64,000 nucleotides of DNA. Origin: an uncultured Fretibacterium sp. Its GTDB lineage: Bacteria > Synergistota > Synergistia > Synergistales > Aminobacteriaceae. This document shows, piece by piece, positions 1-64,000 of this stretch (within the stretch, counting starts at the first letter, position 1; each line of letters starts with the position of its first letter). Where the stretch lies: assembly GCA_946186205.1 (NCBI GenBank), contig CAMHMH010000002.1, positions 248,001 through 312,000 on the forward strand. The letters run 5' to 3'. The notes below the pieces were generated by a model. That model did not search any database and was not told where the DNA came from. It saw nothing but the letters and a program-made list of their open reading frames with translations. The position numbers and the translations under genes are program-made.

Positions 1-2090
1 GCCCGAAAACTTTGGACCAGTGGTACGAGCTTTGCCACCCTGAAGACCATATGAAGCTCTCGAAACTTGAAGCAGCTATCTACGGCCATGATGACTCAAT
101 CACAATCACGCGAAAACTTTACTGCGGGGACGGCTGCTACAGAAACTTCAGGCTTGACGCGCATATTCAGCGGGAAAAATCCGGCAAACCTTCAAGGCTG
201 ACGGGGAATGAGACTCTCCCTTTAAGCGCGTGGCTTGAGAATGCGAACGACGGAGACAGAATCGAATGCACAGAACCTGACGGGCGCGTGAAAATTCTTG
301 AGGCAGTGAGGGTACAAGGAGTAATGACTCTGCGTGATGCCGGACTGATTCATGACATGGAGCAGGAGAATTTGCAGTTAAGGCGAGAGATTCAGCGGAG
401 AATCTTTGCGCGTTCACCTGAGATGCCTGTTATCCCTGAAGATTTCACAGCGGCATCAATGATTCGTGCGGGGCTTGAAGACTGTATCAACTCCGCGCTT
501 AATGTCATGACGGGCGACAACAGGCTGAAATCTTTACGGCGTTCACTCTGCGAGACAAGCATAATGATCGGCATTGCGGGACTCACATCGAGCGGAAAAT
601 CATCATTCCTCAATTCGCTTTTGGGAGAACGGTTAATCCCCGAGCAGACCCGGGCAACTACGAACATCCCGATAATATGCCGTGAAGGTGAGTCGAGAGT
701 CGCAAAGGTTCATTACCAGGACGGACGCACGGAGGAAATACGCGGGGCGAGTCTCACGGCCTCATACATGAAGGACATAGCATCAGAGAGTCATAACCCC
801 GGTAACAGGTCAGGAATATCACGGGTTGAAATCACGATACCCGGCGCAATGATTCCTGAGGGGATATGCTTTGCTGACACTCCCGGATTTGACGCGCTCG
901 CGGGTTCAGGGGGAGCGGCGTTACGCAATATACTTCCCGAAATCGACATGATAATTTACGTTACTCCAGTAAGAGCAAGACTCAAGGGGGCGGATTATGA
1001 TTACCTGCGCTCACTGATGGCCATGAACGAAAGAATAGTATTTGTGCTTTCACAGATAGATCTTGAGCGTGATGACTCGGAGGCAGGAAGGGTAATACAT
1101 TCGGCGCATGACAAAATTTTGTCGGACATTGAAGCGATAAGAAGGGACATGAAGAATTTCTGCGGAAAAGATTTCGACGTTATCCCGGTGTCGTCAAAGA
1201 ATGCACTTGAGAGGTTCTACAGCAAAAACTCTCAGGCTTGGTATGACTCGAACATTGAAGACGCTGTAAACTATTTCGCGCCTTTGGGGAATGACTCATA
1301 CATGCGGGCATTGCTTCTGAGGGCTGAACGCACACTGAGGATCATTGAAGACTCTGTATCACGCCGGGAAATAACAGGCTCATCACGCTGGCGGCTGCAG
1401 GAGTCTGCCGGGAAAATCCGAGCGATTCTCGACAGTGCCGGGAATGTTCCTGAAATGCCGTCGGGGTATTCATTCTCAGAGAGCGTTATTACTCCCAAGA
1501 CTCAGAAACATAACGTGCTTTCGTCTCTGATAACTTCAATGCGCGAACGTGAGTTCAGAAAGAAATTCTTTGAGCTTGGGGCGTTCCGTGAGAAAAAGAA
1601 AGTGTTGCTACTTGGCGCAGAACGTGAACAGAGCATGAAACTTTTCGCGCGTCTTTCACATAATCTTATGCTTGAGACTCTTCCCGACGGAGGAATGACT
1701 CAATCTGAATGGCTTTGCACGGGGTATGTTATGCCGTTCGGGTGCGTGAGGATTCCTGTTACCGGGAATGATTCGGATATACTCATTGCGCCGTCAAACG
1801 ATGATATAACCCGTAATGTTGACTGGCATAAATTGTTCCGTGAATATGTTCCTGTAGTCAGCGTTGACCTTGCGCGGGTTGATTCGGGACTGTCTGACTT
1901 GGTGAACTCGCCATATATCACCGGGCTTGCATTGTCTGAATGGGTGCTTTCTTTCGGGAACGCGGGCTTGTTCGACACGAGGCAGATTGATTTGGTCTCA
2001 AGAGTTCCGAAAAGAGTGCAGGAATTTATAGAGCTTAACGGCATAAAGACTCCCGAATGGTTTATCTATGAGAACTACAAGGTATTCTGA
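1..2090 (+). CDS. Dynamin-like GTPase with N-terminal PAS-like region (5' partial)
   Basis: The frame is open to the left edge (first full codon at 3), so the gene very likely starts outside the window; TTG at 12 is only the first possible internal start. Counting from that TTG, residues 1-60 resemble the end of a PAS fold (HPEDH, then a YRNF strand). The GTPase core follows: P-loop GLTSSGKSS near 190, G3 DTPGFD near 289 and a non-canonical G4 SQID near 347. This order fits the dynamin/GBP-like superfamily of large GTPases acting at membranes. No transmembrane segment is seen. A sensory PAS joined to a dynamin-like GTPase is uncommon. The partners and substrate membrane are unknown. Confidence 0.75.
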   Translation, partial: PKTLDQWYELCHPEDHMKLSKLEAAIYGHDDSITITRKLYCGDGCYRNFRLDAHIQREKSGKPSRLTGNETLPLSAWLENANDGDRIECTEPDGRVKILEAVRVQGVMTLRDAGLIHDMEQENLQLRREIQRRIFARSPEMPVIPEDFTAASMIRAGLEDCINSALNVMTGDNRLKSLRRSLCETSIMIGIAGLTSSGKSSFLNSLLGERLIPEQTRATTNIPIICREGESRVAKVHYQDGRTEEIRGASLTASYMKDIASESHNPGNRSGISRVEITIPGAMIPEGICFADTPGFDALAGSGGAALRNILPEIDMIIYVTPVRARLKGADYDYLRSLMAMNERIVFVLSQIDLERDDSEAGRVIHSAHDKILSDIEAIRRDMKNFCGKDFDVIPVSSKNALERFYSKNSQAWYDSNIEDAVNYFAPLGNDSYMRALLLRAERTLRIIEDSVSRREITGSSRWRLQESAGKIRAILDSAGNVPEMPSGYSFSESVITPKTQKHNVLSSLITSMREREFRKKFFELGAFREKKKVLLLGAEREQSMKLFARLSHNLMLETLPDGGMTQSEWLCTGYVMPFGCVRIPVTGNDSDILIAPSNDDITRNVDWHKLFREYVPVVSVDLARVDSGLSDLVNSPYITGLALSEWVLSFGNAGLFDTRQIDLVSRVPKRVQEFIELNGIKTPEWFIYENYKVF

Positions 2091-2099
2091 TGATATAAT
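2091..2099 (+). promoter_or_regulatory. Extended -10 promoter (TGaTATAAT) before the DUF4422 gene
   Basis: TG, one base, then a perfect TATAAT lies directly after the GTPase stop codon. A transcript would start near 2106 and run into an AAAGGCGG ribosome site (2108-2115), nine bases before TTG 2125. The same AAAGGCGG site precedes the lipoprotein gene at 14264. Confidence 0.55.
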
Positions 2100-2124
2100 T
2101 TACGCTGAAAGGCGGTTGATTTTC

Positions 2125-2153
2125 TTGACACTCGCATATAATGATGCTATAAG
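2125..2153 (+). promoter_or_regulatory. Consensus promoter TTGACA-17-TATAAG abutting a heptamer repeat
   Basis: TTGACA at 2125-2130 and TATAAG at 2148-2153 are separated by 17 bp, the ideal sigma-70 spacing. The heptamer array begins at the last base of the -10 element, so the predicted start of transcription lies within the repeats. The same arrangement recurs at 7299 and 56827. Confidence 0.5.
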
Positions 2154-3284
2154 AGCAACGAGCAACGAGCAACGAACGTAGAAGTATACGTAGCGACACA
2201 TAAGCCGATAGATTTTTCCCTTCCTGATTACTGCAAAAAGATTCAGACAAACGCCGAGGCAAATGGACAATGGTCGGGCTGCCTTCACGACAACGACAAC
2301 CCCGATAATATTTCCCTCAAGAATCCATATTACTCTGAGCTTACCGCGCTTTATTCGATGTGGAAAAACTGCAAGAGTGATATACAGGGCTTGTATCATT
2401 ACAGGCGTTATCTCAGCAAGAAATTCATCCCGGGCTGCGGCCAGATAACCGCGGGAGTCCCGGATGATATTATGAGGCTGGCATTGACACGCTCCGAGAT
2501 TCTCAGCGCGCTTGAAACCTGCGATATTATATTGGCTGCTCCTGTGGATTATTATGAAGTAATGACCGTCGGCGAGATGTTCCGTAGGTATGTCAGATGG
2601 GAAGATACGCGCGAGCTTTGGAGGGTCATTGAGGAGAAATACCCGGAGTATTTGCCGTTGCTTGAATATGCGTACTCACAGGATCATTACTACGGCTGCA
2701 ACATGTTCATTGCCCGGCGTGATTTCGTTGACGGCTATTGTACGTTGCTGTTTGATGTTCTCGGAGAAGTCGAGAGAAGAATCTCCGTTGAAGGTGATGA
2801 CAGTCAGCATAAGAGAATTTACGGTTATTTCTCTGAAGCACTGCTGAATGTCTATGTCCTCCGGCACAACATGAAAATCAAATGCTTCACGAGAATTTTT
2901 GCCATTTTTCAAAGCCGCTCACAGCGTTTGAAGGAAAGCGTCAAAAACATGCTCAAGAAGATTCCGTTCCTGCAGAAAACAGTACGCGCATTCCGCAAAA
3001 AATTTATGGGTGCTATGTACGAGGACACGAGAGAGAATGCAGAGACAGAAAAATTTTATGTCGCTGTAATACGTTATGTTAAATACGGCCGGTATATAGC
3101 GGAGTTCACGCCCAAGAACCCGGACTGCTTCATTCACGATTTGGAGTCAGTGCTGCCGGAATTTGAATCACGCGCAAAAAGTGAAGGAATGGTATTCACT
3201 CCGCGAGTCATTCTCAGCTCAGAGACTCCCGAATCCGTAAAGCGATCCATGTTTGAAAGGGGAGTCAGGGTTATTCACCGTTAA
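2145..3284 (+). CDS. DUF4422 family sugar-transferase-like protein, start out of register (phase-off?)
   Basis: DUF4422 homology starts at VEVYVATHK (2178-2204) and includes the hallmark HYRRYL (residue about 14 counted from the first ATG at 2358). The frame opens after a TGA at 2142-2144 but has no ATG, GTG or TTG before 2358, which would delete about 60 conserved residues. An upstream frame with a ribosome site (TTG 2125) stops at TAG 2179-2181 and would join this frame if the heptamer array had four or one copies instead of three. DUF4422 proteins are usually found in capsule and surface-polysaccharide loci. I read this as a phase-variable gene in the off state; a true pseudogene or an unusual start is possible. 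It converges on nudC with a 4-base overlap. Confidence 0.7.
   Translation, partial: CYKSNEQRATNVEVYVATHKPIDFSLPDYCKKIQTNAEANGQWSGCLHDNDNPDNISLKNPYYSELTALYSMWKNCKSDIQGLYHYRRYLSKKFIPGCGQITAGVPDDIMRLALTRSEILSALETCDIILAAPVDYYEVMTVGEMFRRYVRWEDTRELWRVIEEKYPEYLPLLEYAYSQDHYYGCNMFIARRDFVDGYCTLLFDVLGEVERRISVEGDDSQHKRIYGYFSEALLNVYVLRHNMKIKCFTRIFAIFQSRSQRLKESVKNMLKKIPFLQKTVRAFRKKFMGAMYEDTRENAETEKFYVAVIRYVKYGRYIAEFTPKNPDCFIHDLESVLPEFESRAKSEGMVFTPRVILSSETPESVKRSMFERGVRVIHR
2153..2173 (+). repeat. Heptanucleotide tandem repeat GAGCAAC x3
   Basis: Three perfect copies of GAGCAAC occupy 2153-2159, 2160-2166 and 2167-2173, followed by GAACG. Because the unit length is not a multiple of three, each gain or loss of a copy changes the reading frame between the upstream start signals and the DUF4422 coding frame. 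Confidence 0.85.
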
Positions 3285-4033
3285 TGCTCAGACAGAAATT
3301 TATCGATTAACTTTCTTGCAATGCTGGCTTTGTCGGGGATATTCATCTTCCGAATCTCATCAGCTCCGAAGAACCCGGCTCGCAGAATTTCATTTCCGTC
3401 AGGCATGACCTCACCCGATTCATATTCAGCCGTAAACCCCAACATTAATGAATTGGGAAAAGGCCATGTCTGACTCCCGAAATACTTTATCCCCTTCACG
3501 CTGATATTCACTTCCTCGCGTATCTCCCTCCTCACAGCTTCTTCGAGTCTCTCTCCCGGCTCAACGAACCCCGCTATGATGCTGTAGCGTTCCTCGTCCC
3601 ACATCGCATTATGAGCTAGCAATAATTTTCCGTCCTTCTCGACAGCCGTAATGACCGCCGGCGATATTGGAGCGTAGAACACAGCCCCGCATGACTCACA
3701 CTCCCTCCCGTAATCGTCATCATGTGGAAGAATTTTCCCTCCGCACCTCGAACAGTAATTCGCATTCATGAACCACGAAGCAAACTGCAAAGCTCCCGAC
3801 GCTTCACTGAATGCCTTGTCCCCGGCCATGTGCCACAAGTCCCGGAGTCCTATGAGCCTTTCACCGTCAGCAAGACTCGCAGGCTCTTCAATCTCGCGCC
3901 ACGCAGGAAGATTACCCCACACTCCCGGAAGAGTCCGTGAGTCACGAATCACAGTCAGCGAGTCAGAGTCAGAGTCATCAAAATTGTATTGGCCGTTGCG
4001 GGTCAGGATTCTATTTCCGCAGAAGATCATCAT
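3281..4033 (-). CDS. nudC: NADH pyrophosphatase NudC
   Basis: A 250-residue Nudix hydrolase that cleaves NADH/NAD and probably removes NAD caps from RNA. Four Cys in two CxxC pairs (CSRCGG and CESCGA) form the zinc ribbon. The Nudix box runs from GFVEPGERLEEA to REIREEVNI, and the family signature SQTWPFPNS follows. These three features together are diagnostic for NudC. The N-terminal domain is short and degenerate, with a DSDSDS run. Two neighbouring ATGs (4033 and 4030) could both serve as the start; a GGGAG lies about 11 bases upstream. The gene is transcribed away from the yedF-like gene, sharing a short divergent promoter region. Confidence 0.9.
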   Translation of the reverse strand: MMIFCGNRILTRNGQYNFDDSDSDSLTVIRDSRTLPGVWGNLPAWREIEEPASLADGERLIGLRDLWHMAGDKAFSEASGALQFASWFMNANYCSRCGGKILPHDDDYGRECESCGAVFYAPISPAVITAVEKDGKLLLAHNAMWDEERYSIIAGFVEPGERLEEAVRREIREEVNISVKGIKYFGSQTWPFPNSLMLGFTAEYESGEVMPDGNEILRAGFFGADEIRKMNIPDKASIARKLIDKFLSEH

Positions 4034-4058
4034 AAATTAATCAGCTCCCTTTGTGCCG

Positions 4059-4064
4059 TATAAT
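4059..4064 (+). promoter_or_regulatory. Divergent promoter -10 (TATAAT) between nudC and the yedF-like gene
   Basis: TATAAT lies within GTATAATATAC, a near-palindrome that also offers TATTAT on the minus strand, so it may serve both genes. It overlaps the longest possible reading frame of the downstream gene (ATG at 4053), which argues that translation starts at 4092 instead. Confidence 0.5.
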
Positions 4065-4091
4065 ATACCTCAAAAAGTCTCAGGTGATTAT

Positions 4092-4679
4092 ATGCTCACT
4101 ATAACAACCGCCGGTAAGTCTCCGAATGATGCCGTGAACGTCGTCAAAGATGCCCTCAACAAATCAGCAGAAGAGTCACTGAAGGTGTCAATCGACAGCC
4201 CCGCTCAGGCTGAAGGCGTGAAGAAGTTTCTTGAAGCCCAGGGATTCTCCGTAGTCCCTGAAGATGATGACGGCACTTTGTATCTTACAGCCTCGAAAGC
4301 TCCCGTGAGAGTCATGAAGAAAGCAGCCGCCGCGAGTCCCAAGTCCCAAGAATCACAAAGCACTTTAGGAGTCATTATCTCGCTGCGCAACAAGGAGCTT
4401 AATTCCTCGTTCCTCAAAAAGTTTCTGCTGTCTCTCCTCAAAGTCTCAGACAAACCGAACGTTATCGCTCTTCTTGACTCAGCCGTGAAGATTGCCGCGT
4501 ACAATTCTCCCTTGTGCGTGATACTCAAGAAGCTTGAAACCGACGGCGTGCAGATTCTAATCTCTGAGTCATGCGCTGACAGACTCGGAATCACTGAGGC
4601 AGTCGGAGCAGGAGTCATTGTCGACATGGCCGAAATTCTTGACGAAATATTTTCATGCAGTAAGATTGTCAGCATTTAG
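4092..4679 (+). CDS. YedF-like sulfur-relay protein (TusA-like plus DsrE-like)
   Basis: Start chosen at ATG 4092, behind AGGTGAT (4083-4089) and downstream of the TATAAT. The C-terminal half (from GVIISLRNKEL) matches the DsrE-like part of the YedF family found near selenium-metabolism genes, with a conserved pattern of one short Cys segment (ESCADRLG) and a closing VDMAEILDEI helix. The N-terminal half has a TusA-like beta-alpha-beta pattern but lacks the Cys-Pro of active TusA proteins, so it probably does not carry sulfur through that site. Hpt follows 19 bases downstream and is probably cotranscribed. No selenium gene is nearby. Function inferred from family only. Confidence 0.6.
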   Translation: MLTITTAGKSPNDAVNVVKDALNKSAEESLKVSIDSPAQAEGVKKFLEAQGFSVVPEDDDGTLYLTASKAPVRVMKKAAAASPKSQESQSTLGVIISLRNKELNSSFLKKFLLSLLKVSDKPNVIALLDSAVKIAAYNSPLCVILKKLETDGVQILISESCADRLGITEAVGAGVIVDMAEILDEIFSCSKIVSI

Positions 4680-4698
4680 CACGAAAGGGGATTTATGA

Positions 4699-5235
4699 TT
4701 GTCCTACAGATTAGGAGAGGTATTAATATCGCGTGAGGAAATAGCAAAGAGAGTGAAAGAGGTTGCGTCAGAAATTGCGCGTGACGCAGAGAAGGACAAG
4801 CCGCTTGTTGTTGTCGGAATTTTGACGGGGGCGGCGTTCTTCCTAACGGATCTTGTGAGGGAGCTTCCTGAAGATTTAGACGCGAGAGTCGATTTCATGT
4901 CGGTGGCTTCATACGGGGACAGCACGAAGTCAAGCGGAGTCGTTCGTATCTTCCATGACCTTAAGACTAACATTGAGGGAAAAAATGTTATTGTCGTTGA
5001 GGATATTATTGACTCAGGGTTAACGCTGTCGCACCTTCTCGGACTTCTCAAGGGGAGGAATCCTGCGAGCCTGAAGATTTGCGTTCTTCTCGACAAAAAG
5101 GAACGCCGAAAGACTGAAGTCCATGTAGATTACTGCGGGTTCAGCATCCCGGACAAGTTTGTTGTGGGATATGGTCTTGACTGCGCGGGAATGTGGCGGC
5201 ACCTGAAGGACATCAAGTATGTGATTGAGGAGTAA
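4699..5235 (+). CDS. hpt: Hypoxanthine phosphoribosyltransferase
   Basis: This 178-residue purine-salvage enzyme transfers phosphoribose from PRPP to hypoxanthine or guanine. The PRPP-binding loop VVVEDIIDSGLTL is intact near residue 95-107, followed by the family tail VDYCGFSIPDKFVVGYGLD. The start is TTG 4699, nine bases after AAAGGGG; an ATG at 4695 reads out of frame and stops quickly. The length is normal for bacterial Hpt. It ends before a strong terminator at 5251. Confidence 0.93.
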   Translation: MSYRLGEVLISREEIAKRVKEVASEIARDAEKDKPLVVVGILTGAAFFLTDLVRELPEDLDARVDFMSVASYGDSTKSSGVVRIFHDLKTNIEGKNVIVVEDIIDSGLTLSHLLGLLKGRNPASLKICVLLDKKERRKTEVHVDYCGFSIPDKFVVGYGLDCAGMWRHLKDIKYVIEE

Positions 5236-5250
5236 GAATTAACGTCAGCA

Positions 5251-5292
5251 AAAATTTTTCCCGGTCTTTGTGAGGAGGCCGGGAATTTTTTT
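5251..5292 (+). terminator. Rho-independent terminator after hpt
   Basis: AAAATTTTTCCCGG pairs with CCGGGAATTTTTTT around a 14-base loop, ending in a T run. Confidence 0.85.
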
Positions 5293-5332
5293 ATGCGCTC
5301 ATTTCTGCAAAGTCTCAAATTTTTTCACGCGG

Positions 5333-5338
5333 TATAAT
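5333..5338 (+). promoter_or_regulatory. Promoter -10 (TATAAT) of the symporter gene
   Basis: GCGGTATAATCTACG lies 33 bases before the start codon. The same GCGGTATAAT context occurs at 14151, suggesting a recurrent vegetative promoter form in this genome. Confidence 0.55.
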
Positions 5339-5370
5339 CTACGAAACTTAAAATCGGAGGTCATATCTCA

Positions 5371-6765
5371 ATGTCAGAAACAAATCGCGAAACATTAGCA
5401 AGCCGACTCGGATTCATATTCCTTTCTGCGGGATGTGCGATCGGACTCGGCAATGTGTGGCGTTTTCCGTTCATCACAGGTCAGTACGGCGGAGCGGCAT
5501 TCGTCCTCATGTACATAATCTTCCTGCTGATTCTCGCAATGCCCATAATGGTTATGGAGTTCGCAGTGGGAAGGGCATCGGGTCAGAGCGTCGCACAGTC
5601 ATTCACGGTGTTATGTCCAAAGCATAAAGTCTGGTCATTATGGGGCTATATTGCGTGGGCTGGGAATTACATCCTCATGATGTTCTACACTGTCGTAAAC
5701 GGATGGATGATTTCCTACACGTATTACTCATACACGGGAAAACTTGACGGCCTTAACCCTGAAGCAGTCGGTTCATTTTTCGGTAATCTTCTCGCTAATC
5801 CCTATGAGCTTACGTTCTGGATGGCTGTCGTAATAATATTCGGCGCGCTGGTTTGCTGGGCGGGACTTCAGAACGGAGTCGAGAGCATCACAAAAATAAT
5901 GATGTGCGGACTCTTATTGCTCATGATAATTCTTGCTGTTCGTTCAGTAACTCTTGAAGGCTCAGGCAAGGGACTCGAATTTTACCTCAAGCCCGACTTC
6001 AGCAAGCTGTTTGTTGACGATGCCGGCAATCCTTCATACGCGAGACTGGGCGAGACTATGTACGCGGCATTAGGGCAGGCATTCTTCACGCTTAGTATTG
6101 GTATCGGGTCAATGGCAATTTTTGGAAGCTACCTCAAGCGCGACCGTACGTTATTCGGAGAGAGCATCATTATCACCGGGCTTGATACATTTGTTGCGCT
6201 CGTTGCCGGGTTAATCATTTTCCCTGCGTGCTTTGCGTTTGGTATAAAGCCTGACGCGGGGCCGGGGTTGATATTCGTGACTCTTCCGAACATGTTCAAC
6301 CAGATGCCCGGCGGACGGATCTGGGGCGCATTGTTCTTCCTGTTCCTGAGCTTTGCGGCATTGTCGACGGTTATAGCAGTCTTTGAGAATATTGTCGCGT
6401 GCTACATGGACACGTTCAAGATTTCGCGTCATAAAGCTGTTCTCGCGATGGCCGGGACAATGATTGTGCTGTCGGTTCCTTGCGCTTTGGGCTTCAACGT
6501 TTGGGCAGACTTCCAGCCTCTCGGACCGGGAACGGGTGTTCTTGACCTTGAAGACTTCATAGTGAGCAATAACCTTCTTCCGATTGGCGCGCTTGTGTAT
6601 CTTCTCTTCTGCGTGACGAAATACGGCTGGGGCTGGGACAACTTCATAGCGGAAGCAGACACGGGACGCGGCGTGAAGTTCCCGAAATTCCTGCGCTGGT
6701 ATTTCACTCTGATAGTGCCGATTATAATTCTCGTTATTCTTTACTATCAGACATTCGGAAAGTAA
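5371..6765 (+). CDS. Sodium-dependent symporter, NSS/SNF family
   Basis: The 464-residue protein has about 11-12 membrane helices. The opening SRLGFIFLSAGCAIGLGNVWRF region holds the GNVWRFP signature of the neurotransmitter:sodium symporter family, in the unwound part of helix 1 that binds substrate and sodium. Bacterial members (MhsT, TnaT, LeuT) import hydrophobic or aromatic amino acids; the substrate here cannot be read from sequence. Start ATG 5371 follows GGAGG. It forms a single-gene unit between a promoter at 5333 and the rubredoxin promoter at 6774. Amino-acid import by sodium fits an amino-acid fermenter. Confidence 0.9.
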   Translation: MSETNRETLASRLGFIFLSAGCAIGLGNVWRFPFITGQYGGAAFVLMYIIFLLILAMPIMVMEFAVGRASGQSVAQSFTVLCPKHKVWSLWGYIAWAGNYILMMFYTVVNGWMISYTYYSYTGKLDGLNPEAVGSFFGNLLANPYELTFWMAVVIIFGALVCWAGLQNGVESITKIMMCGLLLLMIILAVRSVTLEGSGKGLEFYLKPDFSKLFVDDAGNPSYARLGETMYAALGQAFFTLSIGIGSMAIFGSYLKRDRTLFGESIIITGLDTFVALVAGLIIFPACFAFGIKPDAGPGLIFVTLPNMFNQMPGGRIWGALFFLFLSFAALSTVIAVFENIVACYMDTFKISRHKAVLAMAGTMIVLSVPCALGFNVWADFQPLGPGTGVLDLEDFIVSNNLLPIGALVYLLFCVTKYGWGWDNFIAEADTGRGVKFPKFLRWYFTLIVPIIILVILYYQTFGK

Positions 6766-6770
6766 CTGTA

Positions 6771-6779
6771 TGCTATAAT
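6771..6779 (+). promoter_or_regulatory. Extended -10 promoter (TGcTATAAT) of rubredoxin
   Basis: TG, one base and TATAAT start six bases after the symporter stop codon and 32 bases before the rubredoxin start. Confidence 0.6.
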
Positions 6780-6810
6780 TAGCGCAAATTCAAAGAGGGA
6801 GGAAAATCAA

Positions 6811-6969
6811 ATGACAAAGTACGTCTGCACGGTATGCGGATACGTATATGACCCCGAAGCCGGAGACCCTGACAACGGAATAGCAGCCGGCACAAAATGG
6901 GAGGATGTCCCCGAAAGCTGGGTATGCCCCCTGTGCGGTGTGGGAAAGGATCTCTTCGAGGCTCAGTAG
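6811..6969 (+). CDS. Rubredoxin
   Basis: A 52-residue open frame with start ATG 6811 behind a strong GAGGGAGG site. The two iron-binding pairs are complete: CTVCGY near residue 6-11 and CPLCGVGK near 39-46, with the conserved YDPEAGDP and [11 protein letters not shown] between them. Rubredoxin is a small cytoplasmic one-iron electron carrier, in anaerobes often feeding superoxide reductase or rubrerythrin. It has its own promoter and terminator, so it is monocistronic. Confidence 0.97.
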
Positions 6970-6993
6970 ACTCAAAGCGCATAAGAATATAAC

Positions 6994-7022
6994 GCCCCCG
7001 GTTTTCATGGCCGGGGGTTTTT
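6994..7022 (+). terminator. Rho-independent terminator after rubredoxin, containing CATGGCCG
   Basis: CCCCCGG pairs with CCGGGGG and is followed by TTTTT. The 3' part of loop and stem contains a copy of the over-represented octamer CATGGCCG (7006-7013), as uptake sequences do in Neisseria terminators. Confidence 0.9.
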
Positions 7023-7298
7023 GCTGTCATCATTTTCCCGGCTTCAAACATTAGGTCAGCAACGTCAAAACTCGCAGGCTCTTCAACATTCAGCAATCAA
7101 ATCACCTCCGGCGCAAATACATGTTCCAGTTGAATAATTGTTACTGCACAGCGCGGCATTCATTGGCAAGAATCATGAGGCACACCGCGTAATTTGTCAG
7201 ATAAATATTGTTCAAATGGGTGTAAAATATCCGCGCAAAATTTTTTGACTGCGTGAAGTGATTAAACAGTGCATACTATAAAGCAAGCAATAACCCTC

Positions 7299-7328
7299 TT
7301 GACATTCCACGAAAATCATAACCATAAT
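7299..7328 (+). promoter_or_regulatory. Promoter TTGACA-18-CATAAT directly before the octamer array
   Basis: TTGACA at 7299-7304 and CATAAT at 7323-7328 are 18 bp apart. The repeat array starts two bases later, so the first transcribed bases would fall inside it. Confidence 0.5.
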
Positions 7329-7330
7329 AG

Positions 7331-7386
7331 TTACGGGCTTACGGGCTTACGGGCTTACGGGCTTACGGGCTTACGGGCTTACGGGC
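7331..7386 (+). repeat. Octanucleotide tandem repeat TTACGGGC x7
   Basis: Seven perfect head-to-tail copies of TTACGGGC cover 56 bp and end in a partial TTGGGC. There is no spacer between copies, so it is not a CRISPR. It lies in the presumed 5' leader of the exported-protein island. Copy-number change could alter leader length or structure. Confidence 0.95.
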
Positions 7387-7523
7387 TTGGGCTATTCATG
7401 TGCGTAAAATCCCTTCACATATTCGGATTCACCTGACGAGATTTATTCCTTTGAGCGCAAATTTACACGTGCGGATTCTTATTCCGTACCCGGCAAACCA
7501 TCAACGCAAGGAAGAATCTCAAT

Positions 7524-7964
7524 ATGGACATCAGGAAATCAACATTATCACTTCTCACAGCGTTAATACTTTCAGGAGCGGCATCAGCATTCGGGGATGA
7601 CGGCTATACTTTCACGCCTCCCCCGCCTCTAAAGATAGCTCAAAAGGGCTGGAACTCCCTCGGAACAATCACGGTCAGCGCAAACACAGCTTTTGACTCA
7701 TCAAAGAAGCTCGTTGTTACGGTGTCAAGCGCAAACGGTTTCACGCTCAAAGCCGGCGGAGCTTCTGACGGAGTAGCATACCTTCACGCAGCGAACGAGG
7801 GCGACTCATCGTCAGCAATAACATTCATGTTCACAGCGGATCAGGTAAACGCGGGAATCTCTCAGCCTGTCGGGGTAATCGTTGATGACTTCAGCACAAT
7901 GGATGACGGGATATACACAGACGAAATCACATACTCGGTTGAAGTTCAAGACGCTGCAAACTGA
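7524..7964 (+). CDS. Secreted beta-rich protein, first of three paralogues
   Basis: Start ATG 7524 follows AAGGAAG. A signal peptide (basic MDIRK, hydrophobic run, ASA cleavage near residue 22) leads a single domain of about 120 residues. Shared with the next two genes are W-N-S-L/I/M-G in the first third, KKLVVTVSSANGF, a TFxFTADQ segment and the closing YTDEITYSVEVQDA. The alternating polar/hydrophobic pattern points to a beta sandwich. I recognise no named family; the YTDEITYTV ending is like those of small surface fibre or adhesin subunits. A pilin-like or matrix role is a guess from context. Confidence 0.6.
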   Translation: MDIRKSTLSLLTALILSGAASAFGDDGYTFTPPPPLKIAQKGWNSLGTITVSANTAFDSSKKLVVTVSSANGFTLKAGGASDGVAYLHAANEGDSSSAITFMFTADQVNAGISQPVGVIVDDFSTMDDGIYTDEITYSVEVQDAAN

Positions 7965-7996
7965 CACGGGCGGGGAGAATATCCGCATTAACTTTT

Positions 7997-8079
7997 GACG
8001 AAAACGCAGGGGAGGTGATGCCCTTCGACAACAAACGCGCAAAAACGGCGGACTGTCTTTAGTGCAGTTCATGGAAGTA
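7997..8079 (+). repeat. Duplicated leader, copy A
   Basis: This 83-base segment is repeated at 9304-9386 with only three mismatches. It contains GGAGGTGATG, a perfect anti-Shine-Dalgarno match, with an ATG that opens a 14-codon frame (8018-8062) ending in TAG. It stands 28 bases before the true start (TTG 8107) of the second paralogue. It may be a leader peptide, a structured RNA element or a duplication scar. Confidence 0.85.
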
Positions 8080-8106
8080 CCACATACAAGAAGGAGGTAT
8101 TATTTA

Positions 8107-9297
8107 TTGCGGTACAAGAAACTATGCTCAATCATAACCACAGGCGCGCTCATTGCGTCATCAGTCGCAGCGGCATTCGGAGCGGACTACAAGACATCAA
8201 TCAAGCTCGTGCTGTCAGGCGGTCAAGCGTCAACCGAGATGATATACGATGAGGAATATACCCTCACGATTCCTGAATCCCTTACGATCACAACAGAGGG
8301 ATGGAACTCAATCGGCAGCATGACAGCAAACTACGGCGGAAAAAATGACGGCTTTGACCCCGAAAAGAAACTCCTTGTTATTGTGGCAAGCACAACCGAC
8401 TTCAAACTCGTAGCAGACGGAATAAGCGACAAAATCGGTTACACCGTCAGGACAAGCAAGAGCGACACGAAAGCGACAACGACATTCGAGTTTACGGCGG
8501 AAGAAATCAACACATCCGGCGGAACGTCAAAGGCCATCGGAGTCAGCGTAGGCAGCTTCACAGGCAAGAGCAACGCTACGTACTCGGACACGATCATCTA
8601 CTCTGTGAGTGTTGAATCCGCAGTAACAGAAATAGAACTCTCAAATATTACGGGAGACTACACAGCGCAGAACCACGATGTTCTCACGGGGCTAGCAGGA
8701 TCCGATGTACACATCACAGTGCCTGATGGGGTGACAATCAGACTGAAGGAGGCGACAATCAACACCATACCCAATGACGAAGAGCACAAATGGGCGGGCA
8801 TAACCTGCGATGGCACCGCGACAATCATTCTTGAGGGTGATAACGAGGTCAAGGGCGGCCACGAGTATTACCCCGGTATATTCATAGCCCCGAACGCCAC
8901 ACTTACCATCAAGGGCAGCGGCTCACTCACAGCCAGCAGTAACGGCAAAGGAGCGGGCATAGGCGGTGGCTATCAGATTGCGTGCGGAAATATCAGAATC
9001 AGCGGCGGCACTGTTAACGCTAAGGTCGACGAGGATGTGATGTACCCCGAATATGCGGCAGGTATCGGCGGCGGCTATCAGGCTTCATGCGGAAACATCA
9101 CCATCACGAACGGTGTAACCAGCGTAACAGCCTCAAAGGGAGAAGGCGCACCGCACTCCATAGGCGCAGGTGATGGCGGCACATGCGGAACAGTAACCAT
9201 CGGCGGCACAGTCTATTGGGACGGCAGCAGCTACCAGAATGGCGGCGGTAGCGTAATCACACAAAGCCCCTACACGTACACACCGACAAACGGATAA
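8107..9297 (+). CDS. Secreted beta-rich protein with C-terminal glycine-rich repeat domain
   Basis: Start chosen at TTG 8107 because AAGGAGGT sits just before it and the product then begins LRYKKLC, parallel to MQYKKFS in the next gene; a longer frame from 8062 lies in the duplicated leader. A signal peptide ends at AFGA. The first 180 residues match the paralogue domain. The rest is different: repeated AGIGGGYQ-ACGNI-I-GG units (around 295-395), a pattern of right-handed beta-helix or polymorphic surface proteins often seen in bacterial cell-surface proteins. Probably exported. No C-terminal sorting signal is seen. The last part is Gly/Ser/Thr rich. Confidence 0.65.
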   Translation: MRYKKLCSIITTGALIASSVAAAFGADYKTSIKLVLSGGQASTEMIYDEEYTLTIPESLTITTEGWNSIGSMTANYGGKNDGFDPEKKLLVIVASTTDFKLVADGISDKIGYTVRTSKSDTKATTTFEFTAEEINTSGGTSKAIGVSVGSFTGKSNATYSDTIIYSVSVESAVTEIELSNITGDYTAQNHDVLTGLAGSDVHITVPDGVTIRLKEATINTIPNDEEHKWAGITCDGTATIILEGDNEVKGGHEYYPGIFIAPNATLTIKGSGSLTASSNGKGAGIGGGYQIACGNIRISGGTVNAKVDEDVMYPEYAAGIGGGYQASCGNITITNGVTSVTASKGEGAPHSIGAGDGGTCGTVTIGGTVYWDGSSYQNGGGSVITQSPYTYTPTNG

Positions 9298-9303
9298 CAC
9301 ACA

Positions 9304-9386
9304 GACGAAAACGCAGGGGAGGTGATGCCCTTCAACAACAAACGCGCAAAAACGGCGGACTGTCATTAGTGCAGTTCATGGAAATA
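9304..9386 (+). repeat. Duplicated leader, copy B
   Basis: Second copy of the 83-base leader, before the third paralogue. The 14-codon frame (9325-9369) is kept, with MPFNNKRAKTADCH against MPFDNKRAKTADCL in copy A. Two of the three base differences change this peptide and none breaks it. Confidence 0.85.
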
Positions 9387-9416
9387 TCTCAAACATCAAT
9401 AGGAGGAACTATTATT

Positions 9417-10262
9417 ATGCAGTACAAGAAATTTTCTGCGCTCGTAATCATAGGCGCACTCATAGCGGCATTAAGCGCGACAACAGCATTCGCGGACTAC
9501 AAGACAAAGCTCACGCTCACACTTTCAGGCGGCTCGGCCGTCAGCAACCCGACATACGATGAGACATACACACTCACAGTTCCTGAAAGCCTGAGAATCA
9601 CAACTACAGGATGGAACGCAATGGACAGCATGACGGTGAAATACAGCGGAAGCAACGCAGGATTTAACACCGCAAAGAAGCTCGTTGTTACGGCAACCAG
9701 CGCAAACAGCTTCAAGCTCGTGGCAGACGGAGTCAGCAGCACAATCAGCTACTTCCTTGCGACAGCGCAGAACGACACATCAGGGAAAACATCATTCACG
9801 TTCACGGCGGCGCAGATTACGGCGGGAGCAGAGCAGACTCTCGGAGTCAACGTAGGGACCTTTGACGGCGCGTCTAACGGAACATATACGGACGAAATCA
9901 CGTACACGGTTGCGATTCAGGACGTGTCAACGACAACTACAACCACCGTAACATGGACTGGCTCTGACATAACCACCGACAGCGATAATCCATTCACCAA
10001 AGACGGCGTTACCTTAGCTGCTGACGAAATAGACAACGCGACTGTCTTTGCTCCCGCAACATTCACGACTACTCTTGGGAACTTCACCAAAATTGAAGTA
10101 ACTGCCTCTGGGCTTGATAACTTGTCTGGCGATGGCTGGTCAGTCGCTAATGGAACCGCCACATGGACAGGCACTGCGTCCAACAGCGTATCGTTCGAAG
10201 GGTCTAGTACGGGAAGTTCTATTACGGGAATTTCAACGATAGTCTTCACGATCGCGCAATGA
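9417..10262 (+). CDS. Secreted beta-rich protein, third paralogue
   Basis: Start ATG 9417 follows AGGAGGA; the longer frame from 9369 is leader sequence. A signal peptide (MQYKKF, hydrophobic, AFA cleavage near 27) precedes the paralogue domain (to YTVAIQDVS), then a Thr-rich linker and a further domain of about 90 residues, rich in T, S, D and G (TWTGSDITTD, NGTATWTGTASNSV). It is closely similar to the second paralogue through the first 180 residues, so a tandem duplication including the leader is likely. The stop overlaps the next start (ATGATG), implying coupled translation with the 125-residue protein. Confidence 0.65.
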   Translation: MQYKKFSALVIIGALIAALSATTAFADYKTKLTLTLSGGSAVSNPTYDETYTLTVPESLRITTTGWNAMDSMTVKYSGSNAGFNTAKKLVVTATSANSFKLVADGVSSTISYFLATAQNDTSGKTSFTFTAAQITAGAEQTLGVNVGTFDGASNGTYTDEITYTVAIQDVSTTTTTTVTWTGSDITTDSDNPFTKDGVTLAADEIDNATVFAPATFTTTLGNFTKIEVTASGLDNLSGDGWSVANGTATWTGTASNSVSFEGSSTGSSITGISTIVFTIAQ

Positions 10263-10636
10263 TGAAGACAGCTCATTTCGCGCTGATACTTGCTATCGTC
10301 CTCACAGCAAACTCTGCACTCTGCGCGGGCATTCAGATTCCCGGGTATGACGTTATTCACTTCAAGGCCGGAAAAATTCAGCAGGATGTTTTCTTCCGCA
10401 ACCCTTCCGAGAACTCCTGCTGCTTCAGAATGACTCTCACCCTTGCCAGCGGAATCCCCGTATGGATCTCCGATGATGTTCTTTATCCGGGCGAGGTGTT
10501 CACGAAGATTGACCTTGAGCGGGAAATGAAGCCGGGAATTTACCGCAATGCCGTGCTGAAGTATGAATGCTATTCCGTTGATGGACTGTACAAAATGAAC
10601 GGCGCGGAAATCCGTGTAACATTGCAATTCGAGTAA
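10259..10636 (+). CDS. Small secreted partner protein of the beta-rich family
   Basis: A 125-residue protein with signal peptide (MMKTAHFALILAI, cleavage near ALCAG). The rest has the pattern NPSENSCCFRMTLTL, PGEVFTKIDL, GIYRNAVLKYECYS, MNGAEIRVTL. Small proteins with this pattern occur beside surface fibre or adhesin-like genes in Gram-positive gut bacteria, but I know no established function. No ribosome site precedes it and it overlaps the previous stop, so it depends on coupling. It is probably part of the same exported complex. Two adjacent Cys (CC) are notable. Confidence 0.55.
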   Translation: MMKTAHFALILAIVLTANSALCAGIQIPGYDVIHFKAGKIQQDVFFRNPSENSCCFRMTLTLASGIPVWISDDVLYPGEVFTKIDLEREMKPGIYRNAVLKYECYSVDGLYKMNGAEIRVTLQFE

Positions 10637-10682
10637 CGAACGTAACACAAAATTTCAAGGAAGAAGGGAGGGAGGAAATATC

Positions 10683-12401
10683 ATGAGAAGAAGAATCATG
10701 ACGGCGTTAATATTTTCTGTTCTTGCGGTGTTCTTTGCTGTGTCGTCTGAGGCGGCATACACGACAAAGCTGACGCTCGTAATCAACAAGTCTGCTCCTG
10801 TGAAAGTCAGCGAGGATAAAATTTCTGCTGACGGGACATTTCACGGGACTGTCGACTCTCGCAAAACATTCACGGACTCACATGGCCGGATAACGTCAGA
10901 GACTCATACGCTTTTCACGAACAGGGCGGGAATCATAATGATGTCGGCTGATGTGCGTATCGCGTCAATGTCTGATGACTACAAAGCGTTATCGGGTGAA
11001 AAGTTCGCGGAGACTCTGAGCGTTGACTCGGTGATTGAGCTTTACGACTCTGCGTATGACAGCTATACATACTCGCTTGATGTCAAAGGGCTTCCCGAAT
11101 GGCTGAAAGTTTCAGGCGCGACAAGGAGCAATGAGTCAATATCTGTCGGAGTGAGTGAACACCATCACGAATTTGTGATTGCCGGGACTCCTCAGCGTGA
11201 ATATGACACGGCCAATATCGTTTTCACCGCGTTAATATTCGTGTCGGGTGATTATCCTGCAATGCTCGCAAAGGTCAGCAAGGACATAAATATTTCTGCC
11301 GAATCGATTCCGAAACCACCTGACGAGATTCCGAAATCGCCTGATGTCGTGCCTGAGTCGCCTGACATTGTGCCTGAGTCTGAAGATGTATCACCTGATG
11401 TTGTTCCTAAGTCTGATGACGTTGCACCGACAGCGCAGACCACAATAGACACTGGCGGAACGGGAACAAGCGCGGGGACTCGGACTCTTGCTGAGGCAGT
11501 AAGGAACATGACAGCGGAGCAGAAAGCAGCGGTTAAAGTCTTGAAGGTTGACGCGAGCATAACGAGTCTTGAAGGTCTTGAAGAGTTCACAAACCTTGAA
11601 CGCCTTGACCTGAAGGAAGCATTGAGACTCGAATCAGTGAATCTCAGCGGCAATTCGTCCGTAAAGAGCGTAGATATTGCCGGAAACATGGCCGTGAAGA
11701 CTCTGACTCTAACAGGAAGCAGCGTAGAAACTCTTGACGCTTCCGGGTGTGAAAGCCTCGCTGAAGTGAACGTTGCCGGATGTGAGTCGCTGAAGTCTCT
11801 TAACGTGAGCAATACGCCGATAACGAGACTTAACGCTGAAGGCTGTACGAGTCTTGAAGTTCTTGACTGTTCGCGCTGTAAACTTGCGGATTTGACGCTT
11901 ACGGGATGTGAGTCGCTGAATGTTCTTGACTGCAGCTATAACGATCTTCACAGGCTTGATGTGTACATGCTGTTGCGGCTTGACGTTCTGAGGTGCGAAA
12001 ATCAGACAGTGAACGGCCCGGCTATAGGCAGAGTGCTTGACATGTCGCAGTATTTCGCGGGAATATCAGCGTCAGGGAACGAGTCATATGACTCAGGAGT
12101 CGAGAACGTGATAAATCTGCGTGCGTTTGATTCGTCAGGGCGTGAGATTTCCTCCGAGTACGATAAAGAGACGGGCATCGCGTCATTCAGTGAAGAGCCT
12201 GCAAGAGTAACTTATGACTACATTACGGGCTTTGAGGACGTGAACATGGACGTAACAATTTATCCTGCTGAGAAGAGCGGCGGCGGTGAATACGGAGTGC
12301 CTAATGAAAGATCCGGGTGCAACTCTGTATCAATCCTGTCATTGTTCGCGGCAATGATGATAATTGTTGCGGGTATAAGACATCTTCACAGACGAATCTG
12401 A
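10683..12401 (+). CDS. LRR surface protein with Synergist-CTERM tail
   Basis: Start ATG 10683 is close behind GGGAGGGAGG. A signal peptide (to SSEA near 24) is followed by a region starting TTKLTLVINKS that recalls the paralogues upstream, then a Pro/Asp/Ser repeat (PKSPDVVPESPDIVPES, about 215-245), then leucine-rich repeats of about 20-22 residues (LESVNLSGN, LETLDASGC, LKSLNVSNT, LEVLDCSRC; about 290-430) with many Cys. The end has GGGEYG, a lone Cys in SGCNS, a hydrophobic helix and RHLHRRI: the Synergist-CTERM sorting signal. It is probably processed and anchored at the cell surface. It closes the exported-protein island; a terminator follows. Confidence 0.75.
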   Translation: MRRRIMTALIFSVLAVFFAVSSEAAYTTKLTLVINKSAPVKVSEDKISADGTFHGTVDSRKTFTDSHGRITSETHTLFTNRAGIIMMSADVRIASMSDDYKALSGEKFAETLSVDSVIELYDSAYDSYTYSLDVKGLPEWLKVSGATRSNESISVGVSEHHHEFVIAGTPQREYDTANIVFTALIFVSGDYPAMLAKVSKDINISAESIPKPPDEIPKSPDVVPESPDIVPESEDVSPDVVPKSDDVAPTAQTTIDTGGTGTSAGTRTLAEAVRNMTAEQKAAVKVLKVDASITSLEGLEEFTNLERLDLKEALRLESVNLSGNSSVKSVDIAGNMAVKTLTLTGSSVETLDASGCESLAEVNVAGCESLKSLNVSNTPITRLNAEGCTSLEVLDCSRCKLADLTLTGCESLNVLDCSYNDLHRLDVYMLLRLDVLRCENQTVNGPAIGRVLDMSQYFAGISASGNESYDSGVENVINLRAFDSSGREISSEYDKETGIASFSEEPARVTYDYITGFEDVNMDVTIYPAEKSGGGEYGVPNERSGCNSVSILSLFAAMMIIVAGIRHLHRRI

Positions 12402-12408
12402 TAACAGT

Positions 12409-12441
12409 AAAGGGGGCTGAAATATGCCCTCTTTAATTTTT
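12409..12441 (+). terminator. Rho-independent terminator after the LRR gene
   Basis: AAAGGGGGC pairs with GCCCTCTTT around TGAAATAT, followed by AATTTTTC. Confidence 0.75.
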
Positions 12442-12444
12442 CTA

Positions 12445-12453
12445 TGCGATAAT
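12445..12453 (+). promoter_or_regulatory. Extended -10 promoter (TGcGATAAT) of the helicase gene
   Basis: TG-n-GATAAT lies about 40 bases before the helicase start, between the preceding terminator and a GGAGGAATAA ribosome site. Confidence 0.45.
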
Positions 12454-12493
12454 ACACAGCCAGTAACAAAAATTTTTGGAGGAATAATAAATT

Positions 12494-14101
12494 TTGGATT
12501 TCAACTCATACGGCCTAAGAAAGGAATTATTATCCGCCCTCAAAGAACACGGATTCGACTCACCTATGGACGTTCAAGACAGGGTGCTTTCTGAAGACTG
12601 GAACAGCGATTTGATTGTCCGGGCGAAGACAGGCTCAGGCAAAACATTAGCATTCTTGCTCCCGTTAATGCAGGAAATGAAGATAGGCGAACGCAACCCG
12701 CAAATACTCATCCTTGCACCGACACGCGAACTTGCACAGCAGACAGCAGACGAAGCAGAATTTCTCGGACATTTCCTCAAAGTATCATGCGCTTCACTCG
12801 TCGGAGGAATGGACATAGTACCCCAGCTCAAAGCATTACGGCACGGAGCAGCGATTATCGCAGGTACTCCCGGTCGCGTAAGGGATCACATTCAACGCGG
12901 GACTCTCAAGACTGACGAGATTCACAGCGTTGTACTTGACGAGGGGGACTTAATGCTTGATATGGGATTCCGTGAAGAGCTTGAAGCGATTCTTGACGCA
13001 ATGCCGGAAGGACGGAGATGGCTTTTTTCCGCGACAATGCCGCCTGAAGTCCGCGAGCTTGCCGGGAAATATCTCAATGACCCGTTAATGCTTGCGGTTG
13101 ATGACGAGGGAGAACAGCACGATGATATTACGCACAGGGTTTACAGGATTCCTTCACAGAAACGGTTCGAGGGACTCGTTGATATTTTGTTATGGGAACA
13201 TCCGTCAAGGACTCTCGTATTCTGCCACACGAAAATGGAGTCGATAGAGATTGCGCAAAGATTGCAGGATCATTCATTCAGCGCGGCGGCATTGCAGGGA
13301 GATATGACTCAGGGAGAACGCAACGCCGTATTAGCCTCGTTCAAATCGGGTTCAGTTCCTTGCCTTGTTGCGACAAACGTAGCTGCGAGGGGACTAGATA
13401 TTGAGGGAGTCAGCCACGTGATTCAGCTGGGATTGCCTGATGACCGGGAGACGTTCATTCACAGAAGCGGGAGAACTGGCCGGGCGGGTCATGAGGGCGT
13501 GAATATCGTGCTTCTTTCACCGCCTGAAATAGGGAGATTCCGCGAGATGCTGCGGGGGACGAACATCAAAACAGAATGGCTTGATATACCGGGTATCGAT
13601 AAGATTCGCAGCGCATGGAGAGACTCAGCGGAACAAGATATTTTTGCCGCTCCCGTTGACTCTGACTTCGGGGAGTGCGTCGAATGGGCCGAGGATATGA
13701 TGACACGTGCCGAGCCGAAAATAATCATCGCAAAACTTCTCGCAGTCCTCAGCACACGCAGCAAAGGTTACGCGCTTGACCGTGAATTACAGCGTGAGCA
13801 GGAACGGAGGATGAAGAAGCCCTCAAAGACTCCCAAGCCGCAATCACAGAAAGGAATCTCAAAGCCCAAGGGAGCATTCAAGCACTTCAAGAGCAATCAG
13901 ACTCAGAACGTCGGCCATGTACTTAACGCTATGTGCCGTGCGCTTAGGGTAGAGCGTTCAGAGATCGGAGCAATAAGACTGAAGGACAATCACGTTATTG
14001 TTGAGCTGATGCCGCTTGCAGTGTCGAGGCTTGAACAGGGCATTGCGGGATTGTCTAAGTATGGACTCTTCCCGGACGAACAGAGAAAACGAAGGCGATA
14101 A
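12494..14101 (+). CDS. DEAD-box ATP-dependent RNA helicase with DbpA-type RNA-binding domain
   Basis: The 535 residues start at TTG 12494 after GGAGGAATAA. Motifs in order: Q motif (GFDSPMDVQ), AKTGSGKT near 44-51, PTREL near 76, TPGR near 125, motif II as DEGD at 149-152 rather than DEAD, SAT near 178, ARGLD and HRSGRTGRAG. After a basic linker (KKPSKTPKPQSQK) the last 70 residues (VGHVLNAMCRALRVERSEIG to MPLAVSRL) form a DbpA-like RNA-binding domain, which in DbpA binds 23S rRNA hairpin 92. A role in ribosome assembly or RNA decay is likely. The DEGD change keeps the catalytic acids. It lies alone between terminators. Confidence 0.88.
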   Translation: MDFNSYGLRKELLSALKEHGFDSPMDVQDRVLSEDWNSDLIVRAKTGSGKTLAFLLPLMQEMKIGERNPQILILAPTRELAQQTADEAEFLGHFLKVSCASLVGGMDIVPQLKALRHGAAIIAGTPGRVRDHIQRGTLKTDEIHSVVLDEGDLMLDMGFREELEAILDAMPEGRRWLFSATMPPEVRELAGKYLNDPLMLAVDDEGEQHDDITHRVYRIPSQKRFEGLVDILLWEHPSRTLVFCHTKMESIEIAQRLQDHSFSAAALQGDMTQGERNAVLASFKSGSVPCLVATNVAARGLDIEGVSHVIQLGLPDDRETFIHRSGRTGRAGHEGVNIVLLSPPEIGRFREMLRGTNIKTEWLDIPGIDKIRSAWRDSAEQDIFAAPVDSDFGECVEWAEDMMTRAEPKIIIAKLLAVLSTRSKGYALDRELQREQERRMKKPSKTPKPQSQKGISKPKGAFKHFKSNQTQNVGHVLNAMCRALRVERSEIGAIRLKDNHVIVELMPLAVSRLEQGIAGLSKYGLFPDEQRKRRR

Positions 14102-14114
14102 AGTTTTGAGGATT

Positions 14115-14144
14115 GCAGGCCGTGAAGAGCGGTCTGTTTTTTTT
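14115..14144 (+). terminator. Rho-independent terminator after the helicase gene
   Basis: CAGGCCG pairs with CGGTCTG around TGAAGAG, followed by eight T. Confidence 0.85.
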
Positions 14145-14153
14145 GCCTTGCGG

Positions 14154-14159
14154 TATAAT
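14154..14159 (+). promoter_or_regulatory. Upstream -10 element (TATAAT) of the lipoprotein gene
   Basis: GCGGTATAATTTACACG lies directly after the terminator and 27 bases before the poly-C promoter. It could give a constant low level of transcript alongside the switchable promoter. Confidence 0.4.
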
Positions 14160-14185
14160 TTACACGTAAACTTTTCATGAAGCTA

Positions 14186-14218
14186 TTGACAATACCCCCC
14201 CCCCCCTTACAGTATAAT
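14186..14218 (+). promoter_or_regulatory. Promoter with poly-C spacer: TTGACA-21-TATAAT
   Basis: Perfect -35 (14186-14191) and -10 (14213-14218) hexamers are separated by 21 bp, of which 12 are a C homopolymer. Sigma-70 promoters work best at 16-18 bp, so loss of three to five C would bring the elements into ideal spacing. Homopolymers in the promoter spacer switch the outer-membrane protein genes opc and porA in Neisseria. Confidence 0.7.
14195..14206 (+). repeat. Poly-C tract (12)
   Basis: Twelve consecutive C, the longest homopolymer noticed in the window, placed exactly between -35 and -10 hexamers. Exact length may be uncertain from read errors or real population variation. Confidence 0.9.
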
Positions 14219-14263
14219 GCGCAATATTGCAATCCCTAATTTTACGCAAAAGGCGGTAATATT

Positions 14264-15412
14264 ATGTTTACACGCAAAAATTTGTATTGGCTCTTCATGA
14301 TGCTTCTTGTGCTTTCGTGCGTGCGTTCAGGGTGCGGAGGTTCGAGCGGCGGCGATGTCTCAATCAATGGCAACAACGGAACGACTCAAAGCCAGGACAT
14401 CACACCGACTCCCGAAACACCCACAAGCCCGGACAATCAATCGACACCACAGACTCCCACAACGCCCAATACACCAACTACAACAATCCCATTCACCGCG
14501 CTCACAGGAACGTGGCAAGCCTCAAACGCTACAGGTTCAGCGACAGCAAACGGAACAACTTTCACCATGACAATGAGCACGAGCCACGCTAACACTGTAA
14601 CATTCAGCGGCGTAACATCAAGCGGAACATTGCAGGCTTCATCACAAATCTATTGGGACGCTAACGGAAACGGAGTCTCTCTCACAGATATTCATGACAA
14701 TCTCGGAAGCTCGCACGAGATGACCTTCCAGAACTTAAGCGCAAACACTTGGCAAATGTACCGAGCGAGGAGAGGCGACAATCCCGAAATCACAACGATA
14801 ACTTTCACGTCAGCAACAACAGCAAAAGTTGAGCGGGACGGATATTATGATGAGTATCAGAACGCTCACTATAAGATGACCTACACAATCACAAAGCAGA
14901 GCGACTCAACAACAACACAGGAGACTCCCGCGGCATATGACCTCAACGGCACATGGCGTATTACAGCCGGGACACTTACATACGAGAACGGCACAACAGC
15001 AAATTATGTGCAAGGGAGCATGACGGCGGATCCATTCACGATTGCGCTTTCTGAGACAGGCACAGGCACAGGCAAATACGTACTCGCTTTGAGTGCTTCG
15101 TCAGGCGGTTTCAAGAAAGAAGGCGCAGGTTATGGCAAAGCGAATTTTGAGGGGCTTTCATCGCAGGTGAGAGTCGTATGGGGAACAAGTGAAGACTGGC
15201 GGGAAATTGACAGCACATACAGCAGTACATATACACTCACTGAGCCTAATACGTATCATGCTAATTATGGTATTATATTCGGCAATATCACAGAAGCGCA
15301 GTATCAGATGACAGACGCATCAACAGTACGCTACACTCAGTCAGGCTACAGCATTGACGGCGATTACTCCCAGAAAGTAAATGTTGAGCTGACATTGACT
15401 CGCGTAAACTGA
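14264..15412 (+). CDS. Surface lipoprotein with duplicated beta-rich domain
   Basis: Start ATG 14264 is behind AAAGGCGGT. The N-terminus is a lipoprotein signal (MFTRKNLYWLFMM, hydrophobic, then LVLSC; a second Cys in SGCGG). A Pro/Thr-rich linker (TPTPETPTSPD) and two similar domains of about 150 residues follow, starting LTGTWQASNA and LNGTWRITAG, each with FTMTMST/FTIALSE strands and a final YTIT or VELTLTR strand. They resemble lipocalin-like or domain-of-unknown-function beta barrels, but I recognise no named family. It is probably exposed at the cell surface and controlled by the poly-C promoter. It forms a single transcription unit. Confidence 0.7.
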   Translation: MFTRKNLYWLFMMLLVLSCVRSGCGGSSGGDVSINGNNGTTQSQDITPTPETPTSPDNQSTPQTPTTPNTPTTTIPFTALTGTWQASNATGSATANGTTFTMTMSTSHANTVTFSGVTSSGTLQASSQIYWDANGNGVSLTDIHDNLGSSHEMTFQNLSANTWQMYRARRGDNPEITTITFTSATTAKVERDGYYDEYQNAHYKMTYTITKQSDSTTTQETPAAYDLNGTWRITAGTLTYENGTTANYVQGSMTADPFTIALSETGTGTGKYVLALSASSGGFKKEGAGYGKANFEGLSSQVRVVWGTSEDWREIDSTYSSTYTLTEPNTYHANYGIIFGNITEAQYQMTDASTVRYTQSGYSIDGDYSQKVNVELTLTRVN

Positions 15413-15435
15413 TCTCACACACGCAAAATCACAGA

Positions 15436-15464
15436 AGGCCGGGTGAAAATGCCCGGTCTTTTTT
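15436..15464 (+). terminator. Rho-independent terminator after the lipoprotein gene
   Basis: GGCCGGG pairs with CCCGGTC around TGAAAATG, followed by TTTTTT. Confidence 0.85.
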
Positions 15465-15534
15465 GTTGCGTGAAATTCAGCTTGAAGTGTTATCATTCAT
15501 TTATTCCACAAAAATTTTATGAGGGGGAATTATT

Positions 15535-16665
15535 TTGTCATACTTAGGCGAGGAGATTCGCAAATTAGGATTCGGACTCATGCGTCTTCCGAGAGTTGCA
15601 GGCTCAGAGGACGTTATAGACATTGAGCAGACAAAACAGATGGTCGATGAGTTTCTTGCGGCAGGGTTCACATACTTTGACACGGCTTGGGCATATCCCG
15701 GAAGCGAAGAGGCAATAAAGAAAGCACTCGTTGAACGTTACCCGCGAGAAAAATTCCAGCTCGCAACAAAAAATGCCGCGTGGATAAAATGCGAGACCCG
15801 CGACGACGCTATAGCACAGTACACAGCATCGCTTGAGAGATCCGGCGCGGGATATTTCGACTTCTACCTTCTTCACAATCTCGGCAACACAAGAACAAAA
15901 CCCTTTGAGGATTTCGGACTCTGGGATTACTTCTTAGACGAGCGCGACAAAGGAAACATTAAGCACTTGGGATTCTCTTTCCATTCGACAGCAGAAGAGC
16001 TTGAAGCAATCCTCACGAAACACCCTGAAGCAGAGTTCGTACAGCTCCAGATAAATTATTACGACTGGGAGAGCAACAATATACAGTCCCGGAAGTGCTA
16101 CGAGGTCGCCCGCAGTCATGGCAAGCCCGTAATCATCATGGAGCCGGTGAAAGGTGGAAATCTCGCAACGCCTCCCGAATCTGTCGCAAAAATTTTCAGG
16201 GACGCAGAGCCGGAGTCATCGTGCGCTTCATGGGCTGTACGTTTCGCAGCTGACCTTGAAGGAGTCATCACCGTGCTGTCGGGAATGTCGAGCATTGAGC
16301 AGATGAGGGACAATTTGTCATACATGAAGGACTTCAAGCACCTTACACCGGAACAGAAAGAGACAATACGCAAAGCAACAGAGGAATTATCCCGCATACC
16401 TACAGTGCCGTGCACAAGCTGCAACTACTGCGCGAAAGTCTGCCCTATGAACATAGGTATATCGCCCTCGTTCCACGCCCTTAACGTTTACACGCTCTAC
16501 AAGAATTATGACCTTGCCGCCAACAGAATATATTTTGATGTCGTCATGCAGGGACACAAGAAGGCTAATGAGTGCATAAAGTGCGGAAAATGTGAGACAG
16601 TCTGCCCGCAGCACATAGAGATTCGCAAAGAGCTTGAGAGAGTCACGGAGACATTCAACAAATAG
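15535..16665 (+). CDS. Aldo/keto reductase with C-terminal 4Fe-4S ferredoxin domain
   Basis: Start TTG 15535 follows GAGGGGGAATTATT. Residues 1-270 form an aldo/keto reductase barrel with the catalytic set in FDTAWAYPGSEE (Asp, Tyr), LATKNA (Lys) and YLLHNLG (His). The C-terminal part adds two iron-sulfur motifs, CTSCNYCAKVCPMN and CIKCGKCETVCPQH, enough for two 4Fe-4S clusters. This architecture is common in anaerobes (predicted oxidoreductases of the aldo/keto reductase family), perhaps exchanging electrons with ferredoxin. The substrate is unknown. The gene stands alone before a terminator at 16678. Confidence 0.9.
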   Translation: MSYLGEEIRKLGFGLMRLPRVAGSEDVIDIEQTKQMVDEFLAAGFTYFDTAWAYPGSEEAIKKALVERYPREKFQLATKNAAWIKCETRDDAIAQYTASLERSGAGYFDFYLLHNLGNTRTKPFEDFGLWDYFLDERDKGNIKHLGFSFHSTAEELEAILTKHPEAEFVQLQINYYDWESNNIQSRKCYEVARSHGKPVIIMEPVKGGNLATPPESVAKIFRDAEPESSCASWAVRFAADLEGVITVLSGMSSIEQMRDNLSYMKDFKHLTPEQKETIRKATEELSRIPTVPCTSCNYCAKVCPMNIGISPSFHALNVYTLYKNYDLAANRIYFDVVMQGHKKANECIKCGKCETVCPQHIEIRKELERVTETFNK

Positions 16666-16677
16666 GAAACGTGAAAT

Positions 16678-16714
16678 TATCCCCTTGTCAGAAAAGGCAG
16701 GGGGATTTATTTTT
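16678..16714 (+). terminator. Rho-independent terminator after the Fe-S aldo/keto reductase
   Basis: ATCCCC and GGGGAT form the stem base with CTTGTC/GCAGG above, followed by TTATTTTTA. Confidence 0.75.
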
Positions 16715-16734
16715 ATGGCAAGGAGTGATGAAAA

Positions 16735-17913
16735 ATGTACGCAGAAAAATTTTTGTCTCAGGTAGTTTCATGGAGGCGGGAAATACATTCGCACCCGGAA
16801 TTGTCCCAGCATGAAGAGAAAACAGCCGGGCTCGTCGCAAATGTTCTTGAGGGACTCGGCCTTGAAGTTTCGCGCAACATCGGAGGCTTTGGTGTCGTTG
16901 GACTCTTGCGTGGAAATGAGCCGGGAAAAACTGTCGGGCTCCGGGCTGATATGGACGCTCTTCCGCTGAATGAAGAGACGGGACTCGAATATGCCTCGAA
17001 GACTCCGGGAGTTATGCACGCATGCGGACATGACACACACACGGCCATGCTGCTCGGTGCTGCCTGTGCTTTGTCGGAAATGAGAGACAAGATTCGGGGC
17101 AATGTGAAGTTTATCTTTCAGCCTGCGGAGGAAATGAATCCCATCGGAGGCGCGCCGGGAATGATTCGTGATGGCGTTCTTGAGTCTCCGAATGTTGACG
17201 GTATATTCTCGCTTCATGTGTGGCCGGTTTTCGAGACGGGAAAAATTGCGATTCGTTCAGGCTCATGCATGGCCGCTTCTGACAGGATATATATCACGGT
17301 CAACGGAAAGACAGCTCACGGTTCAAGGCCGGATCAGGGAATTGATGCCGTTGTCGCAGCCGCTAACGTAATAACGGGATTGCAGTCGATAATCTCCCGG
17401 AGGATTTCACCGCTTGACCCCGCTGTAATCACAATCGCGACGATACACGGAGGTTACCGCTACAATGTCATTGCTGACTGCGTGAAACTTGAAGGCACTG
17501 TGCGAACCGTAAACCCCGAAACACAATCACGAATGCCGGAGCTTATCACCAAAACCGCAAAGGGTATCGCTGAGTCCCTCGGCTGTTCGTGCGATGTCGA
17601 ATACGTGAAGGGTTATCCCCCGCTGACGAACGACTCGAAAATGGCCGGGATTGCGGTTGAGTCAGTGAGGAAAATTTACGGCGAGGAGTCCGTGATTATT
17701 GCAGACCAGCCCGAATTAGGCGGTGAGGATTTCGCGTTCTTTGCGCGTGAAAGACCTGCGTTTATGGCGTGGCTTGGTTGCAGACCGTCAAATATTCCCG
17801 TTAATGACATGCCCAAACTCCACAACAAAAAATTCTGCCCCGATGAGAATTGCTTTGCTTGCGGAATCGATTATCTTGTTCAGTCAGCAATAGATTTCCT
17901 CAATACGTTATAA
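16735..17913 (+). CDS. M20 family amidohydrolase/peptidase (AbgB/IAA-amino acid hydrolase-like)
   Basis: This 392-residue di-metal amidase has the usual M20 set: GLRADMDALPL near 68-78, HACGHDTH near 95-102 (metal-binding Cys97 and His99), QPAEE near 129-133 (catalytic Glu) and GGEDFAFF near the C-terminus. The middle carries the dimerisation lid domain (TVNGKTAHGS to VEGT-like VKLEGT). Members remove N-acyl or peptide-like groups from amino acids. The next gene, 37 bases downstream, is an AbgT-type transporter, so the pair probably imports and cleaves an acyl or aminobenzoyl amino-acid conjugate. Start ATG 16735 follows AAGGAGTGATG. Confidence 0.9.
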   Translation: MYAEKFLSQVVSWRREIHSHPELSQHEEKTAGLVANVLEGLGLEVSRNIGGFGVVGLLRGNEPGKTVGLRADMDALPLNEETGLEYASKTPGVMHACGHDTHTAMLLGAACALSEMRDKIRGNVKFIFQPAEEMNPIGGAPGMIRDGVLESPNVDGIFSLHVWPVFETGKIAIRSGSCMAASDRIYITVNGKTAHGSRPDQGIDAVVAAANVITGLQSIISRRISPLDPAVITIATIHGGYRYNVIADCVKLEGTVRTVNPETQSRMPELITKTAKGIAESLGCSCDVEYVKGYPPLTNDSKMAGIAVESVRKIYGEESVIIADQPELGGEDFAFFARERPAFMAWLGCRPSNIPVNDMPKLHNKKFCPDENCFACGIDYLVQSAIDFLNTL

Positions 17914-17950
17914 TTGTCGGAAATTTTCCTTTATGAGGAGGTAATTTCTC

Positions 17951-19528
17951 ATGAGCGACAAAGAAGAACTCATGCTCTACAAGCGCACAATGTTTGAGAA
18001 GTTTATACGTGCGATTGAATTTGTCGGCAATAAATTCCCTCATCCTTTCTGGCTGTTCGTGATTCTTTCGGCGGTATTGTTCGGGCTTTCGTACTGGCTT
18101 GCAGGAACAGAAGTAACATACATGGTGAGCAAGTCCGGGAAAATCACTGAGCAGACGACAGCAGTCTCAAATCTCATCTCATATGAAGCAATCCGCACAT
18201 TTTTCGCAGGGTTCGTGAAGACTTACGTGAACTTTGCGCCTCTGGGATTAATTCTCACAATGATGCTCGGCATTGGACTCGTTGAGCAAACCGGAATGAT
18301 TTCGGCATTGATGCGCAAGACTATTCTCGGTGCTCCTCGCGCGCTGGTTACGGCTGTGATTGCTATCGTCGGAATAAATGCTAATCTCGCCTCTGACGCA
18401 GGAATAATCTTCACGCCAGTAATAGCCGGGGCAGTCTTCAAAGCATTGGGCCGTAATCCTTGGGTCGGTATCGCGGCAGGTTATGCGGCAGGGGCAGGAG
18501 GATTCACAGCAAATTTCTTCATCGCCGGGACTGACGCTCTTTTGTCGGGCATAACAGCTTCAGCGATTGAGGGAGTGCCGTATATCCCCGAAGGTACTCC
18601 GACTCACCCGTTAATCAACTGGTACTTCATGATCGCGGCGACGTTCGTATTAACATTCATGACAGTGTACGTAACAGAAAGATACACAGTGAAGATGCTC
18701 GGAGACTCTGACACAGGCCATGACTCAGAAGAGCTGAAGAAGCACGCCGTCACACCTGAAGAGAATCGCGGACTCTTTTGCGCGTTGATAGCTTTGATTG
18801 CGTATGTCGCTCTCATTGTCTGGTACACATACCCGGAAGGCTCGTTGTTCAGGAATCCTGCTGACGGTTCATTGCTTCCCCGCTCGCCGTTGTTGAGCAG
18901 TGTTATGCCGCTGTTGTTCGGATTATTCTTTGTTGTCGGTATCGCTTACGGTGTAGGAGCAGGAGTCATCCGAAAGGGCGAGGACGTTCCCAAGTTAATG
19001 CAGAAGGGGTTAACCGGCAGCGTTGGCTTTATGGTTGTGGTATTGCCCGCGTCAATGTTCGTTGAGCTTTTCAGGATGAGTCATTTCGACACTATATTGT
19101 CCGTAAAGGGCGCGGAGTTCCTCAAGAGCATGAATCTCGGAGGCATTCCCCTTCTTGTTCTGTTCATAATCCTCGTAACCTTCCTCAACATGTTCATGAT
19201 AAGCGGCTCTGCGAAATGGTTAATACTTGCGCCGATATTCGTTCCTATGTTCGCGGGAGTCGGATTCTCACCTGCGCTGACTCAGGCTGCTTACAGAATA
19301 GGAGACTCAACAACAAACATAATCTCCCCTCTGTCGTATTATCTTCCTGTCGTGATAGGTCTGCTCGAACAATACAAGCCTAATGATGATACAGAAGTCG
19401 GAATCGGTACGGTGATCTCAATGGCAATGCCTTACTCGCTGTTCTATCTTGCCGGGTTCACTGTGCTTCTTGTTGTGTGGTACTTGCTCGGGCTTCCTTT
19501 AGGGCCGGGAGTCTCCGCTGGACTCTAA
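17951..19528 (+). CDS. AbgT family transporter
   Basis: A 525-residue membrane protein with about 12-13 helices. It begins with a cytoplasmic stretch and FVGNKFPHPFWLFVILS, then has the family marks NLASDAGIIFTP, AGAGGFTANFFIAGTDAL and NMFMISGSAKWLILAPIFVP, and RIGDSTTNIISPLSYY near the end. The AbgT family includes p-aminobenzoyl-glutamate importers and antimetabolite exporters. The position just after an M20 amidohydrolase points to import. The start is ATG 17951 behind GAGGAGGTAA. A strong two-way terminator follows. Confidence 0.92.
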   Translation: MSDKEELMLYKRTMFEKFIRAIEFVGNKFPHPFWLFVILSAVLFGLSYWLAGTEVTYMVSKSGKITEQTTAVSNLISYEAIRTFFAGFVKTYVNFAPLGLILTMMLGIGLVEQTGMISALMRKTILGAPRALVTAVIAIVGINANLASDAGIIFTPVIAGAVFKALGRNPWVGIAAGYAAGAGGFTANFFIAGTDALLSGITASAIEGVPYIPEGTPTHPLINWYFMIAATFVLTFMTVYVTERYTVKMLGDSDTGHDSEELKKHAVTPEENRGLFCALIALIAYVALIVWYTYPEGSLFRNPADGSLLPRSPLLSSVMPLLFGLFFVVGIAYGVGAGVIRKGEDVPKLMQKGLTGSVGFMVVVLPASMFVELFRMSHFDTILSVKGAEFLKSMNLGGIPLLVLFIILVTFLNMFMISGSAKWLILAPIFVPMFAGVGFSPALTQAAYRIGDSTTNIISPLSYYLPVVIGLLEQYKPNDDTEVGIGTVISMAMPYSLFYLAGFTVLLVVWYLLGLPLGPGVSAGL

Positions 19529-19536
19529 GACATAAG

Positions 19537-19576
19537 AAAATCCCCCTGACATTTTCGCCGGGGGGATTCATTTTTT
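19537..19576. terminator. Bidirectional terminator between abgT-like and LRR/protease genes
   Basis: AATCCCCC pairs with GGGGGGATT, with A-rich and T-rich flanks on the two sides, so it can end both convergent transcripts. Confidence 0.85.
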
Positions 19577-19581
19577 GCACG

Positions 19582-22500
19582 TTAATGTTTCGTTGCTTTT
19601 CGTGCGAGCATAAACGCCGCGGCCATTGTGATGAAGATTCCTGAGACTGACGAACAGCCGCCGCCCCCTCCGCCTGAGCTTGAAGTTTGTTCGCCCGGAG
19701 TCGGTGTTACGGGTTCAGGGTCAACATTTATTTCTGACGTGAAAACTTTTATGCATGCGTTGCAGGGTCTTTCGGAGCTTCCCTGCATTATCGTTTTTCC
19801 GTCCTTCCAGTCTGAAAGCCTTGGGGTTGTCTCTTTCTCCGCAAAATAGCTCTCGCCTACATGGACTGATGCCCCGCTGAAAGTTACAGGGTCTTCAACC
19901 GCGCTGTAATATTCGTACGATGTCTCATCTGAAAGTTTCACGATGACAGAGAAATATTCACCGTCTTCAACATTCACCGGGCTGTTTATGCTGACAGTAT
20001 GATAGCCGCAGTAAGTGAGGTTGCCAGAAGCCGCAGGTGTTGCGGGGACTCCGGGGTTCACTGGCTGTGCTTTTCCGAGCGTGTTGATATATATCTCGTA
20101 ATTAACGTTGTTGTTATGCGTGTGGAATGCGACCTCGTGAATCGTTTCGTTCCCTTCTGCCATGAAAACATTTGCGGCCCATTGGTAATTGATTGCGTCC
20201 GCTCCGCCTAGCTGGTCATATCCTCTTTGCCTGAGACCCTGTATCTTTTTGTCGGAAATGAACGCTGCCACATTGTAAAGGTACTGGCTGTAGGAGATCC
20301 AGAAATATCCGCCGTCTGCAAAATATGTGTTCCATGAATTTTTTGCGAGCCACGCGCCTTTTCCGACTGGCGTGGTTATATCGTCGTCCCATCCCGTTAT
20401 GATTACAGCATGGCCGAACCCTCTCTTATCGCTGTAGAATGTTGTCCCCGACAAGCCGGAATGATCGTACCTCATTGATGCCCGCAAAGCTCCGTATTCA
20501 GTTATGAGGCGTTTTATTTCGTCCCTGTTCTTTTCTGTGATGCCTCCCACGATATAAACATCTTTAAGCCTCAGAGGGTCAGAATAATCTTCAGGGTACT
20601 TCCCTCCCGTGAGGCTCTCTGCGTTCTCTGCCTGTGTGTAGGGAAGCTCATTCTCTGAAGCCGTTCCCGCCCTCGACAGGAAAGCCAGCGATACTGAAAG
20701 GCTTCCTCCTTGGTAAAGTACTCCTTTGCCGGGCTCGTTGAGAGGGAATGAATATCCTTCTCTCGTGTCTTTGTACGCGAACCAAGCCTGATGGAGCTCG
20801 GACAGATCCGGCGCGTAATTTCCGGGATAACGGTAAACATAACTTGTCTCCATAGCTCCAAGAGACGCGAAAGACCAGCAAGTCTCGTAAGAACCCTGAT
20901 CCCTTACCTGCGTAACTTTTCCCAGAGTCCTCGGGTCATACTTCGCAGGCAAATTTTCAGCGGCGTAAAAAGCAAACGCATCGGCAAATGATGATGATGA
21001 TACAGCCGGGTTGTCTGAAAGGTGCGAGTAGTCAGCAGGGTCAGGATTTTCACCGTAAAATTCGACTCCCTCATAATATTTTGACGGATCACTGCGCCAT
21101 TCTAAATAGTCAAGGTTGAGCGGGGCAAATTCTGCTGAGACCGGCTCCCATTCACATATCAGTCCGCACACAGCACCATCATTTGACGCATCGTCCCAAT
21201 ATCCCGCGCTGTCTGTCTGTGAACCCGGCATTATTCCGTAAGCCTGCAAGTAATTCCCTGAACCGTCAGGCTGTCCGCCGTAAAAATTTGTGTAGGAAAA
21301 TTCCTCGCCCGTTATCCATTTCCATGTGCCTGATGTCTTTTCACCGCCAAGCCAGAAAACATAATACTCACTTGGCGCGCTCCGCAGCAATTCTTTCACA
21401 GCGTCTTGCTCTTCCCGGCTCGTTATCGTCGCAAGATGTCCGCCGAGAGTCTCGCAGTACAGCTTTGCTTCCTCCCAGTTCATAGCGCGGTCAATGATCG
21501 TATACTTGTGCCCCTTCCATGCCGTGCTGAAGGTGTTGTACACTCTCGAGTCTTCTTTTGTTTCAGCCTGTGAGAGATCTATATTCACTGTCATATTGTG
21601 CCCCCCGCTGGTGTAAGTCCATTGCACTCTTTCAGGGCGCGACGTGAACTGAAGAATGCCCGCTGACAATGTAAACTCTACTGGATTTCCGCCGCTGTCA
21701 TAAGCCTGAATGCCTGAGACATTAGCGAGGCTTCCGGACTTCACGTAGTCGTTAAGGTTTATGCTGTAAATGCTGCCTGAATAATTTATCGTTCCTGCTG
21801 TAAGACTCTGAGTCCCTAAGTCCGCGCTTACAAGCTGAGTGTTCTTTGAGAGGTCAATTTCTGCGAGGTCATTGCTTCCGCAGTAAAGCTCCCTGAGATT
21901 CGTATTGCCGCTTAGGTCTATTGCTGAGATATTGTTCGACTGAAACATGAGGCACTCAAGAAGAGCCAGCCCGCTAACGTCGAGCGAGGTCAGCTGGTTG
22001 CGGTCAACAGCAAGATACTTCAGCTTAGTGTTTTTGCTTACGTCTATGCTTGTGAGTCTGTTATGGCCGTTTATGTTTGCGTTTGCTCCTCCTAATTCGA
22101 GATACTCAAGCTCAGTATTATTCGACACGTCAATTTGAGAGAGTCGGCAGTCCCAAGCGTCAAGATATTTCAGCGCGGTGTTGTTCGTAACGTCAAGAGT
22201 CTTTATGTCATTGCTTCCGCAGTCGAGGCTGACAAGTGCCGTGCAGTTATCAACGTTCAGTGAGGCAAGCTGATTCCTGCTGCATGAGAGATTCAACAGT
22301 GCTGTGCAGTCAGCAAGGTCTAACGCTGTGAGTCTGTTGCGTTTGCAGGATAACTCTTTGAGATTTCGTTTGCCTGAAAGATCAAGCGCGGTGATGCGGT
22401 TAGTATGCTCGGCAGTATCGTCGGCATTAGTACCGCAGTTCAGAATCTCAAGGGCATTGCATCCCGTAACATTCAGCCTGGTCAAGTTGTTGCTCCGTGC

Positions 22501-25362
22501 GTAAACAGTCGTCAAGGCCGTGCAGCCCTCAAGGTTAAGGCTCGTTATTCTGTTGCTCCGGCAGTTGATTTCCTTTAACGCCGTGAAGCCGTGAAGGTCA
22601 AGCGCGCCCGTTATGTTATTGCGATGGCAGAGAAGCTCCCTTAGCTTTGAGTGAGTGCCGAGAGTGAGAGAAGTAACTTTGCTGTCATGGCAGTGAAGTA
22701 TTTCAAGGTTAGGGCAGTTCCTTACGTCAAGTGCTTCAAGGTCAGTGCTCCAGAAGCGAAGGTCGACAAGCGCAGGATTGCTGCTGACATCGGCTGCCTT
22801 TATGCGGGTCCTGTTGTAGCACAAAAACTTAAGGTTAGTATTGTTGCTGAAGTTTCCCGCCGTGATATTGTTGCCGCTAACGTCGAGGCTGATTAACGCA
22901 GGATTGTTGCTTACGTCGAGTGCCGTCAAATTATTGTCGCAGGGAAGAAGGCTCTCAAGCTCTGGGCATTTGCTGACATCAAGCACTGAAAGTTTGTCGC
23001 CTATGCAGTGAAACATTTTGAGCTTTGTATTATTGCTGAGGTCGATTGATGTTATATTGCTGCCGTCAATGAAAAGATCTTCCAGCTTGGGATTCTTCGT
23101 TACGTCGAGTGCCGTCAGTTTGTTCTGACTGTAGAGAGTCGAGAAGCCGTGCGAGCCGTCAGCATTGTAATTGTTCTCGTCAATGAGGTTGTTCAGGTCA
23201 AGCCCTTTGAGTTCGGGATTGTTCGTTACGTTAAGTGCTGTGAGGCTGTTATTCTCAGCTCCAAGCCATTCAAGATATAAATTCCTGCTGAGGTCGATTT
23301 CTGAAATGTTATTCCGTGCACAGTCAATCCCTCTGAGCTGTGTGAAATACTCAATGCCCTTCAAAGACCTTATGCCCATCTCAGGAACGTTTATGTAAAT
23401 GATCCCTGCAATTTCAGAGTCGCTTAGTACTCCGTTGTTGTCCGAGTCAAAATTATTGCTGACATATGCCCTGAAAATATCATCGGGGAAATTCGCGGCG
23501 TTAATCTCAGCACTGCCGGAAGAAGCCGAAATTGTTACGTTCATGTCCCGGGACTGGCAGCCCGTCGCGTAATTGTAGGTAACTTTTGCCGGGATTGAAA
23601 CGAAACGCGCAACGCCTTCCGAGTATGCCGACGTGATACTGTTGTCAGAGGAGTCGAATCCTTGAACGCTTGAGACATTCGCAATTTTGTCCGGGGAAAT
23701 GTACTCGCTCAAGTCTAACTGATAGGGATATGATGAATCTTCTGCGGCTGTGATTGCGAGTCCTCTTCGTGTCTGTGAGTCGCAGTAAAGAGTATCAAGA
23801 GGCTGTATATTCCCCAAGTCAAGAACGGCCAGAGCGTTATTGTTGCATCCTAAATATTCAAGAGCGTTGTTGTTCGCAAGGTCAAGGACAGAGATATTAC
23901 TGCTTCCGCAGCTTATGAACGTCAGAAGAGTATTGCTGCTCACGTCCAAAGCCTGAAGGGACTCATTGTGATAGACATCAAGCTCTTCAAGTTTCGTATT
24001 CCTGCTCACGTCGATATGAACGAGCTTGTTTCTTCCGCATCCTAATGTAACTAACTCAGTGTTATGACTCAAATCGATTTCGGCCAGATTATTTTCCCAG
24101 CAGTCAAGATACTTAAGGGATGTGAAGTGCTCAATGCCTTTCAGTGAAGATATATTGCTTCCTCGCAGGGTTATTCTCTCAGCGTTCGCTATTTCGTCAT
24201 TGCTGAGGAGTCCGTCATTGTTTGTGTCAAAATTATTGCTGACGTACGACCTGAAATTGTCATCAGAAAAGACAGCCGATGTGATTGATACAGGCTCAGA
24301 AAGTGAGGGAGGTGATGAAGGCTCGCTGCCTGAAGCTGAAATTGTTGCCCTCATTGCCGCATCACTTGAGACACTGTAGCCCGTGCTGTAATTGTACCTG
24401 ACTGCCGCCGGATATGCCGTGAACTGTGCTATGCCTCCTGAATACACTGTAGAAATATTTGCGTTTGAAGAGTCGACACCCTGAACGCCTGAGACATTTG
24501 CGAATTTGTCCGGGCTTATGTACTCGCTGAAGTCAAGCTGATAAGGATATGCCGTGCTGCCTGAGCTGTTAATGCTTAAGGGGGTAACATTCTGCGAGCC
24601 GCATGAAAGATAAGTCAAAGCGGAGTTATTGCTTGCGTCAAGTTCTGCGAGCCTGTTTCCTTTGCATGACAAAGTAACAAGAGCGGTGTTATTGCTAACG
24701 TCGAGAGCTGAGAGTCTGTTATCCCTGCACGACAAATAAACCAGTGCTGTGTTGTTGCTAACGTCGAGTGCTTCGAGCTGGTTGCTTGAGCAGGCCAAGT
24801 GAGTCAGTGCTGTGTTGCTGCTTACGTCAAGTGCTGAGAGCGAGTTATTGTAGCATGAAAGATAGGTCAATGCGGTATTGTTGCTTAAGTTAAGTGATGC
24901 GAGCTGATAGTTTCTGAAGCAGGACAGGCGAGTCAATGCGGTGTTGCTGGCTGTGTCAAGTGTCGTGATTTGATTCTCTTCACAGTGAAGCTCAGTCAAT
25001 GCAGTGTTGCCACTCACGTCCAGTACCCCCAGCTGGTTATACTCGCAGTGCAGTACCTGTAAAGCAGTGTTATGACTCACATCAAGTGCCGCAAGCTGAT
25101 TGTTTGAACACCAAAGCACAGTCAAGGCAGTGAAATGTTCTATTCCGCTGAGCGAGGATATTCCCAAGCCGCTGACATAGATACCTGTAGCCCCGGCGAT
25201 TTCAGAATCACTCAATGCCCCGTTATTGTCGGAGTCAAAATTGCTGCTGACGTACGACCTGAATGCAGAGTCCGGGAAATTCGCCGCATTGATAGCCACA
25301 TCCGCGCATGCACACGTAACAATCATGCACACGAGAATCATTGCGCAAAGAATCTTCTTCAT
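19582..25362 (-). CDS. Giant surface protein: EF-hand/LRR modules, C-type lectin, papain-like protease, Synergist-CTERM
   Basis: The 1926 residues start behind AGGAGGAAG with a signal peptide (to CACA near 20). Three modules follow, each opening with INAANFPD-FRxYVS-NFDSDNNGxLSDSEI (an EF-hand/dockerin-like calcium loop) and continuing into LRRs of 21 residues of the form LxxLxCSxNxLxALDVSxNTA. A C-type lectin domain (about 1275-1405; WEEAKLYCETLGGHLATI, WKWITGE) comes next. A C1 papain-like protease follows with Gln1489, Cys1495 (RDQGSYETCWSFA), His1651 (GHAVIITGWDD) and Asn1675 (NSW), then the lectin-like domain typical of bacterial C1 peptidases. The tail has a Gly run, Cys1903, a hydrophobic helix and ARKATKH. 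It is likely a surface-anchored, self-binding protease acting on host or dietary glycoprotein. Uninterrupted catalytic residues suggest activity. Confidence 0.88.
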   Translation of the reverse strand: MKKILCAMILVCMIVTCACADVAINAANFPDSAFRSYVSSNFDSDNNGALSDSEIAGATGIYVSGLGISSLSGIEHFTALTVLWCSNNQLAALDVSHNTALQVLHCEYNQLGVLDVSGNTALTELHCEENQITTLDTASNTALTRLSCFRNYQLASLNLSNNTALTYLSCYNNSLSALDVSSNTALTHLACSSNQLEALDVSNNTALVYLSCRDNRLSALDVSNNTALVTLSCKGNRLAELDASNNSALTYLSCGSQNVTPLSINSSGSTAYPYQLDFSEYISPDKFANVSGVQGVDSSNANISTVYSGGIAQFTAYPAAVRYNYSTGYSVSSDAAMRATISASGSEPSSPPSLSEPVSITSAVFSDDNFRSYVSNNFDTNNDGLLSNDEIANAERITLRGSNISSLKGIEHFTSLKYLDCWENNLAEIDLSHNTELVTLGCGRNKLVHIDVSRNTKLEELDVYHNESLQALDVSSNTLLTFISCGSSNISVLDLANNNALEYLGCNNNALAVLDLGNIQPLDTLYCDSQTRRGLAITAAEDSSYPYQLDLSEYISPDKIANVSSVQGFDSSDNSITSAYSEGVARFVSIPAKVTYNYATGCQSRDMNVTISASSGSAEINAANFPDDIFRAYVSNNFDSDNNGVLSDSEIAGIIYINVPEMGIRSLKGIEYFTQLRGIDCARNNISEIDLSRNLYLEWLGAENNSLTALNVTNNPELKGLDLNNLIDENNYNADGSHGFSTLYSQNKLTALDVTKNPKLEDLFIDGSNITSIDLSNNTKLKMFHCIGDKLSVLDVSKCPELESLLPCDNNLTALDVSNNPALISLDVSGNNITAGNFSNNTNLKFLCYNRTRIKAADVSSNPALVDLRFWSTDLEALDVRNCPNLEILHCHDSKVTSLTLGTHSKLRELLCHRNNITGALDLHGFTALKEINCRSNRITSLNLEGCTALTTVYARSNNLTRLNVTGCNALEILNCGTNADDTAEHTNRITALDLSGKRNLKELSCKRNRLTALDLADCTALLNLSCSRNQLASLNVDNCTALVSLDCGSNDIKTLDVTNNTALKYLDAWDCRLSQIDVSNNTELEYLELGGANANINGHNRLTSIDVSKNTKLKYLAVDRNQLTSLDVSGLALLECLMFQSNNISAIDLSGNTNLRELYCGSNDLAEIDLSKNTQLVSADLGTQSLTAGTINYSGSIYSINLNDYVKSGSLANVSGIQAYDSGGNPVEFTLSAGILQFTSRPERVQWTYTSGGHNMTVNIDLSQAETKEDSRVYNTFSTAWKGHKYTIIDRAMNWEEAKLYCETLGGHLATITSREEQDAVKELLRSAPSEYYVFWLGGEKTSGTWKWITGEEFSYTNFYGGQPDGSGNYLQAYGIMPGSQTDSAGYWDDASNDGAVCGLICEWEPVSAEFAPLNLDYLEWRSDPSKYYEGVEFYGENPDPADYSHLSDNPAVSSSSFADAFAFYAAENLPAKYDPRTLGKVTQVRDQGSYETCWSFASLGAMETSYVYRYPGNYAPDLSELHQAWFAYKDTREGYSFPLNEPGKGVLYQGGSLSVSLAFLSRAGTASENELPYTQAENAESLTGGKYPEDYSDPLRLKDVYIVGGITEKNRDEIKRLITEYGALRASMRYDHSGLSGTTFYSDKRGFGHAVIITGWDDDITTPVGKGAWLAKNSWNTYFADGGYFWISYSQYLYNVAAFISDKKIQGLRQRGYDQLGGADAINYQWAANVFMAEGNETIHEVAFHTHNNNVNYEIYINTLGKAQPVNPGVPATPAASGNLTYCGYHTVSINSPVNVEDGEYFSVIVKLSDETSYEYYSAVEDPVTFSGASVHVGESYFAEKETTPRLSDWKDGKTIMQGSSERPCNACIKVFTSEINVDPEPVTPTPGEQTSSSGGGGGGCSSVSGIFITMAAAFMLARKATKH

Positions 25363-25447
25363 GCTGATACTTCCTCCTGAAAAAATTTTTGTGGGTCAAA
25401 AAATGTTAGCATACCAAGAATGAATCACAAAATATTTTCAGGCATAA

Positions 25448-25487
25448 CAAAATCCCCCTGACGTTTTCAGCCCGGGGGATTCGTTTT
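25448..25487 (-). terminator. Terminator of the solute-binding protein gene
   Basis: AATCCCCC and GGGGGATT form a strong hairpin just past the 3' end of the gene ending at 25516; the minus strand continues in a T-rich run. Confidence 0.75.
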
Positions 25488-25515
25488 TGTCGTGATGATT
25501 CTTTTTGCTGACTGT

Positions 25516-26316
25516 TTACTCTGCTTTGTAGTCTTTTGTCAGAACAACGGCAACCTGTTTCGCGTCCTCGTAGGGTTCTGAGAAGTCCGTGAACATCTTG
25601 CGCTCCTCATTGACTGTTATTCCCGCGCAAATCATATCTACCTTTCCTGAGTTCACAGCCATGAAGAGAGAGTCGAACGGGTAAGCGATAATAGCAAGCT
25701 CCTTGTCGAGTTTGCCGGCGATTAACGCGCACATCTCAATATCGATTCCCGTATAGCCGTCGCCTACTTTGATGTCATAGGGAGGGAATCCCGACTCAGT
25801 TCCGAGATACAATTTACCGCCCTTCGCGCCCTTGTGGAGGTCAATATCTTCAGGCTTCGCGGCTGTAGGGTCTTCCTTGTACTTGAGCATGATTGCCTGA
25901 AGTGATCCGTCAGCTTTTATCTCAGCAAGTGCTTTGTTCACAGCGTCAAGAAGTTCTTTGTTCCCCTGCTTGAAGCCTATCGCGTACTGCTCAACCGTCA
26001 GAGCCTCAGGGAGAATCTTCAGCGTGTCGGGGGCATTCTTGACGAACTGGGTCGCGGGTGCTTCGTCCATGATTGCGCCCTGAATCTTTCCGACCTTGAG
26101 AGCCTGTATTACGTCCGTTGCTTTCTCGTATGTCGTGAGCTGATCTTTTGCTTTGTCGCCTAACATTTTGCGGGCGAGTCCTTCTGCGATTGTCCCGCGC
26201 TGAGTCCCTATCTTGATGTTGATAAAGTCATCGGGCTTCGAGATGTTGAGACCGTCAGCGAATGCGACTCCGGCTGTCAGTGCCAACACTGCGAGGATTG
26301 CTGCAAGTTTTTTCAT
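25516..26316 (-). CDS. Circularly permuted solute-binding protein (amino-acid ABC type)
   Basis: A signal peptide (MKKLAAILAV to AFA, 20) leads a protein whose two halves are both SBP_bac_3-like but in reversed order. Residues 25-148 (ISKPDDF, IGTQRGTIAEGLA, VGKIQGAIMDEAPA, LKADGSLQAIMLKYK-like) equal the second half of an ordinary family member. Residues 168-262 (LYLGTESGFPPYDI, GIDIEMCALIA, VNSGKVDMICAGITVNEERK, FSEPYEDAKQ) equal the first half, including the Arg of the ER-K segment and the FPPY that bind the amino acid. Joining the C-terminus to residue 22 restores the normal order. It probably binds a polar amino acid in the periplasm. No permease or ATPase is adjacent. Own promoter at 26352. 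Confidence 0.85.
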   Translation of the reverse strand: MKKLAAILAVLALTAGVAFADGLNISKPDDFINIKIGTQRGTIAEGLARKMLGDKAKDQLTTYEKATDVIQALKVGKIQGAIMDEAPATQFVKNAPDTLKILPEALTVEQYAIGFKQGNKELLDAVNKALAEIKADGSLQAIMLKYKEDPTAAKPEDIDLHKGAKGGKLYLGTESGFPPYDIKVGDGYTGIDIEMCALIAGKLDKELAIIAYPFDSLFMAVNSGKVDMICAGITVNEERKMFTDFSEPYEDAKQVAVVLTKDYKAE

Positions 26317-26351
26317 GATGATTATTCCTCCGTAATCAAAATTTGCTGAGT

Positions 26352-26357
26352 ATTATA
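26352..26357 (-). promoter_or_regulatory. Promoter -10 (TATAAT, minus strand) of the solute-binding protein
   Basis: GGGTATAATACTC on the minus strand overlaps the last bases of the cbiET frame and lies 36 bases before the start codon, so the binding protein can be transcribed apart from the cobamide genes. Confidence 0.55.
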
Positions 26358-27528
26358 CCCTATGGCACGCGCTGAGAATCGTTACGGGGTTGTTTGCCTT
26401 CATCATAGTGAGTGAGGGAGCGAGAGTCTTTGATGATGATGCTGACACCTGAACGGCCTCGAAACTCTCATACCCTTTCAGCGTCGTATAAGCCTCAGTG
26501 AGAGTCTCAAGAGTCACGCAGGCAATAACGACACGCACAGGGTGAGTCATGGCCGATATATGATGCAATAATCCAGACAGCTCGCCGCCAGCCCCGCCGA
26601 TGAAGATATGAGTCGGAGTCGGCAGTTCGTCAATCACATCAAGAGCGCGTTTGTTGTGGATTGTTACATTGTGAAGGTGAAACTTTGCGGCATTCCGTGA
26701 AATTAATTTTGCTGCTGACGGGTTGAAGTCGACCGCGTGAATTTCTGCTGACGGAAAAATATTGCCCGCGTTTACGCTTATGCTTCCTGAGCCCGCGCCG
26801 ATGTCCCAAAGAACAGAGTCATTGCCCATCTCAAGCCGGGACATTATCACCGAACGGACTGACTCATTTGTCATGACGATACGAGGCTCGCGGAGAAAAT
26901 CTTTGTCCCTCAGCAATAACCTTTCAGGCGTAAAAGGACTCACGTTGCGTATGAGTATGATTGAAAGCTCCGGGAAATCAAAGCCCGCGAAACTCTGAGG
27001 ACTCCCGCTGAATATATGCTCATCATTCCCCCCTAGGCACGAGCCTATGAACACTTCAAGGCCGTCAATGCACGATAACTTTTCGCAAGCCCAGGACGGA
27101 GAAATATTTTTGTCGCAGAATAATACGGTGATTCGATTCCGTTCTACAGTGTTGAGGAATTTTCCCGGTGAAAGACTCCGGCCATGTCCTGAAAGTATTG
27201 CTGCGTTGTTCCATGTCTCGCAAGCATGAGCGCATATCGCCTGAAGAGAGCTTATGCCGGGAATGACCCTGATGTTCTCATTGGGATAACGCTTCTTTAT
27301 GACAGGCAAGAGGCTGAAGACTCCCGGGTCGCCTGAAACGAGGATTAATATTTTCCCGGACTCGTTCTCAAGCTGAGAGAAATTTTTGACGGGGATAACC
27401 TTTTTGCCGATGGGAATCATGTCAGCAAACCTTGAGTCAGCAATTACAACATCAGCATCATTAACCGCGTTCATCACTTCCGAAGTAACATCACCGAGTC
27501 CCGCGCCAGCAATGACAATCTCACGCAT
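26353..27528 (-). CDS. cbiET: Cobalt-precorrin-7 C5-methyltransferase / precorrin-6B C15-methyltransferase (CbiE-CbiT fusion)
   Basis: Start taken at ATG 27528 (MREIVIAGAGLG), which overlaps the cbiD stop by eight bases; a longer frame to 27561 lies inside cbiD. Residues 1-190 form a tetrapyrrole methylase (IAGAGLGDVT, SGDPGVFSL). Residues 195-390 form a CbiT-type Rossmann methyltransferase, with DIGAGSGSISVNAG as SAM motif. The fusion methylates corrin positions C5 and C15 and decarboxylates the acetate side chain in cobamide synthesis. It is the last gene of the his-cbi run. Confidence 0.92.
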   Translation of the reverse strand: MREIVIAGAGLGDVTSEVMNAVNDADVVIADSRFADMIPIGKKVIPVKNFSQLENESGKILILVSGDPGVFSLLPVIKKRYPNENIRVIPGISSLQAICAHACETWNNAAILSGHGRSLSPGKFLNTVERNRITVLFCDKNISPSWACEKLSCIDGLEVFIGSCLGGNDEHIFSGSPQSFAGFDFPELSIILIRNVSPFTPERLLLRDKDFLREPRIVMTNESVRSVIMSRLEMGNDSVLWDIGAGSGSISVNAGNIFPSAEIHAVDFNPSAAKLISRNAAKFHLHNVTIHNKRALDVIDELPTPTHIFIGGAGGELSGLLHHISAMTHPVRVVIACVTLETLTEAYTTLKGYESFEAVQVSASSSKTLAPSLTMMKANNPVTILSACHRV

Positions 27529-28585
27529 GATACGCGCCCAATATATTACCGTCTGAATCAATGAATACCGCGCTGATCTTCATGGCCTTGCTGACTCTCT
27601 CCTCACACTTGAATGAAATGACACGCGCAATATTATTCCACACGTTTGCGAATCCTTCAGCCGTTATGATGTTGATTGCCTCGTTCGTAGTGTTGCTGTT
27701 GTAGATTCGGTGAATGAGACTCTGACCTGCTCCCATCAACGCGAGGTGAGCGCAAAGAGACTCTAATCTTCCGTCGGCGACTCTGCTGTGAGTGATGAAA
27801 TTTCCTGCTGAGACTTTGAGGAGCTTACCGGGATGCCCGCATATTATCGCGTGTGTGAAACCTAACTTTGCTGACTCGTCTAAGACATGGCCGGGGTAAT
27901 TTCCGCACTGTATAACGTTCCTGCCATGAATGCCGAATATCCTGCGGGTAAATTTCTCTCCTGTTCCTGCAAACGCAATGAAGATTTCACGGTGTCCGAG
28001 AGAATGTATCATGCTCAACTCCAACGTGAGAGAGTCAATTAACGCCTGCTCATTCATGGGCTTGACGACTCCTGTTGTGCCTAATATCGATATGCCTCCG
28101 ATGATTCCGAGTCTGGGGTTGAAAGTCTTTCGTGCTAATTCCTCGCCATGTGGTACGGATATGATTACGCGGATTGATTCTCGTGGGATGACTTCACGAA
28201 CAGCACGTTTAATCATTTCGCGGGGTATAGGGTTGATTGCGGGCTCGCCGGGAGGAACTTTGAGTCCCGGAAGCGTAACGACTCCGACTCCTTTACCGGC
28301 CATGAAGACAATATCATTTTCACCGCCAATGATTTCGACTCTCGCCAGTATTTTCGCGCCGTCCGTAATGTCTGACCTGTCATCGCCTGAGTCTTTCACA
28401 ACGCAGAAGCAATCCCCTTCACGTGAAACATCAAGGTGAAATTCGAGTCCTTCAAGGTTTCGTACTGTTACGGATTGGGGAGTCCTTCCTGAGATGAGAT
28501 ATATTGCGGAGGCTTTAGCGGCTGCCGCGGCGCATGTGCCTGTAGTTACGCCAGCCCGTAGAGTATCGCGTTGACGATCGCACAA
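27521..28585 (-). CDS. cbiD: Cobalt-precorrin-5B C1-methyltransferase CbiD
   Basis: A 354-residue protein with the CbiD signature near its start (LRAGVTTGTCAAAAAKA) and the central GTTGVVKPMNEQA. CbiD methylates C1 and triggers ring contraction chemistry in the anaerobic, cobalt-early pathway. Its TTG start lies inside cbiC, with a 40-base overlap. No other start before the signature is available. The presence of CbiD, CbiG and CbiF marks the anaerobic branch. Confidence 0.95.
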   Translation of the reverse strand: MCDRQRDTLRAGVTTGTCAAAAAKASAIYLISGRTPQSVTVRNLEGLEFHLDVSREGDCFCVVKDSGDDRSDITDGAKILARVEIIGGENDIVFMAGKGVGVVTLPGLKVPPGEPAINPIPREMIKRAVREVIPRESIRVIISVPHGEELARKTFNPRLGIIGGISILGTTGVVKPMNEQALIDSLTLELSMIHSLGHREIFIAFAGTGEKFTRRIFGIHGRNVIQCGNYPGHVLDESAKLGFTHAIICGHPGKLLKVSAGNFITHSRVADGRLESLCAHLALMGAGQSLIHRIYNSNTTNEAINIITAEGFANVWNNIARVISFKCEERVSKAMKISAVFIDSDGNILGAYHA

Positions 28586-29151
28586 GCTACAGTAGTCCCG
28601 CCCTTATTGCCGTGAGAAATTATGCGTGGAATGTCGCTGAGGGAGTCGAGCATTCTTTTTGACTCGATGACGTTGACGAAACCAACAGGGACTCCGATAA
28701 CGAGTGCGGGATTTGCGAGTCCTTCACGGATTAATTCACACAGGCGTATTAATGCTGTGGGAGCGTTGCCGATCGCGTATATTGCTGACGGGTATTCACT
28801 CACAGAACGTTCAATGCTCACTATTGCGCGGGTAATGTTGCGGGCGTTTGCTTCTGAGATTGTCTCTTTGTCCGAAACATGACACACTATCTTAACGCCG
28901 TAACGTTTTGAGATGCCTGACGCTAACATCAACGTGTCTGTGATTATGGGAGTGTGATTGAGTATTGCTTCACGGGCGAGGGGTATTGCGTTCGGTGAAA
29001 ATGTGAGATTGTGAAGGAAGTCGAAATCGGCCGTCGCATGAATGATTCGCTTAATGACTGGCAGATTTTCCGGGAGAATGTCAGAGTCATTTATAGCCTC
29101 CTGTATTATTCTCATGCTTTCACGTTCTATTTCATTGGGCTGAAGTATCAT
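28546..29151 (-). CDS. cbiC: Precorrin-8X methylmutase CbiC
   Basis: The 201-residue enzyme moves the methyl group from C11 to C12 to give cobyrinate/hydrogenobyrinate. Marks are HATADFDF near 49, the substrate pocket AIGNAPTAL, VIGVPVGFVNVIESK and SHGNKGGTTVA. The start overlaps the end of the upstream PIN toxin gene by 20 bases, so the foreign-looking toxin is stitched directly to this gene. The catalytic His of the family lies in the HATAD segment. Confidence 0.95.
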   Translation of the reverse strand: MILQPNEIERESMRIIQEAINDSDILPENLPVIKRIIHATADFDFLHNLTFSPNAIPLAREAILNHTPIITDTLMLASGISKRYGVKIVCHVSDKETISEANARNITRAIVSIERSVSEYPSAIYAIGNAPTALIRLCELIREGLANPALVIGVPVGFVNVIESKRMLDSLSDIPRIISHGNKGGTTVACAIVNAILYGLA

Positions 29152-29551
29152 TGTTTATTATCCTCATCATTTCAGAAGGAGACACCGTAAAATCAACATC
29201 AGGAAAATGCTTCATGTTGCCTGTAACCAAGTACGTATTTTCCTGCGCTGAGGCAGTCTCATAAAATATCAGGTCGTCCATGTCAGGCAGAATTTTCCCT
29301 GTAACAACTGGCATAATTTCAAGCCCGCACGCTTTTATTGCCTCCAAAAAGTTGCGTATTGTTTCATCATTCAGGTGGAATTTATCGCGGTGCAGCACTT
29401 CATCATACTCTGCTAATATTTCGTCATTGTACAGAAGAATAATCATGCCTTCAAAAACTGCCCGGATAATTTGTACTGTCGCAGAGTCATAATTTTTTGC
29501 CAGCAGTGAAGACACAATCACATTAGTATCAATCACTGCGTAACAAGGCAT
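29132..29551 (-). CDS. PIN-domain toxin of a type II toxin-antitoxin pair
   Basis: A 139-residue PIN ribonuclease of the COG1569 type. Acidic active-site residues are visible in AVIDTNVIVSSLL (Asp), a mid-chain Glu in NDEILAEYDE and DMDDLIFYETA (Asp pair). Such toxins cut RNA when freed from their antitoxin. Its start overlaps the antitoxin end by 19 bases and its end overlaps cbiC. The pair lies between cbiG and cbiC, an unusual place. Confidence 0.85.
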   Translation of the reverse strand: MPCYAVIDTNVIVSSLLAKNYDSATVQIIRAVFEGMIILLYNDEILAEYDEVLHRDKFHLNDETIRNFLEAIKACGLEIMPVVTGKILPDMDDLIFYETASAQENTYLVTGNMKHFPDVDFTVSPSEMMRIINNDTSAQ

Positions 29552-29772
29552 TTCTTCATTCTCTTTTCTTCTCTGGCTGCTTTTATTTCGGCGTTGATTT
29601 CTTCCAGCGACATTTCATGGACATCACTCGCCTGTTCGCGCAATTCATTAAACAAAGCAAGTGCTTTTTCGCGCATACGCAGTTCATCAACATCATTCTC
29701 ATTTTCCACTGCTAAGATTTCAGACACTCCTGTAAATGCTTTCTGAGCCTTACGAATTACCGTTGTATTCAT
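29533..29772 (-). CDS. Antitoxin partner of the PIN toxin
   Basis: A 79-residue protein (MNTTVIRKAQKAFTGV) with start at ATG 29772, preceded by GAGGAGTGAATATC. It is acidic and helical, with a likely DNA-binding N-terminal part and a C-terminal helix (SLEEINAEIKAAREEKR) of the sort that covers a PIN active site. The start lies 23 bases inside the end of cbiG. Assigned by position, size and charge; no definite family recognised. Confidence 0.7.
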   Translation of the reverse strand: MNTTVIRKAQKAFTGVSEILAVENENDVDELRMREKALALFNELREQASDVHEMSLEEINAEIKAAREEKRMKKCLVTQ

Positions 29773-30709
29773 GATATTCACTCCTCGCAAGCGCAAATGT
29801 TATCCCATTATACACAGTCTTGCTACGTAACAGCACGCCCCCTTCACCAGCGCACAGAACGCACGAACGCTCGCAAACGTTATCAGTGCCAGTGAAATGT
29901 CTGACTCTCTCGGAGGCCGTAAAACTTCCCTTCAGCGTATTAAGCTCATCAGCCGCAAACGTAACAAGAGGGATATTATGACTCTCCGCAAAAATCTTCA
30001 TGGCCGGCTCATCTCTCTTTATGTCAATCGTAGCGAGTGCCTTCAGACTCATAACGCTGACTCCCGCGCCTTTCAGGAAATCCATTGCTGACGACTCGAA
30101 ATCTTCCGGGCTGACTCCCCTTTTGCACCCCGCGCCGAGAACAAGCACACGGGGACGGAGCATTAACGTTATGGGAAAAGGAACGGGAATATTCTCATAC
30201 GTTACAGCGACTCCAACGGGATAACCTTCAAGCAATGAGCCTGATACACTCTTGACGGCTCCGGGATTCTCAATCGCGCAGTCATTCTTCACAGCCCATT
30301 CGTCAACAGCAACAAGATTATTCACGTCAGTAGCAGTTGTAATTACCGGGACAGCGTGAAGGAAGGCAGCAATTTTCCTCGCAAGGTCATTCGCACCGCC
30401 CACGTGCCCGGACAATAACGGAACAACGAACCGCCCGGACTCATCAATCACAACGACAGCAGGATCATTCATCTTGTCTTTCACATGAGGAGCTACTGCA
30501 CGCACAGCAATCCCGCACGCACTCACAAATATTAACGCGCTTGCTTCACGAAACATTTTCCCGGCCCATTCGCTTAACGGAGAGTCAATGACATTAACAC
30601 CATCACGCGAAAATCTCTGAGGAGCAAACACGCGCCCTTCAAGAAATCCTGCGAGCCTCAGCGCGAGATTAACGCCCCTATGTGTGAAGGCTGCTATTGC
30701 GGTATTCAT
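29750..30709 (-). CDS. cbiG: Cobalt-precorrin-5A hydrolase CbiG
   Basis: Start chosen at ATG 30709 (MNTAIAAFTHRG), typical of CbiG, rather than the 17-codon longer frame. It opens the delta-lactone of cobalt-precorrin-5A and releases acetaldehyde. Marks are ALIFVSACGIAVRAVAPHV, PLLSGHVGGANDLA and the C-terminal GCKRGVSPEDFE followed by TIDIKRDEPA. The three-part length is normal. It overlaps cbiF upstream by 32 bases and the antitoxin downstream by 23 bases. Confidence 0.94.
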   Translation of the reverse strand: MNTAIAAFTHRGVNLALRLAGFLEGRVFAPQRFSRDGVNVIDSPLSEWAGKMFREASALIFVSACGIAVRAVAPHVKDKMNDPAVVVIDESGRFVVPLLSGHVGGANDLARKIAAFLHAVPVITTATDVNNLVAVDEWAVKNDCAIENPGAVKSVSGSLLEGYPVGVAVTYENIPVPFPITLMLRPRVLVLGAGCKRGVSPEDFESSAMDFLKGAGVSVMSLKALATIDIKRDEPAMKIFAESHNIPLVTFAADELNTLKGSFTASERVRHFTGTDNVCERSCVLCAGEGGVLLRSKTVYNGITFALARSEYHEYNGNS

Positions 30710-31439
30710 GGGAAAAATTTTTGTCGTAAAGTTTTGACTGTGAGTCGGTGTTGTCGTCAAGGAAATTTCCTGCGAGGATTATTGCTGACTTAGTGATTCC
30801 CTTTGCGAGTCCCGGAAGTGTAGCGAGAGTCCCGCGTATTATTCTCTCATCAGGCCATGAAGCCCGGCAAACGACAGCCGCAGGGGTATCAGCCTCATAG
30901 CCTCCCGCAATAAGTTCAGCGCAGACACTCTCAATCATTCCCGCTGACAAGAACACAGCGATTGATGAACGATGACACGCAAGAGAGATCAGCCCTTCAG
31001 CTTTTGGGACTGGAGTCCTTCCTTCATGACGAGTGATGATTAGAGTCTGAGTCCCGCCGGGAATCATGTACTCCGTTTCAAGCGCAGACGATGCCGCAAA
31101 CAATGAGCTTACACCCGGCACAACCTCGAAAGGAATCCCCTTAGCCCGCAATATGTTCATCTGTTCGCGTACTGCTCCGAATATGGCCGGGTCTCCCGAA
31201 TGCAGCCTGACAGTAACAAGCCCGGACTCATGGCCGGATATGAGGCAGTCTGAAATTTCTTCAAGAGTCATTGATGAGCTGTCGAAAACCTCGCACCCTT
31301 CACGCGCATATTCAGCAACAATTTCATGATTGACGAGCGAACCTGCGTAAACGATTCTTTCTGCCTTCCTGAGAATGTCAGCTCCTCTTACTGTGATAAG
31401 GTCAGAAGCTCCCGGCCCGGCTCCGATGAAGTAAATCAT
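30678..31439 (-). CDS. cbiF: Cobalt-precorrin-4 C11-methyltransferase CbiF
   Basis: SAM-dependent tetrapyrrole methylase. [20 protein letters not shown] holds the GAGPG motif, RLHSGDPAIFGAV the SGDP motif, and VPGVSSLFAAS, TEYMIPGGTQTLIITR and AVVCRASWPDE are characteristic of CbiF/CobM. The start ATG 31439 shares ATGA with the stop of hisK, so histidine and cobamide genes are translationally linked here. The C-terminal 25 residues (after LAGNFLDD) are an extension overlapping cbiG. Confidence 0.94.
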   Translation of the reverse strand: MIYFIGAGPGASDLITVRGADILRKAERIVYAGSLVNHEIVAEYAREGCEVFDSSSMTLEEISDCLISGHESGLVTVRLHSGDPAIFGAVREQMNILRAKGIPFEVVPGVSSLFAASSALETEYMIPGGTQTLIITRHEGRTPVPKAEGLISLACHRSSIAVFLSAGMIESVCAELIAGGYEADTPAAVVCRASWPDERIIRGTLATLPGLAKGITKSAIILAGNFLDDNTDSQSKLYDKNFSHEYRNSSLHT

Positions 31440-32230
31440 TGCTCCTGCGGAGAACATAATGTAACGACTCGGAGTCCCAATGACCGCGCAAGCTCTTCAC
31501 ATTCGGAGAACATATACATGAGTGTTGCTTTGCTGTGTGAATCGCTTGAGAGTATCACTCTTCCATTGTGGGAGGCTATGTACTTGAGGATTCTTGCTGA
31601 CGGGTACGGAGTCTTTCGCCAGCCCCGTGATATTGCGCCTGTGTTAATCTCGAAAGGCTTCCCGGTCTCAAGCAGCGAGTCTAGTGCGTCATTGCAGGCC
31701 GAAACATAGCGCGAGTTGTCCTCGTCAAAAAATTTCCCGCCCTCGTTGAATTTCGTTATCAAGTCAAAATGCCCAATAATGTCAGCGTTCGTTTTGTTGA
31801 TGACATCAGCCACAAGTGAAAAATATTCCTCAGCGACTTTATACGGGTCATCGTTGAAGCGGTGAATCAAGTCCGCAAAAATTTCCGGCGTATGGTCAAC
31901 CGAAATATATTCACCGTCAGCAATAACATAATGCACCGAGCCAATGACGTAATCATATCCCGCTGTCGTCATGTCTGAGTAATAATCCTGCTCCGTTCCG
32001 CAGAGTATTTCTATTTGGCCGTGATATTTTTCTTTGAGCCGGTTTATTTCGGCCATGTATATTTGAGTCCCGTCAAGACTCATGCAAGGCTCAGTATCAA
32101 ACGCCGTGAAGGAATGCCCGGAGAAACCAAGCCGAGTCATTCCGCGCTTTATTGCCTCCTGTATTATGTCTTCGGGTGAGTCTTTTCCGTCGCAAAAATT
32201 TGTGTGCACGTGGAAATCTTCAAGTATCAT
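31436..32230 (-). CDS. hisK: Histidinol-phosphatase, PHP family
   Basis: This 264-residue PHP phosphoesterase removes phosphate from histidinol phosphate. Metal-binding motifs are [12 protein letters not shown] at the N-terminus, [25 protein letters not shown] and LSSDSH near the end. Its place between hisIE and cbiF, with 4-base overlaps on both sides, supports a histidine function rather than another PHP activity. Confidence 0.9.
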
Positions 32231-32880
32231 GATGTCATTTTCTCTTGCTTAATCTTTTTGTCGATTACGTGCCGTGAAGCAAGCTCCTTGATTATGTCCT
32301 TTATGTCAATGTTCATTTCGGCCATGAGGACAAGCAGGTGATATATCAAGTCTGAGATTTCGTAGATTGCTTCTTTGCGGTCATTCTTTGCTGCGATTAT
32401 TACCTCTGAGCTTTCCTCGCCGATTTTCTTCAGTATCTTGTCGAGGCCCTTCTCAAACAAGTATGACGTGTAAGAGCCTTCTGTCTTTTCGGACTTCCTC
32501 CCTTTGATGAGTTCCATTAGTCCGCAGACGGTAAATTTTTCGTGAGCTTCATTTTCTCGCGGCATAAGATCATCAACGAAGCACGAGTCATTACCCAAAT
32601 GGCACGCGGGGCCGTCGGGTTTCACGTACACGAGAAGCGTATCACGGTCGCAGTCTGCTACGATTTCGCGTATGTGCATGTAGTTTCCGCTCGTCTCACC
32701 TTTCAGCCACAATTCTTTTCGTGAACGACTCCAGAAGCACGCGAGCTTTTTCTCAAGCGATATTCTGAGGCTCTCACGGTTCATATACGCAAGCATAAGC
32801 ACATCGCCGGAGTCATCGTCAGCCAAAACCGCCGGGATTAATCCGTCAGCGTTAAACTTCAATTCGTCAATGTCAACCAT
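32227..32880 (-). CDS. hisIE: Bifunctional phosphoribosyl-AMP cyclohydrolase / phosphoribosyl-ATP diphosphatase
   Basis: Residues 1-115 are HisI ([53 protein letters not shown] with zinc-binding Cys). Residues 118-215 are HisE ([44 protein letters not shown]). It carries out steps 2 and 3 of histidine synthesis. It is separated from hisF by only two bases. Confidence 0.95.
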
Positions 32881-32882
32881 CG

Positions 32883-33641
32883 CTATAACCTCACAGGTAT
32901 ATTTTCATCGTGCAGTCTCTTCTTCAGGTCAGAAATTTTCACTTCACCGAAATGGAATATCGAGGCCGCAAGCCCGGCATCAACACCGGGAACTTCACGG
33001 AACAACCGCACAAAGTCATCAATACAGCCCGCACCGCCTGAAGCAATCACAGGTACATTTACGGCATCACACACAGCCCGTAACATCTCAATGTCGAATC
33101 CCTGCTTCACTCCGTCAGTGTCGATTGAGTTCAGGACGACTTCACCCGCGCCCGCGTCAACACACCGCCGTATCCAGCTCACAGCCTCTATGCCCGTATC
33201 ATCTCTGCCGCCCCTCGCGAAAACGTGAAACTCACCGTTGACCCTCTGAACGTCAGCAGAAATCACTACGCACTGTGAGCCGTATAACTTTGCCGCCTCC
33301 GGGATTAACGCAGGATTGTTTATCGCCCCGGTGTTCACGCTCACTTTGTCAGCTCCGCATGAGAGTACCCGCTCAAAGTCCGAGACCGCCGAAATCCCCC
33401 CGCCTACTGTGAGAGGGATAAATACATGACGCGCTGTTTCCTGCAAAATTTCTGTGAATATCTTGCGCCCGTCAGATGATGCCGTAATGTCGTAAAACAC
33501 AAGCTCATCTGCTCCATTGTCCGAATAATATTCAGCAAGCTCAACGGGTGAATTTACATCACTCAGCCAGCGGAAATTCACGCCCTTCACTACACGCCCG
33601 TCCTTAACGTCAAGACATGGGATTATTCGTTTCGTTATCAT
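32883..33641 (-). CDS. hisF: Imidazole glycerol phosphate synthase cyclase subunit
   Basis: A beta/alpha barrel of 252 residues. [15 protein letters not shown] holds the catalytic Asp near 11, and [11 protein letters not shown] the Asp near 130; phosphate loops are TVGGGI and ASGGAG. With HisH it makes imidazole glycerol phosphate and AICAR. The start overlaps hisA by four bases. Confidence 0.97.
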
Positions 33642-34351
33642 TCTTTCACCGCCCCGATTGCCTCAGAAATTTTCACCGCTCCCGTGTAATATGCCTTCCC
33701 GATTATCGCACCATAGAGACCGAGTCCCGCAAGAGTCTTCACGTCATCAAGTGTACTTACTCCGCCGGAAGCTATGATGTTCACGCTGAGAGTCCGAGAC
33801 AGTTCCGAGTAAAGCTCCGTGTTGATTCCCTTCATTGCTCCGTCCCTCGAAATGTCCGTGATGATTAGTGTTGCGACTCCGTCATCCTGCATTCGTCTGC
33901 TAAATGTCATTGCGTCAATCCCGGAGTCCTCAAGCCATCCTTTTACGGCGACTCGTCCTCCTCGTATATCAACGCCGACAGCTATCTTGTCCCCGAAATT
34001 TTTCACGGCCTCACGCGCAAAGCCTTCTTTTGTTGCTGACGTTCCCAATATTACGCGGTCAACTCCTGACTCAATATAGCGTCCTATTGATGACATGTCC
34101 CGGACTCCTCCGCCGATCTCGCACTTGATACCGCACGACTCTCGAATCCTCATAACCGTATCAATGTTGACAGGCCCGCCCGCTTTCGCTCCTTCAAGGT
34201 CAACGATATGAATCCATTCCGCGCCCTCTGACCTGAAAATCATTGCCGTGTTCACAGGGTCAGTGTCGTATATCGTCATGTCGCTGTAATCGCCCTGAAA
34301 GAGTCTCACTGCCTGGCCGCGAAATATATCGATTGCAGGAATGATTATCAT
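33638..34351 (-). CDS. hisA: ProFAR isomerase HisA
   Basis: A beta/alpha barrel of 237 residues. IIPAIDIFRGQAVRL holds the catalytic Asp near 8; GVDIRGGRVAVKGW and ITDISRDGAMKG hold the second Asp. Phosphate loops are EIGGGVR and ASGGVS. Lacks the PriA-type features, so a plain HisA is likely. It overlaps hisH by four bases. Confidence 0.96.
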   Translation of the reverse strand: MIIIPAIDIFRGQAVRLFQGDYSDMTIYDTDPVNTAMIFRSEGAEWIHIVDLEGAKAGGPVNIDTVMRIRESCGIKCEIGGGVRDMSSIGRYIESGVDRVILGTSATKEGFAREAVKNFGDKIAVGVDIRGGRVAVKGWLEDSGIDAMTFSRRMQDDGVATLIITDISRDGAMKGINTELYSELSRTLSVNIIASGGVSTLDDVKTLAGLGLYGAIIGKAYYTGAVKISEAIGAVKE

Positions 34352-34968
34352 GATTTCACCTCGCAGAACGAACGCAGAATATCAAGACCGACATTGCCGC
34401 TTTTCTCCGGGTGATACTGAACGCCGTAAACATTCTCTCTTTGCACTGACGCTGTGAGCGGGACTCCGTAATCTGTAGTTGCCGTTATGTATCTCTCATT
34501 ACAGAATGCCGCGTATGAATGCACAAAGTAAACGTAAGAATCTCTTTGCGTTCGTGAATATATTGCTGAAGGGTTCATGAAGGTCAATGAGTTCCATCCC
34601 ATCTGGGGAATTTTGAGACTTCCGGGAATGACATCGCGAATCGGTTTCACTTCTCCCGGAATGAGATTGAGTCCTTCATATTCTCCGAACTCGTAGCTTC
34701 TTGTGAAAAGTAATTGCATCCCTAAACATATTCCGAGAATGGGCTTGCCTCTCTGAGCCTCAGAGATTAAGACATCAGCGAGTCCCGAAGAGAATAATTT
34801 TTCAGCGGCATCACCGAACGCGCCGACTCCAGGCAAAATGATTCGCTCAGAATTTTTCAGGTCATCAGGATTTGAAGTGATTGTTACCTCATGGCCGATA
34901 GCGTTGAAGGAACACTCAAGCGAGAAGAGATTCCCAACGCCGTAATTTATTATTGCTGTCGTGAACAT
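34348..34968 (-). CDS. hisH: Imidazole glycerol phosphate synthase glutaminase subunit
   Basis: Class I glutamine amidotransferase of 206 residues. The nucleophile lies in GICLGMQLLF, the oxyanion region in PGVGAFGD, and the His-Glu of the triad in GVQYHPEKSG. It is the first gene of the run. The start ATG 34968 follows AAAGGATTCATTTTC; a TATATT-like -10 lies about 45 bases upstream on the minus strand. All twelve genes from here to 26353 are on one strand with overlaps or gaps of a few bases. Confidence 0.96.
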   Translation of the reverse strand: MFTTAIINYGVGNLFSLECSFNAIGHEVTITSNPDDLKNSERIILPGVGAFGDAAEKLFSSGLADVLISEAQRGKPILGICLGMQLLFTRSYEFGEYEGLNLIPGEVKPIRDVIPGSLKIPQMGWNSLTFMNPSAIYSRTQRDSYVYFVHSYAAFCNERYITATTDYGVPLTASVQRENVYGVQYHPEKSGNVGLDILRSFCEVKS

Positions 34969-35010
34969 GAAAATGAATCCTTTGCATGAATTTTTATGAC
35001 CGCAAATATA

Positions 35011-35613
35011 TCACAAAGCCTGAAATTTTTCGTAACTGTACGAGACCGCAAGCCCCTCTGAAAATATAACCTTGTCGCCTAACTCTTGAGGACTCATCAT
35101 CGCGCCCCGCAATAACGTCTCAAGCTCAAGAGTATTGACCGGGCTTCTATGCATTGCCGACATGTATTCATCACGTGAGATCTTCCGCCAGTCAATTCGA
35201 GTCATCATCTCGCGCTCTAATATTGCGTCAAGCCACAAACGCATTGCCCTTCCGTTACCTTCTCTGAACGGGTGAGCTATATTCATCTCTGTGTACTTTG
35301 CGAGGATGTCAGCAAAATTTTTCTGCGGCATGTCCGAGATCACCGGGAGTATCTTTTCGAGGAAGAGTGAATTTGCGAATCTGAATCCTCCCTTTGAGAT
35401 ATTGACCTTGCGAATCTCTCCTGCAAAAGTGAAAAGCCCTCCGAAGATTACGCCGTGAATCTTTCTGAGGCATTCCCACGTTCCTGCAGCACTCACGAAA
35501 CCCGGCCATGACTCCCAGACCTGACTCACTCGTTCAAGCGACACCCTGTCAGCCTCAGTCATAATGACTCCGTAATTGCTCTCTAATTCTTTTTCATAAA
35601 TGGGAAATTTCAT
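35011..35613 (-). CDS. Fic-domain protein (protein AMPylase), possible self-inhibited class III
   Basis: The 200-residue protein has the full Fic motif HPFREGNGRAMR at 114-125, with catalytic His114 and the preceding YTEMNIAHP helix. Fic enzymes transfer AMP or other phosphate groups to protein hydroxyls. At the C-terminus SYSYEK (191-196) resembles the (S/T)xxxE(G/N) inhibitory helix, which lies at the C-terminus in single-domain class III Fic proteins such as Neisseria NmFic; the last position here is Lys. The gene stands alone, with no antitoxin-like neighbour, which agrees with built-in inhibition. The target is unknown. Confidence 0.85.
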   Translation of the reverse strand: MKFPIYEKELESNYGVIMTEADRVSLERVSQVWESWPGFVSAAGTWECLRKIHGVIFGGLFTFAGEIRKVNISKGGFRFANSLFLEKILPVISDMPQKNFADILAKYTEMNIAHPFREGNGRAMRLWLDAILEREMMTRIDWRKISRDEYMSAMHRSPVNTLELETLLRGAMMSPQELGDKVIFSEGLAVSYSYEKFQAL

Positions 35614-35640
35614 CAGTCATTCCTCCTTTGCTCGCAAAAA

Positions 35641-35680
35641 AATTCCCCCGCAGGATTTGAGTCCTACAGGGGAAAATTCC
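35641..35680 (-). terminator. Terminator of the Ig-like surface protein gene
   Basis: TTCCCC-GCAGGA pairs with TCCTAC-AGGGGAA, a long hairpin with A/T flanks between the surface gene and fic. Confidence 0.8.
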
Positions 35681-35717
35681 TTCTGCCTTTTAGTGTTCTG
35701 TGTTCAAGCCTGAATGA

Positions 35718-38546
35718 TTACGAACGCTTCTTGCTGATGAAGAATGCTGCCGCGAGTGCTGAGACAATTGCTCCGAGTCCCGCTGAGCATCCGCCGCTTG
35801 AGCTACCGACTCCGTACTCCTCACCGCTTGTTGATGGCTCTGCTGCGGTTATTATCGGTTCATATGTCTTGCCTGCCTCAAAGTATGCCGCAACATTAAC
35901 GTGCTTGCTGCTCGGAACTGTTGTTGTTTCCTCTCCGTCATCCTTAATGAATACAGCATCTTCCTCTTCCGCTGAAGCCTCAAGACGTTCTCCAGTGCTT
36001 GAGCTCGATACATTGGAATCCCAGCCGAGAATGTAATTTACAGGAAGATTGTCCAGCGATACGCCGAAAACGTAAACCTTTGTTTCTGTTACGGTGATTG
36101 CAGGAAGGTAAACAGCCGTTGTCCCTACTCGTGTTACAGCTGTGCTGCTCATTGCTGTGTCGGGAAGCTCTGCGATGTCGAGACCGCTTACAACGCTGCC
36201 CATCTTAGCGAAAAGAGCCTGCCTTATCGTTGACTGTATAGTGCCGCTGGTTACGTCAATTCTTGGTTTCGGGTTAATTCCCCCTGTTTCTCCGCCGCCC
36301 TTAGGTGTTACTGTAACGCTTATTGTCGCACTGTCTGTATTCCCGGCCGCATCAGTCGCTGTTACTGTGAAGCTGCTGGAAGACCCTGCTGTTACGCCTG
36401 CTACTGTGTACGCTGCTGATGTTCCTGTCTGACTCGCTGTAGGTGTTACCAATGCTCCTGAAGGCTGACTGCCGAGCGTCCATGTTACAAGCCCGCTGTT
36501 GCCGGTTGCAGTGAGTGTTACGTTTGCTGTGCTTCCTTCTTCTACTGTTACTGATGACGGTGAAGCTGATATTGACAGCGCGGTGGCAGTTACGGTTATG
36601 TTCATGGTTGAGTTTGATGTGCGTCCTGCCGAGTCAGTCGCCGTTACTGTTACTGTGTAGTCGCCTGAAGTTACGCCCGTTACGGTGTAGACCATGCGCG
36701 TATTGCCCTGCGTGGCATAAGCACTCGCTGAGGGAGCTACAGTTACACCTGAAGGAACAGTACCGAGCGACCATTTCACATCGCCGCTGTTGTTGGAGGC
36801 TGTAAATGATACGTCCTTAGATGCTCCGGCTGCTACGGTTACAGTGGTGCTTGCAGGTGAGATTGAGAATGAAACGCCCGGTGCAGGAGGTACAGGACGA
36901 GGCGATACAGTTACGCTCACTGTGATGTCCGCGCTTCTGTCTGACGAGTCAACCGCCGTAATGTCAAAGCTGTATCTTCCCTCTGTTACGCCTGCTACTG
37001 TGTAGACTATGCGCTCATTGTACTTTGTTGCATTTGCGAGGCCAGTTACAGGAGTTACGGTTATTCCGCTCGGAATTGTCCCAAGATCCCATGACTTAAC
37101 AGAGCCGTTGAAATTGTATGCTATGAAGCTGACATCTTTAGAGGCTCCTACGTCAACGTTTACTGAAGCTGATGTATCAGGGCTGATGAACATTGCATCC
37201 ATTGATACGTTGATATATAGCATTATCGCTGCGGTGTTGTCGTAAGAGTCCTTGATGATCATATCGGTGCTGTATGTTGTGATTAGAGGCGTTAAGGGTT
37301 CAACATTGAGCGTGATTTTTCCGTATGCGTTATCAGTGTCGGAGCTGAGTACGTCCCATGAAGCCGTGATTGCAACGTCCGCTGAAATGTCCGGCGAGAA
37401 TGTTATCGATATAGGCACCTGCTTGTAGAAGTATATCGGTGTGTCTCCGCTTACTCCTATGTCTGCTGATGTGCCGTATTTCACCGTGATGTCGTATGAT
37501 GCCAGGTCAACCGAAACCGCCGGGATTGCGTAGTAGTCAACCGTCCAGCCCATTATAATCTCGCCCGAGTAGGCTTCGTACTTGGTCTCGTAAGTTGTAC
37601 CCTCTGCATATTCGTCTTTGTCTTTGCTTACAGGCGTTGATGAAGGCACTGTAGTTATGTAGACTGCACCGGGTGCGTTTGCCGCGGGCGTTCTGTCTGA
37701 ACTGTAGAATATACGCAGTGATCTTACGTAAGGTGTAGTGTCTTCAGATGTATATCCCTCATCACCGGATACTAAGTCATAAGCCGCAGAAAGCACTTTA
37801 TACTTCAGCCATGACGGAAGATTGATCTTGCCCGGCAGGTCATCATCTGAAGCAAGCTGTGCGTTCACGAAAATATCGCCTTCCGCTGACGTAAGATTAT
37901 ATACACCGGTCGGATTCTCATCTGCGTCAAGTTCAGCCTGATATATCTGCTGCGTTGTAGTCAGGAAGTTGACCGTTACGCTGTAATTGTTCGTCGCTTT
38001 GCTGAGTCCCCTGTCGGAGCTTGCATAGTCAACCGAAACAAGATCGCTGAAAATCGCAATGTCCCGTGAAGCTATAGGAACAGAACCCGCTTCAACCGTA
38101 ATTTCAAGGCCGGAGTCGTTAATGTCAGCTGATATTGTAGTCGTTACTACAGTTCCTGCATCATCATCACTCACTATATCCTGTGAGGTATACGCTACAA
38201 CGTGAATAATATAGGTTGATTTATCCTCGCTGTAAGCAGGGAGACGGCCTTCAAGAATTACATCAAAAGAATTTGCGCTCCACGTAAGCCAGCTAACATC
38301 ATCTGAAGCGTTATCGGCGTATACATCCCACGTAACTGAGTCGAGCTTTCCTATAAGATCTGTTGAGTCAACATACACCCTCTGAATGTAGTTATAGCCT
38401 TCGGTAAAATTCTCGGTGTAGTATGTTCCTTCTTCATCAGTTGCCAGCGTAAGTGTATCGTCAGCACTGAGCACCGCGAACGCCGAGCTTGCCGCAAAGA
38501 GCACAGCAATCACTGAAAGCATAAGCACCCTTAATTTCTTGCTCAA
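35718..38546 (-). CDS. Ig-like repeat surface protein with Synergist-CTERM tail
   Basis: The 942 residues begin with a signal peptide (MSKKLRVLML to AFA, near 24) behind GGAGGAAA. The first 450 residues are beta-rich with many Tyr, Asp and Ser. From about 460 come three Ig-like repeats of about 85-90 residues of the form VSFSISPASTTVTVAAGAS-KDVSFTA-NSGDVKWSLGTVPSGVTVTP-YTVTGVTSGDYTVTVTATDSAG, then GGGETGG, a further domain and the end GVGSSSGGCSAGLG with a hydrophobic helix and SKKRS. The lone Cys and basic tail match the Synergist-CTERM signal. It is probably a cell-surface adhesin or envelope protein. Its leader is long (about 280 bases). Confidence 0.8.
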   Translation of the reverse strand: MSKKLRVLMLSVIAVLFAASSAFAVLSADDTLTLATDEEGTYYTENFTEGYNYIQRVYVDSTDLIGKLDSVTWDVYADNASDDVSWLTWSANSFDVILEGRLPAYSEDKSTYIIHVVAYTSQDIVSDDDAGTVVTTTISADINDSGLEITVEAGSVPIASRDIAIFSDLVSVDYASSDRGLSKATNNYSVTVNFLTTTQQIYQAELDADENPTGVYNLTSAEGDIFVNAQLASDDDLPGKINLPSWLKYKVLSAAYDLVSGDEGYTSEDTTPYVRSLRIFYSSDRTPAANAPGAVYITTVPSSTPVSKDKDEYAEGTTYETKYEAYSGEIIMGWTVDYYAIPAVSVDLASYDITVKYGTSADIGVSGDTPIYFYKQVPISITFSPDISADVAITASWDVLSSDTDNAYGKITLNVEPLTPLITTYSTDMIIKDSYDNTAAIMLYINVSMDAMFISPDTSASVNVDVGASKDVSFIAYNFNGSVKSWDLGTIPSGITVTPVTGLANATKYNERIVYTVAGVTEGRYSFDITAVDSSDRSADITVSVTVSPRPVPPAPGVSFSISPASTTVTVAAGASKDVSFTASNNSGDVKWSLGTVPSGVTVAPSASAYATQGNTRMVYTVTGVTSGDYTVTVTATDSAGRTSNSTMNITVTATALSISASPSSVTVEEGSTANVTLTATGNSGLVTWTLGSQPSGALVTPTASQTGTSAAYTVAGVTAGSSSSFTVTATDAAGNTDSATISVTVTPKGGGETGGINPKPRIDVTSGTIQSTIRQALFAKMGSVVSGLDIAELPDTAMSSTAVTRVGTTAVYLPAITVTETKVYVFGVSLDNLPVNYILGWDSNVSSSSTGERLEASAEEEDAVFIKDDGEETTTVPSSKHVNVAAYFEAGKTYEPIITAAEPSTSGEEYGVGSSSGGCSAGLGAIVSALAAAFFISKKRS

Positions 38547-38926
38547 AGCTAAATTTCCTCCTTCCGAATTTTGAAACCATTAATGCACTAACAATATCCG
38601 CAAAATTTTTCACGGACAAAAAATCTAAGTCTCTGCCGTTATCCTTCCCCCGCTGAAACGGTTTGACTTTTACCCCTTATGCGCTTTGATTCTTTCATGG
38701 CTGATTTTACAGAACACCTCCCGCTGAACTTCCTGCAGCCTTAAACGTAACCGGCTTTGCATTTTCACAATCGGCAGAAGTTTTGAAGACTTTTAATGAC
38801 AGCTTTTCAACCGCCGGACTACGCATTTACAATGAGAATTATACACGCAAAAACCCTTAATGTGCAAACTTGAAAGACACCGTAAACTTTTCAGCATCCC
38901 AAAATTGAAAGGCTTGGTAAGTTTTA
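38547..38926 (-). promoter_or_regulatory. Promoter and long 5' leader of the Ig-like gene
   Basis: On the minus strand TTGCAC (38862-38867) and TATAAT (38838-38843) are 18 bp apart; transcription would start near 38831, leaving about 285 untranslated bases. The leader has several short inverted stretches and a TGCAAAGCC word that recalls one segment of the c-di-GMP-I riboswitch, but the other required segments are not found, so no riboswitch is called. On the plus strand the tmcAL start at 38927 lies close by, with only GAAAGG about 15 bases ahead. No gene is seen between. Confidence 0.5.
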
Positions 38927-40117
38927 ATGCTCACAGGAATTATTGCCGAGTTCAACCCTTTGCATGAAGGTCATGAGTCGCTGATTCGATTCGTTAATGG
39001 CCGGCCCGACTCTGAATCGCCGGTTCGCTTCTTGGGGAGTCGGTTCGGTTTTGATTCGGATGGTCTTGTTTTGATTCTGTCAACCAATTTTACGCAGAGA
39101 GGTTTACCATCTGTCGTCTCGAAATTTGACCGTTCATTAATGGCCGTGTGCGCTGGGGCTGATTTGGTGATTGAGCTTCCGTTTCTTTATGCGTGTTCTG
39201 CCGGGAGTGATTTTGCGCGGGGGGCTGTGAACATTGCCGGGCGGATAGGAGTCTCTCGTATTGCGTTCGGGATGGAGGATACAACTTTTGACGCTGAGAC
39301 TCTCGCCGGGGTTCTCGCGTATGAGCCTGAGACTTACAGGGAAATTTTACGGCGCGAAATGAGTCGGGGCGCGTCATATCCCAAAGCCGTATCGATTGCG
39401 CTTGAAGAAATTCTGCCGGGAAGCAGGGAGTTTTTCACACGTCCCAATAACATGCTTGCGGTTTCGTACATGGCCGCGATAAAACGAGAGGGCTATAACA
39501 TGTCGGTGATACCGTTCAGGCGTGAAGGAGTCGTAACAAGCCGTGCGATTCGTGAAAACATTGCCGTGAACAAAAAGATGCTGCCGGAATATTCGCGGAG
39601 AGTCATTGAGACATGCGAACGTGAAGGGAGGATTTCAGACGCGGGAAAATTATGGCCGGTCTTGCAGGGGATATTCATACGGTCAGGAGCTGAGGACTTG
39701 CGCGGAATTTACGGAGTCGACGAGGGCATAGAGGGATTATTCTTAAAGCATTGGCGCGAATCGAATGGGCTTGAAGATTTCATTGGGCGGTGTGTCTGCG
39801 CGAGGTACACGAGGAGTCATATACGCAGGAGACTCATATATATATTGCTGGGACTGAGGCGCGATGATGTTATCGAGGCCATGAAAGATGAAGTGCCTTA
39901 CGCGAGAGTGTTGGCTTTCACGGAGAAAGGGCGAATGATTCTGAAACACCTGCGGAAATCTTCACACATCCCAATCATAACGAGGCTGAAAGATGCTGAA
40001 GGTTTTGCGGGGAAATTCTTTGCTGAGACTGAGTACAGAGCCTCGCAGCTTTACGAGCTCACAGTGAGCAAGCCTGATATGACTCGCGAATCACATAAAG
40101 TGCTACAATTCCCATAA
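38927..40117 (+). CDS. tmcAL: tRNA(Met) cytidine acetate ligase TmcAL
   Basis: The 396-residue nucleotidyltransferase-like protein begins MLTGIIAEFNPLHEGHESLI, the HIGH-like ATP site of TmcAL (formerly DUF795/YlbM), which acetylates C34 of elongator tRNA-Met using acetate and ATP. Other family marks are STNFTQRGLPSVVSKFDR, GADLVIELPFLYACS and RPNNMLAVSYM. A segment of about 25 residues after residue 26 (RPDSESPVRFLGSRFGFDSDG) looks like an insertion relative to the usual spacing. It lies first in a run with DUF5693 and csaB. Confidence 0.88.
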   Translation: MLTGIIAEFNPLHEGHESLIRFVNGRPDSESPVRFLGSRFGFDSDGLVLILSTNFTQRGLPSVVSKFDRSLMAVCAGADLVIELPFLYACSAGSDFARGAVNIAGRIGVSRIAFGMEDTTFDAETLAGVLAYEPETYREILRREMSRGASYPKAVSIALEEILPGSREFFTRPNNMLAVSYMAAIKREGYNMSVIPFRREGVVTSRAIRENIAVNKKMLPEYSRRVIETCEREGRISDAGKLWPVLQGIFIRSGAEDLRGIYGVDEGIEGLFLKHWRESNGLEDFIGRCVCARYTRSHIRRRLIYILLGLRRDDVIEAMKDEVPYARVLAFTEKGRMILKHLRKSSHIPIITRLKDAEGFAGKFFAETEYRASQLYELTVSKPDMTRESHKVLQFP

Positions 40118-40139
40118 AATTTTTTACAGGAGCGATTCA

Positions 40140-41999
40140 ATGACTCGAAAACTTTTCACATCAATACTTCTCGCACTCATATTATTGTGTGCAGGTTACG
40201 GACTGTACCCGCGAATAATTCTTGAGACAGCAAACAACAACGTAGCAATTGTATCTGACTACCGGGAAATCACCGCGCTTGCGAAAAACTCCGGGCTTAA
40301 CGTCGACGAGGCAATAGCAATTCTCAAGTCTCAGGGCTTGACGGGACTCATGGTAAGCGAGCTTATCGGCGACAGCATAATGCACGGTATCGGACATGCT
40401 GAGATAAAGACGGCGGGCGATAACCCGAACAGCACAGAGGGAACAATCATAACGATAAAGCCCTTCAGCGAACATAAAATACTCCTCAATGAATGGCTGC
40501 GATTGAGATTCGGAATCTCTGACGACAAGAGAGGGCCTATACTCCTCACGATGTCTTCAAACATGATAAAGAACTCAGGAATTATCCCGGACCTTGACGG
40601 ACTCGAGTCAGCAAAGAAAGCCGGACTCAAAATATATTACCGCCCCGCGCCTTCACCGGGTCATTTGTCCGACAAAGCAGCGTTAATGTTACGCAAGGTA
40701 CACGAACAGTATCATGTTGATGTCTTCACGCCTTCGGGGGAATATGTGTCAGGTTATCCGAATGTCAGCGCACTAGCCAACACCGCAAGAGATCTTCATA
40801 TCCCGCTGGCAAAAGTAGAGTTCTCAAAGCAGGTAGGAGCCTCACAGCTTGACGCGCTATTGTCGCCGAACCTCTTGTCACTTCACAGCGTAACGAACGA
40901 GGAAATGACATCGCGGAGACTCTCACGCCCTGCATTACGCGACAGGATGATACGTGCTGCCGTTGAACGCTCCGTAAGATTATTGCTTTACAGAACAGCA
41001 CCAATGAACACGGCTAACTTCAAGTTTTCTGACTATGCGGAGGAGATTCGGTTATTGGGGGAGTCTCTGAAGTCTCACGGGTTCAATTTGTCATGGCCTG
41101 ATACTGTTTATGCGCGGGGGAATCTCACACCTAACATAATTTCGGCTCTTGCAATGTCGGCTGTGCTTGTGTTCTGCGTGTACTGCTACTTTGTGAGAAT
41201 GGGAATGACTGAGGGAATGAAGACTCAAATCTTCTTCGCGGCTTCAGGAGTCATTCTAGCGTTCCTGATTCTGAAGGTGTCAGCCATTGCGAGAATTGCT
41301 GGTGCATTAGCGGCACCGATGATAGCGGCTGAAGCGGCACTGCTTGCGATGGACGACGCAAAATACAGGCGGATAATTCCTGCGTTCGTGTTCGTGGTAA
41401 TCGGGGGGCTTGCGCTTGCGTCATTTTTCAGCACAACGGACTTCATGATGAGGCTGAAATCATTTTCCGGCGTAAAGCTCACGTTAATGCTTCCTCCTGT
41501 GCTTGTTGTGTTGCATGACCTGAAGAGGAGAATACATCCTGAGTCGCTGAGGGAATTTCTTTCACGCCCGCCCTTATGGGGAGAAATAATACTTTACGGT
41601 GCGTTGCTGGGCGCGATAGGGTTTGCGATTCTGAGAAGCGACAACGTAGCGAACATTTCGGGCTTTGAGACGAGAATGCGCGAGTCCCTCGAACATTTGC
41701 TGATTGCGCGGCCTCGTACACGTGAAGTGCTTGTAGGTTATCCGTCGTTATTGCTGTGGGGATTCCTCGTGCGCAATAATTACTTCAAGCTGTACCGGGA
41801 AATATTCAGAGTCGGCGCGGTCTTGGGCTTCTCATCAGTCATAAACAGCTTCTGCCACTTCCACACACCTATGATGCTGATACTTCTGCGCGAGTTCAAC
41901 GGACTGTGGACGGGATTACTTGCAGGGTTAATCATTGTGTGCGTGATAAAGTTCGTTGTGCTTCCTGTGTTCAGGCTGATACGGCCCGTGATAAGCTGA
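40140..41999 (+). CDS. DUF5693 family membrane protein
   Basis: A 619-residue protein with one N-terminal helix, a soluble domain of about 310 residues (VAIVSDYREITALAKNSGLNVDEAI, YYRPAPSPGHLS, FTPSGEYVSGYP) outside the membrane, and about seven helices in the last half. Matches the DUF5693 family, whose role is not established. In related genomes it is next to csaB, as here: the stop and the csaB start share one base (TGATG). A part in polymer export or modification for S-layer attachment is an inference from this link. Confidence 0.7.
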   Translation: MTRKLFTSILLALILLCAGYGLYPRIILETANNNVAIVSDYREITALAKNSGLNVDEAIAILKSQGLTGLMVSELIGDSIMHGIGHAEIKTAGDNPNSTEGTIITIKPFSEHKILLNEWLRLRFGISDDKRGPILLTMSSNMIKNSGIIPDLDGLESAKKAGLKIYYRPAPSPGHLSDKAALMLRKVHEQYHVDVFTPSGEYVSGYPNVSALANTARDLHIPLAKVEFSKQVGASQLDALLSPNLLSLHSVTNEEMTSRRLSRPALRDRMIRAAVERSVRLLLYRTAPMNTANFKFSDYAEEIRLLGESLKSHGFNLSWPDTVYARGNLTPNIISALAMSAVLVFCVYCYFVRMGMTEGMKTQIFFAASGVILAFLILKVSAIARIAGALAAPMIAAEAALLAMDDAKYRRIIPAFVFVVIGGLALASFFSTTDFMMRLKSFSGVKLTLMLPPVLVVLHDLKRRIHPESLREFLSRPPLWGEIILYGALLGAIGFAILRSDNVANISGFETRMRESLEHLLIARPRTREVLVGYPSLLLWGFLVRNNYFKLYREIFRVGAVLGFSSVINSFCHFHTPMMLILLREFNGLWTGLLAGLIIVCVIKFVVLPVFRLIRPVIS

Positions 42000-42949
42000 T
42001 GAGGCATTACGGCGCGGCGTTAATCGGTTATTACGGCTTCGGGAATCTCGGCGATGAATTATTGCTGAGGGCATGTATTGATATTCTGACTCGCTGCGGG
42101 GTCTCCCGGAGTCGGATTGCTGTCTTGTCGAATGATCCTGAAAGAACGTCTTCTGATTTCGGCGTAGACTCTGTAAACCGATGGAAGCTCCGTGAGTTGA
42201 CAAATGTCTTCCGTGAGTCTGAGCGTGTAATTTTCGGCGGAGGAGGAATCTTTCAGGACAGGACGAGTCTTAAGTCTTGCGTTTGGTACTGGGCTGTTGT
42301 GAGATTGGCTCGGTTAATGGGAGCGAGGGTTTACGCTGTCGGACAGTCTGTCGGGCCATTGGAGTCGAAATTGTCGCGTGCCTTCGCGGGAAATGCTCTG
42401 AGATCTTGCAGGGTTGTTCACGTCCGGGACGATAAATCTTTGAGGCTTGCGGAGACTCTCGGCTGTAAGAATGTTATTCGCGGCTGTGATTTGGTTCTTA
42501 CGCTGAAACCTGAGACTCTCAACGCTGAACGAGCTCGTGAAAAATTCCTCGTAAACTTGCGGCCATGTCCTGAGCTTGAGACTTACGCGGAAATTCTGCG
42601 CCCTCATCTTGACGATAACACAATCGGAGTCGCTTTGTCCCCTGAAGATGAGTCTGCATTGTCGCTTCTTGGACTCCGTGAAACCGTGAGGATAGATTCA
42701 TTCCGTGAGGCTCAAAATTTATGGAGTGTCGCAAAATCTGCTGTGGGAATGAGACTACATTTCGGGGTATTGTCGCGTTTGTTTCGGACTCCTCTCGCGA
42801 TGATGCCGTATGACATAAAGGTGAATGAGTTTGCGCTTCAGTCTGAAGTGCCGTGCATAAATCGTGAATGGGTTGATCCCGCAATGCCCGCTGTGATTCC
42901 TGAAAGCGTTTATGAGATTGACGGCTGGCGTTTTCTGACTGAGGATTGA
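41999..42949 (+). CDS. csaB: Polysaccharide pyruvyl transferase CsaB
   Basis: Start at ATG 41999 (MRHYGAALIGYYGFGNLGDELLL), coupled to the DUF5693 stop; the longer frame to 41906 lies inside that gene. The product is a GT-B-like pyruvyl transferase with IGYYGFGNLGDE at the N-terminus, VIFGGGGIFQDRTS and VGMRLHFGVLSRLF near the C-terminus. CsaB adds pyruvate ketals to the wall polymer that SLH domains bind. This predicts an SLH-anchored envelope; one SLH-like region is seen in the product of the gene at 55316. Confidence 0.88.
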   Translation: MRHYGAALIGYYGFGNLGDELLLRACIDILTRCGVSRSRIAVLSNDPERTSSDFGVDSVNRWKLRELTNVFRESERVIFGGGGIFQDRTSLKSCVWYWAVVRLARLMGARVYAVGQSVGPLESKLSRAFAGNALRSCRVVHVRDDKSLRLAETLGCKNVIRGCDLVLTLKPETLNAERAREKFLVNLRPCPELETYAEILRPHLDDNTIGVALSPEDESALSLLGLRETVRIDSFREAQNLWSVAKSAVGMRLHFGVLSRLFRTPLAMMPYDIKVNEFALQSEVPCINREWVDPAMPAVIPESVYEIDGWRFLTED

Positions 42950-42965
42950 TTCATAACGTAAAAGA

Positions 42966-43004
42966 AAGTCCCTCTTGCCGAAAAAAGCAGGAGGGATTTA
43001 TTTT
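42966..43004. terminator. Bidirectional terminator between csaB and the cyclophilin-like gene
   Basis: TCCCTCTTGC pairs with GCAGGAGGGA around CGAAAAAA, followed by TTTATTTTTT on the plus strand and A/T-rich sequence on the other. Confidence 0.85.
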
Positions 43005-43005
43005 T

Positions 43006-43431
43006 TCATTCAGCAAAAATTTTGAGAGTAACTCCGGGCTTGTCAAAAATTTCTGAGAGTTCAGCTTGAGATTTGCCGATGATTTTTCCGAGCCTCGTAT
43101 ATGACCATGAGTTATTGCCGTGAAATATGACAATCTGATTCCCCGAATAAAGCATAATGTCTCCGGGCTTTGCGGTGATGTGAGAGTCATTGCGGGGAAG
43201 ACTCCTGCCCAGACTCCCGACCTGCTCGAAGCCTCCGTAAGCAGACATTTCGACAGTGAGAGGAAGCAATTTCTTCAACGCTTCAACGCTCTTGTTGTTC
43301 TCACATTCGACATTGAGTCTCACACCGTCAGCAGAAATTTTAATTGTAAACTCATTTTCTTTTGCCTGGCACGGAACAGCACACGCAAAAATCACAAGCA
43401 CAAGACAAATTATCACCTTCAACCTTATCAC
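43006..43431 (-). CDS. Secreted cyclophilin-like fold protein
   Basis: A signal peptide (MIRLKVIICLVLVIFAC, cleavage near CQA) leads a 118-residue domain of the bacterial cyclophilin-like type: FTIKISADGVRLNVEC, ALKKLLPLTVEMSAYGGFEQVGSL and PGDIMLYSGNQIVIFHGNNSWSYTRLGKI. Members have a cyclophilin-related barrel but lack known prolyl isomerase residues; no function is established. The start of mraY's stop codon is only six bases upstream of this gene's start region, so it could be cotranscribed after mraY. Confidence 0.75.
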   Translation of the reverse strand: MIRLKVIICLVLVIFACAVPCQAKENEFTIKISADGVRLNVECENNKSVEALKKLLPLTVEMSAYGGFEQVGSLGRSLPRNDSHITAKPGDIMLYSGNQIVIFHGNNSWSYTRLGKIIGKSQAELSEIFDKPGVTLKIFAE

Positions 43432-43437
43432 CTCCGT

Positions 43438-44367
43438 TTATATTTCAGTCAGCAAGAGCGCGAGAATGACTCCTCCTACAGAATGAACGAGCCAGAAACG
43501 AATCGTTACAGCCGTCTCATCAAGTCCCTTTTTCTGATAGTGATGGTGAAGCGGTGCCATGAGAAAGATTTTCTTGTTGAGCTTCCGTATCGTGAAGATT
43601 TGAATCGCTGAGCTTAACATTTCGATGATGAAAATGAATCCCGCAGGAAGAACCGCAAGAGTCCTCCCGTTGATGACGCACAAAGCCGCCAATGCTCCGC
43701 CCAGAAAGTGAGAGCCTGTATCACCCATGAAAGTTTTTGCCGGCCTCACATTGAAGAACATGAAGCCCGCTGTCATTCCGAAAAGCTGAATCATCACGCG
43801 CAAATTGAAAACGTAATCAGGAATCACAATCATCATCACCGCAAGAGAGATGATGAAACTTCCCGCCGCGAGTCCGTCGAGTCCGTCAGTGATATTCACG
43901 GCGTTGATTGTCCCGGCAGTAATGAGAAATGAGACAGGAATAACGAGCCACGAATAACCGTCAAAGACTCCAGGCCAGAGTCCCAAATCACCGCGCACAA
44001 ATACGGCCATGACCCACATAGCACACAGTAACAATTGCAGGCGCAGCTTTGCGAGGCTCGAAAATCCTTCGCTTGTGTGCGAGCGGAACTTCATCCAGTC
44101 GTCAGCAAAACCAATCAGCCCGCTCAATATTGGGAGGCTCCAGAAGATTGCAGCGTCAAGTGAGAAGTCCATCATCAGAGCAAGGAAGCCCATCAGCAAA
44201 AATATCACACCGCCCATTGAGGGAGTCGCGGCTTTGATTTCGTTGTCGATGTTAACGCCGTACCATTTCTGAATCTGAGTCAGGTGAATCTTCTGCTGAT
44301 ACTTTATCCAGTAATATTGAAGTATCACGCTTAGTGTGAAGAATATTGCCGCCGTCAAAAATTTCAT
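43438..44367 (-). CDS. mraY: Phospho-N-acetylmuramoyl-pentapeptide transferase MraY
   Basis: Start at ATG 44367 (MKFLTAAIFF), sharing ATGA with the murF stop. The ten-helix enzyme links UDP-MurNAc-pentapeptide to undecaprenyl phosphate (lipid I). Visible marks are TPSMGGVIFLL, FADDWMK, NAVNITDGLDGLA, FMGDTGSHFLGG and the HHH motif in APLHHHYQKKG. About 310 residues, slightly shorter than the Escherichia enzyme. The usual followers murD, ftsW and murG are not present after it. Confidence 0.96.
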   Translation of the reverse strand: MKFLTAAIFFTLSVILQYYWIKYQQKIHLTQIQKWYGVNIDNEIKAATPSMGGVIFLLMGFLALMMDFSLDAAIFWSLPILSGLIGFADDWMKFRSHTSEGFSSLAKLRLQLLLCAMWVMAVFVRGDLGLWPGVFDGYSWLVIPVSFLITAGTINAVNITDGLDGLAAGSFIISLAVMMIVIPDYVFNLRVMIQLFGMTAGFMFFNVRPAKTFMGDTGSHFLGGALAALCVINGRTLAVLPAGFIFIIEMLSSAIQIFTIRKLNKKIFLMAPLHHHYQKKGLDETAVTIRFWLVHSVGGVILALLLTEI

Positions 44368-45701
44368 GCTGTAATTTCCCTGACGATGTTCGAGAGTCCG
44401 AGACTGTTTGAGCCTTTGACGAGAAGCCCCTGCCATTCGGGAATATTTCTGAGAGCCTCAAGAGCAGACTGCCAGCTGTCAGCAAAAACATAATCTCCCT
44501 TCAGAGCCTCGCGCCAGATTTCCCCGACAAGTATCACCGTGTCAATGCCTTCAAGCAATGGCACTAACTCTGCGTGATACATGGCCGAATTTGTGCCAAG
44601 CTCGCGCATTTCACCGAGAACCGCAATTTTCCCGGAGCATTTCACACGCGCGAATGTCTCAAGTGATGCCCTCATTGAAGCCGGGTTAGCGTTGTATGCG
44701 TCATCAACAAGAAACTTTTTGCCCCCGTCAAGAATTATGACTCTTCCCCGCCCTGTGAGTGCCTCAAAATCTCTGAGCGACTCGGCGCATTCCTGAAGCG
44801 AAATATTCAGCTCATGTGCAACAGCTGACGCAAGCGACAAAGGAACGGCGTTATGTTTTCCCCATATGTTGACGGTGAAGCGTGCGATCTCTTGAGAGAC
44901 TCTGTGAGCGAGTACAAACGACATCGCCGGGAGGGTATATTCTGAAGTGTCATGGCTTATCACGAAATCAGAGTCCTTGTTCTCTCCGACTCCCATCGAT
45001 TTGACGTAGTACTTGAACGCCTCCGATAAATATTCATTGTCGTTGTTGAAGATAATCTTGCGAATGTCCGGGGCTGTCGTGATTTCCATCTTCTCGCGCA
45101 GAACTCCTTCAACCGTTCCGAATCCCTCAAGATGTACGGGAGCTACTGCGGTCAATATTGCTGTTGTCGGCGGAAAATAATCCGTAAGCTCGCGGATCTC
45201 CCCCGGCTTGTTAGTGCCAAATTCGAGAATTAATATCTCAGTCTCAAGAGGCATTGCCATTATCGTAGCTGTACAGCCTATGAGAGTATTGAAGCTGCGT
45301 TCCGGGGCGTGAATTTTGTAGTGAGGAGATAAAACTTTCTGAAGGGCTGCGCGTGTTGTGGTCTTTCCTACGCTACCTGTGATGCCGATAACCTCATCGA
45401 GATTGTGAGCTTTGAGCTTCTTTGAGGCAGCAGCGGCTAAATCACGTTCGGGATTCTCAAGCTCAATGACCGGCACAGTGAGTCCGCCGGGATTCTTGCC
45501 TTTGCGGACGATGATTAATCCTGCTCCGTTTGCTATTGCCTGTGAGATATAGTTATGTCCGTCTACTTTCTCACCTTCAAGCGCAACGAACGCGCCGCCC
45601 CTTTCAACGTCCCTGCTGTCTGTCGCAAGATGACTCGGAAACTCAATACCCGCAAAATTTTCCGGCACGCTGTCAAATAATTCTTCAAGCGTCATATTCA
45701 T
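44364..45701 (-). CDS. murF: UDP-MurNAc-tripeptide:D-Ala-D-Ala ligase MurF
   Basis: Start at ATG 45701, overlapping the murE TAA by one base; a longer frame lies within murE. ATP-binding GITGSVGKTTTRA near 110, the central EFGTNKPGEI, AVAPVHLEGFGT and the late VDDAYNANPASMRASL are typical of MurF. It completes the UDP-MurNAc pentapeptide. Confidence 0.95.
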   Translation of the reverse strand: MNMTLEELFDSVPENFAGIEFPSHLATDSRDVERGGAFVALEGEKVDGHNYISQAIANGAGLIIVRKGKNPGGLTVPVIELENPERDLAAAASKKLKAHNLDEVIGITGSVGKTTTRAALQKVLSPHYKIHAPERSFNTLIGCTATIMAMPLETEILILEFGTNKPGEIRELTDYFPPTTAILTAVAPVHLEGFGTVEGVLREKMEITTAPDIRKIIFNNDNEYLSEAFKYYVKSMGVGENKDSDFVISHDTSEYTLPAMSFVLAHRVSQEIARFTVNIWGKHNAVPLSLASAVAHELNISLQECAESLRDFEALTGRGRVIILDGGKKFLVDDAYNANPASMRASLETFARVKCSGKIAVLGEMRELGTNSAMYHAELVPLLEGIDTVILVGEIWREALKGDYVFADSWQSALEALRNIPEWQGLLVKGSNSLGLSNIVREITA

Positions 45702-47179
45702 TAGTGCGAGTCCCTCCATGCTTTAACGGCTTCCGCGTCATTGAACGGAATCTTTTTGTCCTTGATGGTTATGAATCGTTCCGGGCCTTTTCCTGTTATC
45801 ACGAGAATATCGCCGGGCTTCAGAGTGTCGAGGGCAATATTCACGGCTTCCGGCCTGTCAATGTTCACGCAATAGGGCTTGCGGACTCCTTCTGCGATTG
45901 AGTGCGCTATCTCGTAGGGGTCTTCCTCGCGGGCATTATCTGACGTAATGAAAACCTCATCAGCAAATTCTGACGCTGCACGGCCTAATTCGGGTCTGTT
46001 CTTCTGGTAACGCCCCCCGCCATGACCGAACATTGAGATTATCCTTCTGTCATTGCCTGAAAGTTTGCGGATGACTCCCAACACGCTCCGTAACGCCGAC
46101 GGTGTATGAGCGAAATCGACAAATACGCACGCTCCGTTAGGAAGGTCAATGCGTTCGAGTCTCCCGGGCACTTGCGGAACATTCGCGACTCCTTTCACGA
46201 TTGCTTCATCATCGACTCGTCCTCTCATGGCCGTAACAGCGCAAAGGGTATTCATTACGTTGAAATCTCCCACAAGCGGAGTGTGAAGACTCAGAGTCTC
46301 AAATCCTTTTGCTTCTATCACAATGTCCGTTCCGTTAATGCTCGTACGCGCTTCAATGACCCGTGAGCTTGCTCCCTCAGTGAGTCCGAATCCCCGAACC
46401 TTATCGCCAAATTCATCGGCGAGTCTCCTGCCGTAAGCGTCATCATAATTCACCGCGCCGCAGAAATTTTCCTTTGTGTAGTCCGTGAACAATAATTTTT
46501 TCGCGGCAAAATAATTCTCCATGTCCTTGTGAAAGTCTAAATGCTCCGGGTACAAGTTCGTGAAGACAGGAACATCATACAGCGCGCCTTTGAGCCTCCC
46601 GAAGTAAAGCCCGTGCGATGACGTTTCCATTACGCAGGCCCCGCAGTGATTCGCGACCATGTGAGACAGCTGACGCTGAACGATACAGCTTTCGGGAGTC
46701 GTTCGGTCTGCTTCCTTGTCAGTTACTCCGTCTGACTCGATGATTGTCCCTAAGAGTCCCGTGCGTATTCCCGCTGCCTGAAGTATAGACCGCGTAATAT
46801 AGCTCGTTGTTGTTTTTCCGTTCGTGCCAGTTATGCCGACCATCAACAATTTTGCTGACGGGTTATCGTAGACCAGCGACGAAATGTAACCTAAATGATC
46901 ACGGACTCGGTTTACAATTATTTGCGGCAAAGATGAGTCGACTTCATGCTCACACAATAACGCGCACGCACCATTTGACTCGGCCATGCTCACGAACTTA
47001 TGACCGTCAGAAATTTCACCCTTTATGCACGCGAAGAGAGTCCCCGACGTAACGTTCCTGCTGTCTGATATGACCTCTGAAATTTGCGCGTTCAATTCAT
47101 CCTGGGACTTCATGCGGACTTCGGGGTTCTCACCTTTTGACCGTATCAAGCTCAGGACTTCACTAATACTTACGCTCAA
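45701..47179 (-). CDS. murE: UDP-MurNAc-tripeptide synthetase MurE
   Basis: A 492-residue Mur ligase with GITGTNGKTTTSY near 115-127, the METSSHGL segment, and FVDFAHTPSALRSVL. The residue-3 selectivity motif reads SDNAREEDP: DNAR in place of the DNPR of meso-diaminopimelate enzymes. The Arg that holds diaminopimelate is kept, so that substrate is likely, though not certain. Also unusual is TNLYPEHLDFH, where most MurE proteins have TNLxRDHLDYH. Start TTG 47179 follows GAAGGGCAGG. First gene of the murE-murF-mraY set. Confidence 0.94.
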   Translation of the reverse strand: MSVSISEVLSLIRSKGENPEVRMKSQDELNAQISEVISDSRNVTSGTLFACIKGEISDGHKFVSMAESNGACALLCEHEVDSSLPQIIVNRVRDHLGYISSLVYDNPSAKLLMVGITGTNGKTTTSYITRSILQAAGIRTGLLGTIIESDGVTDKEADRTTPESCIVQRQLSHMVANHCGACVMETSSHGLYFGRLKGALYDVPVFTNLYPEHLDFHKDMENYFAAKKLLFTDYTKENFCGAVNYDDAYGRRLADEFGDKVRGFGLTEGASSRVIEARTSINGTDIVIEAKGFETLSLHTPLVGDFNVMNTLCAVTAMRGRVDDEAIVKGVANVPQVPGRLERIDLPNGACVFVDFAHTPSALRSVLGVIRKLSGNDRRIISMFGHGGGRYQKNRPELGRAASEFADEVFITSDNAREEDPYEIAHSIAEGVRKPYCVNIDRPEAVNIALDTLKPGDILVITGKGPERFITIKDKKIPFNDAEAVKAWRDSH

Positions 47180-47219
47180 GATAAAACCTGCCCTTCAAGC
47201 TGAAAAATTTTGTGTGAAT

Positions 47220-47225
47220 TATAAT
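47220..47225. promoter_or_regulatory. Divergent promoter region between murE and DUF4405
   Basis: TTATAATTATATT contains TATAAT on the plus strand and, offset by a few bases, TATAAT on the minus strand, between two divergently read genes. Confidence 0.45.
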
Positions 47226-47262
47226 TATATTGTACAAAAATTCCTGCGTGGTGAAAATTGAA

Positions 47263-47964
47263 ATGCTAAGACCTGTTATAGATATTTTGATGACGCTGCT
47301 TCTTTTGCTTTCTATGTCCTACGAGCTAATAGGCCCGGCACTTTCTGAGACTCTCGGAACGTTCCTGCCCTTTACGTTTGACGGCTATGAGTACGGATCA
47401 CTTATTCACGAAATTATAGGCATGACTCTTGTTGCGCTGTTCTTCATTCATTTATGGCTCAATAGATGGTGGATAAAGACTCTTTTCACAGGACGCTACA
47501 ATCTCACGCGAATCATTTTGACTCTCGTGAATGTGATTCTTATTACTGATATGATTCTGATACTTGCGAGCGGGTTAATCATGTCGAGAGTTTTCGAGTT
47601 CACGAATACTGAGAGCCTTATGTCATTCGCGAGGGAGTCACACATAGCGGCTTCATTTTTGGGATATGTGATTATGAGTTTTCACGCCGGACTTAACTGG
47701 CACATATTCAGCGCGATGATGTTCAAACGTCGGAAGCCCGGCAAGATTCTTCCTCATGTCGTGGCTGGTGCGTTCATGATCTGGGGAGTCATTGCGTTCA
47801 TTCGGCGAAACATTTGGGAGTATATGACACTTGAGTCGCCGTTCGTGTTCTTTGACTTTGACGAGCCGTTTATGTGCTTCATTGCTGACTATATAGCGGT
47901 GATGATATTGTTTGCGTGCTTGGGTCATTACATGGTGCTTGCGCTGAGAAAATTACGGGTGTGA
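47263..47964 (+). CDS. DUF4405 family membrane protein (cytochrome b561-like fold)
   Basis: Start ATG 47263 (MLRPVIDILMTLLLLLSM); GTG 47251 is an alternative. About six helices; several His lie within them (IHEIIGMTLVALFFIHLWLN, RESHIAASFLGYVIMSFHAGLNWH), paired as in di-haem b-type membrane cytochromes. DUF4405 proteins are often beside flavin-linked or redox genes; here the neighbour is a merR-type gene on the other strand. Haem binding and redox role are inferred. Confidence 0.7.
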   Translation: MLRPVIDILMTLLLLLSMSYELIGPALSETLGTFLPFTFDGYEYGSLIHEIIGMTLVALFFIHLWLNRWWIKTLFTGRYNLTRIILTLVNVILITDMILILASGLIMSRVFEFTNTESLMSFARESHIAASFLGYVIMSFHAGLNWHIFSAMMFKRRKPGKILPHVVAGAFMIWGVIAFIRRNIWEYMTLESPFVFFDFDEPFMCFIADYIAVMILFACLGHYMVLALRKLRV

Positions 47965-47967
47965 AAA

Positions 47968-47999
47968 AAATGAACCTTCCCGCATGAAGGAAGATTCAT
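47968..47999. terminator. Bidirectional terminator between DUF4405 and the merR-type gene
   Basis: AAATGAACCTTCC pairs with GGAAGATTCATTT, a long stem with A and T runs outside. Placement just after TAG 48011-48013 supports the longer reading of the merR-type gene. Confidence 0.8.
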
Positions 48000-48010
48000 T
48001 TGACGAGAAA

Positions 48011-48460
48011 CTAACGCTTTGTGCAGTGCAAATGTCTCAGTGCCTCGTGAAACTTTTCGGGAATCTCTGAGGGCTTCAGGTTCTTGACGGCTGAGTCGGT
48101 TCCGGCCTCGCAGGCTTTCTCGTAGTATCAGCATTTATACTCTATAACATCGAGAATGCTCTTCAGGTTCTCAAGCTCCTTCCTGAGAATCTCGCGGCGT
48201 TTCCTGAATATCTCAAGCCGTCCCGTTAATGCTCCTTCTTTGCCGGCCATGTCGATGAACTTCTTGATGTCCTTTATCGAGAGTCCCGAACGTTTGAGGC
48301 AGTCAATGAGTCTCAAGCTCGCGTAATCATCATCGCTGAATATCCGTATGTTGTTGCCGTCGCGCTTAAGGTTGGGAAGGAGTCCCTGCTTGTCGTAATA
48401 TCTCAGTGTTGAAGCAGGAAGCCCGGTAAGCTCGGACATGTCTTTAATCGTGTAAGGCAA
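48011..48460 (-). pseudogene. MerR family regulator interrupted by an in-frame TGA
   Basis: The first 110 residues are an intact MerR regulator: winged helix YTIKDMSELTGLPASTLRYYDKQGLLP, then KRSGLSIKDIKKF and a coiled-coil (RREILRKELENLKSILDVIEYKC). The frame stops at TGA (48128-48130) and then continues with YYEKACEAGTDSAVKNLKPSEIPEKFHEALRHLHCTKR to TAG 48011. In homologues this junction reads KCWYYE, so TGA replaces the Trp codon TGG by a single base change. Either the last 38 residues are lost or the stop is read through. The DNA-binding part would still be made. Confidence 0.8.
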
Positions 48461-48506
48461 AATTTATCCCTCCGATGTTTTGTGAGATGAGATAATTTTA
48501 ATCCCT

Positions 48507-51203
48507 TTAACTTGACTTGAGGCACTCTGAGATTATCCCGTCAATTTCCAGCGGGCTGTACGCTGTATCACATACCCATTCGCCATATGTCTTTACGTTG
48601 CTCACGGCCTCGCACCATTCACACAACGCCTTATGCTTTGCTCTGCTCTCGTCTGTCTCGACTCCCTTCACTTCAAGCACAAGCATCTTGTCATTCGTCA
48701 GCCTCACGAGGAAATCAGGAAGGTAACGCCGAGTGAGTCCCCCGAATGAATAGCGTACAAAGAATCCGAGATGATCATTTTTCGCCCAAGCCTGAACGTT
48801 TGCGTTGCGGTCAAGCTGATATGCCGCTGATGATTCCCATGTTGAGTCGAACGTGCATATGTTGATGTGTGATTTCGCTGTCTCATGATGTGGGCGTGAA
48901 GTTCTCCACGTCTCCATCTCACCTGTTGAGCGCAAGAATTTTCCCTGACGCAGAATCGGAATCAATGCCGTAACATTATCGCTTCTGATCCCCTGCCACA
49001 TGTGAGAGATTATCCGCTCCATGTTGAAGCACAAGAGAATCTTTTTCCGCCGAATGTCCGTAACGAATCGCTCCGGCTTAATCTTGATGTTGCCGCCCGA
49101 AATATATTGCTCAGTGAGTCTCACAATCTCGCCGAGAAGGTGAAACGTTGAGCCGTTCTGCCAATCGTAATGAGACTCCCGCTTCATCGTCGTGAAAACA
49201 TTTGCGGCCGTCCGGAAAATTATTCTCTGCATTCTTTCATGGCCGTAAATTTTATCGAGATCAATATTGTTCAGTGCGTCAAGATTTTCTTTCCCGTCAA
49301 CAACCGCCGCAAGCTCCGCGCTGATTCGTGTTGATGATGCGTCAAGAGTCATCTCAGGTATCGCCGAAACATCAAGCGTCAGAGTCTGACTCATAACGTA
49401 ATTTATGCTCTCGACTTCCGGCCATGTGATAGCGTATTGACTCCTGTCGTCCAGCACTCTCACTTCTGCAGGCGGTCTTCTGTCTATTGCAGGCAGCTCC
49501 CTCTCGCTGATTTCCTCCGTAAGAAGATAGGCGAATGGCACTCCGAAAACATTAACGTATTCAGGCGTGAAAAGCTCATTGTCTCCGACAGCCTCATATG
49601 ATGATCTCCGCAGCCCTCTTCCTACAACCTGCTCGCAAAGCAGCTGACTCGTAAACGCACGCAAGCCCATAATCTGAGTCACAGTTCTTGCGTCCCATCC
49701 CTCAGAGAGCATTCCGACAGAGATAATATTACGGAGATTCGCGCCCGGCTTGTCAGGTTGTCCGACAGTGTTAGCTTTTTCGCGAATCTTTGCGGCCTCG
49801 TCTGCTGGTGCCTTCTCCAGTTTCTTGGAGTCAATCCGCAGAACGTAATCCCCTTTCAGTTCGGGTATGTCGATATTAATCCCCTCTGTGAACTCATGCT
49901 CAATCCTCGCGGCTGTGTTCGTGTTGTTCGCAACCGTAATCATCACAGGCGGAGTCGGATTGTTCCACGTCCTGAAAACTTCCTGCCAGTCATGGCCGAG
50001 AAGCATATACGCATTCCGAACGAGTCCGGGCAAAGGGTCATCAGGGCAGTTCGTGCGATTGAGATCGGCTTTAACGTCATCATTCTTGTAGATGTGCCAG
50101 AGCTTTGATTTGTTCGTGCGTATGTCGGGCGGCGCATTGTCCCTCACAACAACGCACGGAGTCTTCACGATACCCGCCTCGATTCCGTCATCTAACGAGT
50201 AATCGCTCACTATCCACGAGAATACGCCCTTGTCTTCTTCCTTCTCACGCCCGGGCACAAACGGAGTCGCCGTGAAGTCGTAGCATTTCTTTATCCCCCG
50301 CACGCTGTGCAGTCTGTCGAGTCCCGTAATCCACACCGTAGCCATTCGCTGATTCTCTTTCTCTTCCTGAGTCTTTGCTCTCTTGTCTTCAGGCCTGAAT
50401 CTGTATGCGTGGTGCGCCTCATCATTTATCACAATAAGGTTGCGCATATCACCGACAATTTTTTGACAGTATGACTCATCACTTCTTGCGGGTTTCTTTT
50501 CGACTGATTTATTTTTCGCAGGGTCAATCCTCGACTCATCATCAAGAAATTGCCAGTTCCGAATCAAAACGCACGACTGATTCATAATCTCACGCATCGA
50601 CTCAGGCACTACAGAAAATTTTGCGTAATAATTATCCTTGCTGTTAGGAATCAGGACTCCGAGTCGTTCTCTCACTGTCAGATTCGGCGCGACAATCAGA
50701 AAGTTACGGGTGTAATTCTCACTCGCAGGATTTTCCGCAAAGTTGCAGACCTGCCACGCAATTAACATCGACATTACGAGAGTCTTCCCTCCGCCCGTGC
50801 ATAGTTTCGTGCATATCCTCTCGAACGGACTCCCATCATCAGCAACAATTATCCCCGAATGAGTCTCAGCAAGAAATATCAGCGTCTCTATTGCTTCAAG
50901 CTGGCACCAAAAGAACGGCGTATCCTCTCTCGCTCTCCTGTCGTGCCAATGCGATAACAATTCACGCGTTATGTCGGTGGACTCAGCATAGCCAGACTCA
51001 CGCCATGACTTTACGAGAGGGCGTATACGGTTCACGAGGTCTATCGGCCAAAATTCGCGCGTCTCGTTCCTACGTTCAATCCAGAATCCCGACGGGCGGC
51101 GGCCTGTTTCTGTCGTGAATTTCTCCGTGTCATCGTGATACCTGAAGTACTGACTCGGCTCCGTATACGGCGAATTGATTACGATTTGTTTCTTGTCGTT
51201 CAT
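48507..51203 (-). CDS. Type III restriction enzyme, Res subunit
   Basis: An 898-residue SF2 translocase/nuclease. Walker A is CTGGGKT at 135-141, motif II is INDEAHHAYR, motif III DFTATPF, and late motifs are SEGWDARTV and CEQVVGRGLRR. The C-terminal PD-ExK nuclease is seen in RRYLPDFLVRL and MLVLEVKGVE. It works with the Mod protein to cut DNA near two head-to-head unmethylated sites. Overlaps mod by four bases. It appears intact. Confidence 0.88.
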   Translation of the reverse strand: MNDKKQIVINSPYTEPSQYFRYHDDTEKFTTETGRRPSGFWIERRNETREFWPIDLVNRIRPLVKSWRESGYAESTDITRELLSHWHDRRAREDTPFFWCQLEAIETLIFLAETHSGIIVADDGSPFERICTKLCTGGGKTLVMSMLIAWQVCNFAENPASENYTRNFLIVAPNLTVRERLGVLIPNSKDNYYAKFSVVPESMREIMNQSCVLIRNWQFLDDESRIDPAKNKSVEKKPARSDESYCQKIVGDMRNLIVINDEAHHAYRFRPEDKRAKTQEEKENQRMATVWITGLDRLHSVRGIKKCYDFTATPFVPGREKEEDKGVFSWIVSDYSLDDGIEAGIVKTPCVVVRDNAPPDIRTNKSKLWHIYKNDDVKADLNRTNCPDDPLPGLVRNAYMLLGHDWQEVFRTWNNPTPPVMITVANNTNTAARIEHEFTEGINIDIPELKGDYVLRIDSKKLEKAPADEAAKIREKANTVGQPDKPGANLRNIISVGMLSEGWDARTVTQIMGLRAFTSQLLCEQVVGRGLRRSSYEAVGDNELFTPEYVNVFGVPFAYLLTEEISERELPAIDRRPPAEVRVLDDRSQYAITWPEVESINYVMSQTLTLDVSAIPEMTLDASSTRISAELAAVVDGKENLDALNNIDLDKIYGHERMQRIIFRTAANVFTTMKRESHYDWQNGSTFHLLGEIVRLTEQYISGGNIKIKPERFVTDIRRKKILLCFNMERIISHMWQGIRSDNVTALIPILRQGKFLRSTGEMETWRTSRPHHETAKSHINICTFDSTWESSAAYQLDRNANVQAWAKNDHLGFFVRYSFGGLTRRYLPDFLVRLTNDKMLVLEVKGVETDESRAKHKALCEWCEAVSNVKTYGEWVCDTAYSPLEIDGIISECLKSS

Positions 51204-53674
51204 TCTGAGTCCTCCAGCGTCAAAAGTCTCATGCTCTCGATTCCTCGGTCATCAATAATCTTAACCGCTATCGTGCTGTCTTCCTTCACGTCAAACGGAA
51301 GCGACTCAATCCCCGAAAATTTTTCCATCATTCCCGAATCAATTTCAGCCCTTAAAGTTTTTGACAGCCGAGTCCATCCGCCCGATTTGCCTTCCATCGG
51401 GAAAAATATCTGCGACGGCGTGAATGTCATTCCGTTATAGTTCGGATCGATTCCCCACATCGCTATTTTGTCCGCATTCCCCGAAATCAATTCATCTTTC
51501 GACACGCTGAAATAGTCATAGCCCAATACGCGCACGATAAATTTTCCGTCCCTCTTCAAAAGTTCTACATCAGGCTGACCCACAAGCCAGAATGATTCAT
51601 CACTCGCAATTTTTTTCCTCAAGTCCTCCGTGAGCAAGTCATCATTCATTTCAACCTGAAGCAATTTCACGCCCGGCCAGAAAAGCGTGTTGATTTTGTT
51701 CTGTGCTTCGGGGTCAAACTGAAACGCGCAGAATATCATCAAGTTTGCGTTAGGGACTCTCTCTTGCGCCTCCGTGCATGCGTTGATTACCCTCTTTGAG
51801 TCCATAACCGTATGGCTGTCAGCAAAACACACAACACACCGCCGCGGACTCACTTCTTCCGTCATGGCCGAGTACTGTATCCATCTCGCGCCCGTTATCT
51901 TGTCATGTCGCGAAAATCTTATCCGTTCACCTCCTTTTGCGCGTATTCCCGTCGCCATTAACTGACTCATGAAGCTGTCCTGCCTTCCCTGCTCTTTAGG
52001 GTCAAGGCTCGCTGCTTCCTCAAGGCTCATTACTGACGGTGAAGGAAGAGACTCAACCGTGAAAGGCCCGGAGACTCTCACCTTCCCGGAATCAATTTCG
52101 GGCTGGTCGTAAAGAGTCTCATGCGAGGGTTCTTCATTGTTGGCGATTGATTTCAGTGTTACGTGAGGGACTGTCTTATACACAAAGCCGGATGAGATTC
52201 CTATTCCGGGATTGGCGAGCTTGTACGAGTCGTATGTTGCTGTCATGAGTCGCTGGCGTGCGATTGCGATTGCCACGCGGGAAGTGTCGCAGGTTATCCA
52301 TCTTCTGCCCCATTTCTCTGCGGCGTAAGCTGTCGTTCCTGATCCGCACGTTATATCGAGCACGAGGTCTCCGGGGTCTGTTGTCATGAGAATGCAGCGG
52401 GAGATTACAGCGGGTGATGTCTGCACTACATATTTCAATTCGACTCCGATTTGGACTCCCTCCCATAAGTCGCCAAGTTTCATTACGGGGAAATCATCAA
52501 GGTATCTTTTGTAGCGCAATGTATTTCCGTTCCTGCTAATGCGTCCGGCCTTCACAAGATTCGCAAAGCCTTCTTTTGATGTCTTCCAACTTCCATGCGA
52601 GATATAAAATTTTTCTCCGTTAAATATCATAGGTTCAGTAGAATTACTACTTGCGCTCGGCGAATATAATGGTGTATACTGAACAATTCGGTGGCTTGAT
52701 AGAAAGGTTTTATCTCTTAACTCTTCAGGCGTTACCCTTCTCGTAGTTCCATCATCAAATTCAACTGTGTCATATCTGTCCAACGATGTATCACCGGCTT
52801 GACGTTCAACAAACAACTGATGATATTTCACCCGCGCTTTGTCCTTTGCGTACCACACAAGATAATCTGTCGTGCTTGCTATGAGACTCGCTTGAATGCT
52901 GCCGACCTTCTGAAACTTAATCATGACGACAAAATTCTCCGGGGAAAAAATCTCATCGCAAATTTCCCGGACATGGTGAACATTCTCATCACTAATCTGA
53001 ACGAAAACGCTCCCGGACTCATTCAGCAATTCCCGCGCAAGATAGAGCCTGCTCCGCAAATACGTCAGGTACGAATGAATGCCAAGCTCCCACGTATCAC
53101 GGAAGGCGCGAATCATTTCGGGTTCTGCGGTCAAATCATTGTCGCTTTTGTCCTTAACGTCTCTTTTTCCGACAAAGGGCTGAAAGTTTGAGCCGTATTT
53201 TATTCCGTATGGCGGATCAATGTATATCATCTGCACTTGTCCTGACATGCTTTCTTTTCGCAGCAGCGAGTTCATGATGATGAGTGAGTCTCCCGCTATC
53301 ATTCTGTTCATCCAGCTGTCTTTGTGCTGATATGCTTCGAGTGCGCGGACTCTTTCCCTGTAAATATCTTCGGGCGATGGGTCGAACATGAAAATCTGCT
53401 GTGCTTCTTTCTGCTGAGGAGCAGCGAGCGCGGGAATAATGAGTCTCTGAGGGTAAATAGTTTCGTGCCTGTGGATTGAAGTTGCCGGGACGGTGAAAGA
53501 TTCTGACTCAGGTTTTCCGGCCCAATTGAGCGAGGGTGAGTCGTTCGGGTCAATGTGATACGTGATGAGAGAGTCGGGATTGAGGTCGCCTTGAGTGAAT
53601 CCTGCGGAGGGGTTATTGGGACGTGAGTCGCCGCTGTGAATTGTCGACCCAATTTTGATGTGCTTGGTTGACAA
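51200..53674 (-). CDS. Type III DNA methyltransferase, Mod subunit
   Basis: Start TTG 53674 (STKHIKIGST) follows AGAAGGAA. An 824-residue N6-adenine methyltransferase of the beta group: DPPYGIKYG at 153-161 comes before the SAM site DITCGSGTTAYAAEKW near 445. The C-terminal 300 residues probably hold recognition and Res-contact parts. No simple repeat is found in the frame, so it shows no sign of being a phase-variable mod. The recognition sequence cannot be told. Confidence 0.88.
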   Translation of the reverse strand: MSTKHIKIGSTIHSGDSRPNNPSAGFTQGDLNPDSLITYHIDPNDSPSLNWAGKPESESFTVPATSIHRHETIYPQRLIIPALAAPQQKEAQQIFMFDPSPEDIYRERVRALEAYQHKDSWMNRMIAGDSLIIMNSLLRKESMSGQVQMIYIDPPYGIKYGSNFQPFVGKRDVKDKSDNDLTAEPEMIRAFRDTWELGIHSYLTYLRSRLYLARELLNESGSVFVQISDENVHHVREICDEIFSPENFVVMIKFQKVGSIQASLIASTTDYLVWYAKDKARVKYHQLFVERQAGDTSLDRYDTVEFDDGTTRRVTPEELRDKTFLSSHRIVQYTPLYSPSASSNSTEPMIFNGEKFYISHGSWKTSKEGFANLVKAGRISRNGNTLRYKRYLDDFPVMKLGDLWEGVQIGVELKYVVQTSPAVISRCILMTTDPGDLVLDITCGSGTTAYAAEKWGRRWITCDTSRVAIAIARQRLMTATYDSYKLANPGIGISSGFVYKTVPHVTLKSIANNEEPSHETLYDQPEIDSGKVRVSGPFTVESLPSPSVMSLEEAASLDPKEQGRQDSFMSQLMATGIRAKGGERIRFSRHDKITGARWIQYSAMTEEVSPRRCVVCFADSHTVMDSKRVINACTEAQERVPNANLMIFCAFQFDPEAQNKINTLFWPGVKLLQVEMNDDLLTEDLRKKIASDESFWLVGQPDVELLKRDGKFIVRVLGYDYFSVSKDELISGNADKIAMWGIDPNYNGMTFTPSQIFFPMEGKSGGWTRLSKTLRAEIDSGMMEKFSGIESLPFDVKEDSTIAVKIIDDRGIESMRLLTLEDSE

Positions 53675-53823
53675 TTAGATTCCTTCTTTCGTGATTAATG
53701 ATTTTGGGATTGACGGGTATATTTTACACGTGAAGGGATGATTTTGACGTGACAGGAATGAATCGGTGAGTGAGAAATTGAGTCGATGGTTCGTGATTGA
53801 TGACTGTGAATCGAGTCAGCAAA
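53675..53823. other. A/T-rich spacer upstream of the mod gene
   Basis: No gene is seen. On the minus strand this holds the mod ribosome site (AGAAGGAA) and presumably its promoter, although no clear -10/-35 pair stands out. The stretch has many short GAAT/GATT words but no true tandem repeat. Confidence 0.4.
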
Positions 53824-53858
53824 AAAGGCCGGGGATGTGAGGAATGAGTCCGGCCTTC
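53824..53858 (-). terminator. Terminator after the Rpn-like fragment
   Basis: AAGGCCGG pairs with CCGGCCTT; on the minus strand the hairpin is followed by TTTTTT. Confidence 0.8.
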
Positions 53859-53890
53859 TGAATTTGTGAGCTATGAGTCAGAATTGATGA

Positions 53891-54262
53891 CTATGATTTG
53901 AGGGAGTCTGCGAGAGTCTGAACCTGTTCGAGTGTCATGTGGCAGACTTTAGCGATGTCCTCAAGCGCATTCTTTCCGAGCTTGATTAACGCGAGCGCGA
54001 TATTGTCCCGGGCTTCGGATTTGCCCTCGGATAATCCTTCTGCTTTGCCGATAGCTTTTCCCATTGTCTGACCTGCTGCGAGTGCTTGAGCTAACATTTC
54101 TTCTACTGCTGACAATTTGCTTACCCTCTTTCTTGCTTTCACGGCGTATTTTGTCATTTCGGAATGATAACATTCACGGAAATTCCTGCACCTGAAATCG
54201 TGAATGAGCTTTCCGAGTTTTGTTGACGTGTCTTTGTGGGACGTGTTGACGTAGAGAAGCAA
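53891..54262 (-). pseudogene. C-terminal fragment of a PD-(D/E)XK (Rpn/transposase-like) nuclease
   Basis: The readable part (LLYVNTSHKDTSTKLGKLIHDFRCRN, then YHSEMTKYAVKARKR and a charged helical end LAAGQTMGKAIGKAEGLSEGKSEARDNIALALIKLG) equals the second half of PD-(D/E)XK nuclease-family putative transposases such as Rpn. The nuclease core with its acidic residues is missing: the frame continues upstream only about 80 bases before a stop and runs into unrelated sequence. Probably a decayed mobile gene. Confidence 0.6.
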
Positions 54263-54316
54263 TACACCGTCGTTGAAGTCTTCATTAAGTTCACGTATGA
54301 GGGATTTGCAGCCTAT

Positions 54317-54541
54317 AATAACGGGTACACCTTGTTTGCAACATCTATATCAGGTAAATCTGTAGTTCTGAACAAGATACGGCCTCTTCACACTGCCCTT
54401 GTCGGTGCTGCCTGCAATGGAAGCAGGGATGATTTCATGTACACCGCGACTCTTCTCTCCGAAGCAAATTGGACGGCTGAATCCGATAAAGTGTTTATCC
54501 CGTTCACGCAGTCCGCCGGAAGATACATCAACGACAAATAG
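54317..54541 (+). pseudogene. Possible 3' remnant of a gene, opposite the Rpn-like fragment
   Basis: A plus-strand frame (NNGYTLFATSISGKSVVLNK to FTQSAGRYINDK) has the composition of a real protein end and is followed 20 bases later by a terminator, but its only start (54236) lies within the antisense of the Rpn-like gene. It looks like the tail of a lost gene joined to the transposase-like fragment. No family recognised. Confidence 0.35.
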
Positions 54542-54560
54542 CAGCAATCCTCCCGCAAAA

Positions 54561-54597
54561 AACGAATCCCCCCGGCCATGTGCTGAGGGGATTTTTG
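54561..54597. terminator. Bidirectional terminator containing the octamer
   Basis: AATCCCC pairs with GGGGATT. The octamer CGGCCATG (54573-54580) forms part of the loop and stem. It serves the ankyrin gene on the minus strand and the remnant on the plus strand. Confidence 0.8.
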
Positions 54598-55032
54598 CTA
54601 CCTTCCTCCGGCTTTCTTGAGCATCTCGATAACTTGAAGCCTGTTTTCTTTCCATCTCATTCGGTGAACTGCTTCAGCTTCTCCGAGGGGCGTTTGTCCG
54701 TGAATGTCCTTTGCGTTTACGTCCGCTCCTGCTGAGATTAACACTCTCACTACATCAGGGTTGTCGTTGTGCCCTGCCGCCCAGTGAAGAGCGGTCTGCT
54801 TGCTTTCTCCTAACCTTGCGTTGATGAGTCTGACTCCTGAGTCGCTTGCTTCTCTGAGGATTGCCCATATGACATTGGGGTCTGTGTTTGACGATGCCGC
54901 GTAGATTAATGCTCTTCCGTCCCAGTCTGATCCAGCTTCCAGCGCGCTTTGTACTTCCCTCGCTGTAGCACTCAGGCAGAAATCAGCAAAATCATCGGCG
55001 TTCATTCGGCGGACTCTTTGTGGTTTAGCCAT
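54598..55032 (-). CDS. Small ankyrin-repeat protein
   Basis: Start ATG 55032 (MAKPQRVRRMNADDFADFC) after AAGGAGGT; a second ATG is nine codons in. About 144 residues with two to three ankyrin repeats, clearest in KQTALHWAAGHNDNPDVVRVLISAGADVN and the following DIHGQTPLGEAEAV. Cytoplasmic; a protein-binding role only can be stated. It stands alone next to gene remnants. Confidence 0.8.
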   Translation of the reverse strand: MAKPQRVRRMNADDFADFCLSATAREVQSALEAGSDWDGRALIYAASSNTDPNVIWAILREASDSGVRLINARLGESKQTALHWAAGHNDNPDVVRVLISAGADVNAKDIHGQTPLGEAEAVHRMRWKENRLQVIEMLKKAGGR

Positions 55033-55315
55033 TAACGATTTATACCTCCTTGTATGAATCATAAACATGCAGTCTTTAAGCGGGAATTAATTTTTGTGAA
55101 TGGGAATATAATATCATGAAAAGAAAATGCCTCCGCAAGAACCGTGTAGTGAGTGTTCTGACCCGTCCTAATAAAGACATTTGAGTCTGCGGCTTTTGCC
55201 TGAATAGAATCGAGTGTTGGCTCAGAACGTAATCATTATCACGTGAACCCGCAGGGGCGATAATAGAATTATAACAGGTTTCACGAAAAATTTTTATCGG
55301 AAGGCAGAAATCTTA
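55033..55315. other. Intergenic region before the NAGPA-type gene
   Basis: Contains GGGAATATAATATC near 55100 and GAATTATAAC near 55268 as possible -10 elements and a GGAAGG ribosome site just before 55316. No gene or RNA recognised. Confidence 0.4.
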
Positions 55316-56785
55316 ATGTCAAAAACTTTCAGGCGTTTCATCATTTCACTTCTCATTCTCATTCTCATACCGTCATCATCATTCGCAGTAACAAAATATG
55401 AATTTCTTACGGGATTGCTTTTAGCACGCGGCATAAACTGGGACGAGTCACCCGAAGCACCCTACAACGACGCGCCCGGATTTTTGCTGCGTACCGGCTA
55501 CGTGTCAGACACAGTAACGAAACTTGACGGCCCTGTAACGAGGCGTGAGGCTCTGCGATGGTGCATTGAGAGTCTCGGACTTACGTTTGAGGCTGGACTC
55601 TTCACTGACTACCCTTCAGGCTTTGCGGACGACAAGAAGCTGACTCCGTTTGAGCGCGGCTGCCTTGTTGTAGCGTCCAGAATGAACCCGCAGATTTTCA
55701 GCACAGCAGACTTCAAGGGCGAAAGATTTTCCGGCGCGAGCAATCTCACAGTGAACGAGGCAAGAAGAATCCTTCAGCGTTTGGGGAGCGCGTCGCAGAA
55801 TTTCACGCTTGATGTGATTCGCAATCCTGTGAAGGGACTCCGTGTTCACATTCACCGCGAGGGGGTTCCTTCCGGGATTCCGACATGGAGGTTTTTTGCT
55901 GACGGAATAAAGACAAAGGCGGCTGCTGATTACTTCAAGTCATCGCTTCAGGAGGAAGGCTACAGCATGAGCGTATCAGGCATAAACGGAAGCTACAGCG
56001 TTAGGAGTCAGAAACTTGAAGACTACAACGACATACGGAGGCTCGAAACGATAGCACAAGCTCGCGGACTGACGACTAGAGTCCTCCCATCAATGAGCAA
56101 TCCGAGAACGCGAGTCGTGCCAAGATTCTGGGTAATGCTCATGATAGATCCGAGCTACTACAGAATTTCGCCGATAGCATCAAGGGAAGGCCCTACGGAA
56201 CTGCGCACACTGTCATCAATTTACGGACAGAACAACGTGCAGGCAGCAATAAACGCGGGCTTCTTCGGGATACTGAAAGGGGGAAAAGGCTTCCCGATCG
56301 GAGCACTGAGAGTCAACGGAAGGAATTTCACGCTGCCTCACGACATGAGGGGCTGCCTTGCGTGGAATGAAGACGATGAAGCGTTATTTGCAGTGGCAGA
56401 AAGCACAGAAGACACAAATTACTGGCCTGATATGACGAACGTAATACAGGCCGGGCCGATGTTAATTGACGACGGAGAGACAGCAAACTATGAGGAGAGC
56501 TTCACGGGCGGGATAATATCTGCGAGGCATCCGCGCTCTGCTGTTGGTCTGAATGCTGAAGGCTCATGGGTATTTCTTGCTGTTGACGGGCGGAACGGTA
56601 TGCACTCATCGGGAGCAACTATCTCTGAGCTGACTGAAATTCTTCGCGGACAGGGAATGATTTACGCATTGAATCTTGACGGGGGCGGCTCAACAGAGAT
56701 AATCATTGACGGCAAAATCTACAACATTCCTTCAGACGGCTACGAACGGAGAATATCATACGGACTCGGAGCGGTGCCGAGATAA
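55316..56785 (+). CDS. Secreted phosphodiester glycosidase (NAGPA) domain protein with SLH-like N-terminus
   Basis: Start ATG 55316 after GGAAGG. A signal peptide (MSKTFRRFIISLLILILI to SFA) is followed by about 140 residues with SLH-like helices (VTRREALRWCIESLGL, PFERGCLVVASRM, LTVNEARRILQRLG). A SPOR-like segment (WRFFADGIKTKAAADYFKSSLQEEGY, about 205-260) comes next. The C-terminal half is a NAGPA domain: AAINAGFF, AGPMLIDDG, RHPRSAVGL and NLDGGGSTEIIIDG. NAGPA enzymes open phosphodiester-linked sugars. A place at the cell wall is likely, fitting with CsaB. Three domains in one envelope protein are typical of Synergistota and Firmicutes. Confidence 0.8.
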   Translation: MSKTFRRFIISLLILILIPSSSFAVTKYEFLTGLLLARGINWDESPEAPYNDAPGFLLRTGYVSDTVTKLDGPVTRREALRWCIESLGLTFEAGLFTDYPSGFADDKKLTPFERGCLVVASRMNPQIFSTADFKGERFSGASNLTVNEARRILQRLGSASQNFTLDVIRNPVKGLRVHIHREGVPSGIPTWRFFADGIKTKAAADYFKSSLQEEGYSMSVSGINGSYSVRSQKLEDYNDIRRLETIAQARGLTTRVLPSMSNPRTRVVPRFWVMLMIDPSYYRISPIASREGPTELRTLSSIYGQNNVQAAINAGFFGILKGGKGFPIGALRVNGRNFTLPHDMRGCLAWNEDDEALFAVAESTEDTNYWPDMTNVIQAGPMLIDDGETANYEESFTGGIISARHPRSAVGLNAEGSWVFLAVDGRNGMHSSGATISELTEILRGQGMIYALNLDGGGSTEIIIDGKIYNIPSDGYERRISYGLGAVPR

Positions 56786-56790
56786 ATATA

Positions 56791-56799
56791 TGTTAAAAT
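56791..56799 (+). promoter_or_regulatory. Extended -10 promoter (TGtTAAAAT) before the acyltransferase
   Basis: TG-n-TAAAAT lies just after the upstream stop codon, in the same place as the extended -10 at 2091. A transcript from it would carry AAAGGA (56817-56822) and ATG 56834 ahead of the octamer array. Confidence 0.45.
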
Positions 56800-56826
56800 C
56801 ACACACAAAATTCATGAAAGGAACGG

Positions 56827-56854
56827 TTGACAAATGAGTTTTACGGCTCATAAT
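56827..56854 (+). promoter_or_regulatory. Promoter TTGACA-16-CATAAT abutting the octamer array
   Basis: TTGACA at 56827-56832 and CATAAT at 56849-56854 are 16 bp apart; the array starts at the next base. Same layout as 2125 and 7299. ATG 56834 lies inside this spacer, so only transcripts from the promoter at 56791 could use it. Confidence 0.45.
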
Positions 56855-57897
56855 GGCTTCAGGGCTTCAGGGCTTCAGGGCTTCAGGGCGATGGGCGGGA
56901 TTCTGTCCTTGATTCGCTGAGAGGGCTTGCGATAATTTTTGTAGTGATTGGGCATTTGCCGCACCAGCTCGGAAGCGTGGAAGTAACTTCTTCATTCGAT
57001 TCGATTATACTTTGGGTATACAATTTTCACATGCCGCTGTTCTTTCTTCTTTCGGGATATGCGGAGGGTATAAGGACTCATTCTGATGAATTTTCGCGCC
57101 AGTTCCTGAAAAATTTTATGTCTCTGTATGTCCCGTGCTTGTTCTTCTCGTATCTTCAAGCTGTCCTCAATCTTCTTGTGTTCTCGTCGTCAAATTCCGT
57201 TAATGCTCACGTACCCGGGATGCGTGATTTCCTCATGATACCTTTTTCCGGCTACCTCAATTACTGGTTTCTTTTCTCGCTGTTCTTTGTGAAAACAATT
57301 CATAATTTCTTCGTGCGCTTCGTGAGGAACAAATATTTTCATGCGTCATTCTGGATAATCGTCTTTATTCTCGCGGGGCTTCCTGATTCATTTGGCGGCG
57401 TATTATCGTTTCTTGCGAGGCGTATTAATCTGGGAATATATTTTCACGCCGGATATGTCATAAGCACGGGAAAATATATCTCACGCGAAAAGAGTCCCGG
57501 CTTCTTGTGGGGAATTGCGCTTCTATTTGCGGGACTGGTTATTTTCTTTGCGTCTGATTTTGAGGGTGAATATAAATTTTTAGCGCGGGCTTCAGTTGCT
57601 TCGTGCATAAGTCTTTCACTGCTAATTTTGTTTTACGCGCTTAATGTCAGCAATAAATTTCTTGCAGTCTGCGGGCTTTACAGCATGGTAATATACTGCA
57701 TACACAATTACGCGGCCATGATATTCCGTATTCTTTACAGGCTGGGAAATTTTCACGGGCTTGTTTTTCTGCCGTATGCTGTTTGCTTTTTGATGGCTAT
57801 GTTTATTCCGCTTGGTGTTGTCTGGCTGTACAAGAATGTGAAGTGCCTGCGATGGATTGAACATATATTTTATCCGGGCAAGTTAATCAGGAAATGA
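56854..57897 (+). CDS. Acyltransferase family 3 membrane protein, start out of register (phase-off?)
   Basis: The frame opens after TAA (56851-56853), runs through the repeat array and then gives GDGRDSVLDSLRGLAIIFVV (56890 on), the classic start of acyltransferase-3 proteins, with IGHLP (catalytic His) and FHMPLFFLLSGYAEG. About ten helices follow. No start codon is in frame before GTG 56944, which would cut the first helix and has no good ribosome site. ATG 56834 would join this frame with three copies, and ATG 56853 with five, of the octamer. Such proteins O-acetylate surface polysaccharide or peptidoglycan. I read the gene as phase-variable and now off. Confidence 0.8.
   Translation, partial: WLQGFRASGLQGDGRDSVLDSLRGLAIIFVVIGHLPHQLGSVEVTSSFDSIILWVYNFHMPLFFLLSGYAEGIRTHSDEFSRQFLKNFMSLYVPCLFFSYLQAVLNLLVFSSSNSVNAHVPGMRDFLMIPFSGYLNYWFLFSLFFVKTIHNFFVRFVRNKYFHASFWIIVFILAGLPDSFGGVLSFLARRINLGIYFHAGYVISTGKYISREKSPGFLWGIALLFAGLVIFFASDFEGEYKFLARASVASCISLSLLILFYALNVSNKFLAVCGLYSMVIYCIHNYAAMIFRILYRLGNFHGLVFLPYAVCFLMAMFIPLGVVWLYKNVKCLRWIEHIFYPGKLIRK
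56855..56886 (+). repeat. Octanucleotide tandem repeat GGCTTCAG x4
   Basis: Four perfect copies end in a partial GGC. The unit is not a multiple of three, so copy change shifts frame between the starts at 56834 or 56853 and the acyltransferase frame. At the present count both starts run to stops before the membrane domain. Confidence 0.93.
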
Positions 57898-57902
57898 GCG
57901 CA

Positions 57903-57939
57903 AAAAAACCCTCCCGGCTTTTCACCAGGAGGGGAAATT
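57903..57939. terminator. Terminator between the acyltransferase and YbjN-like genes
   Basis: CCCTCCCGG region pairs with CCAGGAGGGG, with an A run before and AAATTC after; can serve both convergent genes. Confidence 0.75.
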
Positions 57940-57947
57940 CTTACTCT

Positions 57948-58421
57948 CTACTCACACTTAGCTATTGCTTCTTCTGCTGTTGATCCTTTGAACATAATAT
58001 CGAGCATTCCGGGCGCGTAACGGTCAAACATCACTGACGGAATAATGATGCTTCCCTTGATGATTTCTTCTGATGGCGTAATCCCGTCGCAGTCAACAAA
58101 AATCTTGTAGCGTATTTCTCCGTCGGTCATATCAAGCTCAAAATTTCCGTTCCTGAGTCCGTAATTGGCACGGCAAATGAAATCGGCCATTTCTTTCATG
58201 ACGCTTTTGTCGTCGCAGTCAGCATCCATAGGCGAGATTGCGTACACAACGTATGAATCGCTTCTTACGGGGATTAAGTATCTCAGGTGTTTGAGTTTGC
58301 TCTCAATGCCAACACCGAAACGGAAAACGCCGTTCTCGTCGTCAAAGTCAAACTTCCAGTCATCACCGACAAGAAAGCCCCTTATGACATCAACAATTTC
58401 CTCTGAGTATTCTGAACCCAT
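57948..58421 (-). CDS. YbjN-domain protein
   Basis: A 157-residue acidic protein of the YbjN type, with a fold like type III secretion chaperones: WKFDFDDENGVFRFGVGIE, YVVYAISPMDADCD, MADFICRANYGLRNGNFELDMTDGEIRY and MFDRYAPGMLDIMFKG. No enzyme motif. The role is unknown in the family. It has no signal peptide. It probably forms its own unit. Confidence 0.65.
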   Translation of the reverse strand: MGSEYSEEIVDVIRGFLVGDDWKFDFDDENGVFRFGVGIESKLKHLRYLIPVRSDSYVVYAISPMDADCDDKSVMKEMADFICRANYGLRNGNFELDMTDGEIRYKIFVDCDGITPSEEIIKGSIIIPSVMFDRYAPGMLDIMFKGSTAEEAIAKCE

Positions 58422-58474
58422 GATGCTATAGCTCCTTTGCGCAAAATTTTGACGTATACATGATACCGCAAGCC

Positions 58475-58915
58475 CTAAGATTCCCGCGTCAGCAATTCAC
58501 GCGCATGTTCATACTTTTTTCGGCGGGTATTATATTTCCTCATTGCCTCAGAATTTCCCGCTAGCCTCGTCTCGTCCATATTATGCTCAATGTCTGCAAG
58601 TTTCACTTTCCGCGCAATGGGATTAGCTTTCACAGCGAGTATATATTCATCGTAGCTCATTCCCTGTCTGTGTGTGAGAATGTCAACCGCTTCTGAAATC
58701 TCAGGCGTGAAATTTTCCCTCAGATATTCAGGCGTAATGCTCGTGTCTTCAAGAACATCATGAAGGAGCGCAACGCAGATTTCGGCTTCAGTGTCCATTT
58801 TCATGGCGACCGTGAAAGGATGAATGAAGTAAGGCCGCCCGGCTTTGTCCTTCTGTCCGTGATGAGCGTCATATGACAGGTCTATGGCCTTGTTGATTAA
58901 CTCGCTGTAAAACAT
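58475..58915 (-). CDS. HD-domain hydrolase, small alarmone hydrolase-like
   Basis: The 146 residues match the hydrolase part of RelA/SpoT-type proteins: AHHGQKDKAGRPYFIHP near 18-33, ALLHDVLEDT near 49-58 with the HD metal pair, and VKLADIEHNMDETRL near 105 (Asp in place of the usual ADxxDN pattern, kept as D-x-E-H-N). It may degrade ppGpp or a related nucleotide. It starts one base after the XRE-cupin gene ends, so both are cotranscribed. Confidence 0.8.
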   Translation of the reverse strand: MFYSELINKAIDLSYDAHHGQKDKAGRPYFIHPFTVAMKMDTEAEICVALLHDVLEDTSITPEYLRENFTPEISEAVDILTHRQGMSYDEYILAVKANPIARKVKLADIEHNMDETRLAGNSEAMRKYNTRRKKYEHARELLTRES

Positions 58916-58916
58916 T

Positions 58917-59513
58917 TTACCCGCCGTAATACACTATGTTGTAGGCTAATAAATCCTTGTCCGTTTTGTTCGCGTAAATATGCTCCCTGTTCGCGAGGAA
59001 TCGAATCGCTTCTCCCTTCCCGATCTCGTATTCAGAATCATCAAGAACAAGCGAGAATATACCGTCAATGACCATGATATATTCCCAGACTCTTTCGCCG
59101 TGTGACTCTGCTTTGACTTCCGTGTTCGGGGCAATTCTGAACTTGTGAATCTCCATTGACGTGTTTATGTCGTACCTGAACATGTACTGCAGGTCGAGTC
59201 CGCCGTGAGGTATGAGCTTCTGATTCTCTACGACTTCAACAAATTTGTCGGGCTTCTTGAGCAGCGAGGGCAATGAAACGTGAATCCCTTCGCAGATTTT
59301 ATAGAGCACGGCTATTGTGGGGCATTTTCGGCCGCGTTCTATGTCGCTTAACATGCTTTTGCTTACGGTGCTTCTTGATGACACTTCGTCGAGTGAGAGA
59401 CTCCGCCTCTGTCTTGCGCGCTTAAGGTTGATGCCTATGGTGCGGGTGATCTCTTCTGTGTCGGTGAACTTTTCTTCAGATTCTAGTTTGTCAGGAATAA
59501 ATATATTGTTCAT
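58917..59513 (-). CDS. XRE family regulator with C-terminal cupin
   Basis: Residues 25-85 form a helix-turn-helix of the XRE type (IGINLKRARQRRSLSLDEVSSRSTVSKSMLSDIERG). Residues 110-198 form a cupin (EVKAESHGERVWEYIMVIDGIFSLVLDDSEYEI, GEAIRFLANREHIYANK). Proteins of this design control amino-acid, polyamine or sugar genes in response to a small ligand. The start ATG 59513 lies beside an inverted repeat around the -10, which suggests self-control. Followed by the HD-domain gene. Confidence 0.88.
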   Translation of the reverse strand: MNNIFIPDKLESEEKFTDTEEITRTIGINLKRARQRRSLSLDEVSSRSTVSKSMLSDIERGRKCPTIAVLYKICEGIHVSLPSLLKKPDKFVEVVENQKLIPHGGLDLQYMFRYDINTSMEIHKFRIAPNTEVKAESHGERVWEYIMVIDGIFSLVLDDSEYEIGKGEAIRFLANREHIYANKTDKDLLAYNIVYYGG

Positions 59514-59515
59514 TG

Positions 59516-59550
59516 TTCAACACCTCTGAAAGATATTATACCCTGTTGAA
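59516..59550 (-). promoter_or_regulatory. Promoter -10 flanked by inverted repeat TTCAAC/GTTGAA
   Basis: TTCAAC (59516-59521) and GTTGAA (59545-59550) flank TATAAT (minus strand, 59535-59540) upstream of the XRE-cupin gene. The 29-base centre-to-centre spacing is about three helical turns, so an autoregulatory operator is possible. Confidence 0.4.
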
Positions 59551-59666
59551 GTATGATTTTCCGTATCGTTACTGAAAGTCAATGCATGAAATAAGATTTA
59601 TTTTTTCATTTATGAGCGCAAAGAAAATACTCTCCAGACAGTAACACACGGCTGCATTGAAAACAT

Positions 59667-60572
59667 TTACCACGTTTCAAACCTTTGCTGACGGTCAAGC
59701 CCCCTTATGATTTCCATCTCTGAATCAGTCAGCGTGAAGTCAAATATGTTAATGTTCTCGCGGATGTGTGAAGGACTCTTTGAGCCGGGAATTGTTGCGT
59801 ACCCCGCCTGAACGTGCCAGCGCAAAATTATCTGAGCGGGTGTTTTGCCGTGAGACTGTGCGATTCGTTTTATCGATTCATTTCCGAAAAGCTCCTGAGT
59901 GTTTCCTCTTCCGCCGAAAGGATACCAAGACTCAATTATTGTCCCGTAACGTGAAAGATACTTCTGCAAGTCCGTGTTCTGATAGTAGATATGATTCTCA
60001 TTCTGAACGACTGCGGGAATGATTCTTGCGTTCCGTGTTATTCGCTCAAAGTCTGAAGGCGTGTAGTAGTTCGATATTCCTATGCTGCGAATCTTCCCGG
60101 CCATGACTCCGCGCTCGAGTGCCGCATAGACTCCCTCATCGTTATAGCCCGGCTGATGTATCAGCATGAGATCTATATAGCCGAGTCCCAATGCGTTAAG
60201 TGAGTCGTCAATCGCTGAGTCCGGGTCTGAATAATTTCCCGGCATTATCTTTGTCGTTATGAAAATGTCCTCACGCTTCACGAGTCCTTCAGAGACTGCC
60301 CGGCGGACTCCCTTCCCGACTCCTGACTCATTCCCGTAATACCTCGCTGTGTCAATGAGCCGATAGCCTTCACGTATTGCCGTGTACACAGACTCTTCTG
60401 CTGTGTCATTGTCCTGAGTCCATGTTCCGAGTCCTAACACGGGCATTTTGTACCCGCTGTTGAGAGTTACATATGGCACGTCTGAATCATTCGCGACGCT
60501 TTCACTTGAACCGCCTGAACACCCTGCTGTCATGGCCGAAATTATAACCGCAAAAATTATGAGTCTCTTCAT
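59667..60572 (-). CDS. Aldo/keto reductase with lipoprotein signal
   Basis: The first 20 residues are a lipoprotein signal ending in MTAGCSGGSS (lipobox TAGC). A complete aldo/keto reductase follows: LIDTARYYGNESGVG (Asp, Tyr), FITTKIMPG (Lys), LMLIHQPGY (His), GISNY, PAVVQNENHIY and IPGSKSPSHIRENINIFDF (NADPH-binding). A cytoplasmic cofactor enzyme with an export signal is unusual; the catalytic residues are intact. Another lipobox-bearing or secreted hydrolase gene lies just upstream on the same strand, and the two may act together. The start is ATG 60572. Confidence 0.85.
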   Translation of the reverse strand: MKRLIIFAVIISAMTAGCSGGSSESVANDSDVPYVTLNSGYKMPVLGLGTWTQDNDTAEESVYTAIREGYRLIDTARYYGNESGVGKGVRRAVSEGLVKREDIFITTKIMPGNYSDPDSAIDDSLNALGLGYIDLMLIHQPGYNDEGVYAALERGVMAGKIRSIGISNYYTPSDFERITRNARIIPAVVQNENHIYYQNTDLQKYLSRYGTIIESWYPFGGRGNTQELFGNESIKRIAQSHGKTPAQIILRWHVQAGYATIPGSKSPSHIRENINIFDFTLTDSEMEIIRGLDRQQRFETW

Positions 60573-60591
60573 TATTATTCCTCCCTATAAA

Positions 60592-60632
60592 AATTACCCC
60601 GTCAGCTTTTCACCAACGGGGCAAATGTCACA
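60592..60632 (-). terminator. Terminator after the secreted hydrolase gene
   Basis: CCCCGT pairs with ACGGGG around a 13-base loop; the minus strand continues in A/T-rich sequence. It separates the hydrolase from the reductase gene. Confidence 0.7.
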
Positions 60633-60641
60633 ATTCTTATT

Positions 60642-61664
60642 TTACTTCAGATATTCCGCAAAGAACTTCTCAATCTCCGCAAATGGTATCTTCTGCATGT
60701 TGTCGTACAAATCAACGTGTGAGGCTCCCGGGATAATCATCAGCTTTTTGTTGTCGCCCTTCAGCTTCTTGAATGCGTCCTCGCCCAAGTATCTTGAGTG
60801 AGCCTTCTCGCCGTGAATGATTAATACCGCGCTCCTAATGTCGGAAATGTCCACAAGCATCGGCATGTTTATCATCGCAAGAGAGCCTGTTACCGTCCAT
60901 CCCTCATTTGAGTTAAGGCTGCGTGCGTGGTAGCCTCTCGGTGTCTTGTAGTAAGCGTAGTAGTCCTTCACGAACTGGGGCGCGTCTTCCGGCAACGGGT
61001 CAACGACTCCCCCTGCGCGTGCGGTTGTTCCGGCCTTGTAGTCTTTCGTGCGCTGGTCATTCAATGCCTTCTTTGCGTTGTAGCGTACGTCGTCTGAGTC
61101 GGCTGAGTCAAAATATCCGTTGCGAGCTACCCTGCTCATGTCGTACATTGTTGAGATGACAGAGGCTTTAATTCTCGTGTCAGCCGCCGCCGCATTGAGT
61201 CCGATTCCGCCCCACCCGCATACGCCGATGATGCCGATTCTTTCCGGGTCAATGTAATCCTGAACGCTGAGGAAGTCTATTGCAGCTGAAAAATCTTCCG
61301 TGTTGATTTCGGGTGAAGGAACATAACGCGCATTAGCCGGGCCGCTCTCGCCTGTGAATGAAGGGTCAAACGCTACTGCAACGTAACCAGCTTTCGCCAT
61401 CTCCTGAGCATAGAGTCCCGACACTTGTTCTTTGACCGCTCCGAACGGGCCGCATACCGCGAGACCTGCATACTTCTTTGTTGCGTCAAAATTTTTCGGG
61501 AAGTATATATCTCCTGTGAGATCGATTCCGTAACGGTTGTGAAAGTGAACCTTCTCGGCTTTGATTTCGGGATCAATCTTGAAGACTCTCGTGTCATTCT
61601 CAAGCGCAAAGGCTGAAGAGGCCATGCACAAAATTATTGCTGTGAGTGTTAATGCTCTGAACAT
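60642..61664 (-). CDS. Secreted alpha/beta hydrolase with likely Cys nucleophile
   Basis: Start at ATG 61664 (MFRALTLTAIILCMASSAFA) after AGGAGGATAAATAT; the longer frame lacks a ribosome site. The signal peptide ends near 20. The nucleophile elbow reads GVCGWGGIG near 155, with Cys where most hydrolases have Ser, as in dienelactone hydrolases. An acid is likely in ADTRIKASVIS or LVDISDIRSAVLIIHGEKAHS, and the His is in IPGASHVDLYD. The substrate is unknown. It is read toward the lipoprotein reductase. Confidence 0.8.
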   Translation of the reverse strand: MFRALTLTAIILCMASSAFALENDTRVFKIDPEIKAEKVHFHNRYGIDLTGDIYFPKNFDATKKYAGLAVCGPFGAVKEQVSGLYAQEMAKAGYVAVAFDPSFTGESGPANARYVPSPEINTEDFSAAIDFLSVQDYIDPERIGIIGVCGWGGIGLNAAAADTRIKASVISTMYDMSRVARNGYFDSADSDDVRYNAKKALNDQRTKDYKAGTTARAGGVVDPLPEDAPQFVKDYYAYYKTPRGYHARSLNSNEGWTVTGSLAMINMPMLVDISDIRSAVLIIHGEKAHSRYLGEDAFKKLKGDNKKLMIIPGASHVDLYDNMQKIPFAEIEKFFAEYLK

Positions 61665-61776
61665 ATATTTATCCTCCTGTTTGTGTGATGAATGTATTAT
61701 TGCAGTAATGAAACGCAATGTCTAATAGTTATGCTAAAATATCAAGCATTCCACAAAAAATATGAGGTGCAAAGAC

Positions 61777-61986
61777 ATGCAGAGACTCAGAAACAATTTT
61801 CACCCGGCGCGCAGGCACACGCAGAAAATCAGAAAGGACATACGCAAGCTCCGTGCACAGTGGCGCAGGGACTACTACGAGAAAGAGCCTTCAGCCGCAA
61901 CACTGAGGGCAATGGAGGAAGTCAGGCGTTACGAGGAATTTTTGAAGGCGTGGGAGAAATCAGAGGAGGCATATTCCGTTGACTAG
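61777..61986 (+). CDS. Small basic protein upstream of YafQ-type toxin (candidate antitoxin)
   Basis: Start ATG 61777 after GAGGTG; the longer frame begins 15 bases earlier. The 69 residues are strongly basic in the first half (MQRLRNNFHPARRHTQKIRKDIRKLRAQWRR; DNA-binding-like) and acidic-helical in the second (ATLRAMEEVRRYEEFLKAWEKSEEA). It overlaps the toxin gene by eight bases, as antitoxins do. It does not look like DinJ/RelB. Antitoxin function is inferred from position alone. Confidence 0.55.
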   Translation: MQRLRNNFHPARRHTQKIRKDIRKLRAQWRRDYYEKEPSAATLRAMEEVRRYEEFLKAWEKSEEAYSVD

Positions 61987-62305
61987 CGAGTCCGCAAAAA
62001 GAAAACGCGCAAGACGATTCCGCAATGTCAAGCAGACAAAAGATTTTGACAAAGACTGGGAGCGTCTCGATGCTTCAGGACGGCACGACATGCACAGAAT
62101 CAAAGAGGGTATGTCAATTCTTGCGATCAATGAAGGCCCTATGCCCCCGGAATGGGACGATCACGAACTTACGGGGAAATTTGAAGGCTTCAGAGAGTGC
62201 CACGTTAAAGGCGACCTTCTTTTAGTGTACAGGATAACCAACGGCGCAAAGTTTGAGACTGTAACGTTCATGCGGGCGTGTACTCATTCTGATTTATTCA
62301 AATAG
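61979..62305 (+). CDS. YafQ/RelE superfamily mRNA interferase toxin
   Basis: Start TTG 61979, overlapping the upstream gene. The 108 residues match YafQ: TKDFDKDWERL near 20, WDDHELTGKFEGFRECHVKGDLLLVYRI (His and Arg of the fold) and TFMRACTHSDLF at the end, where YafQ has its catalytic H and F. It cuts mRNA on the ribosome. The N-terminal 18 residues (SAKRKRARRFRN) are an added basic stretch. Confidence 0.8.
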   Translation: MTSESAKRKRARRFRNVKQTKDFDKDWERLDASGRHDMHRIKEGMSILAINEGPMPPEWDDHELTGKFEGFRECHVKGDLLLVYRITNGAKFETVTFMRACTHSDLFK

Positions 62306-62330
62306 CAAACTTTGAGGGAGGCTGAGTCAA

Positions 62331-63221
62331 ATGGAATTACGATTGCTGAAATATTTTCTCGAAGCCGCAAACGAACTTCACATTACGAGGACTGCTGAAA
62401 GACTCCACATGACACAGCCGTCGCTCTCAAAACAGCTCGGTACTCTCGAACGCGAATTAGGCCGCAAGTTATACGTCCGCGAAAGATACGGTATACGACT
62501 CACCAATGACGGAATACTCTTCAGGAAACGCGCTCAGGAAATCGTTGACCTTGAAGCAAAAACTCTCGCTGAATTTGCTGACGACTACGCACAGACCATA
62601 ACAGGCACAGTCTATATAGGTGCGGGAGAAACAAAGGGCGTGAAATATATCGGGCAGGTTCTCAGCGAGATACGCGCGGAATTTCCCGGCATCAATTACA
62701 GAATGATCAGCGGAGACTATGAAGACATTGCAGAGAAACTCACACGGGGATTAATTGATTTCGGGCTTTTTGTCGGCAAAGTGAGTCTGAAGGATTACGA
62801 CTGTCTTGCGCTTCCTGAGTGTGATACTTGGGGATTAATCGTGAGGAGTGATGACCCTTTAGCGCAGAAAGAATCTATCACCCCTGACGACATTAAAGGC
62901 CGCGAATTATTGTTCTCTCATCAGGCGCAGGCACATGGCGAGTTCTCAGAATGGTTAGGATTCCGCGCTGACACCCTCAACATCACAGGCACTCACAATC
63001 TTGCGTACAATGCTTCCGTAATGGTTCGCGAGGGACTCGGAGTCTTAATCACAATTGACGGAATAATAGACACGAGTCAAAACAGCGGACTCAAATTCAT
63101 TCCGTTAATGCCAGCAATGAAAGCCGAACTCGTTTTAGCGTGGAAGAAAGAAGCTATACTCTCAAAGGCCGCTCAGAAATTCTTGCAGGTCTTCAAACGC
63201 TCAATCACTCAGAACGTTTAG
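62331..63221 (+). CDS. LysR family transcriptional regulator
   Basis: 296 residues: N-terminal winged helix (LLKYFLEAANELHITRTAERLHMTQPSLSKQLGTLERELG), linker helix, then a two-lobed ligand-binding part (GTVYIGAGETKGVKYIGQVL onward; SHQAQAHGEF). Start ATG 62331 after TTGAGGGAGG. The effector is unknown. Its 3' end overlaps the convergent P-type ATPase gene by 17 bases, so antisense effects are possible. Target genes probably lie elsewhere, as no divergent gene is adjacent. Confidence 0.88.
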   Translation: MELRLLKYFLEAANELHITRTAERLHMTQPSLSKQLGTLERELGRKLYVRERYGIRLTNDGILFRKRAQEIVDLEAKTLAEFADDYAQTITGTVYIGAGETKGVKYIGQVLSEIRAEFPGINYRMISGDYEDIAEKLTRGLIDFGLFVGKVSLKDYDCLALPECDTWGLIVRSDDPLAQKESITPDDIKGRELLFSHQAQAHGEFSEWLGFRADTLNITGTHNLAYNASVMVREGLGVLITIDGIIDTSQNSGLKFIPLMPAMKAELVLAWKKEAILSKAAQKFLQVFKRSITQNV

Positions 63222-64000
63222 CAACAAACATAGCACGCACTGAATTAAGCACAGCAAGTATCATCACGCCTACGTCAGCAAAAACAGCAAGCCTCATTCC
63301 CGCAAGACCGAACGCGCCTAACGCAAGGCACGCAATCTTTACGCCTATTGAGCCGATAACATTCTCGCGCACAATCATCATGCACTTACGGGAAATTCTC
63401 ACAGCCTCGGGTATCTTCATCAAATCATCGTCCATAATAACAACGTCAGCAGCCTCAATAGCAGCGTCGCTCCCAAGACAGCCCATCGCGATTCCCACGT
63501 CAGAGCACGCAAGAACAGGAGCATCATTTATCCCGTCGCCCACAAACGCACGTACTCCTTCAACGCTTTCGACTCTCTTCACCTTGTCCGCAGGCAATAA
63601 CCCGCTGTAATATTCCGTTATTCCGGTTTCGTCCGCTGTTCTTTTTGCTGACTGCTCAGAGTCCCCCGTAAGCATTATTATCTTTCTGACTCCTTCTGAC
63701 CTCAGCGACTCGATTGCTGGCTTTGCGCTGTCCTTCACCTTGTCCGAAATCACGACACGGCCCGCATAACTTCCGCCCGATGAAATGTGTACGACAGTCC
63801 CGGCTTCATCACATGGCCTTATGTCATCATCAACGACTCCCGAAATAAAGCTCAGATTTCCCGCGCAGACTTCAGAGCCTTCAACCTTAGCCCGGACTCC
63901 ATGACCGGCAATTTCTTCTGACTCTTCAACCCTGCAATTGTCCGACTCATTCGGGTATGCTTTTCTCAGAGCGACGGCCGCCGGGTGTGATGAGTATCTC
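63205..64000 (-). CDS. P1B-type heavy-metal ATPase (5' end beyond the window)
   Basis: The frame is open to the right edge and encodes the C-terminal part of a metal-pumping ATPase: SSHPAAVALRKAY (His-Pro motif of the nucleotide domain), EEIAGHGVRA, KIIMLTGDSEQSA, VGDGINDAPVLACSDVGIAMG (hinge) and the last two membrane helices ending MILAVLNSVRAMF. The order and the SSHP and GHG motifs fit the Cu/Zn/Cd/Co group. The metal-selecting CPx helix lies beyond the window, so metal type is not known. TTG or GTG near 63753 is not the true start. Confidence 0.9.
   Translation of the reverse strand, partial: RYSSHPAAVALRKAYPNESDNCRVEESEEIAGHGVRAKVEGSEVCAGNLSFISGVVDDDIRPCDEAGTVVHISSGGSYAGRVVISDKVKDSAKPAIESLRSEGVRKIIMLTGDSEQSAKRTADETGITEYYSGLLPADKVKRVESVEGVRAFVGDGINDAPVLACSDVGIAMGCLGSDAAIEAADVVIMDDDLMKIPEAVRISRKCMMIVRENVIGSIGVKIACLALGAFGLAGMRLAVFADVGVMILAVLNSVRAMFVAKRSE

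Follow-up and report, generated by a model that had tools for sequence, protein, structure and literature searches.

What does a run of 12 C do between a perfect −35 and a perfect −10 hexamer? The question arises in a 64-kb stretch of DNA (the window) from an uncultured gut Synergistales bacterium with a genome of 2.75 Mb in 19 contigs. An earlier note had taken the 21-nt spacer to be too long for normal activity and had proposed that loss of four C, giving 17 nt, switches on an exported lipoprotein gene by the device known from porA and opc of Neisseria. The two hexamers, TTGACA and TATAAT, are indeed 21 nt apart with C12 between them, as can be read directly at 14186–14218. The features of the locus are these:

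14115–14137, + strand: terminator-like stem of the upstream DEAD-box helicase gene
14154–14159, + strand: second TATAAT, without a −35 partner, conserved in the relative G010
14186–14191, + strand: −35 hexamer TTGACA
14192–14194, + strand: ATA between the −35 hexamer and the C-run
14195–14206, + strand: C12 homopolymer within the promoter spacer, presumed slippage site
14207–14212, + strand: TTACAG, from the C-run to the −10 hexamer
14192–14212, + strand: complete 21-nt spacer, ATA-C12-TTACAG (mode of the family, 20 nt)
14208–14213, + strand: alternative weak −10, TACAGT, 16 nt from the −35 and overlapping TATAAT, also present in the G010 ortholog and in one G022 promoter
14213–14218, + strand: −10 hexamer TATAAT (G010 has TAAAAT here)
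14264–15412, + strand: 382-aa exported protein, probable lipoprotein, with a signal-like N-terminus and a conserved Cys in ...SGCGGSS

The promoter is located between the terminator-like stem, which probably insulates it, and the 382-aa open reading frame, with TATAAT 45 nt before the latter. No −35-like hexamer was found 16–18 nt upstream of the second TATAAT; the letters there are GGTCTG and belong to the stem, and the suggestion that this TATAAT gives a base level of transcription is a guess. C12 is the sole homopolymer longer than 8 nt in the window, the next longest being C6, A7, and T8. Dinucleotide shuffles gave an expectation of 0.37 C8 matches per window, and no shuffle reached the five overlapping matches seen; chance does not come close to explaining the run in this stretch.

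The arrangement resembles known slippage promoters to different degrees. The window promoter, like that of porA, has a homopolymeric G/C tract between intact −35 and −10 elements ahead of a surface protein gene. For porA of Neisseria meningitidis the expression is known to be graded, with surface expression higher at 11G than at 10G (2-fold) and 9G (13-fold) (PMC3639595). The tp0126 promoter of Treponema pallidum is also alike in that a poly-G tract lies between the −35 and −10 of an outer-membrane protein gene. Transcription from tp0126 is best at a total of 17 nt, as is that from poly-G porA (PMC7864442), whereas the relatives of the window promoter described below are held at 20 nt and mostly have C on the coding strand, as judged from sequence. 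The opc gene of N. meningitidis, which also encodes an outer-membrane protein, has a poly-C tract of similar length (~11–12; PMC3447861), but that tract covers the −35 region and is considered to work through a regulator (PMC7864442), whereas the TTGACA of the window is separate from its tract. The proposed kinship thus stands for the porA type, which recurs in this genome and genus, and is loose for opc. No report of slippage promoters in Synergistales/Synergistetes or Mucispirillum was found in the literature searched.

We asked how often this promoter recurs among relatives. TTGAC with at least eight C starting a few bases after it was found at 34 sites in 16 of the 43 species of the genus (one match with a reversed-pattern control), and TTGAC, at least five C, and an exact TATAAT at 35 sites in the genus (control, none); a search of 180 genomes of the order found the strict form in this genus alone. 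Removal of duplicates left a family of 46 promoters, all sharing TTGAC since the pattern required it; some are recent copies, and the 46 sites are not fully independent. Their −10 was picked by match alone, with its distance from the −35 disregarded. The resulting spacers are 11 nt (one promoter), 14 (two), 16 (one), 17 (one), 19 (seven), 20 (22), 21 (seven), 22 (two), 23 (two), and 25 (one), so that 36 of the 46 fall at 19–21 nt, with a mode of 20, across C-runs of 5 to 15; a looser choice of the −10 put one promoter at 18. Random re-pairing of C-runs with flank lengths never gave so tight a spread, and the 37 pure tracts alone were likewise tight (p = 5e−5, with one site re-read at a distal −10). 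Free drift of the tract would make the spacer follow the C-run one to one; instead, the flanks partly compensate. This recurrence also bears on whether the run is an assembly artefact or a neutral run without regulatory role. The assembly is a draft, its contig C5 breaks off at a run of 18 nt, and consensus tract lengths are uncertain, but the family recurs in independent assemblies with −35, −10, and spacing conserved and with controls near zero, which makes an artefact or a neutral run scarcely credible.

Tracts that are interrupted, and hence hardly slippable, keep the same length. Their spacers in the genus are 20, 20, 20, 19, 19, 20, 20, and 21 nt (8/8 at 19–21), examples being CCCCCCTCCC, CCCCCCACCC, and CCCACCCCCC. 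In G010, which has the only close ortholog of the window promoter, the tract is itself interrupted, the spacer is exactly 21 nt as in the window, and the gene behind it is intact. Were 20–21 nt no more than a dead state, one would not expect frozen promoters of this kind to keep their hexamers before intact genes. Poly-G spacers behave similarly (seven of nine with a clear −10 are at 19–20 nt), and which base the coding strand carries is therefore not the point; a sequence-specific C-site for a regulator, which we considered, is disfavoured by the same equality of length. Ordinary promoters of the genus differ. Among the matches listed for six genus genomes (two further genomes lie outside this count), perfect TTGACA/TATAAT pairs are most often 16 (43), 17 (24), or 18 nt (43) apart, 110 of 165 in all, and only 13 of the 165 fall at 19–21 nt versus 10 of 10 promoters with a G/C run (Fisher 2e−10; among matches listed).

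These data bear directly on the proposed switch, in which 21 nt is OFF and contraction to C8 (17 nt) is ON. The optimum of 17 nt in tp0126 and porA (PMC7864442) and the prevalence of 16–18 nt among the ordinary promoters listed favour it. So does an E. coli library of consensus promoters with random spacers, where spacers of 20 nt and above are clearly weaker than those of 15–19 nt (PMC8695583), a weakness that argues against 20 nt as a strong state. However, only one of the 46 genus promoters is at 17 nt and none at 18 (one with the looser −10 choice), interrupted tracts stay at 19–21 nt, and losing four bases takes several slips and would end in a C8 run that is much less mutable. The rule that 21 nt is too long and 17 nt is ON did not survive, given that poly-C and poly-G spacers of the genus are held at 19–21 nt whatever the number of C, and we regard this switch as unlikely. 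With 21 nt one base above the family set point, loss of a single C would be a likelier change of state than loss of four.

A different way to obtain a normal distance is that TACAGT, 16 nt from the −35, is the true −10 and TATAAT incidental, which would make the promoter an ordinary one. TACAGT gives 10 of 12 matches at 16 nt and is conserved in G010, but most family members lack it and keep TATAAT at 20 nt; we think this very improbable.

The reading we prefer, with a probability of about 0.5, is that the window promoter is of the σ70 type and slippage-variable in the manner of porA, with a set point shifted to ~20 nt, and that ~20 nt would be its working distance. Slipped-strand mispairing during replication would add or remove C within C12. 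We infer such slippage because orthologous sister promoters differ in length: one has C10 and a 20-nt spacer in G000, C11 and 21 nt in G010, and C11 and 20 nt in G065, and another has C12 and 22 nt in G029 versus an interrupted tract and 20 nt in G031. Within one population, a changed number of C would alter the distance between −35 and −10 and, by analogy with porA, transcription of the lipoprotein gene; the window allele at 21 nt would be slightly off the peak, with C11 as the nearest stronger state. Comparison of sequences puts the set point of the family at ~20 bp rather than 17, and its conservation at 20 nt goes against the usual rule by which ON and OFF tract lengths are predicted.

The reason for a working distance of 20 nt would probably be that a G:C run of 8–14 bp is axially shorter than ordinary B-DNA. 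For pure tracts with outliers dropped, spacer length equals 17.4 + 0.26 × C-run; the intercept (17.4) is the normal distance, and the slope is near the 0.13–0.22 per bp needed by an A-like rise of 2.6–2.9 Å. As a sign of an axially shortened run, this fit is suggestive only, and the slope could equally reflect partial drift. Helix shortening also leaves a cluster of 15/16-nt poly-C spacers in other phyla unexplained. The idea that a G:C homopolymer moves the optimal distance from 17–18 to ~20 bp, by ~0.25 bp per C, is accordingly a tentative one, which we would sooner doubt than accept. If it were true, a whole class of phase-variable promoters would have been misread as ‘too long’.

We then looked beyond the genus. 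A search of GTDB species genomes for TTGACA, at least nine C, and TATAAT returned at least 117 stretches, in Clostridia, Mucispirillum, Treponema, Helicobacter, and others. Among the matches listed (121 sites), spacers of 15/16 nt occur at 62 sites, 19/20 at 31, and 17/18 at 13. One Oscillospiraceae genome (G075) has 9 of its 12 spacers at 19–20 nt, with runs of C9–C12. A second type of poly-C promoter, with C9 and a spacer of 15/16 nt, occurs in Mucispirillum and in small-genome Clostridia (loci L094, L109, L125, and L113); in Mucispirillum it is nearly invariant (TTGACATTC9ATGATATAAT), and 17/18 nt is rare there.

A poised state is a serious rival to a working distance of 20 nt. The active range may be ~15–19 nt, with poly-C promoters selected at the edge of that range or one base outside it, where a single slip is most effective, so that 20 is low and 19 high, and 15 high and 14 low. 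The E. coli profile fits (high at 15–19, lower at 20 and above; PMC8695583), as do the concentration of pan-bacterial spacers at 15/16 or 19/20 nt (93 of the 121 sites listed, with 13 at 17/18) and the strong preference of poly-C spacer promoters for lipoprotein genes. Against it, the spread in the genus is symmetric about 20, spacers of 19 nt being as frequent as those of 21, and interrupted tracts stay at 20 nt, while selection for switchability alone would be a second-order force. We take this to be a somewhat improbable account, though one to be weighed seriously.

MerR-type promoters typically have spacers of 19–20 nt, and the length itself could therefore point to an activator that untwists a long spacer, or to a dyad-binding regulator, with the C-run merely part of the site. 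In 14 C-tract promoters of the genus, GTCAA occurs 9 nt after TATAAT and mirrors TTGAC. The window promoter lacks GTCAA, however, its spacer ATA-C12-TTACAG contains no inverted repeat of the kind expected of a MerR-type operator, and poly-G spacers are of the same length as poly-C ones; regulation of this kind is quite unlikely here. The 14 promoters, in which the 9-nt distance is exact, include loci L212, L221, L227, and L284 of G033. These four copies stand before different genes and are alike only between their TTGAC and GTCAA ends, as though copied as a 46-bp promoter cassette. An invertible promoter was also considered and set aside for the window, where the TTGAC/GTCAA pair is absent; in relatives that have the pair no change of orientation was seen, and the gene is read the same way wherever an open reading frame was identified.

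Returning to our preferred reading, a slippage-variable promoter with its set point near 20 nt, we asked what it would control. The 382-aa product is, as had been proposed, an exported and probably lipid-anchored protein. Its Cys in ...SGCGGSS is shared by G010, G004, and G031, but the residue at −3 to the Cys is polar, which makes the lipobox non-canonical, and ‘probable lipoprotein’ is therefore the right strength. It matched no Pfam family and one NCBIfam model far below the cut-off. Some members of the genus have homologs; the 24 relatives searched outside it have none. The G010 ortholog, 81% identical, is a shorter, intact, single-domain version of 219 aa, and we rejected its interpretation as a pseudogene. 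A homolog in G004 (locus L003, contig C64) has an in-frame TAG within its N-terminal part. Elsewhere in the window, 19582–25362 on the − strand encodes a 1926-aa exported protein with leucine-rich repeats and C-type lectin, papain-like peptidase, and lectin-like domains.

The association of poly-C spacers with lipoproteins holds on the wide bacterial scale. By criteria of our own and among the matches listed, signal-like starts follow 61 of 91 pan-bacterial poly-C promoters versus 133 of 557 background genes, and lipoboxes 33 of 91 versus 21 of 557; in other gut phyla the same promoter type thus precedes lipoprotein genes far above chance. Inside the genus, however, the enrichment was not significant (signal-like starts, 14/28 versus 43/132), and no canonical lipobox was found. 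Poly-C promoters or tracts at the genus loci L203, L206, L217, L240, and L061 precede one membrane-protein family (SKCHxIIHxAA...AQIPGSD), of which the one member tested had no Pfam match.

Finally, pattern searches of the genome holding the window found 23 C/G runs 9 nt long or longer. Six are in spacers of the form TTGAC-N2–3-Cn-(−10) (L064, L066, L070, which is the window, L071, L073, and L081), and about a dozen are in coding sequence, including genes for capsular polysaccharide synthesis, for a lamin-tail/CotH protein, for a glycosyltransferase, and for the specificity subunit (HsdS) of a type I restriction system. At the tract lengths of the assembly, the capsule, CotH, and HsdS genes are each split across two frames, which we read as an OFF or alternative state. 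Together, promoter and coding tracts have the look of a typical slippage repertoire, here in one gut Synergistales genus. The genome of Helicobacter canadensis likewise has G/C tracts both in promoters and in coding sequence (PMC2823697); the species belongs to another phylum, and read-level variation has been shown there, whereas the tracts described here are known from the assembly. The capsule and CotH genes, on contig C1 (L063 and L068), are split by C/G runs of 15 and 13 nt, respectively, and are apparently OFF in the assembly. In the HsdS gene (L074:976–2569, contig C3), a 19-nt C/G run lies between two Methylase_S domains in different frames and is a candidate switch of methylation pattern. 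Contig C5 stops at an 18-nt G run (L080) close to where an amino-acid permease frame ends, and the assembly may have broken at this tract. A gene for a serine recombinase similar to Mpi/XisF lies ~200 nt from a C15 run (L076, C3:176952).

Follow-up and report, generated by a model that had tools for sequence, protein, structure and literature searches.

It is likely that permutation of SBP_bac_3 genes is recurrent and ongoing, with five or more events in our sample that left the gene in its place and the importer operon around it unchanged, that nearly all of these cuts fall in the first hinge-crossing loop, one being at the second crossing, and that the permuted unit of one lineage has given rise to permease-fused arrays of up to 12 domains. 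The case studied here lies in a window of 64,000 nucleotides (the whole stretch of DNA that was analysed) from an uncultured Fretibacterium sp. Its product, hereafter the window protein, is very likely a working periplasmic binding protein for alpha-amino acids, permuted by tandem duplication and trimming and probably sharing the importer of a permuted paralogue, although no binding or transport data are available.

Exchanged order of the two halves

The Pfam profile SBP_bac_3 (PF00497) matches the whole window protein in two stretches (1.8e-29, 102.6 bits), above its curated cut-off of 26.4 bits, and the best stretch aligns residues 171-261 with profile positions 3-93. When the halves are searched in isolation, the first corresponds to profile positions 97-129 (2.2e-7) and the second to positions 3-93 (3e-21). 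As positions 97-129 are matched earlier in the chain than positions 3-93, the window protein is a permuted SBP_bac_3 variant; the normal linear order, with the N-terminal half first, is not kept. Similarly, the best PDB chain found by phmmer, the ancestral arginine/glutamine binding protein AncQR (4zv1), is matched by two stretches in exchanged order: residues 166-258 align with chain residues 9-102 (i-E 9.9e-17), and residues 25-145 with chain residues 109-229 (i-E 2.8e-14). Both halves matching the same half of normal proteins would have refuted a permutation, and this does not hold, since the Pfam and phmmer stretches lie in different halves. The exchange of halves reported in the preliminary description is thus borne out; its residue ranges (25-148 and 168-262) were correct to within a few residues, and the new signal peptide that it placed ahead of the second half is likewise found, by eye (Table 1). 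The permuted order also explains the low scores in profile annotation: NCBIfam models of normal members stay far under their cut-offs, the best being TIGR01096 (113.6 bits instead of 256.35), with both halves matched.

Table 1. Features of the permuted gene and its surroundings in the window.
Feature	Position	Strand	Basis or remark
Circularly permuted SBP_bac_3 gene	25516..26316	-	266 aa plus stop, ATG start, one frame
Signal peptide, residues 1-20	26257..26316	-	Cleavage after AFA, read by eye without a predictor
Half B, residues 21-147, corresponding to the C-terminal half in normal order: lobe 2, then the second hinge strand (residues 107-116) and the C-terminal helices of lobe 1	25876..26256	-	Sequence matches and model
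New internal linker, residues 148-166, from old C-terminus to old N-terminus	25819..25875	-	
Half A, residues 167-266, corresponding to the N-terminal half in normal order: N-terminal portion of lobe 1, with the first hinge strand (residues 250-259) at its end	25519..25818	-	Sequence matches and model
Asp84, aligned with the conserved lobe 2 Asp	26065..26067	-	Alignment
Arg239 in AGITVNEERK, aligned with the conserved Arg	25600..25602	-	Alignment
Likely terminator past the gene, inverted repeat AATCCCCC / GGGGGATT	25451..25481	.	Sequence reading, no scan
Cobalamin-type methyltransferase gene, upstream neighbour	26353..27561	-	cbiET name from sequence reading, no family search

No lipobox was seen when the sequence of the window protein was read by eye. 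The inverted repeat past the gene is followed, on the same kind of reading, by T runs on both strands. Beside the gene, positions 19582-25362 of the minus strand encode a secreted protein of 1926 residues with leucine-rich repeat, C-type lectin, papain-type protease and lectin-like domains.

Predicted structure

A single-sequence structure prediction of the window protein was discarded (pLDDT 31.3). An alignment-based model reached a pLDDT of 95.7 and a pTM of 0.90. Its alignment has 45 rows, namely the window protein, 34 permuted relatives and the separate halves of five normal proteins; as normal proteins enter only as separate halves, the packing of the two halves rests on the 35 permuted rows and on the predictor's prior. 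In protein numbering (model residue number plus 20), the strands and helices of lobe 2 are predicted at residues 36-101, a hinge strand at 107-116, C-terminal helices at 120-148, the N-terminal part of lobe 1 at 168-245 and the other hinge strand at 250-259, the assignment to lobes being an inference from the order of elements in the model. Strands and helices follow one another as in a family 3 binding protein with exchanged order. This order places the cut in the loop of the first hinge crossing, so that one of the two crossings is no longer covalent; it follows that both lobes are contiguous in sequence.

Sequence matches and model thus support the suggestion that the new termini lie in this loop. 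A fold other than the two-lobed type would have told against the permutation, and the confident model, with its SBP-like order of elements, gives no sign of one as far as this can be tested: it is two-lobed, and the list of structural matches contains mostly binding-protein chains. The structure prediction that had been proposed as a check has therefore been made, without the permutation-aware superposition, and the reading as a clean permutation, and not a fragment or a fusion of two genes, agrees with profile matches, PDB matches and predicted structure.

Foldseek and VIA-align are sequential aligners, which follow chain order only, and their match lists do not cover every fold, so that a family's absence from them does not exclude it. 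OpuAC (2b4l) ranks first (Z 14.0, 210 aligned, 3.9 A, model residues 13-246 on chain residues 15-265), with the normal-order ArgBP under it (Z 11.9, 175 aligned). As OpuAC is a published permutant, its top rank is what a permuted order predicts.

Ligand site

The conserved lobe 2 Asp (Asp84) and lobe 1 Arg (Arg239) are presumed to bind the alpha-amino group and the alpha-carboxylate of the ligand, respectively. The Asp is conserved in all sequences of the window protein's type (37), of its paralogue's type (43) and of a third type (3); the Arg is conserved in 37 of 37, 42 of 43 (one gap) and 3 of 3. The residues of a type II amino-acid SBP, a lobe 2 Asp and an Arg in a lobe 1 motif of the T-x-x-E-R type, are hence present in the window protein, and the ligand-binding landmarks noticed earlier in both halves are confirmed.

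Distribution and transporter context

Among 185 Synergistota genomes searched, 163 match at all and 50 carry full-length, one-piece permuted relatives (counted from match rows): all 43 genomes of the window's genus, all four of g11, and one each of g5, g8 and g10. This supplies the survey of Synergistota for which the preliminary description had called. In an independent collection with named records, half B precedes half A in 75 of 79 loci (the four normal ones are L147-L150); the permuted loci nearly all come from metagenome assemblies of Synergistaceae or Fretibacterium, and ruminant digestive tracts are the source of the great majority. One record titled Clostridiaceae (L141:1835-2776, plus strand) carries a permuted protein that shares 51% identity with the window protein; protein and operon are both of Synergistota type, which may reflect either a transfer or a mislabelled assembly. 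Plasmid records match in 384 of 72,556 cases, eight of which cover at least 80% of the query, each in two pieces; no permuted relative was recognised among these eight rows, six of which are named as an ordinary binding protein, the order of the pieces being unchecked.

The window's own genome also encodes a permuted paralogue (L032:5623-6420), with which the window protein shares 57% identity. In none of the 33 loci listed (of 34) is there a permease within three genes of the window-type gene, and in 18 of these 33 that gene directly follows a cbiET-like gene, which adjoins many orthologues of the window gene. Genes of the paralogue type have a permease next door in 35 of the 37 loci listed (of 39), mostly followed by an ATPase (L086, L129 and L140 are absent from the loci listed in this comparison); in the own genome, Pfam confirms the paralogue's neighbours as BPD_transp_1 and ABC_tran. 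The paralogue type is found in 34 of the 39 genomes with the window type (counted from match rows). Of the five without a complete paralogue (G055, which holds a fragment, G057, G071, G080 and G083), four are less than 92% complete or fragmented, and G080 is 92% complete. As the paralogue adjoins a permease and an ATPase, we take the window protein to be an extra binding protein for that importer. Both binding and transport are inferred, and a working amino-acid binding protein that uses the paralogue's importer remains the most likely reading.

As sequence and predicted structure show, the chain begins in the first hinge-crossing loop, passes through lobe 2 and the C-terminal part of lobe 1 and, after the linker of 19 residues, enters the N-terminal part of lobe 1, and the first hinge strand is now the C-terminal one. 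On the proposed reading, the ligand would be held between Asp84 and Arg239 as in normal members, a role deduced from the chemistry of the family, and the orphan gene would feed the permease-ATPase pair beside its paralogue.

A second permuted family and multi-unit proteins

A second permuted family, also with half B before half A, consists of proteins of about 270-306 residues. The own genome holds about a dozen copies (in L032, L033, L034, L040 and L041), and full-length members (E below 1e-30) occur in 42 of the 43 genomes of the genus and in three of the four of g11. This family, greatly expanded in the genus, has lost the amino-acid-binding Asp and Arg: in 63 sequences, the Asp is replaced by Pro in 52, and the Arg has no common replacement. 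A stretch of about 14 kb, with ORFs of the same lengths, is present in both L040 and L041 (contigs 2 and 10 of the own genome) in opposite orientation, as either a large duplication or an assembly duplicate.

Contig 9 of the own genome encodes a giant of 2015 residues (L031:2799-8846, minus strand), with seven B-A units and a C-terminal permease domain, and the next gene encodes an ATPase. Giants in relatives have 2-12 permuted units fused to a permease, for example twelve in L241:3857-13606 (3249 residues). Of the 17 giants examined, 15 are unbroken series of B-A units; the other two are L188, which is truncated by the end of its contig, and L182, in which one unit is unrecognised. In 16 arrays, the B-to-A gap has a median of 19 (n = 85, SD 0.9, range 16-20), and in permuted single proteins also 19 (n = 143, SD 2.3). 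The A-to-B gap has a median of 21 in the same arrays (n = 70, SD 7.2, range -6 to 53) and of 13 in normal single proteins (n = 32, SD 2.5). From the nearly constant B-to-A gap and the variable A-to-B gap we conclude that B-A is the folding unit and the A-to-B stretch a flexible joint; reading the giants as normal units out of phase is rejected on the same grounds. In G122, which belongs to another family of the same order, one chain makes up an entire importer by joining a permuted unit with permease and ATPase domains (L229:901-3234, plus strand), and another fuses a permuted unit to a permease (L196:2486-4027).

Permuted and normal proteins outside Synergistota

When a further 398 genomes, all belonging to the phylum of Faecalicatena, were searched, more one-piece matches were obtained, and stretches from 17 of the matching genomes were inspected. 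B-A proteins occur in 14 of them (one, L246, runs into a contig end), that is in at least 14 genomes among the matches listed, only those places having been checked. G555 and G479 hold normal tandem proteins, and in G409 the protein is cut elsewhere. Two candidate permuted matches, L239 and L240, were rejected as tandem normal-order proteins (ABAB). Most of the permuted proteins found in this search adjoin permease and ATPase genes or are fused to a permease. The G409 protein (L262:2438-3295, minus strand) begins with the C-terminal part of lobe 1, continues with the N-terminal part of that lobe and ends with lobe 2, and its cut thus lies at the second hinge crossing. Its arrangement mirrors that of the window protein, and its operon encodes a permease and an ATPase.

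The clearest comparison is that of the permuted L257 and L258 with the normal L267-L271: between the two orders, half A is 69-84% and half B 51-66% identical. L257 and L267-L271 also have permeases in the same place, which share 55-65% identity, and the ATPase comes next wherever the stretch reaches that far. Another pair, L260 (permuted) and L232 (normal), is 72% identical in half A, 65% in half B, 76% in the permease and 72% in the ATPase. Permuted and normal proteins of Clostridia, 51-84% identical per half, thus occupy the same operon. Comparison of the recently permuted L257 with L267 shows an internal linker that resembles the former C-terminal tail with the former mature N-terminus behind it; this is the arrangement expected if a normal gene was duplicated, fused and trimmed. 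An origin by tandem duplication and trimming had been suggested for the window gene; this linker and the occurrence of ABAB tandems beside permuted proteins give the suggestion indirect support only.

Number of events

In a tree of 67 rows, mostly from Synergistota, all 41 permuted rows lie on one side, without support (49/68), and separate trees of halves A and B do not reject this grouping (p = 0.466 and 0.51). Three long normal rows (L148_2519, L217_1312 and L209_1498) are omitted from this tree, two of which fell among permuted rows in a quick tree of 70 rows. A second tree, with Bacillota, comprises 34 permuted and 65 normal rows; it omits L229_901, its Bacillota rows were thinned at 75% identity, and it includes five rows of the second permuted family and arrays only from L031 and L185. 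The best 99-row tree has 8 changes of order, and its supported (starred) branches force at least five. The preliminary description had called permutation in SBP_bac_3 unusual; this has to be corrected to recurrent, and the trees support several similar events in the family.

A single clade is rejected for all 34 permuted rows together (p = 2.4e-6) but not for the 22 of them that come from Synergistota (p = 0.073); from these alignments, a single origin within Synergistota can be neither asserted nor rejected. The window protein belongs to a clade of 7 rows (100/99), the supported neighbour of which (98/94) is a normal Clostridial protein. Deep branches of the trees are weak, and bootstrap values for the 99-row tree were still unsettled (correlation 0.964). 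Gain and loss are indistinguishable from the number of order changes, and the number of events depends on sampling; as L257 branches among normal rows, the permutation is most naturally read as a gain.

Alternative explanations

The window gene could in principle be an artefact, due to misassembly or to a fragment or fusion of two neighbouring genes. We found nothing in favour of this, and it is practically ruled out: recurrence of the same order across Synergistota genomes and in the independent collection refutes an assembly error, and the gene has a signal peptide, a single frame, a distance of 36 bp to the upstream gene and no leftover SBP half in the flanking sequence on either side. It is scarcely more tenable that the window protein belongs to the OpuAC (glycine betaine) family, where its order is native. 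The sequential aligners do place OpuAC at the top of the structural matches, but common chain order alone explains this ranking, while SBP_bac_3 matches both halves, PF04069 (the OpuAC family) is not matched in Pfam up to E = 1, the PDB sequence matches are amino-acid binding proteins, and identity to OpuAC is 15%, compared with 34% between half A and ArgBP. OpuAC membership is thus rejected on sequence. A very improbable alternative to repeated permutation is that all permuted members descend from one ancient event, their normal-order neighbours being misplaced in the tree. One origin of the Synergistota groups is indeed not rejected, but a clade of all permuted rows is, supported branches force several changes, same-operon pairs have opposite orders with closely similar halves, and the protein of L262 is cut at a different place.

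Two further possibilities concern how the window protein works. With its termini at the hinge, an exchange of lobes is by inference sterically conceivable, and a domain-swapped dimer might restore both hinge crossings in trans; this is improbable given the confident model of the monomer, the only form modelled. The protein might also be a free sensor or scavenger instead of an importer's binding protein, as its gene is an orphan in every window-type locus listed and often directly follows cbiET. This is unlikely without being negligible, since the same genomes encode close paralogues that belong to importers of the classical kind and no attached sensor domain was detected in the Pfam profile search. 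We therefore retain an amino-acid binding protein that shares the paralogue's importer.

Comparison with known systems

Circular permutation in nature is mostly discussed as rare or ancient. Orthologous importers of both orders, at 51-84% identity per half, provide natural pairs for measurement, in which the effect of losing a covalent hinge crossing on affinity, opening and closing, and permease docking can be determined. Permuted proteins are also natural templates for biosensors, which are today built on engineered permutants. In the open-licence literature, we found no report of natural permutation in SBP_bac_3 and no case of recurrent permutation in binding proteins; these two points appear to be new. 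Permutation of binding proteins as such is already known, from OpuAC and TpMglB-2.

Normal-order SBP_bac_3 proteins (GlnBP, ArgBP and AncQR), which we take to be type II binding proteins, have the same halves, ligand Asp and Arg, and fold type as the window protein, which differs from them by its exchanged halves, its termini moved to the hinge and its new linker. OpuAC (2B4L), which has been described as circularly permuted relative to other binding proteins for glycine betaine and for molybdate (PMC2395249), has the same chain order as far as sequential alignment shows. It differs in sequence family (PF04069) and ligand chemistry, and is an ancient, isolated case.

Tp0684 (TpMglB-2) of Treponema pallidum, classified as "Type Ic", is like the window protein a naturally permuted binding protein, and it still binds its ligand (PMC4990184). 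It is a Type I / cluster B sugar protein cut inside the sheet of lobe 1, and its permutation adds a fourth crossing, whereas that of the window protein removes one (PMC4990184). The window protein, whose sequence family is SBP_bac_3, is not of the Type I / cluster B fold. Finally, GlnPQ resembles the giants of the genus in having tandem binding domains of the same family fused to a permease; it has two units in normal order, while the giants have 2-12 permuted ones (PMC8025302).

Follow-up and report, generated by a model that had tools for sequence, protein, structure and literature searches.

How an acyltransferase can be produced from a reading frame that has no start codon of its own is the question raised by this locus, which lies in a 64,000-nt stretch of a contig from an uncultured Fretibacterium sp. 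(the window). The acyltransferase frame, which ends at TGA 57895-57897, is intact for 335 codons after a tandem repeat array and encodes a near-complete domain, and its match to PF01757 (86.7 bits against a curated cut-off of 31) meets the criterion for family membership; the match to the NCBIfam fucose acetyltransferase NolL was weak and far below its cut-off. No start codon was found between the array and the conserved domain, and the first in-frame NTG, GTG 56944, is located within the conserved first helix. The first-pass annotation had claimed that the frame is open from 56854 without a start before its first helix, and that a ribosome site and ATG 56834 lie upstream of four octamer copies, and both claims held (Table 1). 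When leaders with 0-12 copies were built in silico, the acyltransferase was off at 4, 7 and 10 copies, open from ATG 56834 (ATG1) at 3, 6 and 9 copies, with a product of 351 aa at 3 copies, and open from ATG 56853 (ATG2) at 2, 5, 8 and 11 copies. The annotation had stated that the loss of one copy or the gain of two would bring ATG1 into frame and the gain of one would bring in ATG2; this copy-number arithmetic is right, because the in-silico frames agree with it. The unit length is not divisible by three and the array stands between a start codon and the main frame, which meets a criterion of a contingency locus. Sequence generated from a dinucleotide model (3 x 464 kb) contained no perfect array as large as this one.

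Table 1. Features of the acyltransferase locus and of the other array loci in the window.
Feature	Position	Strand	Remarks
Upstream neighbour, phosphodiester glycosidase-domain protein	55316..56785	+	PF09992, 1.5e-31
P1, extended -10-like element TGtTAAAAT	56791..56799	+	Upstream of ribosome site; promoter by resemblance only
AAAGGA	56817..56822	+	Ribosome-binding site of ATG 56834; kept in homologue leaders
TTGACA, -35 of promoter-like motif P2	56827..56832	+	Conserved in homologues
ATG1, start codon	56834..56836	+	Enzyme frame reached at 3, 6, 9 copies
CATAAT, -10 of promoter-like motif P2	56849..56854	+	Adjoins array directly
ATG2, start codon	56853..56855	+	Enzyme frame reached at 2, 5, 8 copies; without own ribosome site
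Tandem array (GGCTTCAG)4.4	56855..56889	+	35 nt, four full GGCTTCAG copies plus GGC; copies 100% identical
Acyltransferase-3 open frame	56854..57897	+	OFF at present copy number; PF01757, 2e-24, profile 4-321 of 326
Expected N-terminus of acyltransferase product			MSFTAHNGFRASGLQG; predicted
Second array locus, TTGACA-N17-TATAAG then (GAGCAAC)3.3	2125..2175 (array 2153-2175)	+	5' end of DUF4422 gene
Third array locus, TTGACA-N18-CATAAT-AG-(TTACGGGC)7.25	7299..7388 (array 7331-7388)	+	8-nt unit

We believe that the GGCTTCAG array is very likely a contingency switch acting on translation, a judgement made without reads, strains or expression data. In the mechanism we propose, P1, about 25 nt before the ribosome site, would give a transcript carrying AAAGGA and ATG1, although transcription from P1 is only inferred. 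Ribosomes would enter at ATG1 and read through the repeats without meeting a stop in any frame. Slipped-strand mispairing, which is likewise inferred as the cause, would add or remove 8-nt copies and shift the frame, and production of the surface-glycan acyltransferase would therefore be switched on or off. The sequenced genome would then represent the OFF state. In well-studied bacteria, the loops formed by units of 5-8 nt are too large for mismatch repair, and for this reason slippage would stay frequent. Change within a clone remains an inference, and so does the view that the switch governs O-acylation of surface polysaccharide.

Homologues of the acyltransferase were collected by a protein-similarity search among 101 relatives, which returned loci in the same genus, some at 35-52% identity and others more distant. 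Many of them carry the same octamer GGCTTCAG in the same place, with 3.4, 4.4, 5.4, 7.4, 8.0 and 9.4 copies across loci, and others carry 7-nt arrays of different sequence at that place (GGTCTCA, GGCTCAC and an AGGCTCA type in L021). Three homologues (L007, L014 and L024) are in the ATG1-ON frame and three (L010, L012 and L023) in the ATG2-ON frame, and some of the remaining array-bearing homologues are OFF. Between species of the genus, homologous loci thus vary in copy number and show both ON and OFF frames, which meets a further criterion of a contingency locus. In one genome, the locus shares the 3' end of the upstream gene with the window and has 7.4 copies against 4.4. The array-less homologues L006 and L016 have an in-frame start at the same ATG, after GGAG...TTGAC, and L005 and L009 have too few copies to switch. 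The first-pass annotation had read the locus as translational phase variation and proposed counting copies in related genomes. The count, 3.4 to 9.4 among homologous loci, is not fixed, and the reading is supported by these differing copy numbers, by the presence of both ON frames and by the agreement of the genus-wide translation tests described below. Between two species (L004 and L011), near-identity extends over the leader and about 48 nt past the array, whereas the acyltransferases are only 41% identical overall; gene bodies might have been exchanged behind a conserved 5' cassette.

The leader is not confined to acyltransferases. The pattern AAAGG-n-TTGACA-n-ATAAT gave about 130 matches in 29 of the 41 genomes of the genus, and the reversed pattern gave 3. 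Arrays directly follow 94 of the 110 leaders that were read out from this motif search, with units of 7 nt (49), 5 nt (41) and 8 nt (2), together with one weak 6-nt unit and one of 10 nt, the last being a 5-nt unit with a mismatch. Of the 94 leaders, 74 have a P1-type TATAAT-like element at a distance of 18-45 nt upstream of AAAGG, compared with 28.7 +/- 4.4 in shuffles. Sampling of eight genomes of the genus and of 60 kb from one genome of another family, 1.26 Mb in total, yielded 19 perfect arrays with 5-, 7- or 8-nt units. The window's genome, of which about a sixth was covered by the sampled stretches, has 6 array loci in 464 kb, which extrapolates to roughly 36 genome-wide. The annotation had held that tandem octamers are rare as switches, and this needs correction: arrays with 5-, 7- and 8-nt units recur across the genus and are not rare here. 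We rejected the idea of a phylum-wide feature, as array leaders were not found outside the genus in the loci and genera checked. In the rest of the phylum, the leader motif occurred 0-3 times per genome and no arrays were present at the ten such loci checked, and promoter-abutting arrays were likewise absent from 400 kb sampled in two further genera of the family. Counts across the leader set are not fully independent, because its loci are related by descent to an extent that is not known.

The Pfam families of 75 downstream proteins were led by glycosyltransferases, polysaccharide pyruvyltransferases, bacterial sugar transferases, MBOAT acyltransferases, methyltransferases, Stealth proteins, Acyltransferase-3 and LicD, and we infer that the targets of the arrays are mostly surface-polysaccharide enzymes. 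Contig breaks within 100 nt of the leader fell on the array side in 13 of 110 cases and on the other side in none; this is compatible with length variation or with shared repeats and proves neither. Two genomes (L094 and L082) have identical 37-nt leaders followed by different arrays, CGCCTAT and CCACA, which might mean that arrays are replaced wholesale or that leaders are shuffled between genes. Another class of 7-nt array (TAGTGTG at L046:4734-4755 and AGTGTGA at L051:9142-9166) is not situated behind the promoter-like motif.

Several tests bear on whether the arrays are translated. The leader spacer contains an ATG in 99 of 110 cases, compared with 28 expected from shuffling, and GTG or TTG in 9 more. 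On the coding strand, all 35 distinct units are free of stop codons, whereas 11 of 35 contain one on the other strand; within-unit shuffles gave an average of 4.8 (p about 0.0015). The arrays are therefore readable in every frame, which is also a criterion of a contingency locus. At loci without a downstream start, the long ORF is open through the array in 51 of 51 cases, 17 of them in phase. At other loci, the array takes a second form, lying inside a short leader ORF whose end meets the start codon of the next gene. One of the three frames ends -5 to +7 nt from the downstream start in 19 of 25 such loci, compared with 5.6 +/- 2.0 expected when the start was shifted by up to 30 nt, and the end often overlaps the downstream start exactly, as ATGA. 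From this layout, translational coupling is predicted in one of three phases; 6 of these 19 loci are in phase. When both forms are taken together, 23 of 70 loci are in phase, which is one third (p = 1.0 against one third), as expected when each array wanders freely. The OFF genes have full-length domains and are not decayed.

Other explanations of the leader were tried. Because units of 5, 7 and 8 nt are present and those of 6 and 9 nt are absent, frame shifting fits better than promoter geometry, and the proposal that promoter geometry fixes the unit length was rejected. A leader hairpin in RNA or DNA around the start codon (ATGG...CCAT) was also rejected. Stem length slightly exceeded that of shuffles (3.62 vs 3.21), and no excess of arm complementarity was found against arms permuted between loci (p 0.08-0.79).

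One feature had been missed by the first-pass annotation and is not required by a plain translational model. P2 (TTGACA-N16-CATAAT, 56827-56854) ends with its last base directly before the array. In the 1.26 Mb sample, a TTGACA-N16-18-TATAAT-like motif lies 0-2 nt before 16 of the 19 arrays with 5-, 7- or 8-nt units, compared with 1.6% of random positions, and no such motif was found before arrays with 3-, 6- or 9-nt units in the same sample. Among the homologues, which were picked by protein similarity alone, all 11 that bear an array have the -10 part of P2, judged by eye, compared with 2 of the 7 that lack an array (Fisher p 0.0025). The motif class TTGACA-N16-18-YATAAT also precedes tRNA genes in these genomes, so P2 resembles the genus's own tRNA promoters, by consensus only. 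The proposal that TTGACA belongs to translation starts in general was rejected, as TTGAC lies near only 3 of 233 ordinary starts. A transcript from P2 would lack ATG1 because transcription would start inside the array. P2 was unexpected and is superfluous to the switch model; it is a real sequence feature whose role is unexplained. Repeat instability, polymerase pausing or a second transcript are possible roles, for which there are no experimental data. A bolder reading, which we regard as unlikely, is that P2 is a working promoter that opens the DNA at the repeat and raises slippage or pauses RNA polymerase. If this were true, the locus would be a contingency locus that has a promoter dedicated to repeat instability, common to dozens of loci in the genus, and each locus would carry its own built-in mutability element.

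Similar juxtapositions were seen elsewhere. In Fretibacterium sp. RUI518 (L253:1560-1680), TTGACA-N18-TACAAT adjoins (GGCTTCAG)10 before a secreted-protein gene, in another arrangement in which the promoter spacer contains the ribosome site. In Serratia sp. AKBS12 (L215:1000-1100 and 2715-2820), two tandem genes each have TTGACA-N17-TATAATG followed by (GGCTTCAG)4, with signal-peptide-like sequence downstream of the arrays.

The window contains two more array loci (Table 1), whose 7-nt and 8-nt arrays had also escaped the annotation. The DUF4422 gene (2125-3284; PF14393, 1.8e-57) looks locked off because ATG ATG CTA TAA stops just before its array. The leader at 7299-7388 has neither a start codon nor a ribosome site, and 135 nt downstream of its array begins the gene of a small protein (7524-7964) whose start resembles a signal peptide; this locus is the best candidate for a transcriptional repeat like that of hmw. 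A Type III-like restriction gene (ResIII) adjoins an N6/N4 DNA methylase gene at 48507-53674 on the minus strand, and no array was found at the start of that methylase gene. In the same assembly, the initial 69 kb of C2 (C2:1-68872) is present again as the redundant contig C10, and both contigs end inside the same (CGAACCA)n array. We rejected the view that they are two haplotypes: the only differences lie in the outermost ~115 nt of C10, and therefore no strain variation is shown.

Points against the switch model are that P2 is superfluous, that ATG2 has no ribosome site and that L005 and L009 have too few copies. The rival that survives best, which we still consider very unlikely, is promoter-repeat control of the hmw1A type, in which P2 would drive transcription, the repeats would start the mRNA, copy number would tune the transcript level and the frame effects would be incidental. 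It is favoured by the motif 0-2 nt before 16 of 19 arrays, by the same motif class before tRNA genes, by the window array at 7331, whose leader without a start codon would fit, and by precedent, as the heptamer repeats of hmw1A overlap the -10 of its P2 promoter and expression falls with copy number (PMC8262952). However, it leaves unexplained the conserved spacer start codon, the stop-free units, the lack of 6- and 9-nt units, the 51 of 51 open frames, the coupled leader ORFs and the one-third phase, and the acyltransferase gene has no start codon downstream of the array. The array does adjoin a promoter -10, by consensus only, but the repeats are not untranslated with a start codon downstream, as the hmw1A type demands. 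The other rival, a decaying pseudogene in which the repeat is a mere frameshift and not a switch, draws on the gene being OFF as sequenced without a start codon in frame, and is all but excluded by the intact 335-codon frame with its near-complete domain, by two thirds of loci being OFF yet full-length, as random phase predicts, and by arrays that persist at the acyltransferase position in many species.

Among known systems, the repeat loci of Haemophilus influenzae that switch surface-glycan genes are tetranucleotide, with 5-, 7- and 8-nt candidates also given (PMC2651432). Translational phase variation there is like the switch proposed here in that a unit that is not a multiple of three lies close to where the ORF begins, the frame depends on copy number and the targets concern surface polysaccharides, LicD included. 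The lic-type loci of H. influenzae also have alternative ATGs in different frames, as here. In contrast, the units here are 5, 7 and 8 nt rather than mainly 4, the phylum is different, and only here do we find a conserved leader common to dozens of loci, a promoter-like motif adjoining the array and some arrays within leader ORFs that are coupled to the following gene. For the promoter motif, hmw1A is the nearest precedent: hmw1A and hmw2A similarly have a 7-nt array starting at a promoter -10 (PMC8262952), but their repeats are untranslated and tune the transcript level with the start codon downstream, whereas here the start is upstream and ribosomes would read the array. Xanthomonas and Nostoc likewise have abundant perfect 7-nt tandem arrays, of one G-rich unit type genome-wide, for which the authors judged a role in phase variation unlikely (PMC4692102); here the units differ per locus and lie at the gene starts of surface genes. 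The annotation's statement that phase variation has not been described in Synergistota was not quite right, as DNA inversions have been inferred in one of two Synergistetes species (PMC5903667). In the literature searched, we found no paper on repeat-mediated switching in this phylum.

With this study, an uncultured Synergistaceae genus, with several goat-gut genomes, joins the bacteria that possess a large repertoire of repeat-driven switching. Dozens of such switches apparently serve the surface-sugar genes of the genus, in which units of 5, 7 and 8 nt are standard. In the second form, the repeat decides whether a leader ORF ends on the start codon of the next gene. For annotation and short-read assembly, it means that switched-off genes of these genomes would be called broken or be lost at contig ends. 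The constant placement of the promoter motif next to the array raises a testable question, that is, whether a promoter may control the mutability of the repeat that it adjoins.
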